Part shown: positions 1 to 21,429 of the stretch, piece after piece
Layout of the letters: each line of letters begins with the position of its first letter
Numbering within the stretch: position 1 is the first letter of the stretch
Origin: a virus
Reading direction: 5' to 3' (one strand)
Virus record (IMG/VR): IMGVR_UViG_3300032156_000085
Coordinates: 1 to 21,429 of that record
DNA: 21,429 bases
Made by a program: the position numbers and the translations under genes
The notes under the pieces: model-generated
Seen by the model: only the letters and a program-made list of their open reading frames with translations
What the model was told of the DNA's origin: nothing
Database searches by the model: none

Positions 1-727
1 TATCAAAGGTCAGAGAAGCATCCAAGGGTACTATGCCCGCAAGGTGGATGTTTTGGTTCGCCACTTGGATGTCTTGTCCTAACCAAGTAACCCCTGTTTT
101 TAGAAATTGGAAATAATGGCCGGCAGTTGTGGATTGACAATACGAATCTACGTAGACTGCCTTTGTGCCTGCAGGGACATAGGCCGAGAAGGAAACATTG
201 TACGTCGTTGGAGTCGATCCTGGATTGTAGTTACCCACTACCTCAACAGGATTCGCGGGTCGAAGCACCATCGGTGCTCCAATGATCAGCCACTCCGTTC
301 CTGTACACAATAGCTCCAGCCAGTTTCTTTGGTACCAAATCCCAACCGTCAAGTTTCCGTCGATCGTCTCTGATGCTGCTCCATCTATAGTAATCTTCCC
401 TACCGCCGAATCCATCTTGTATACGAACAACGGCCTTCCCGCATTCAAGGCCGCCGGCGGCAGCGTGATCGTCCGATCCGACGCTCCCGTCGTCGCATAG
501 ATCCGCGTGATCCCATCACCCGTCTCCACCGTCAGGTTCGCGCTCGCGAGCGCATAGTCGCGTCCTAGCGCCCAACCCTGCCTCAACCACGTCGCTCTCG
601 GATTCGTTGCCGGCGGTGAGAATACCCACGCCTCATTCTCGAACTGCCCCCGGTCCTCATTCCTGAACCCTATGCTGCCGGCCCTCAGCTCAGCGACTCT
701 CCCACTGCGCCTCGTGAAGTCGCTCAT
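1..727 (-). CDS. Tail fibre/tail-spike-like protein, partial
   Basis: Open frame of about 242 codons that starts at ATG 727 and leaves the window at base 1, so the C-terminus is missing. The start overlaps the upstream stop as ATGA. The N-terminal half contains TITLPPAALNAGR and then VYKMDSAVGKITIDG, a pattern seen in phage tail-fibre and tail-spike shaft or head-binding regions, where a TLP-type strand precedes a TIDG-type turn. The distal part is rich in Tyr, Gly, Thr and Asn, as in receptor-binding domains. Base use changes within the gene: codons from about base 430 to the left edge end in A or T far more often than those near the start, which suggests that the distal domain was exchanged. 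It is the last visible gene of the late operon. The fibre assignment rests on motif style and position; the family is not certain. Confidence 0.7.
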   Translation of the reverse strand, partial: MSDFTRRSGRVAELRAGSIGFRNEDRGQFENEAWVFSPPATNPRATWLRQGWALGRDYALASANLTVETGDGITRIYATTGASDRTITLPPAALNAGRPLFVYKMDSAVGKITIDGAASETIDGNLTVGIWYQRNWLELLCTGTEWLIIGAPMVLRPANPVEVVGNYNPGSTPTTYNVSFSAYVPAGTKAVYVDSYCQSTTAGHYFQFLKTGVTWLGQDIQVANQNIHLAGIVPLDASLTFD

Positions 728-1005
728 CGCGGATCCGTTACAATCTGCTGCCCAGCAGCTTGACTCATCAGCTCGGTGATCCGCAGGAACCGCTCCTTCG
801 AGAATCTAAACTCCACTCCTCTCGTCGAAATCTCAGTCCTGGTCTCATCCACCTGAATGAAGTACCTCATCTCAAAGATCGCCCCGAGCGTTCGGTCCTC
901 AGCGAAGTGCTGATTATCCGCAACGAATCCGTCGCCCTTCACATTGCTTAGCCGCCTCCACCGAAGCGCCCCAACCCTTCTCCACGCAACCTCGTACGTT
1001 ACCAT
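724..1005 (-). CDS. Hypothetical 93-aa late protein
   Basis: Starts at ATG 1005, overlapping the stop of the collar-fibre gene as TGATG, and ends in an ATGA overlap with the next tail gene, so it is translationally coupled on both sides. The product is charged and aromatic (Trp-rich start, then alternating basic and acidic stretches), with no signal peptide and no membrane segment. I do not recognise a family. Its place between two fibre-type genes suggests a small tail or fibre-assembly protein, but nothing in its own sequence shows this. Confidence 0.7.
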   Translation of the reverse strand: MVTYEVAWRRVGALRWRRLSNVKGDGFVADNQHFAEDRTLGAIFEMRYFIQVDETRTEISTRGVEFRFSKERFLRITELMSQAAGQQIVTDPR

Positions 1006-1955
1006 CAGTAGATCCTCACGATGAACGTCACCCGCATGTACTGCGGAGCGATGGAAGCCGGAGTGCTCGATCCAGGACCAGCACCTGTATCTCCAGTAAG
1101 ACCGCTATTATTTGGACCACTTGTGAGACCGACGTTTGCCCCAAGCCCGCTGGTGTATCCCATTCGATAAGCAGCGTCGCTCACAGACGAAAGCCAAGAT
1201 TGTGGTGCATGCGTAGAGTCGATATCGGTAACTGTAGCTGAATTTTCCCCTCGAAGTGTAAAGTGGGTGTGGGAGCTGATCAGTAGAGTCCCAGAATCAT
1301 GTGTGTGCGCAGGCAGGTTTGCTGCGATGAGTGTTACAGTTCCTCCTCCGACCATTACTGTCCCGTCTGAAGGGTCCCTTGCCCCGCCCATGAGAAAGCG
1401 CGAATCGTCGATCTTCGGCAGATACCTTCCTGCTGTGTTCCAAACTGGAGATTTCGCTTCATTTGGTGCGCTTCCATCCGCCACCTTCCAGTTCGCTTGC
1501 AATGCTGAAAGCCCACGAACGAAACCAGTCGCCCCACCGCTCGAGAAATAACCCTGACACCATCCTACGACGGCTCCGACCGGAACCGTTCCGAGTGGCA
1601 ACCATGCATTCGTCGCCGACGTACCTCGGTCAATCCCGTACACGTATGGAGTCCGGTCATCATCGTCCGAATCGACCCAAACCCTTCCCTTCGATTTCGT
1701 ATCGTTCGCAAGGTTTGCGACTCCATCCGGCAACTTCGTCGGCGCCGTCGTCTGCCAGTACGCCATCGCCGAGCCCGGCCGATGAACACCATGGTCGCTG
1801 TTCGTATCCGCCGTCGCTCCGATGTGCTCCCGCTCTGCCCTCTCCCTTACCGCAACCTTGAGTGTCGTAATCCGCGCCGCCCCCGCACTGACAGCTTCCC
1901 CTGTCGGCGGTGGAACTGTCTCAAAGCTCCCATCCCACGTCACCGTGACTGCCAT
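1005..1955 (-). CDS. Tail collar-type fibre protein
   Basis: 316 aa, ATG at 1955, preceded by GGGGAGG six bases upstream. Residues 125-190 fit a tail-collar domain: VPVGAVVGW, then WKVADGS, then GRYLPKIDDSRFLMG. The C-terminus shows the usual fibre-tip signature: LIAANLPAHTHDSG at 209-222, a second HTH at 229-231, and the closing PQYMRVTFIVRIY. In T4 gp12 and gp37, H-x-H motifs in this context coordinate a metal along the trimer axis; the two HTH motifs here (H217/H219 and H229/H231) could do the same. The expected role is a trimeric receptor-binding fibre or its tip at the distal tail. The Gly/Ser-rich segment between residues 235 and 300 has more A/T-ending codons than the N-terminal half, consistent with tip exchange. 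Confidence 0.85.
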   Translation of the reverse strand: MAVTVTWDGSFETVPPPTGEAVSAGAARITTLKVAVRERAEREHIGATADTNSDHGVHRPGSAMAYWQTTAPTKLPDGVANLANDTKSKGRVWVDSDDDDRTPYVYGIDRGTSATNAWLPLGTVPVGAVVGWCQGYFSSGGATGFVRGLSALQANWKVADGSAPNEAKSPVWNTAGRYLPKIDDSRFLMGGARDPSDGTVMVGGGTVTLIAANLPAHTHDSGTLLISSHTHFTLRGENSATVTDIDSTHAPQSWLSSVSDAAYRMGYTSGLGANVGLTSGPNNSGLTGDTGAGPGSSTPASIAPQYMRVTFIVRIY

Positions 1956-1956
1956 C

Positions 1957-2889
1957 TCATTCCTCCCCGATGTAGAGCGTCGCGTCGTCGAACTCGAAGC
2001 TCATCTCAACTTCCTGAACGTTCTGCGCCACTGCAGCCTCAACGTCCTTCCTCAGCGCATACGCCTCATCGGTCTCCCCGTCAGTTTTCTTCCGATACCA
2101 GCTCGCCATCATCACGATCGTGTCGTGCCAAGCATCCGGTATTCTCGGGCTCTGCGTCGCCGCCGTGAGTGCCTCCGGCAACCCGTAATACCTCATCAGG
2201 AACGCGGTCCCTGACGCAGGCGCCACGTCAAACTCGATCCCCAACGCGATCTGGTTGAACTGCCCCGCAGTCCCCATCGCCTCGATCATGTTCTGCCACG
2301 TCTCATCGGTCCGCTTCGGCTTCGTAAGCTGCGCCTGATTCGTCAAGTCGAAGACGCTCTGAACCGCCTGGATCTCGCCCGACGCACTGACCGGCACCAC
2401 CTCACCAGGATGCCAGCTCACGCCATCTTCGACCTCGAACCGGAACCACCGCTTGTAGAGCGTCGCCACGGTCCCATCCGGGATCGTCGCCGCGAACGCC
2501 GCGTGCACAATCGCCGTCCTCGATACCCCGTCATAGCTCATGACGACACGCCGTTCGCTCCCGACCTCGAGCGTCCACTCGACGTACTTCGCGTCCACAG
2601 TCATCGCCGGCGCGCTCAGTACCACCGTCGTCCCGCTCACGCCCGAAACCGTGATCGCCACGCTCGCAACCGAGAACAGCTTCCTCCGGTTGCACGCCGA
2701 GAACCGGATGACCGCCCCTCCCGGCATCTTCCAGTTCGTCATCCGTCTGTAGGCGCGATTGAGCAACTGGAGAATGTCCTGCGAGCCTGCCGTCGTAAGG
2801 TCAAACGCTCCCACCCCATCGTAGATGTACAGATCAGTAGGCTCGCCGGCGTCCTTGTAGACGGCTTTGACCATCTCCTCGACGTTCAC
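1957..2889 (-). CDS. Head-tail adaptor / neck-like structural protein
   Basis: 310 aa with a GTG start at 2889, two bases after the stop of the 49-aa gene (TGACCGTG), so probably coupled. The N-terminus (MNVEEMVKAVYKDAGEPTDL) and the stretch ILQLLNRAYRRMTNWKMPGG resemble the helical start of adaptor or neck proteins that sit under the portal and often begin with a short helix followed by an LLN-type motif. The middle is beta-rich. The C-terminal third (YYGLPEALTAATQSPRIPDAWHDTIVMMASWYRKK, then a charged helix) is helical again. The mixed helix-beta-helix layout and length fit podovirus neck or tail-tube adaptors. Assignment is by overall look; a generic virion structural protein is the alternative. 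An ATG at codon 6 lacks a properly spaced Shine-Dalgarno site. Confidence 0.6.
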   Translation of the reverse strand: MNVEEMVKAVYKDAGEPTDLYIYDGVGAFDLTTAGSQDILQLLNRAYRRMTNWKMPGGAVIRFSACNRRKLFSVASVAITVSGVSGTTVVLSAPAMTVDAKYVEWTLEVGSERRVVMSYDGVSRTAIVHAAFAATIPDGTVATLYKRWFRFEVEDGVSWHPGEVVPVSASGEIQAVQSVFDLTNQAQLTKPKRTDETWQNMIEAMGTAGQFNQIALGIEFDVAPASGTAFLMRYYGLPEALTAATQSPRIPDAWHDTIVMMASWYRKKTDGETDEAYALRKDVEAAVAQNVQEVEMSFEFDDATLYIGEE

Positions 2890-2891
2890 GG

Positions 2892-3041
2892 TCAGTAGCC
2901 CTTCTTCTTCTTCTTCGGCTTCTTCCCCGTGGTGAGTGACTTCCCTGTCTTCGACTGCGCGATCCTCGCAGCCTTCCCCTTATCCATCCCCTCTCTCACC
3001 ATCTCGTCGTACATTTTGTGCACCTTCGTTCCCTTCGGCAT
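2892..3041 (-). CDS. Small basic 49-aa phage protein
   Basis: ATG at 3041 with AGGAGG five bases upstream, TGA at 2892. The product begins MPKGTKVHKMYDEMVREG, continues with KAARIAQSKTGKSLTTGKK and ends in a run of lysines. This matches a small, very basic protein type I have often seen in phage and bacterial genomes (a YDEM...KAARIAQ...TG helix followed by a Lys tail); its function is unknown to me. It fills the gap between the LamG gene and the adaptor-like gene. The near-perfect ribosome site and the family resemblance make it a real gene despite its size. Nucleic-acid binding is plausible from the charge, but not shown. Confidence 0.8.
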   Translation of the reverse strand: MPKGTKVHKMYDEMVREGMDKGKAARIAQSKTGKSLTTGKKPKKKKKGY

Positions 3042-3050
3042 CTTTCCCTC

Positions 3051-3983
3051 CTACTCGAAGTATACCAGCACCTTCCCGCTGTCCAGCACCAACGCCGTCA
3101 GCCCCTCATAGAGAAAATCGACGACCTTCTGGCCGCCTCCCTCGTTCGCCACCGCGCACTTTCCCTCAACGATTGTCTTCCCCAGATTGCTCACCAGCTT
3201 CCACGTATGGCCCGCCGTCGTCGGCCCAATCCACTCGACCCATCTCGGGGCCACCAACCCCGCGTACATCTGCCCCACCGTCGCCACTTCCATCGGGTTG
3301 TCCTGCAGCGTCAGCCCCGGATTCGACCACCACGCTGCGCTTCCGTTCACAACCCCATCCGGCACGGTCGCATCATCGCTCAGATTCGTCACTGCCGTCC
3401 CCGTTCCATCGCTGAACGCCAGCACAAAGAAATCGTTGTCAATCCTGGTCGGATCGCTCGCGGCCCAGCCATCCGCAAAGAGCGTCGCCATCTCCGCCGC
3501 CGTGATCTCATCCGTTGCTGCATAGAGATTCGTCATCGAGCCTTTGAACCAGCTTGCCGCTCCCGTCGAACCCAACGCGAACGCATTCGCATTCCCTACC
3601 GGCCACGCACACGCCGCGATCACCCCGAACTCTACCAGCACCCCATCCACGTACAGCTTGAACACCATCGACGCACCCGACTCGACCCCGACGATTCCCA
3701 AATGCACCCGCGTCTGCTTCGGCACCCCATATTTCGTGAACGTGTACGTCCCACCTCCTGCCCCACCCACCGTCACGTAGATGTGATCCGCCATATCAAT
3801 CCCGATCGTGACCGTCCCATTCCTATAGATGAAAATCGCCGGGCTCTGCGCCGGCACCGCGTGCCGCCACATCCACAAACTGAATGACATCGCCGTCGTC
3901 ACATCATACGCCGCGTTGTCCACGAACCCGACATAATCATCGGCCCCATCAAAGTACATCGCCTTGCACGCCGTTACCGCCAT
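3051..3983 (-). CDS. LamG-domain tail/appendage protein
   Basis: 310 aa, ATG at 3983, four bases after the stop of the other LamG gene. Residues 1-180 form a concanavalin-like (LamG) jelly roll: the opening YFDGADDYVGF, SFSLWMW, a KLYVDGVLVEFG turn and GSMTNLYAATDEITAAEMATLF are the characteristic strands and closing helix of these domains. The remaining 130 residues continue as a beta-rich segment (NPGLTLQDNPMEVATVGQMY...) that I do not recognise. LamG domains in phage virions usually bind glycans or decorate fibres, so a surface-recognition role is likely. It lies beside a second LamG gene and upstream of the collar fibre, within the tail section of the late operon. Confidence 0.8.
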   Translation of the reverse strand: MAVTACKAMYFDGADDYVGFVDNAAYDVTTAMSFSLWMWRHAVPAQSPAIFIYRNGTVTIGIDMADHIYVTVGGAGGGTYTFTKYGVPKQTRVHLGIVGVESGASMVFKLYVDGVLVEFGVIAACAWPVGNANAFALGSTGAASWFKGSMTNLYAATDEITAAEMATLFADGWAASDPTRIDNDFFVLAFSDGTGTAVTNLSDDATVPDGVVNGSAAWWSNPGLTLQDNPMEVATVGQMYAGLVAPRWVEWIGPTTAGHTWKLVSNLGKTIVEGKCAVANEGGGQKVVDFLYEGLTALVLDSGKVLVYFE

Positions 3984-3986
3984 CTC

Positions 3987-5339
3987 CTATCTCCTTCCTG
4001 TCGAATGAATCCTCGGCGGCAATCTCGCCGCGCTCTCTCCGCCCACCACCCCACCCGGATGCGCGAACAGCCACAGAATCTCGTCCAGCTCCAGAGCCCT
4101 CGCAAAGTAGATGGGCTCATCGACGATTCCCAAAGGATACGGGCTCCCATAGGAGCCTAAAGTCGCTGTCCCCGCTGTAAGCGCCTCCGAATCGTAAAGC
4201 GCCGTCGTCGCAACCTCTACCCCATCAACATAGAGCTTCGTCGTCGTTGTCAGGTTGTTGTGCCATGCAACCACATGATGCCAAGTGAGAAGTGAAGCGG
4301 ACACAGTGTCATAGATACTCCTTAATGTCAGCCCCGAATCTCTCCAGAGTAACCCAAACTTTCCTGCCGGTGCCACAGAAGACACGACCAACCTCGCTCC
4401 GATCCCGTTCGGGCTCATTACCCAATTCCACACACTCGCCCCAGGGTTCGAGTCTTTGTAGAGCCACGCAGAGATCGTCCACGACGCCCCCATCGCCCCA
4501 ACGCTGTAGGCGACAATGTAATCTGTCGCGCCTCCCAAAAACCTGCAGGCTCTCCCAGAGATCCCTGGTACCCTCACTGTGTTCCCAGTGATTGTCCCCG
4601 GATGCCCAAAGCCCGAGCTGTCAACGCAGTTCGTCCCCGAAGCCTCGTCCAACTTGAGCCACCAGATCGGGTCATCCGCCATCCCGTTCGGGTGCGTAGC
4701 CAAGTCCGTCACCTCAGTCGGCGTCAGCACCCGCGAGTAGAGCCGCACTTCGTCGATGAGGCCGGCCCAGGTCCTTGTATCCAGGAGAACGTCATAATTG
4801 CCCAGAACGAAATGCCTGTTCGGCATGATGGGTGTGTTTGTGAGCGTTCCCGATCCCTTCACGACGCCATCCCGGTATATGATCCACGCCTGCGAAGACA
4901 CATCGTAAGTCAGGACGTAGTGCCGGAGAGTGGCATCAAAGGCCGATAGGATCGTGTTGGTGTACTCCTCTCCTCCAGTTCGACCCCACACCGTCTTAAG
5001 AGGTCCGGCACTGGTCTGGTCGGTGTAAATCGTGACACCGTCCAGGCCGATTCTACTGAACGCCAGCACCCACGTAGATGCGGGTGCAGCCAGTGTGAGA
5101 TTGCACCACCACGAGATGGAGAACGCCGTCCAGGCGCTCGCGTCGATCGCAGCCCCGTAAGCGGCCCGGGCTACCGTGCGATCCACGAACGACAGACACT
5201 TGCTGAACGGTCCATCTGTCCACGCTACGTTCGTCAGGGTCGTCAGGTGCCGCCCCTTCCCGCTGGAATCGGCCGACGTAACGCCAGTGCCTTCGTTCAG
5301 ACGCCAGTATCCTTCCAGACCCACCGGGCTTACTGGCAT
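3987..5339 (-). CDS. Protein with two LamG-like domains
   Basis: 450 aa, ATG at 5339, immediately after the stop of the 49-aa gene. Two concanavalin-like domains lie in tandem: the first (about residues 8-215) opens GYWRLNEGTGVTSADSSGKG and contains WIIYRDGVVKGSG and GLIDEVRLYSRVLTPTEV. The second (about 225-435) opens WWLKLDEASGTNCVDSSGFG and contains TKLYVDGVEVATT and GIVDEPIYFARALELDEI. The repeated DSSG-G, DG-turn and D-E-(V/P)-x-(L/I)-(Y/F) pattern is the classic LamG_3 style. The two halves are clearly diverged, so the duplication is old. The role is probably carbohydrate recognition or adsorption as part of the tail. The protein ends in a basic, low-complexity tail (PPRIHSTGRR). Confidence 0.85.
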   Translation of the reverse strand: MPVSPVGLEGYWRLNEGTGVTSADSSGKGRHLTTLTNVAWTDGPFSKCLSFVDRTVARAAYGAAIDASAWTAFSISWWCNLTLAAPASTWVLAFSRIGLDGVTIYTDQTSAGPLKTVWGRTGGEEYTNTILSAFDATLRHYVLTYDVSSQAWIIYRDGVVKGSGTLTNTPIMPNRHFVLGNYDVLLDTRTWAGLIDEVRLYSRVLTPTEVTDLATHPNGMADDPIWWLKLDEASGTNCVDSSGFGHPGTITGNTVRVPGISGRACRFLGGATDYIVAYSVGAMGASWTISAWLYKDSNPGASVWNWVMSPNGIGARLVVSSVAPAGKFGLLWRDSGLTLRSIYDTVSASLLTWHHVVAWHNNLTTTTKLYVDGVEVATTALYDSEALTAGTATLGSYGSPYPLGIVDEPIYFARALELDEILWLFAHPGGVVGGESAARLPPRIHSTGRR

Positions 5340-5340
5340 C

Positions 5341-5490
5341 TCAGCGCCTCCCTCTCATCGCGTGCACACGAGCAGTAACTTCCTGCCCTCTCACCCAGTT
5401 CCCACTGGCTCCTGCATCGCTAAACCATCCTGCCGTCATCACCTCAATCATAGATGGTTTCCCCACCGCTTGGAAGTACCCCCCCGTCAT
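5341..5490 (-). CDS. Hypothetical 49-aa late protein
   Basis: ATG at 5490 with CGAGGT ending five bases upstream; TGA at 5341, one base before the next gene's ATG (TGAGATG). The protein begins MTGGYFQAVGKPSMIEV and contains TAGWFSDAGASGNWVRGQEV; it ends in an Arg-rich tail. I know no family for it. It exactly fills the gap between the membrane protein and the double-LamG gene, with the same spacing style as its neighbours, which supports it as a real gene. Confidence 0.6.
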   Translation of the reverse strand: MTGGYFQAVGKPSMIEVMTAGWFSDAGASGNWVRGQEVTARVHAMRGRR

Positions 5491-5503
5491 CGGCAACCTC
5501 GGC

Positions 5504-5722
5504 TCAGGCGTGGCCACCGATCCCCTCCCACTTCAGCCCCAACTTCTCGTACGCCTCTCTCAGCCGTTCCTCATAGGGCTTCTTCACAATCGCCCGCTGC
5601 GCGATCCTTTCCGCCAACTCTTTCGTCAGTCGCCTTTCCATACGCTTCACGTACAGCGTCAGTGCTCCCACCCACACCGCCAGCCCCACAACCGCCATCG
5701 CTAGCGCAACGATCACTCCCAT
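5504..5722 (-). CDS. Small single-pass membrane protein
   Basis: 72 aa, ATG at 5722, overlapping the upstream stop as TAATG. Residues 2-24 (VIVALAMAVVGLAVWVGALTL) form one clear transmembrane helix. The rest is a charged helix (KRMERRLTKELAERIAQR...) likely to sit in the cytoplasm, with coiled-coil potential. A short N-terminal membrane anchor with a charged helical tail is seen in small holin-like and spanin-accessory proteins, but no lysin or spanin lies nearby, so a lysis role is only one option. A virion-associated or host-membrane protein is equally possible. Confidence 0.7.
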   Translation of the reverse strand: MGVIVALAMAVVGLAVWVGALTLYVKRMERRLTKELAERIAQRAIVKKPYEERLREAYEKLGLKWEGIGGHA

Positions 5723-6018
5723 TACGGCAGTTCCTCTCCGAGCGGCTCTTCTTCAGGCGGAGCCTTCGGCCGCTCGTACGTCTCAGTGACCCACGCCTCC
5801 ACCGCAACGATCTCCTCCGTACTCAGCGCGTATCCCGGCATCTTGTCCATCACGCACGTTCCATTCCTCTTGACGTGGACCTCGAATCCGCCCATCACGA
5901 GCGGAAACGGTTCCTTCACCGCCAGGACAACCTTTCCCTTTTCCCCCTTCATCCGCTCTACCGCCTCCTCCGCCATTTCAACGCGCACTTCGTCCAGGAA
6001 AACGCTTGCCCTCGACAT
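5722..6018 (-). CDS. Hypothetical 98-aa late protein
   Basis: ATG at 6018, followed downstream by the membrane-protein gene with a one-base TAATG overlap. Upstream AAGGGGAAGGGG provides a purine-rich ribosome site. The N-terminal half mixes acidic and basic residues (VRVEMAEEAVERMKGEKGKV), then a beta-like segment (LAVKEPFPLVMGGFEVHVKRNG), and ends in an acidic Pro/Glu tail. The beta segment followed by a helix (STEEIVAVEAWVTETY) suggests a small folded domain. No family is recognised; its position in the neck/tail part of the operon is the only hint of role. Confidence 0.65.
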   Translation of the reverse strand: MSRASVFLDEVRVEMAEEAVERMKGEKGKVVLAVKEPFPLVMGGFEVHVKRNGTCVMDKMPGYALSTEEIVAVEAWVTETYERPKAPPEEEPLGEELP

Positions 6019-6031
6019 CCCCTTCCCCTTT

Positions 6032-6604
6032 CTACGATCTCACCCTCATCGTATCCGTCACCGTATTCGTGAACAGATCCGCCCCTCCCCGATCCTTGAA
6101 CGTATACGCATCCCCAACGCGCCCCACCGCCCCACTTACCCACGCCAAAGCTTCCTTCAGCGTCGCCTTCACGTCGAATGCGCCATCCACCACGCCAGCC
6201 AAAATCTCCGCCACCGTGATGTCATTCAGCGCCAGGAACCCCGCATCCATCTCTGCCTTTGTCGGCCCATCATAGGTCGCCAACTCGGTCGCGACTTGTG
6301 CCGGAGTTGCCAAGTCATCGAACGATCTCGCAACGATCCAAGTTGCCACGTCAGTCGGGTCCGCACTCGCTGCAGTAATGTGCAACGCAAGGTCACCCAA
6401 CGTATCTGTCATTCCCGCATCCAGCGCCAACGAATACCAGCCCGTCCCGCGCTCCGTCACCGCTGGTGCGATCGACCCGAACGCTCCTCCCGCCTTCGAC
6501 GCTGTTATGGTTAGCGAAGCCTCTGTCAGGCCCGTGACGTGATCTGACGCCTGCGTCACAAACACCATCAACGCTGTCGCAGTCGCCTGCTTCAGCGTTC
6601 TCAT
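6032..6604 (-). CDS. Virion structural protein, 190 aa
   Basis: ATG at 6604 in an ATGA overlap with the upstream gene. The N-terminal half shows a pattern I have met repeatedly in phage tail or baseplate genes: a beta domain with GTGWYSLALDAGMTDTLGD followed by LALHITAASADPTDV. The C-terminal half is helical (FDDLATPAQVATELA..., LNDITVAEILAGVVDGAF) and ends with a short strand, FTNTVTDTMRVRS. The order, an immunoglobulin-like beta domain then a helical tail, fits a fibre-base or baseplate protein. The pattern recognition is from memory, so the role is given only as structural. Confidence 0.7.
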   Translation of the reverse strand: MRTLKQATATALMVFVTQASDHVTGLTEASLTITASKAGGAFGSIAPAVTERGTGWYSLALDAGMTDTLGDLALHITAASADPTDVATWIVARSFDDLATPAQVATELATYDGPTKAEMDAGFLALNDITVAEILAGVVDGAFDVKATLKEALAWVSGAVGRVGDAYTFKDRGGADLFTNTVTDTMRVRS

Positions 6605-6993
6605 TGGTTCACCACCCGCCCGCGAGAATACCCCACCCCTTCCGACACCGTGGGATCCCTCAGGTAAATGGGAACGCTGACGCCATCCGCCGCAAGCGCG
6701 TTCTTCGTCGCTCCCGTCACGTCAGGACTGCCCGCCTTGTACGCCACTGCGTAGCTTACCGAAGAAGGCGATACCGAGAACACCCAATTCCCCGAACCGT
6801 CCGAAACGTCCTGTCCTACGACGAGATCATCCTCCGAGTTGAAAACATGAACTGCGCAGTTCGCAAGTGGCACTCCCAGGTTTGTCTTGGTCACACCAAA
6901 CAGCACGAACCTATCCCGGACGATATTGACCCGTCCAGGAGCCCGTAGAGCGATCGAAAGCTTTGTTCCCCAAGGAGATGCAATCTTCGCCAT
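6601..6993 (-). CDS. Beta-sandwich structural protein (carboxypeptidase-regulatory-like)
   Basis: 130 aa. The start at 6993 is set by the TGATG overlap with the upstream stop; the frame is open further upstream (to 7623), but that stretch runs antisense-free over the neighbouring real gene in another frame and reads as Arg/Asp/Gly-rich noise. Residues 30-95 (FGVTKTNLGVPLANCAVHVF, then VSDGSGNWVFSV and YAVAYKAGSPDVTG) fit the seven-strand carboxypeptidase-regulatory or transthyretin-like fold, with the usual G-x-W/F centre and the closing Y-x-V/A-x-Y-K. In phages this fold appears in tail and baseplate proteins. It lies in the section that follows the capsid genes. Confidence 0.75.
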   Translation of the reverse strand: MAKIASPWGTKLSIALRAPGRVNIVRDRFVLFGVTKTNLGVPLANCAVHVFNSEDDLVVGQDVSDGSGNWVFSVSPSSVSYAVAYKAGSPDVTGATKNALAADGVSVPIYLRDPTVSEGVGYSRGRVVNQ

Positions 6994-7742
6994 CAGTTCA
7001 AGCTCTGCAGCAGCGCATAGGCACAAACGTAGGACTGAGAGGCCACAGAGATCGTCAAGCTCACAATCAGCCCTGAGGCCGCCGTCGACTGTAGCGTTGT
7101 CGGGATCGCCCCACCCATCACGTACGTGATGCCCGTCGCCGCCGCCGCGCCCTGCGTGATAACAAAGCCCGTCCCCGTTCCCGTCGCGCCGCCCGCTGCG
7201 TTTCCGATTGATCGAATCACGAGAATGAGCTGCCCGAACCATGCCGCATTTGTGAGCGAAGCCGCCGGTGCCGTCACGTTCGACGCTCCCAACGTGATAT
7301 TCGACGACGGCGTTCCGCTCTGACCCACCCGAGGCGTCCACGTCAGCAACCCCTGCGTCGCGGTGGAGGTAAAGATCCCCCCAAAGTTCAGCCTGTACGC
7401 CTTGCCCCCGCGCATGTCGTTCGCCGGAATCGGCGTCCAGATTGCAGGATCCCACAGGTTCGTCTCGGTCGCCGAAGCCGTCACTGCCGTGAACGCCGCC
7501 GGATTGGCATCGTTCACATCCATCCCCTCGAAGCCTTGCCTTGTCGCGAAGATCGCATTCCAGGGCCACTGCGAGCTGCGCTCCAAGTTCGCTCTGACGT
7601 GCTTCGGCGCCCGCTCTGCCCACAACTTGCGACAGAACGGCCCGAACACACCCAACTTCTGCTCTTCCTTTGCAAGATCCTCAGCCGTCAGCCTCGAGGC
7701 TTCTTCGTAAACCTGATCGAGTGATTTCCCCTGAAGTTGCAC
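6993..7742 (-). CDS. Putative virion structural protein, 249 aa
   Basis: GTG start at 7742 with AAGGGGG seven bases upstream; it ends in a TGATG overlap with the next gene. Residues 1-60 are helical and charged (LDQVYEEASRLTAEDLAKEEQKLG, then FCRKLWAERAPKH). From about residue 95 the protein is beta-rich with many Thr, Ala, Gly and Ser, including GLLTWTPRVGQSG and a long TGTGTGFVITQG stretch, which is typical of extended shell or tail decoration proteins. A helical base joined to a beta-rich outer domain would suit a surface protein. No family name can be assigned. Confidence 0.65.
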   Translation of the reverse strand: MQLQGKSLDQVYEEASRLTAEDLAKEEQKLGVFGPFCRKLWAERAPKHVRANLERSSQWPWNAIFATRQGFEGMDVNDANPAAFTAVTASATETNLWDPAIWTPIPANDMRGGKAYRLNFGGIFTSTATQGLLTWTPRVGQSGTPSSNITLGASNVTAPAASLTNAAWFGQLILVIRSIGNAAGGATGTGTGFVITQGAAAATGITYVMGGAIPTTLQSTAASGLIVSLTISVASQSYVCAYALLQSLN

Positions 7743-7768
7743 CTGAATCCCCCTTCGTAAGCCTCAGC

Positions 7769-8089
7769 TCACTCCACCGCCATCGTAGCTTCACTCTCAG
7801 GCCTTCGCCTCGCCGGCTGGAACGCCTTCGCCCTCTCTTGCCTTAGGATCCCCGCGATGTCCGCGTTGTCCCCGCAGGGCACCCCATAGACGCGCCCCCG
7901 AAACAGTACAGTTTTCGACTCAGGGAATGGCACTCCGCACACATCGCAAAGCAGCGTCAACTCGCCACCTTTCGCATCCAGACGCGGCCCAAAGTTGACC
8001 TCGTACACGTCGTGCGCCGTCTGAGCCCCCTCACCCACCTCATTTGCGAAGCTCATCGCCTCAACCGCATACTTCTGCCGGAGTGCCAT
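7769..8089 (-). CDS. Small Cys-containing late protein, 106 aa
   Basis: ATG at 8089, preceded by AAGGCGGGGG. The centre holds C48-D-V-C51 followed by a G-V-P-F turn and a third cysteine at 72 (YGVPCGD), close to a zinc-ribbon layout but with only three cysteines, so either a fourth ligand is another residue or no metal is bound. The rest is charged and helical. It lies directly downstream of the capsid gene cluster, so it may be a small head or head-completion protein, but no family is recognised. Confidence 0.6.
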   Translation of the reverse strand: MALRQKYAVEAMSFANEVGEGAQTAHDVYEVNFGPRLDAKGGELTLLCDVCGVPFPESKTVLFRGRVYGVPCGDNADIAGILRQERAKAFQPARRRPESEATMAVE

Positions 8090-8110
8090 CCCCCGCCTTC
8101 CCTTCCCGCC

Positions 8111-8389
8111 TTACGTCGGCCCGCGAGCATAGGTCGCTCGCACCAGATACCCCGAAGTCGACGTGCCTGCCGCGTTACTGATCGAATTGAGCGCCAACAC
8201 GGTGAACTCGCTCGTAAGATCCAGCACCGCGCTCGCATCCGCTTTCTCCGCAAGTACCTGCAGTATTCGGTCGGTCGTAGTTATCCCGCCGACCGTCGTC
8301 AGTGTCCCCGCCGCGCCGCCCACCGCAATCGCCTGAAACTGAGAGACGCCATTCGGGAACAGCATTAGGTTCGTGGTGACTGGAGGCAT
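8111..8389 (-). CDS. Small head-associated protein candidate, 92 aa
   Basis: ATG at 8389, three bases after the stop of the major capsid gene, with GGGGACT upstream. The product is mostly small and hydrophobic residues (Ala, Thr, Gly, Val) with SQFQAIAVGGAAGTLTTVGG and a helix around ILQVLAEKADASAVLDL. It lacks a membrane segment. Its tight position directly after the capsid gene suggests a head or head-tail joining component; the sequence itself gives no more than that. Confidence 0.6.
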   Translation of the reverse strand: MPPVTTNLMLFPNGVSQFQAIAVGGAAGTLTTVGGITTTDRILQVLAEKADASAVLDLTSEFTVLALNSISNAAGTSTSGYLVRATYARGPT

Positions 8390-8392
8390 CGC

Positions 8393-9304
8393 TCAAGTCC
8401 CCGTCGAACCCATGATTCCACGCCAGTACGCGAACGTATCCAGGAACCTCGACGTTCGCGCCCACAGCGAGTTCCCCGTGTTCGGATCCATCGCCTCATA
8501 CGCGCTGAGCCTCTTCCTCCACGTATGCATGAGCGGATTCATCGACGGAACGATGATCCCCCACGCGGTGGTCGACGTGAAGTACGGGCTTGTCGCGTAG
8601 GTCACGCTCTTTCCATAGAGCGGATTGATCGCGTTGTTCCCGGTCTCCGGCTGGTACTGCGTCTTGACGATCTCTTCGAGCAGCCACTCCTGATTGGGAT
8701 GCGCCCAAACCAGATACGGTCCCGCGACCGCATCCGCGACCGGAATGCCCCATTCGTTCTGGAGCAGCTTCAGCCTCGAGATCGCGCTTTGGATCGCCAG
8801 CCGCGACAGCGCCCCCGTAATCAGGTTCGACTGCAGGACGCCAACCGTCCCGTACATCGGATGGCTCGCGCTGAACAGCGCGACCGAATCAATCCCCAGC
8901 CGGCCCGTTGCAAACCCCGAATTGAGGAGATCATGCGCCTTCAGCTCCGTAGTGTGCGCCAGCGACTTCCCGATCTCATCCCCCGCCTGCTTCATGATCC
9001 CGAGTTGGTCGTCGTCCAGTTCCTCCTCGGTGGACTGCATGCCCTGGCCGATCTTGGTGAAGTACACCGTCTTGGTCGGTCCATCGGTGAACCGCTTGAA
9101 CGGGATCGCTCCACCCTCGTCGATGTCGGGCGCCGTTCCCAGCGTCGCGATCAGCGCATACTTGCGATAGTGCTGCTTGGTCTCCTCATCGACCTTCACG
9201 AAAGTCGGATAGATCGGCTTGTGCCTCCGGTACGAATCCAGTGCGACCTTGTCCACGTCGCGCATCCAGCTCAACGTCAGGTTCGTGGTCGTTTGTACAG
9301 CCAT
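8393..9304 (-). CDS. Major capsid protein (HK97 fold, Mu gpT-like)
   Basis: 303 aa, ATG at 9304 with GGGAGGG eight bases upstream. The layout fits HK97-fold coat proteins of the Mu gpT-like branch: an N-terminal helical arm, an E-loop region (residues 55-95, with a GGAIPF turn and GQGMQSTEEELDDDQ), a spine helix (104-130), the ALFSASHPMYG motif at 142-152, LVWAHPNQEWLLEEIVKTQ near 198-216, NAINPLYGKSVTYATSPYF at 224-242, and a beta-rich C-terminus with TAWGIIVPSMNPL. The product would form the icosahedral shell. No maturation protease is encoded nearby and the N-terminus has no long removable domain, which matches the presence of a separate scaffold gene upstream. Confidence 0.88.
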   Translation of the reverse strand: MAVQTTTNLTLSWMRDVDKVALDSYRRHKPIYPTFVKVDEETKQHYRKYALIATLGTAPDIDEGGAIPFKRFTDGPTKTVYFTKIGQGMQSTEEELDDDQLGIMKQAGDEIGKSLAHTTELKAHDLLNSGFATGRLGIDSVALFSASHPMYGTVGVLQSNLITGALSRLAIQSAISRLKLLQNEWGIPVADAVAGPYLVWAHPNQEWLLEEIVKTQYQPETGNNAINPLYGKSVTYATSPYFTSTTAWGIIVPSMNPLMHTWRKRLSAYEAMDPNTGNSLWARTSRFLDTFAYWRGIMGSTGT

Positions 9305-9318
9305 TTCTCATTCCCTCC

Positions 9319-9831
9319 CTACACCACGTCCGCGTGGCCCGCGTACTGACTGCGCGCCACCTTGACCTCGAGCAGCGCATACGTCGAGATCGCGTTGTCC
9401 GGCGTCCGGTGGAATCCCACGATCCTGAACGGTGCCAGCGTCGCCACCTCCGCCTGCGTCCCCGTGGTCGAAGCAGCCACTCCTGCGATCCCGCTGGTCC
9501 CCGCGTCGTACCGGATGAACTTCCCGTAGAACGCCTGCGTGACGTTGGTCGTTCCCGTCGCCTGGACCAACCAGACGGCATCCTCGAGCGCCGGTAAACA
9601 GTGAGCCGACTGCCTCGTTGCCGCCACCGCGACGATGGTCTCATCCGCGAATGCCCAGATCGGGTTCGTGACGGTGCATCGCTGCCCCACCCCGTTCGTG
9701 TCGATGTAAATGGGGTCCCCCGGCTTCACACCGACGTTCGATCCGAGCAGCACGGAAATCGCGGCAGGAGCTGCCACCCCGTGATCCATCCGCAAGAAGC
9801 GGAAGGAAAACGGCGCATTCCTGTTCGCCAT
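9319..9831 (-). CDS. Head decoration/cement-like protein
   Basis: 170 aa from the ATG at 9831. I prefer this start over the ATG at 9873 because GGAGG lies six bases upstream of 9831, whereas nothing like a ribosome site precedes 9873, whose 14 extra residues (MNRLRRFLAARRQG) come from a stem-loop region. The protein is beta-rich: DPIYIDTNGVGQRCTV, IWAFADETIVAVAAT, TNVTQAFYGKFIRYDAGTSG and PFRIVGFHRTPDN. This composition and the position just before the major capsid gene fit phage capsid cement or decoration proteins. The role is inferred from that context rather than from a diagnostic motif. Confidence 0.7.
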   Translation of the reverse strand: MANRNAPFSFRFLRMDHGVAAPAAISVLLGSNVGVKPGDPIYIDTNGVGQRCTVTNPIWAFADETIVAVAATRQSAHCLPALEDAVWLVQATGTTNVTQAFYGKFIRYDAGTSGIAGVAASTTGTQAEVATLAPFRIVGFHRTPDNAISTYALLEVKVARSQYAGHADVV

Positions 9832-9955
9832 CCCTTGCCTCCGCGCCGCTAAGAAGCGGCGCAACCGATTCATCGAACGCCACGGGTTTCGTCAACGACG
9901 CCCCATTCGTGGTCGTTCAGCGCACGAAGCCGTGCGCCCTCCTATCGCTCCCAGG
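9832..9955 (-). promoter_or_regulatory. Leader with two stem-loops before the capsid genes
   Basis: A 124-base gap, unusually long for this operon. It holds two perfect stem-loops: GCGCCGCT/AGCGGCGC with a 4-base loop at 9843-9862, and GCGCACG/CGTGCGC with a 4-base loop at 9920-9937. Neither is followed by a T run on the minus strand, so they are not ordinary terminators. In minus-strand order, an AGGAGG ribosome-like site (9938-9943) with no usable start codon precedes the 9920-9937 stem, and a TTGACG box (9890-9895) sits between the stems, but I see no convincing -10 box. mRNA processing or stability control of the abundant capsid messages would be one explanation. Confidence 0.45.
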
Positions 9956-10720
9956 CTACCTACCTGTGAACTTCTCCACCCCTTCCTCGAACTCGTTGAT
10001 GACCGAGATCCGCTCTTTCTTGGTCCCCATATCCCGGTTGACCCGGCCCTCGAGCTGTTCTCTGAAGGTTTCCTGCGCATCCGGCGAGTACATCACTTGA
10101 CTGCGGTAAGCGTTCGCCTTGATTCCCTGCTCGTACAACTCGATCGGACATTCCACCTGAATCAGAATCACCCGATCGCTCTCGGTGATCTTGATGACCT
10201 CGCCCGTTTCGGTCCCAGGCTCCTGCGTCGAGCCTTCCTTCGACCTTCTCACCTGCGCGTAACCCACTTCCATGAAGTCGTCGAACTGGTCGTTCCGAAT
10301 CCACGTCTGGTGCCACCCTACACGCTTCCTCAGTAACTTCTCCATCCGATCCGCGACCTTGTCGAACGGATCCTTCACCCAAAGCTGGGGCGGCGTCTTT
10401 CTCTGCCTCTCGTTCTCCCTTGCCTTCGCTCGTTTCGCTCTCCTTCGCCCGTCGGCGATCAGGTACGCTTTCCGATTCTCATACCCCAGCTTGCGAGTTT
10501 CGTCTTCGCTCAGCTCCGGCATCCCTTCGGAATCGAAAGCCAAGTCAACATCGGCCTCATCCAATCGTAGGATCTCACCGACCGGCATGTCAACGCCGAC
10601 AAGCTTCATTTCGCGGTTCGCAGCCTTCTCTTCAGGAGAAGACACCGCTTCAACTCTCTCAGGAACCGCCTCCGTGCCCACCGCCGGTTCGTTCGCCGGC
10701 TTTCCCAAAATCCTTGCCAC
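9956..10720 (-). CDS. Hypothetical 254-aa head-region protein
   Basis: GTG start at 10720 with AAGGGGG six bases upstream, two bases from the scaffold gene's stop. The protein is strongly charged. Residues 75-120 form a basic helix (RKLGYENRKAYLIADGRRRA and KRAKARENERQRK), then a mixed region with VGWHQTWIRNDQFDDFMEV, then a beta-like stretch (DRVILIQVECPIELYEQGI) and a final acidic helix. The basic helix could touch DNA or a partner. It lies between scaffold and decoration/capsid genes, a position often used for head-assembly or internal virion proteins. I recognise no family. Confidence 0.65.
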   Translation of the reverse strand: MARILGKPANEPAVGTEAVPERVEAVSSPEEKAANREMKLVGVDMPVGEILRLDEADVDLAFDSEGMPELSEDETRKLGYENRKAYLIADGRRRAKRAKARENERQRKTPPQLWVKDPFDKVADRMEKLLRKRVGWHQTWIRNDQFDDFMEVGYAQVRRSKEGSTQEPGTETGEVIKITESDRVILIQVECPIELYEQGIKANAYRSQVMYSPDAQETFREQLEGRVNRDMGTKKERISVINEFEEGVEKFTGR

Positions 10721-10721
10721 C

Positions 10722-11567
10722 TCAGACCCCCTTCATCGTTCTGACGTACTCGACGTAGTCGATTCCCGCGTTCAGCGCTTCTTGCGCGAACCGCGCCTTT
10801 TCCTCCGGCGTGATATAGATTTTGCGAACCGCTCTCGCTCCTCCAGCCGCCCCTGCCGGCGCCCCTCCGCCCTGCGCACGCCCCATCGGAGCGCGAGGCG
10901 CGCTCGGAGGCGTTTCTCTCACCTCATTCTCTTCATTCTCAGTCTCCGCCCCGACACCTGCCTTCTTGAGCGCCTCCGCAACCCTCGCCTCGACCAGCTC
11001 GTTTATGATGTCGCCCTGGTGCTTTCCCACCACCGCATCGTACGCCTTCTCCCAAACCCCTGGCAGCGCCCTCTGCGCTTCTGGTATCACCGCCACAGCC
11101 GCTTCAATCTCCTTCACGTAGCGCTTGAAGTGAGGTCTTTCCTCATCGCCACGAAGCAGGCTTCGCTTCGACTGCGCCGAGCTTTCGCTCAGCATCTGCT
11201 GAAACGCCGGCCCCGCCACCTTCGTCACCACTTCCTCGAGTGTTGAAAGCGCCTTCCCCTTCTCAAACAGCGCCTCTTCGACCCGCGCCGCGAACTGGTC
11301 CCTCGACTCGCCCGGTTGCCTCTCCGGTACGTTCGCCGGGGCCGAAGCGGCCCCCCCGAGCTTCTCGCCCAGCGCCGCGATCCCATCCCTGATGCCACTC
11401 GCTTCGCTCGCCTTCGTCTTGAGCGCCTCAAACTCCTCAGCCGTCATCACCACCTTGCCCGCATTAGGATCGGGCCGAGGCGGCCCTTCACCTTCCTCAA
11501 CCTCAACCGAGGCCGAGGCCGAGGCCGAAGCGGCCTCTTCGTCCAGCTCATCCTTGATCTTCGCCAT
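10722..11567 (-). CDS. Capsid scaffold-like protein
   Basis: 281 aa, ATG at 11567 with GGGAG seven bases upstream and 20 bases of overlap with the upstream gene. The protein is acidic at the N-terminus (KDELDEEAASASASASVEVE), helical in the middle (TAEEFEALKTKASEASGIRDG; an ALEKGK-like coiled-coil stretch near 105-130; a long charged helix around 180-200), has a Gly/Ala/Pro linker at about 215-250 and ends in a helix with KARFAQEALNAGIDYVEYVR. An acidic coiled-coil protein with a short basic-to-mixed C-terminal helix, placed between portal and capsid genes, is the standard scaffold layout. Three GC-rich stem-loops lie in its linker-coding parts (10889-10905, 11338-11354, 11521-11537). Confidence 0.72.
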   Translation of the reverse strand: MAKIKDELDEEAASASASASVEVEEGEGPPRPDPNAGKVVMTAEEFEALKTKASEASGIRDGIAALGEKLGGAASAPANVPERQPGESRDQFAARVEEALFEKGKALSTLEEVVTKVAGPAFQQMLSESSAQSKRSLLRGDEERPHFKRYVKEIEAAVAVIPEAQRALPGVWEKAYDAVVGKHQGDIINELVEARVAEALKKAGVGAETENEENEVRETPPSAPRAPMGRAQGGGAPAGAAGGARAVRKIYITPEEKARFAQEALNAGIDYVEYVRTMKGV

Positions 11568-11910
11568 CGTTTACTCCCAGCCCTTCCCCGTTCTCTTGTG
11601 GATTCGCCAACAGTCCCACGAACTCCACCAGTTCCCTCAACCCCTGGATGATCCCCTGAAACCTGCCCATCGCCAGCGGCTCGCTCACCACCGTGAGCTG
11701 ATCCTTCGTGTCAGACGCCATCCCCTCAGCGATCAGCAGCACCAGCTTCCATCCCTCAGAGGCCCGAAGCGCCCTCGCTCTGGCTTGCCACGCTTGCAGC
11801 TCCTCCCGGTCCACTTGCCCCTCCGGTCCCGAAGCCAGGAGCCTGGATACCGCCTCCCACCTCCCCGCCAGCCGGCTGCCCAGCCCCGCCTCCGACGTTC
11901 CGTTGTCCAT
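11548..11910 (-). CDS. 120-aa protein overlapping the portal C-terminus
   Basis: ATG at 11910 with GGGGGTGA six bases upstream. It begins 155 bases before the portal stop, in another frame, and ends 20 bases inside the scaffold gene. Residues 15-62 form a helical, charged segment (AGRWEAVSRLLASG, EELQAWQARARALRASEGW, KLVLLIAEGMAS), and the second half is also helical (QGIIQGLRELVEFVGLL). No membrane helix is clear. A short late protein between portal and scaffold is common in podoviruses. The long overlap is odd, but no downstream start has a ribosome site this good: the ATG at 11721, just past the portal stop, has GAGGG directly against it. The overlapped portal tail is a Gly/Ala-rich string, which tolerates an overprinted gene. 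Confidence 0.62.
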   Translation of the reverse strand: MDNGTSEAGLGSRLAGRWEAVSRLLASGPEGQVDREELQAWQARARALRASEGWKLVLLIAEGMASDTKDQLTVVSEPLAMGRFQGIIQGLRELVEFVGLLANPQENGEGLGVNDGEDQG

Positions 11911-13771
11911 CCTTGTTCACCCCCGTAAGCCCTCCCGCCGCCTCGACCTGCTGCCGTTGGATTTCACGAACTGTGTTCAGAAAGAACTCCCACTTCTTCA
12001 GATCCGGGATGTAGCGCTCCGTTTCCTCATAGTTGAAGAACTTTGCCGTCGCCTCCATCAAGTTGTTCGACCCCACCAAGATGCTCAGCATATACTGCCA
12101 CGCATCCGGCGCCGCCTTCCTCATCTGCAACCCCTGCGGCCCAAACAACTGCAGTGCCAACGGGATCGTCTCCTTCGCAAACACGGTGTAGATTTGCGTC
12201 AGTGCCAGCGTCGATTGCTGCATCGCCGCATAAGTGAGATCCATCTCCGTCGTCGCCACTTCGAAGCTGAACCGCCTGGGTACTTCCTGCGCCTCGATGT
12301 TGAGAATGCGATCAAGCTGTTTCAGCTTGTCCTCACTCAGCCGCTGGAGCCGCCTCTCATTCGCAACCACAAGCTCCCTGTTGAGAATCAGCATCAGCAT
12401 CAAGAGCATCCCAACCCGGCTCCAGCTCTGCTTCATCCCTTCCGCAGTTGAGGTAAAGATCCCTCCCGACTGCCCCAGCCTCGCCTGCGCTCCCCGCCAC
12501 GTATCACGTGAGCCGAGCGTCGAATCCGCAAACCCCCGCTCGCTCTCACTCAACCCCGTCGCCTGTGCGGCCTGCGACCACGAGCCCCCTTCCGTCTGGT
12601 AACTCGAAGGATAGACTTCGCCAAGCTGCAGCGGCACGATGTCTTCCCTTGGGTTGTCCGCGAGCCACAGCTTCCCTGCATAGATCGAACTCCGGTTGTT
12701 CGTCAGCACGGAGCGCTTCATCGCAAACATCCTCATGTTCGCGATCTTCATGTTGTCGTTCCTTACGTTGTGAATGCCCTCGACTTCGTCCTGGGCGCTC
12801 TCGCACAGTTGCCCCGTTCCCCTCCCCTCAACGGACTTGGTCTTCCTGATATACCGGAAGGGCTCCATCGACCTCGCACCCAGCTCGTTGTACGTCTGGC
12901 TCACGACAACCCTGGTCTCAGGATGAATCGTCCAGATCATGTCGATCGCGATGTTGTTCTTCGCGATGTCCCAAAAGAAGTGGAACTCCACGAACTTGAT
13001 CGGCTCAGGATTCGCCGGATCCGCTACCGCCGTCACCTCGTTCGCCAGGATCCACTCGCCCCTCGCCCCCTTCGCCCTCACCTCGTGCGGCGGCAATTCG
13101 AACTCGAACGCGATCCACGGCATCTTGTTCACGTCGTTCCACGCTGAGGGCCAAACCGTCTGTTCGATTGGCCACATCGAAATCTCCGGCCCGTCGTGAA
13201 CGGTGACGGTTACGTCCTCGCCCCCACCCGTCGTTCCACTCACCTTCTTGTAGTACCGCCGCTCCGTCGTCCACGTCACCTTCGCGAACGCGACCGGCAT
13301 CACCGCAGCGTCCAAGTGAATCTCGCTTTTCACTCGAGCCAAGTCGAGGTCCGTTGGCGATCGCGCCAAAATATCAAGGTACTTGGTGAGAAACTCCGCG
13401 TCGTCGTGCGCCTCGGAGGTTTCCTGAACCGCTTTCGCAGTCCAGAACGGATCCCTCAACGCAAAGTGCGCATCCAGCTTCGCAAACATCGTCTGCCCGT
13501 TTATTTGAGCCAGCGGCGGTCTCACCCTCGAAGGATTCTCCAGCCTCGTCTGCGCCGGCTTGTCCTCAGGGTCCGCATCAAGCTGCCTTCGCCATTTCTC
13601 CCACCGCGACTTTTTCGGCTCCCGGACGCCCTGCTCAGCCTCATACTGGCTCATCAGGTAGTCGACGACCGCCTTTACTTCATCCTCATCCGTGATGATC
13701 TGTCCAGCGTACCGAGTAGCAAATTGCTGCTCTTCCGGCGCAACCCTCACCTCAATTTCAACATCGCTCAT
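11756..13771 (-). CDS. Portal protein
   Basis: 671 aa, ATG at 13771 with AAGGGGG eight bases upstream. It forms the dodecameric DNA gate at one capsid vertex. Its length is near that of podovirus portals (P22 gp1 is 725 aa). Position directly after the large terminase, and the body's mix of a beta-rich wing (RVKSEIHLDAAVMPVAFAKVTW; MWPIEQTVWPSAW), a long helical middle (QDEVEGIHNVRNDNMKIANMRM) and a helix-rich C-terminal half (LMLMLILNRELVVANERRLQR; FFNYEETERYIPDLKKW) fit the family. The last 55 residues are a Gly/Ala/Gln-rich tail without predicted structure, overlapped by the 120-aa gene. I have no single diagnostic motif; context and architecture carry the call. Confidence 0.82.
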   Translation of the reverse strand: MSDVEIEVRVAPEEQQFATRYAGQIITDEDEVKAVVDYLMSQYEAEQGVREPKKSRWEKWRRQLDADPEDKPAQTRLENPSRVRPPLAQINGQTMFAKLDAHFALRDPFWTAKAVQETSEAHDDAEFLTKYLDILARSPTDLDLARVKSEIHLDAAVMPVAFAKVTWTTERRYYKKVSGTTGGGEDVTVTVHDGPEISMWPIEQTVWPSAWNDVNKMPWIAFEFELPPHEVRAKGARGEWILANEVTAVADPANPEPIKFVEFHFFWDIAKNNIAIDMIWTIHPETRVVVSQTYNELGARSMEPFRYIRKTKSVEGRGTGQLCESAQDEVEGIHNVRNDNMKIANMRMFAMKRSVLTNNRSSIYAGKLWLADNPREDIVPLQLGEVYPSSYQTEGGSWSQAAQATGLSESERGFADSTLGSRDTWRGAQARLGQSGGIFTSTAEGMKQSWSRVGMLLMLMLILNRELVVANERRLQRLSEDKLKQLDRILNIEAQEVPRRFSFEVATTEMDLTYAAMQQSTLALTQIYTVFAKETIPLALQLFGPQGLQMRKAAPDAWQYMLSILVGSNNLMEATAKFFNYEETERYIPDLKKWEFFLNTVREIQRQQVEAAGGLTGVNKDGQRNVGGGAGQPAGGEVGGGIQAPGFGTGGASGPGGAASVASQSEGASGL

Positions 13772-13785
13772 CTCTCATTCCCCCT

Positions 13786-15573
13786 TCAGTAGCCAAACGC
13801 ATCCGCAACCACGAGCCCGCGCTCCTCGACGCCAAACCTTCGCCATTCATCCTCGTGTTCCAACTCCTCGATCTCAGTCGCTGTTGCGGGCCGCTCAAGG
13901 TTCCCAACCGCGTTCGCCTGTTCATCCAGCACGTCGAGCCGATCACTCCCAGGAAACGCGCTCAATTCCTCAATCAGGTTACGCGCACAGCCTTCCGCCG
14001 CATAGAACTTGCCTCGCGTCAGGACCGGCCCTAAGAGATGCCTGACCCGCGCCTTCTTGTCGCCCTTCGAGGGTTTCCCTTCGAGCGAAAAGCTTGTCTT
14101 ACGCATTTCCATCTCACGATAAAGTGCGCTCACCAACACGACCTGCATCGCGTTCGTCTCAACGATGGTACGCTGAATATACCCAGGGAACTGCTGGTGT
14201 GCCTCAAACACGTAATCGTAGAGCTGCGCGTCCCCAAAGTAGCCCACCCGCTCCCAAATCCTGTAGTGGTTGTCGTCCGAGTCCTTCGCCGTCAGCCCAA
14301 GGCTCGACTTCGACGTTTGGCTCGTGATGTTTCCCTCAGTTCCAGCCGGGTCCAACTGCAGCACCGTCGTGCATCCGTCAAGCGCCACGCGCGAGCCCTT
14401 CTCATCGAAGTTCTCGTCGCCCTTCCTTTTGATCCAAAACCGCCCTTCCTCCTTCACCACCACGCAAGACTTGACGCGAGCATTCGCGATCCCGCCCGCT
14501 CCCGCGATCGGCTTGATTGAGTTCTTGTAGTGACGAATCGCAGTCCACTGGTCGTCGATCAAAAGCCGCTCATAGTCGATCTTCGTCAAAACCTCAGGGC
14601 AGGTCTCGCGATCGCCCTCAACGATCGACCTGTAGTAGAGCGTCCACTCGCCCTCCGGCTCTACCTGGATCTCATCGTTCTTGAACCCAAAGACCTGCTT
14701 GCAGTTTCGTGCAATTCGCCTGACGTAGAGATCATCCGGCGCGTAAAACGTAAAGAACACCAAGTTGCGTGACTTGCGTTTCGACCTCAGTAAGGTAATC
14801 GAGTCCGTCTTGAACTTCTTGTCCGCAGCCTCCATCAACGTCGACGAAGCCATCATCGAGTCGAGCGAATCAAGCCCAATCGGATCATCCCAATGGATCA
14901 CCGTAAAGTGATCGCCTTCCTTCGCGCCCTCAATCCCCGCTGCCTGGATCGAGGGCTCCTTCCAATGTCGGCTGCGCCCCGGCGTCACCATCTCCTTGTC
15001 GTTCCAGCGCTTTGCATCAGTACGCGGGACGCGCTCCGGGTAAAGCGCCGCGAACAGTGGATTCGAATCGAAAATGCGTTGAACCGTCCACTTCCACTCG
15101 TGCGCCCGTTCCGCCTTCGCATTCAGGAAAAGGAAACACTCATCCGCGAACCTCGTCAGCTCCCACGCCGCCGCCCCGTGGTCCATTATGGTCGACTTGT
15201 ACGAGCCCCGAAAGACCGCCACCGCCGCACGCGCCCCGCTCGCCATGCACCACCGTGATTGCCTGAAGTTGCACATATCGAGGTGAAGGTCAGCGTTGAG
15301 ACCATTGTACGGGTTGTACGCGCCCGCCACAAACTTGAGGAAAAACCACAAGCTCACGAAGCCGGCTTGGCGAAACAGATCAATCACCTCGGCCGCCCCA
15401 ACCTGCGGGTGCGTCGAGCCCAATTCCGCGACAAGTTGCTTGAGCACCGTTTCAGCGCCCACCAGCGAGGCGAACGCGGGTGCGTCCGGATGTGGTGTTA
15501 TGGCAAAGGTAGGCGCCCTCACGAACTCAGGGTACGCAATCGCGTCCCGGTCGTAAGGTTTTCTCGCAGTCAA
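13786..15573 (-). CDS. terL: Terminase large subunit
   Basis: 595 aa packaging motor: ATPase plus headful or site-specific nuclease. Walker A is FRGSYKST (residues 121-128) and Walker B is FTVIHWDDP (223-231), with the two acidic residues D229-D230. The RNase-H-like nuclease half shows LQLDPAGTEGN (405-415; D408), IVETNA (470-475; E472) and the closing DVLDEQANA (547-555; D550), which together supply the metal-binding acids. The start is a TTG at 15573: the frame stays open to a stop near 15717 but contains no ATG, GTG or TTG further up, and the next candidate, a GTG at codon 18, has no ribosome site. AAGGA lies nine bases before the TTG. Confidence 0.93.
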   Translation of the reverse strand: MTARKPYDRDAIAYPEFVRAPTFAITPHPDAPAFASLVGAETVLKQLVAELGSTHPQVGAAEVIDLFRQAGFVSLWFFLKFVAGAYNPYNGLNADLHLDMCNFRQSRWCMASGARAAVAVFRGSYKSTIMDHGAAAWELTRFADECFLFLNAKAERAHEWKWTVQRIFDSNPLFAALYPERVPRTDAKRWNDKEMVTPGRSRHWKEPSIQAAGIEGAKEGDHFTVIHWDDPIGLDSLDSMMASSTLMEAADKKFKTDSITLLRSKRKSRNLVFFTFYAPDDLYVRRIARNCKQVFGFKNDEIQVEPEGEWTLYYRSIVEGDRETCPEVLTKIDYERLLIDDQWTAIRHYKNSIKPIAGAGGIANARVKSCVVVKEEGRFWIKRKGDENFDEKGSRVALDGCTTVLQLDPAGTEGNITSQTSKSSLGLTAKDSDDNHYRIWERVGYFGDAQLYDYVFEAHQQFPGYIQRTIVETNAMQVVLVSALYREMEMRKTSFSLEGKPSKGDKKARVRHLLGPVLTRGKFYAAEGCARNLIEELSAFPGSDRLDVLDEQANAVGNLERPATATEIEELEHEDEWRRFGVEERGLVVADAFGY

Positions 15574-15587
15574 TCGACCAGATCCTT

Positions 15588-15606
15588 GAGCCGCGAAACG
15601 CGGCTC
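15588..15606. repeat. GC-rich stem-loop between the terminase genes
   Basis: Perfect 8-base arms GAGCCGCG/CGCGGCTC with an AAA loop. It lies 15 bases upstream of the TTG start of the large terminase, in a 145-base gap without a gene, so in mRNA it would stand just before the ribosome site and could limit large-terminase translation. It belongs to the wider stem-loop set described in the findings. Confidence 0.7.
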
Positions 15607-15718
15607 GACGCCGTGAACTGTTTCGTCGGCTCTGGAAGGCCAGCGAGAAGAAGCGGTTTTTCCTCGACACCGGCCCCACCGCGCCTGCGGCGTGGTACGT
15701 TCGCCTTTACCTTAGGCT

Positions 15719-16270
15719 TCATTCGTCCTCTCCCTCGCCTTCCATCTCAGCCAAAACCTCACTTGGGATGTTCGCCGGCGAAGCGCCGCGTTTCGCTTTT
15801 CCCTTCGACGCGCTCGCAGTCGCGGTGCGGCGCGCCCGGCGAGCGTCCTCCGGTGCGATTGCGATTGGTTTTGCTTTGCTTACCTGCCCCGCCCGCTTCG
15901 CGGGCGTAACGTCACGCTCGAGCGCCTTCAGGATAGCGCCTTCCGGCAGCGAGCGCCCGAACATCGCCGCGAGGCCCCCCAAGAGAGCCGCCAGCTCAGC
16001 TTGGGGGATCGCCGCTGCGGCCTGCGTCACTTTTGACTCGCGGGGCAAACCGATTCGATCAAGGATTGCTTCAGCAGCGCGAATCGAAGGGCCGTCGTCT
16101 TTACCGACTTGGGAAGGCCTCAGGGCTTCGACGGCCTCTTCGCCCATTTCCAGCAACTTGGTTTGGAGCGTTGCGAGGATGTCGGCTGGCGCGGGCGGCG
16201 CAGCAGTGAGCGTTTTTGACTGCGAGCCGTCTTCGGCTCGCCCGGCGAGCTTGGCGAGCGATTCACCCAT
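15719..16270 (-). CDS. Candidate terminase small subunit
   Basis: 183 aa, first gene of the late operon, ATG at 16270. The middle is helical: ILATLQTKLLEMGEEAVEALR (30-50), then a segment with SIRAAEAILDRIGLPRESK (62-80), the kind of 'A-x-x-I-L-D-R-x-G-L-P' motif seen in small terminases and related DNA-binding phage proteins, then an oligomerisation-like hydrophobic stretch (ELAALLGGLAAMFGRS). The C-terminus is basic (ARRARRTATASASKGKAKRG) and ends in a short acidic tail. Position directly before the large subunit supports the role, as does the motif. No Shine-Dalgarno site precedes the ATG; the message may be nearly leaderless. Three stem-loops lie in its coding sequence (15776-15788, 15890-15906, 16222-16241). 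Confidence 0.6.
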   Translation of the reverse strand: MGESLAKLAGRAEDGSQSKTLTAAPPAPADILATLQTKLLEMGEEAVEALRPSQVGKDDGPSIRAAEAILDRIGLPRESKVTQAAAAIPQAELAALLGGLAAMFGRSLPEGAILKALERDVTPAKRAGQVSKAKPIAIAPEDARRARRTATASASKGKAKRGASPANIPSEVLAEMEGEGEDE

Positions 16271-16272
16271 AT

Positions 16273-16308
16273 GTCGATGAGCTTAGGGTAGTTTGGGGCT
16301 GGTGTCAA
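16273..16308 (-). promoter_or_regulatory. Late-operon promoter candidate
   Basis: On the minus strand a perfect TTGACA (16303-16308) is followed after 17 bases by TAAGCT (16280-16285), three of six matches to TATAAT. Transcription would start near 16273, only a few bases before the ATG at 16270, which has no Shine-Dalgarno site. The message for the first late gene would therefore be leaderless or nearly so. It faces the late genes and lies after the terminator of the preceding gene, which fits its role. The weak -10 box keeps the confidence moderate. Confidence 0.5.
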
Positions 16309-16369
16309 GGTGGTGGCTGAGAGGCAGCTTTCAGTCAATGGTGTCGATCTAATTTTGGGCTGTCGCGGT

Positions 16370-16410
16370 GGGAGGGAGGCATACACACAAGTCGACCCCC
16401 CCTCCGTCCC
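16370..16410. repeat. Imperfect G/C-run stem
   Basis: GGGAGGGAGG (16370-16379) faces CCTCCGTCCC (16401-16410), nine of ten pairs, around a 21-base loop. It sits between the late promoter candidate and the terminator of the upstream gene. Function unknown; read-through RNA would fold here. Confidence 0.4.
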
Positions 16411-16433
16411 ATTTCGCTCCGCAAAACGCGGAC

Positions 16434-16465
16434 AAAAAAAAGCCCCTCGGCTTCGCGCCGAGGGG
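16434..16465 (-). terminator. Rho-independent terminator of the 171-aa gene
   Basis: Minus-strand order: stem CCCCTCGGC/GCCGAGGGG (16443-16451 and 16457-16465, 5-base loop), one C, then eight T (A run at 16434-16441 on the plus strand). Nine perfect GC-rich pairs plus a T run make this the clearest terminator in the window. It lies 30 bases after the stop of the 171-aa gene and before the late promoter, so it separates that gene from the late operon. A further stem, GGGCGCG/CGCGCCC with an AGGG loop (16470-16487), lies between the stop and the terminator. Confidence 0.9.
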
Positions 16466-16495
16466 TCAAGGGCGCGAGGGCGCGCCCCCAAGGAC

Positions 16496-17011
16496 CTACC
16501 ATTCGACTAAACGGCGCATCGCCGGATCGTTCGCGAACACGTACATGCGCCGTGCGCAAGGCGCGCCACTATGAGGACCGCGCGCATTAGCTGGCCAAGG
16601 TCGGCGCCGTGTCGCGTAGTACCGCATCCGTCCGACTTGTGCTCCTCCGCCCGTCGTGAGCATCGGCAGTCGAGGGTCGGTTGACGCGACCGCCCTCCGA
16701 TGCCGCCGCTTCTCCCTTCGCGCTTTCGCTCGCGCTACGTTCGCCATCGTATCAGCCTGCTTTCCGCGTGACACGTCGTGAGGCAAGCGTACGTAGACCG
16801 CGGGCTTGCCCATCCGTTCCGTCAGGTCAATCGCCAGCCCTCCTGCTTTTTGAATCGCGTCCATGATAGACGCGGGGCTTGCCATCATCCGCATTAGCTG
16901 CAGCGGCTCAGTGTCCAGAGCCCCGGTGTAAACCGTTGTCTCGACAACCGTTGGTCCCACGCCCGGATGCGACGCGACGGCGCGCATCCTTGTTACGATC
17001 AAGCTTTCCAT
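16496..17011 (-). CDS. 171-aa protein of the control region, unknown
   Basis: ATG at 17011 with GGAGGT seven bases upstream, so expression is likely efficient. It is transcribed alone: its own promoter candidate lies at 17032-17060 and a strong terminator follows it. The first half is folded (MESLIVTRMRAVASHPGVGP, then LQLMRMMASPASIMDAIQKAGGLAIDL and MGKPAVYVRLPHDVSRG); residues 88-105 are a very basic helix (NVARAKARREKRRHRRAV). The C-terminal third is Arg/Pro-rich and contains one copy of a 23-base repeat also found in the nearby structured element. The basic helix and the position between the two operons would suit a DNA- or RNA-binding regulator, but no known family is visible. Confidence 0.7.
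   Translation of the reverse strand: MESLIVTRMRAVASHPGVGPTVVETTVYTGALDTEPLQLMRMMASPASIMDAIQKAGGLAIDLTERMGKPAVYVRLPHDVSRGKQADTMANVARAKARREKRRHRRAVASTDPRLPMLTTGGGAQVGRMRYYATRRRPWPANARGPHSGAPCARRMYVFANDPAMRRLVEW
16554..16576. repeat. 23-base direct repeat, copy 1
   Basis: Identical to 17146-17168; includes the palindrome GGCGCGCC and ends in ACTATGAGG. This copy lies inside the 3' part of the 171-aa gene (codons for GPHSGAPCARR). Confidence 0.9.
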
Positions 17012-17031
17012 TTTGCGAACCTCCGAATAGA

Positions 17032-17060
17032 ACCGTACATCGAAAAGACGAATGTGTCAA
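17032..17060 (-). promoter_or_regulatory. Promoter candidate for the 171-aa gene
   Basis: Perfect TTGACA (17055-17060, minus strand), a 17-base spacer and TACGGT (17032-17037), three of six matches. Transcription would begin near 17025, leaving a leader of about 14 bases that includes GGAGGT (17019-17024). On the plus strand a TTGACT box (17077-17082) points the other way, towards the structured element; its -10 partner is unclear (TATGCT after 14 bases or TAAGGT after 19). Confidence 0.5.
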
Positions 17061-17104
17061 GAGCTTTTCCAAACCCTTGACTTAGCTACACCCCACTATG
17101 CTAA

Positions 17105-17221
17105 GGTTCGCCCAGTCAGTAAGTCCAGCGGAGAGGCGCCCCGCCGCGCAAGGCGCGCCACTATGAGGCAGACGCCTTACATGGGGAAAACGGATAAGCC
17201 TTCCTCTCCGCTGGGCGAACC
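17105..17221 (+). ncRNA. Long base-paired element, candidate structured RNA
   Basis: The ends pair: GGTTCGCC (17105-17112) with GGCGAACC (17214-17221), then, after a 12-base bulge on the 5' side only, CAGCGGAGAGG (17125-17135) with CCTCTCCGCTG (17203-17213). That gives 19 perfect pairs in two stacked helices with no gap on the 3' side. The inside holds a small hairpin, TGAGGC/GCCTTA with an AGAC loop (17164-17179). A TTGACT box lies shortly upstream on the plus strand. No protein frame covers it. It is not a tRNA: no T-loop or D-arm is present. Strand cannot be decided from pairing alone; plus is chosen because of the box. Confidence 0.5.
17146..17168. repeat. 23-base direct repeat, copy 2
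   Basis: Second copy of the repeat at 16554-16576, without mismatches. It lies within the interior of the base-paired element, and its ATGAGG end forms one arm of the small inner hairpin. Confidence 0.9.
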
Positions 17222-17500
17222 ATAGAGCTGCGCCAAGGTGCGGCTCGCCCTAACCGCCGGAAGGTGCTCGACACCACACGTGAATGGTAGAACGGACACG
17301 CGTGCCGGCGGAATCGGTCAAGAGGCCCGCGAACGTGTGTCAGGTTAGAAACAGCATTCCGCCTTAGCAGACTGGCACTGACCTGGACTTAGCATAACGC
17401 GGCGGGCTTACATACCGTCAAGATGGGGGAAACGCACCCCGAGCGCCAGATACGGGGTGCTTCCCCCTTCCCCCTAATCCCGATCGACTTACCGTAGTTA
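17222..17500. other. Non-coding tract with further pairing
   Basis: No gene is supported. It holds CCGCCGG/CCGGCGG (17254-17260 with 17305-17311) enclosing a GGTG/CACC hairpin (17263-17275); GTCAGGT (17339-17345) facing ACCTG-G-AC (17381-17388); a possible long-range helix CCCGCCGCG/CGCGGCGGG (17140-17148 with 17398-17406) reaching back into the element at 17105-17221; and a strong stem, GGGGGAA plus GCACCCC facing GGGGTGC plus TTCCCCC (17425-17467, one 2-base bulge, 13-base loop). No T run follows, so the last is not a standard terminator. Together they suggest one folded RNA or a protein-loaded DNA control region. Confidence 0.4.
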
Positions 17501-17516
17501 GATTGGATTGGGAAAT

Positions 17517-17863
17517 GCGAATTCGCGTCTAATTCGCACCCAATTCGCAAAGCACTTAAAAACACCCGTTCGCTTCCTAACTCCTTACACACACACACTT
17601 AAGACACACACACTAAGCACCAAGAGCACCAAGATTCGCAAAACCTCTCCGGGCGTTTTTTTGAAAAAGTCAAAATTGCGAATTTTGCTTACGCGGTAGG
17701 GTCAAAATGACCCACTTTCGCCCTAAGTGCTTACCCCGTAAGCAAATACGCAAATGCGAATCCCTTGCGAATTCCCTGCGAATTCGCTGCTTCGGGTGGC
17801 CGAGACGGCCACCCTTCGCCACCTAAGGCGCCGCCGCCGCCCTGCGAACGCCCCGCGAATCGC
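17517..17863. other. Origin-like tract with iterated GCGAATT/AATTCGC
   Basis: AT-richer than its surroundings. The 7-mer GCGAATT or its complement occurs at 17517 (inside the palindrome GCGAATTCGC, 17517-17526), 17531, 17542, 17678, 17767 and 17778 (again GCGAATTCGC, 17778-17787), with near copies at 17634, 17756 and 17855. Further symmetric sites: CAAAATT-GCG-AATTTTG (17671-17687), GGGTCA-AAA-TGACCC (17699-17713), GCTTAC-CCC-GTAAGC (17729-17743), and a 10-base inverted pair TTTGCTTACG/CGTAAGCAAA (17684-17693 with 17737-17746). A CA-rich stretch with a tandem AGCACCAAG (17616-17633) lies within it. Iterated sites next to an SSB-bearing operon fit a replication origin or an operator cluster. 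Confidence 0.5.
17794..17814. repeat. Nine-pair GC stem-loop
   Basis: GGGTGGCCG/CGGCCACCC with an AGA loop, perfect over nine pairs. It lies 100 bases upstream of the first early gene and is not followed by a T run. It is the strongest short stem of the dispersed set and might block or protect the 5' end of the early message. Confidence 0.75.
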
Positions 17864-17915
17864 ACCCCGACGGCAGCTCCCTTAGAGCTGACTCTCCCCC
17901 TCAAGGAAGGCCCCC

Positions 17916-18092
17916 ATGACCGCATCCCTCAAGGACGGCAAGCTCACCATCGTGATCGAAACCCAGCCTCCTACACCCAGCGCCTCCGGCAAGACCCTCG
18001 TGGTCGCCACCACGCACGGCAACGTCGCCACCCAGGTGCTCGTGGACGGCAAGCCCCTCATCATCGGCCTCAACGCCTACGTGCGCGCCTAA
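17916..18092 (+). CDS. Conserved 58-aa early phage protein
   Basis: ATG at 17916 with AAGGAAGG five bases upstream; TAA at 18090-18092. It opens MTASLKDGKLTIVIE, continues with TPSASGKTLVVATTHGN and closes with DGKPLIIGLNAYVRA. This is a small protein type I recall from phages and mobile elements of several bacterial groups, with conserved S-x-S-G-K-T-L-V-V-A-(S/T)-T-H-G-N and I-G-L-N-A-Y. The function is not known to me. The pattern of short strands suggests a compact beta fold. Codons end mostly in C, as in its neighbours. First gene of the early-type operon. Confidence 0.85.
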   Translation: MTASLKDGKLTIVIETQPPTPSASGKTLVVATTHGNVATQVLVDGKPLIIGLNAYVRA

Positions 18093-18093
18093 C

Positions 18094-18110
18094 CCGCGCG
18101 AAGCGCGCGG
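18094..18110. repeat. GC stem-loop after the first early gene
   Basis: CCGCGCG-AAG-CGCGCGG, one base after the TAA. An identical 17-base copy lies at 18186-18202. There is no T run, so termination is unlikely by itself. Confidence 0.85.
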
Positions 18111-18167
18111 ACACGCACCCTTCACCGGATGCGTGCCTCAAAGCTCTCTTGTTCCTTGGAGGTTTCT

Positions 18168-18620
18168 ATGGTCACCACCACCCCCCCGCGCGAAGCGCGC
18201 GGGCACCCGCTCATGACCCTCCCCCTCACGACCATCCCCCTCTACCAAGCCCTCTCCAGTGCCTTAGCTTGGGCGCGAAACGCGCCCCCAACATGGACCG
18301 CAACCGCATACGCCCAGCTCGACTCTCTCCAAGCTGACCATCTCCCTCACGGCTCCGGCCTTGATGGGACCCACCATTCCCTCGATCGGAACGCCTCCAC
18401 CCCAGAGCGTCTCGTCTTCAATCTCGATTACCACTTCATGGACGACTCCGGCATGTACGCCGGCTGGTACTCTTACATCCTCACCGTCAAAGCATCCCTC
18501 CAAAACGGAATCACCCTCCGCACAACCGGCCGCGAGACACCCGGCGGCGGCACCCGCGATTACCTCTCCGAGCTATTTGACCAAGCCCTCCGCACCCCCG
18601 TGCCACGCAACCTTACCTGA
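18168..18620 (+). CDS. Conserved early protein, HGSG-x-D/MDD-x-G-x-Y-x-GW family
   Basis: 150 aa. The ATG at 18168 is chosen because GGAGG stands five bases before it; the frame is open from 18129 but no ribosome site precedes that ATG. Conserved-looking blocks: LPHGSGLDG (59-67), PERLVFNLDYHFMDDSGMYAGW (79-100), LTVKASLQNGITLRTTGR (105-122) and DYLSELFDQAL (131-141). I recognise this block order from a family of small phage and mobile-element proteins whose role is unknown. The first 15 residues (including PPREARG) are coded by a GC stem-loop and may be an added extension; a second stem-loop (18271-18287) codes for AWARNAPP. It carries the in-frame copy of a 28-base repeat. Confidence 0.8.
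   Translation: MVTTTPPREARGHPLMTLPLTTIPLYQALSSALAWARNAPPTWTATAYAQLDSLQADHLPHGSGLDGTHHSLDRNASTPERLVFNLDYHFMDDSGMYAGWYSYILTVKASLQNGITLRTTGRETPGGGTRDYLSELFDQALRTPVPRNLT
18186..18202. repeat. GC stem-loop, identical to 18094-18110
   Basis: CCGCGCG-AAG-CGCGCGG inside codons 7-12 of the 150-aa gene. A related stem, GGGCGCG-AAA-CGCGCCC, lies at 18271-18287 in the same gene. Confidence 0.85.
18459..18486. repeat. 28-base repeat, in-frame copy
   Basis: Identical to 19519-19546. Here it encodes the AGWYSYILT stretch (98-106), which lines up without a gap with the family's expected Y-x-G-W block, so this is probably the original copy. Confidence 0.9.
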
Positions 18621-18635
18621 AAGGAGCCCCCAACC

Positions 18636-18899
18636 ATGTCCGACCCGACTTACATACCCAAAATCCAATCCGCTCTCAAAGTGCTCCGCGACTTCACCCC
18701 TGGCGAGCTTCTCACCGCCCTCACTTCAGAGCACCGCACCCATCAGCAATCAACCATCAGAGCCATCGTTTCTCTCCTTCGTCTTTACGCCACAGCACCC
18801 CACGACCTCCGCAACGAAGCCTCCGTCGCCTTCTGCCAGTTCCTCGTCAACGAGCTTGACAACAACAGCGACTTCCCCCAAGCCTTTCCCTTCATCTGA
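18636..18899 (+). CDS. Hypothetical 87-aa early protein
   Basis: ATG at 18636, with AAAGGAG upstream (Shine-Dalgarno core about ten bases from the ATG). Two or three amphipathic helices are apparent: IPKIQSALKVLRDFTPGELL, QQSTIRAIVSLLRLYATA and NEASVAFCQFLVNELDNN. No cysteine motif, membrane helix or known family. An all-helical small protein in an early phage operon could be a host-factor inhibitor or DNA-metabolism helper; that is guesswork. It lies between the 150-aa gene and SSB. Confidence 0.72.
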   Translation: MSDPTYIPKIQSALKVLRDFTPGELLTALTSEHRTHQQSTIRAIVSLLRLYATAPHDLRNEASVAFCQFLVNELDNNSDFPQAFPFI

Positions 18900-18938
18900 A
18901 AGGAGCCTTCCTCCTGGCCACCCTGATCCTCAACTCCG

Positions 18939-18965
18939 ATGTTCCCTAAAGCGAGCCCCCGATGA
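18939..18965 (+). promoter_or_regulatory. Eight-codon upstream frame coupled to ssb
   Basis: ATG at 18939 reads MFPKASPR and stops at TGA 18963-18965, which overlaps the SSB ATG (ATGA). SSB itself has no good Shine-Dalgarno site, while AAAGGAG stands at 18898-18904 after the previous stop, within a small AGGAG/CTCCT hairpin. Coupled translation through this mini-frame is possible. Confidence 0.35.
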
Positions 18966-19288
18966 ATTCACTCAACTCCGCCCTGCTCGAAGGTTCCCTG
19001 ACAGAGGAACCTATCCTCAGTTACACTCCAGACGGACTCGCCGTCTGCACCTTCACCATCGCCTCTCACCGCCGCGTCAAGAAAGACGACGCCTACCACG
19101 AGGAAATCTTCCACTTCAACATAGTTACCCACGCGCACCTCGCCACATTCTGCCACGAGTACCTCAAGCAGGATCGTGGCGTGCGCGTCGTGGGTCGCCT
19201 CAGTCAGGATACGGCCAAGCAGGTCTTCCTTGAGGCTGAGCACGTCGAACTCAAGCCCGAACCTGCCGCAGAGGAGATCAAGAAATGA
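18962..19288 (+). CDS. ssb: Single-stranded DNA-binding protein
   Basis: 108 aa. OB-fold protein that coats single-stranded DNA during replication and recombination. The order of strands is typical: NSALLEGSLTEEPILSY (4-20), LAVCTFTIASHRR (26-38), EEIFHFNIVTHAHLATFC (47-64), then GVRVVGRLSQD (73-83) and VFLEAEHVEL (88-97). Aromatic residues F31, F50 and F52 sit where SSBs stack bases. It is shorter than bacterial SSB (about 170 aa), and the C-terminus ends in EEIKK rather than the acidic DDDIPF-type tip, so recruitment of host partners through that tip is unlikely. It is the only gene of the plus-strand block with a known biochemical role and marks the block as replication-related. Confidence 0.92.
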   Translation: MNSLNSALLEGSLTEEPILSYTPDGLAVCTFTIASHRRVKKDDAYHEEIFHFNIVTHAHLATFCHEYLKQDRGVRVVGRLSQDTAKQVFLEAEHVELKPEPAAEEIKK

Positions 19289-19332
19289 GACTGAACCACG
19301 CCTTTGAAAACGCTTACCCGCGTCGAATCTGA
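19285..19332 (+). other. 15-codon frame after ssb
   Basis: Starts in an ATGA overlap with the SSB stop and reads MRLNHAFENAYPRRI. It is too short to claim as a gene; it may be a remnant or a coupling frame before the next ribosome site (AAAGGAG at 19345-19351). Confidence 0.25.
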
Positions 19333-19361
19333 AACCATCCTTTGAAAGGAGCCTCAACCCC

Positions 19362-19799
19362 ATGCCAACCCGTTGCCAAGTCCATGTCACCGGCTTCGCC
19401 CAAAACGAGCCCCCCATCTCCCTCTACCACCACTGTGACGGCTACCCAGAGAATATGGTCCCCCTTCTCCAAGACGCCCGGATCAAGGCCAGCACCAACT
19501 GGAAGAACGGATGCGCCGGCCGGCTGGTACTCTTACATCCTCACCGAGTCGCCTCCTTCATCGTCGCAATCGACCCCGGCGGCTATGACATCGAGCTATC
19601 CCCCGCCCTCCACAGCGACATCGAGTATCTCTACCAGCTCATCGTCCAAAATCACCACTACAGCAAGGAGCCAACCTGGAAACTTCGCATTCTCATTCCC
19701 AAACCCGGCTTCTGGAACGCGCCCGACCTTGCCCACATGAAGCTCCTCTGGCAAGGGCTCATCGAAGACGCCGATCCCGCCGTCAAGGCGACCCCCTAA
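19362..19799 (+). CDS. Conserved early protein, LYHHxDGYPENM family
   Basis: 145 aa, ATG at 19362 with AAAGGAG upstream. The opening MPTRCQVHVTG and the block LYHHCDGYPENMVPLL (21-36), followed by VASFIVAIDPGGYDIE (63-78) and LHSDIEYLYQLIVQN (83-97), match a family I recall from phage and mobile-element genomes: MPTRC, then an LYHH-x-DGYP block, then an LHGDIEYYYRL-like block. The function is unknown. Residues 54-62 (RLVLLHPHR), just before VASF, are encoded by a 28-base copy of part of the 150-aa gene read in another frame; relatives, as I remember them, have a single Lys here. The protein may therefore carry an insertion. Confidence 0.8.
   Translation: MPTRCQVHVTGFAQNEPPISLYHHCDGYPENMVPLLQDARIKASTNWKNGCAGRLVLLHPHRVASFIVAIDPGGYDIELSPALHSDIEYLYQLIVQNHHYSKEPTWKLRILIPKPGFWNAPDLAHMKLLWQGLIEDADPAVKATP
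19519..19546. repeat. 28-base repeat, out-of-frame copy
   Basis: Identical to 18459-18486 but read in a different frame. It is flanked on the left by a partial duplication of GCCGG, a possible junction mark. Confidence 0.9.
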
Positions 19800-19811
19800 A
19801 AGGAGTCCAAA

Positions 19812-20000
19812 ATGCTCACCCGAACCTGCGACCGCTGTGGAACCGACATACCTCCCGGCTACGGCTGGTACTCCATCACCAACACCAAAGAGCCGGTAAG
19901 AACCGACATAGCCTTCCGCGAGCTTTGCGGCCCCTGCCAGTCAGCCTTCAATTACTTCCTGGCGAACAAACCCGTCCCCCCTCGCGAGGCGCCCAAATGA
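19812..20000 (+). CDS. 62-aa zinc-ribbon protein
   Basis: ATG at 19812, preceded by AAAAGGAG. Two CxxC pairs, C6-D-R-C9 and C39-G-P-C42, are separated by a short beta-like segment containing GYGWYSITNT; this is a classic four-cysteine zinc ribbon. Such small proteins often bind nucleic acid or protein partners. It ends in an ATGA overlap with the next gene. No more specific family is recognised. Confidence 0.8.
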   Translation: MLTRTCDRCGTDIPPGYGWYSITNTKEPVRTDIAFRELCGPCQSAFNYFLANKPVPPREAPK

Positions 20001-20215
20001 AAGACCTCACCGTGGGCGATCTCATCGACACCCTCAACCACCTCGTTCGGCTCAGAGAAATCTCACGCACCGACACCGTACTCGCCGTCAACTTCACCCG
20101 CCGTTCCCCTGAAAGCTGTCTCTACTTCACCATCGAAGAGCCTTACGTCTTACCCTCCGACGACGACGGCGATTCCCTCGTCATCCCCTTTCACCCCAAA
20201 GGAGACCCCCCATGA
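19997..20215 (+). CDS. Hypothetical 72-aa early protein
   Basis: The ATG at 19997 overlaps the upstream stop as ATGA; the frame is open from 19925, but the earlier ATG lies inside the zinc-ribbon gene and gives a nonsense-like Pro/Arg/Gln segment. The product opens MKDLTVGDLIDTLNHLVRL, continues with TDTVLAVNFTRR and CLYFTIEEPYVLPSDDDGD, and ends in PFHPKGDPP. The first helix followed by two strands is similar to small phage proteins with a 'TVGDLI..L' start. Function unknown. Confidence 0.75.
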   Translation: MKDLTVGDLIDTLNHLVRLREISRTDTVLAVNFTRRSPESCLYFTIEEPYVLPSDDDGDSLVIPFHPKGDPP

Positions 20216-20670
20216 CCGACAACGCTCTCGACCCTAACGGCCCCGGCCTCGACTACTCACTCGGCCTCTCGAATGTGGACCACCCTACCGGCATCCACTA
20301 CGGCGTCATCCACGCCAACGAAGTCTGCCAGGCTTGGTCCGATAGCAGCGAGCCCGAGTACCCCGATCCCGAGCTCGACGAGGACGGCGAGGAGATAGAG
20401 GACGACCTCATCGAACCCCTCGCCTTCACCTACGACGACGATGGCTACCGCTGCTCCCAGAGCGCCGACGATCCCGACATCTTCATCCTCAGATCCCCCT
20501 ACTACACCCGCTGCGCCTTCTGCTCCCCCTGCGCCCCCGGTGCCGGTTACCTGATGTCCCCGCGTCCCGCAGGGATCAAGACCTACTGCTTCGGCCACGA
20601 CTGGTTCGACGAGGGGAAAGCGCCCTACCCCGTCTACCGCGTCACCGACGATCAGGAGATCTTCACATGA
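20212..20670 (+). CDS. Conserved Cys-rich early protein, 152 aa
   Basis: ATG at 20212 in an ATGA overlap; AAAGGAG stands upstream. Blocks: LDYSLGLSNVDHPTGIHYGV (13-32), NEVCQAWSDSSEPEY (36-50), an acidic stretch (51-67), LAFTYDDDGYRCSQS (70-84), SPYYTRCAFCSPCAPGAGYL (95-114) and TYCFGHDWFDEGKAPYPVYRV (124-144). The C101-x2-C104-x2-C107 cluster with C126 and H129 could hold a metal. I recall this block order from a widespread phage and mobile-element family with no known function. The length is typical of that family. It ends in an ATGA overlap with the next gene. Confidence 0.85.
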   Translation: MTDNALDPNGPGLDYSLGLSNVDHPTGIHYGVIHANEVCQAWSDSSEPEYPDPELDEDGEEIEDDLIEPLAFTYDDDGYRCSQSADDPDIFILRSPYYTRCAFCSPCAPGAGYLMSPRPAGIKTYCFGHDWFDEGKAPYPVYRVTDDQEIFT

Positions 20671-20912
20671 CCTTCGAGCGCTTCATCAGCTCAATCGACT
20701 ACGCCGCGAAGCGCTTCTCCGTCTACGCCGCCTGCCACTGCTACGCCGCCAACTACCACACCGGCCAGTGGAGCCGCGCGTACAGGCTTCTCTGCTCCAT
20801 AGACCGCAAAGGCTTCCGACCCGGCCTCGCCTACGGCATAGACGAAGACGCCACCCGTGAAGACCCCGTCGCCTCTACCCTTCTCGACAAGCTGATCGAA
20901 AGGAGCTACTGA
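20667..20912 (+). CDS. Hypothetical 81-aa early protein
   Basis: ATG at 20667 in an ATGA overlap and a TGATG junction at its end. Helical and aromatic: FERFISSIDYAAKRFSVYAA (3-22), then CHCYAANYHTGQWSRAYRL (23-41), then an acidic stretch (GIDEDATREDPVAS) and a closing helix. Two cysteines close together (C23-H-C25) do not form a normal metal site. No family recognised; the tight packing supports co-expression with its neighbours. Confidence 0.75.
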   Translation: MTFERFISSIDYAAKRFSVYAACHCYAANYHTGQWSRAYRLLCSIDRKGFRPGLAYGIDEDATREDPVASTLLDKLIERSY

Positions 20913-21265
20913 TGGCCAAAGACGACATCCGCCTCTCCCCGCGCTACGGCCTCAACCCATCCCTCGGGACCTGCCCGATCTGCGGTGAGGAGAATGGCGA
21001 GATCATCCTCCACGGACTCCTCAAGAACGACCAGGAGGCCCCTCGCCATACCTGGACCCTACACCCCTGCTCCGAGTGCAAAGACAAGCTCGCCTCCGGT
21101 GTCGGCCTGGTCGAGATAATTGACAGAACCCGACCCTCAGGCTCTGCCGCGATCCTGACCGCCGAGGCTTACTGCCGCCTTTTCACCTCCCCGGTCCCCC
21201 CTGAGAGGATAGCCTGCGTAGACCACCCCACCCTCACCAACATGCTGAAGGAGCAAACCCCATGA
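20912..21265 (+). CDS. Conserved zinc-ribbon early protein, 117 aa
   Basis: ATG at 20912 overlaps the upstream stop (TGATG), with AAAGGAG before it. Residues 7-30, RLSPRYGLNPSLG followed by TCPICGEENGE, and 51-58, HPCSECKD, give two pairs, C21-x2-C24 and C53-x2-C56, a four-cysteine zinc ribbon. The order L-S-P-x-Y-G-L-N-P-S-L-G-x-C-x-x-C-G-E-E is one I recall from small phage and mobile-element proteins of unknown role that often lie with the other families of this block. The C-terminal half is a short mixed domain. It ends in an ATGA overlap with the next gene. Confidence 0.85.
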   Translation: MAKDDIRLSPRYGLNPSLGTCPICGEENGEIILHGLLKNDQEAPRHTWTLHPCSECKDKLASGVGLVEIIDRTRPSGSAAILTAEAYCRLFTSPVPPERIACVDHPTLTNMLKEQTP

Positions 21266-21429
21266 TCCCCCACCTCACTCTCGGCCGCGATCCCTTCGCT
21301 CGCGGCTCCCTCCGCCGCGTCTTCTACTGGCTCAGGGGCGACCCCCGCTACCCCCTGATGCAGCCGAAATGCTGTATCAACTGCGGCAGCGCCACCCGCC
21401 TGCCCGGCCGCTCCGCCGAATACCCTGCC
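21262..21429 (+). CDS. Partial early gene with Cys motif
   Basis: ATG at 21262 in an ATGA overlap; 56 codons are visible before the window ends. It opens MIPHLTLGRDPFARGSLRRV and holds KCCINCGSATRLPG (36-49), so at least one CxxC pair (C38/C41, with C37) is present and a further pair may lie beyond the edge. A stem-loop with GCCGCGA/TCGCGGC arms (21284-21306, 9-base loop) lies in the 5' part of the gene. Function unknown. Confidence 0.65.
   Translation, partial: MIPHLTLGRDPFARGSLRRVFYWLRGDPRYPLMQPKCCINCGSATRLPGRSAEYPA

Follow-up and report, generated by a model that had tools for sequence, protein, structure and literature searches.

The approximately 900 non-coding bases at positions 17012-17915 of the viral contig examined here are best explained as a control region separating a leftward late operon, which encodes terminase, portal and capsid, from a rightward early operon that includes an SSB. 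Within this region we propose, with a probability of roughly 0.4, an iteron-type replication origin/control region bearing a folded late-side flank, the latter perhaps a primer-type or leader RNA. The window analysed, 21,429 bases, is the entire contig record, which is probably a genome fragment. Encoded leftward are the large terminase (13786-15573; phrog_38, E 1e-29), a portal-like protein and a major-head-protein-like protein, and an SSB-like protein is encoded rightward at 18962-19288. Bordering the non-coding gap are a leftward 171-aa ORF (16496-17011, minus strand), preceded by a GGAGG ribosome site and matching no family at significance, and the first rightward ORF, beginning at 17916. 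Past the leftward ORF lies a terminator-like hairpin on the minus strand, with a 9-pair stem and a run of eight T (16442-16465). A foldable element occupies the left half of the gap, and the right half, specifically 17486-17814, would most likely be the replication origin.

Evidence for an origin comes from repeats clustered around an A+T-rich stretch. All six exact copies of TGCGAATT in the contig, counting both strands, fall within 17516-17784, forming an iteron array which starts 120 bases to the right of the foldable element; in mononucleotide shuffles of the contig, an 8-mer rarely occurred four times inside 400 bases. The array includes inverted arms at 17517-17549 and 17755-17787 (33 nt, 76% complementary), which surround the most A+T-rich 200 bases of the contig; no longer imperfect inverted repeat was detected in the contig with the settings applied. 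GC content reaches its minimum here, at 43% for a 200-base window (at 17486) and 37% for a 60-base window (at 17631), and the lowest-GC stretch as a whole (17486-17715) is a possible unwinding region. Also identified were an inverted repeat within the array, TTTGCTTACGCGGTA/TACCCCGTAAGCAAA (17684-17746), and a perfect 9-pair hairpin on its early-gene side, GGGTGGCCG/CGGCCACCC (17794-17814). The region therefore displays the clustered short motifs in non-coding sequence expected of an iteron-type origin, together with the adjoining A+T-rich stretch, which relatives likewise possess.

Repeats combined with an A+T-rich core are the usual anatomy of a protein-opened origin, and iteron-type origins are known from both phages and plasmids, e.g. 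lambda ori with its O protein and P1 oriR with RepA. As in those systems, clustered short repeats adjoin an A+T-rich stretch within one region; unlike them, the repeats of the contig form inverted arms on both sides of that stretch, and their position is between the early and late operons, not within or next to a known initiator gene. By analogy, an initiator protein would bind the inverted arms of TGCGAATT repeats and open the A+T-rich stretch between them. Two points weigh against this proposal: no initiator gene was recognised within the contig fragment, and iteron arrays can also serve as repressor operators, such that a repressor operator array is an alternative identity for these repeats.

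The arrangement recurs in related phages. A search with the terminase recovered 43 viral loci of 28-42% identity, in addition to an archaeal-host-assigned virus (BK063670). In nearly all of 14 records the lowest-GC stretch, measured in a 60- or 200-base window, was non-coding and located upstream of the terminase, with locus L016, which is A+T-rich throughout, being the clear exception. Three relatives share the layout of the contig: L012 carries seven copies of GTAGTACA and 70-nt inverted arms, L033 eight copies of AATTATGC and inverted arms of up to 201 nt, and BK063670 has AAAATGCA-type repeats on one side of a TATATA tract and TGCATTTT on the other. Despite this equal layout, their repeat sequences are unrelated to those of the contig. 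Inverted arms likewise flank the A+T minimum of L008, and L020 has, at the place of the A+T minimum, five DnaA-box-like boxes resembling TTATCCACA, one of them inverted. Intergenic pieces that at first appeared conserved among relatives in blastn comparisons proved to be mostly TATATA tracts.

Because iterons with inverted arms around an A+T minimum adjoin the foldable element, and because relatives keep this layout at the same place, the origin reading is favoured; it is also the one we favour among three suggestions made by the initial annotation for the element, namely an origin-associated structure, a phage non-coding RNA and a packaging structure. If correct, replication origins could be located by position in a poorly known phage group, since repeat sequences change among its members but the layout stays. 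The folded element would in turn become a candidate example of origin control by RNA, something known from few phages. The compound proposal that a group of uncultured tailed phages shares an origin layout of inverted iteron arms around an A+T-rich core, with wholly different repeats in each member, and that in this phage a large folded RNA transcribed into the origin primes or regulates replication, is improbable as a whole.

The left half of the gap contains more extensive base pairing than expected. The initial annotation described two stacked perfect helices of 8 and 11 pairs, closing a 117-base element (17105-17221, plus strand), and both helices were confirmed and found to be beyond chance in shuffles. 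An outer helix of 11 pairs is formed by GGTTCGCCCAG and CTGGGCGAACC (17105-17115/17211-17221), and an inner one of 12 pairs by CCAGCGGAGAGG and CCTCTCCGCTGG (17125-17136/17203-17214), both on the plus strand. Their inverted repeats overlap in a common CTGG, and when stacked the helices amount to about 8 and 11 pairs, as originally described. None of 100 dinucleotide shuffles of 17012-17915 reached a 12-pair match, and the same region holds 11 perfect inverted matches of at least 9 pairs, compared with a mean of 0.76 and a maximum of 4 among 100 such shuffles. The 117-nt element yielded a folding z-score of -4.5 (-3.5 with an independent shuffle set), and a 306-nt segment (17095-17400) a z-score of -4.7, matched by none of 100 shuffles.

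The whole foldable element spans about 17097-17397 on the plus strand, comprising a long-range closing helix and several internal stems. Beyond the 117 bases these include a hairpin GAGCTGCGC/GTGCGGCTC (17225-17246; pair probability about 1.0), a branched stem with closing pairs CCGCCGG/CCGGCGG (17254-17311; 0.99) and a stem TCAGGTTAG/CTGACCTGG (17340-17386; about 0.996), all on the plus strand. Further stems had been noted up to 17467, and a long GC-rich hairpin lacking a T run is indeed present at 17426-17467, beyond the main fold. Within the full-length ensemble, pair probability is 0.995 for the inner helix and 0.60 for the outer one, the latter competing with a helix between 17106-17111 and 17329-17334 (probability 0.39). 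Given that the outer helix is contested and that the fold extends past 117 nt, the boundaries initially drawn cut through a larger fold.

The closing helix corresponds to a previously noted long-range 9-pair match, TATGCTAAG (17097-17105) with CTTAGCATA (17388-17396), which is present as described but taken alone is near chance, a match of at least 9 pairs being expected about 0.8 times per shuffle of the non-coding region; its probability in the full ensemble is about 0.5. The 301 bp between these perfect 9-base inverted repeats might also be what is left of a small, non-autonomous transposable element whose terminal inverted repeats are TATGCTAAG. We consider this very improbable: copies elsewhere, as expected of a mobile element, were not found in the contig, phages, plasmids or viral contigs, no clear target duplication was seen, and the repeats themselves match at a level near chance for the region.

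Whether the element acts as RNA bears on its coding and promoter signals. As initially reported, it has no protein frame (no ORF of at least 60 aa between 17085 and 17389) and no tRNA features, a tRNA search of the element being empty. A TTGACT box noted just upstream was located at 17077-17082, but has no -10 box at standard spacing. It forms part of a pair of inverted TGTCAA/TTGACT boxes (17056-17082) between the element and the leftward gene, of which TGTCAA reads TTGACA on the minus strand; no full promoter was found there, and a scan of 16250-18000 for sigma-70-type promoters found no site. A reported local difference in G/C balance is weak: the skew of -0.08 to -0.13 at 17.0-17.6 kb does contrast with values of about -0.2 to -0.4 further right, but is similarly mild already from 15.5 kb onward.

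Folding was also compared between strands, using 200 shuffles each. The 301-nt element gave z-scores of -4.7 on the plus strand and -3.7 on the minus strand, and the 117-nt element -3.5 and -4.3, respectively. As both strands fold about equally relative to expectation, folding cannot separate an RNA from DNA palindromes, and strand bias was given up as a proof of RNA. Related phages present a similar picture. On the late side of their A+T stretch, 14-16% of windows had z-scores below -3, compared with 2% in terminase coding sequence, and these foldable windows had neither a strand preference nor any sequence in common; a strand bias first apparent with 24 shuffles did not hold in a wider test. 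Relatives thus carry hairpins on the late side, though not demonstrably the same RNA.

These observations lend weight to the possibility that the inverted repeats act as DNA, either as cruciform-prone palindromes or as protein sites of an origin or operator, with no functional RNA involved. Near-equal fold excess on the two strands, in the contig as in its relatives, is what DNA palindromes would produce, and no rightward promoter was found; both points count against the transcript that we propose, which lacks a promoter of standard spacing. Conversely, such DNA sites are less expected to form several unequal branched stems along 300 nt, protein-binding palindromes being short and repeated. 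This DNA-only explanation is almost as likely as one involving a rightward transcript. Under the origin reading with its folded flank, the element would be the lineage-specific late-side flank of the origin and, most likely, the folded 5' portion of a transcript starting near 17090 and running rightward to the origin and early genes, and may serve as a cis-acting leader or primer-type RNA. The suggestion of a phage non-coding RNA accordingly stands as possible but unproven, there being no homologue, no standard-spacing promoter and nearly equal folding of the strands.

Precedents for such RNAs exist, although no kinship with them is claimed. In cluster A mycobacteriophages, a non-coding RNA was shown to be expressed and to be needed when the prophage replicates (PMC7157519); the contig similarly has a candidate non-coding RNA region which may serve replication, but differs from those RNA-based origins in possessing an iteron array. 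The put RNA of phage HK022 is reported to be a cis-acting nascent phage RNA (PMC9378689), with which the element shares a possible position as folded RNA upstream of early genes, and to which it has no sequence or demonstrated functional likeness. A comparable early-operon leader RNA controlling transcription elongation or termination is conceivable, given the location upstream of rightward early genes, the lack of any T-run terminator found on the plus strand between the element and those genes, and the example of put itself. We regard it as unlikely, as the first gene is 500 bases away with the iteron array in between, and likeness to put elements, checked against Rfam alone, gave no match.

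Searches for relatives of the element were negative across several sources. Among 4227 Rfam families, including GOLLD and ROOL, none matched at gathering score and relaxed thresholds returned nothing in the element, the best weak match within it being a plant-virus hairpin (E 9.5). GOLLD and ROOL RNAs range in length from about 660 to more than 800 nt and are often found near tRNA islands (PMC12286853); the element resembles them as a multi-branched folded non-coding phage stretch, but has no Rfam match and measures about 301 nt, leaving its reading as an ornate phage RNA without support. No homologue was found by blastn against named phages and plasmids. A single-sequence covariance model of the 117-nt element, a type of model with little reach, recovered only the element itself among 46 loci and had no match in 16 records from which loci were taken. 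Exact-pattern scans of viral contigs (20 bases of the 23-base repeat described below, GGGGAAAACGGATAAGCC and TATGCTAAGGTTCGCCC) were empty apart from one chance match, to an unrelated 154-kb contig that lacks the remainder of the foldable element. Close relatives sought through neighbouring genes were either absent or distant only. The element being without a relative, nothing in the sequences compared suggests that its structure is conserved, which weighs against the transcript proposed above.

The same lack of conservation bears on the suggested packaging site (pac/cos), to be read by the small terminase subunit. The element does lie upstream of the terminase operon, but no relative keeps its sequence, the start of the large subunit gene is 1.5 kb and two ORFs away, and a small terminase subunit was not identified. 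With no positive evidence in its favour, a packaging role appears highly doubtful; overall, the interpretation offered by the initial annotation is partly supported.

Several smaller features were observed among the relatives. A hairpin, TGTATGAWAAATCATACR, is common to the distantly related L033 and BK063670 (L033:3628-3651, minus strand; L054:293-308, plus strand), occurring in the corresponding non-coding region of each and in the same orientation to the terminase. Absent from the 21,429-base window, it is possibly a conserved structured RNA of the phage group. L015 and L019 share about 76 bases that are 75% identical and include a GC-rich hairpin, in non-coding sequence upstream of the terminase (reverse strand, positions 96-171 and 837-912 of the extracted regions). 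At the end of record BK063670 (L049:1-43), a tandem repeat of the unit GAGCGGACTCG lies at the junction of the circular record.

Two exact repeats were also identified in the contig. The first, a direct repeat of 23 bases (GCGCAAGGCGCGCCACTATGAGG), occurs on the same strand at 16554-16576, towards the 3' end of the leftward ORF, and at 17146-17168, within the folded element. Its CACTAT core is reminiscent of T7-type phage promoters; a search of 12 records for the corresponding polymerase (PF00940) gave no match, the positive control also being without signal. The second, of 28 bases (GCCGGCTGGTACTCTTACATCCTCACCG), occurs at 18459-18486 and 19519-19546, within two rightward ORFs and in different frames, and its copy in the second ORF coincides with an 8-residue gap in the L012 homologue.
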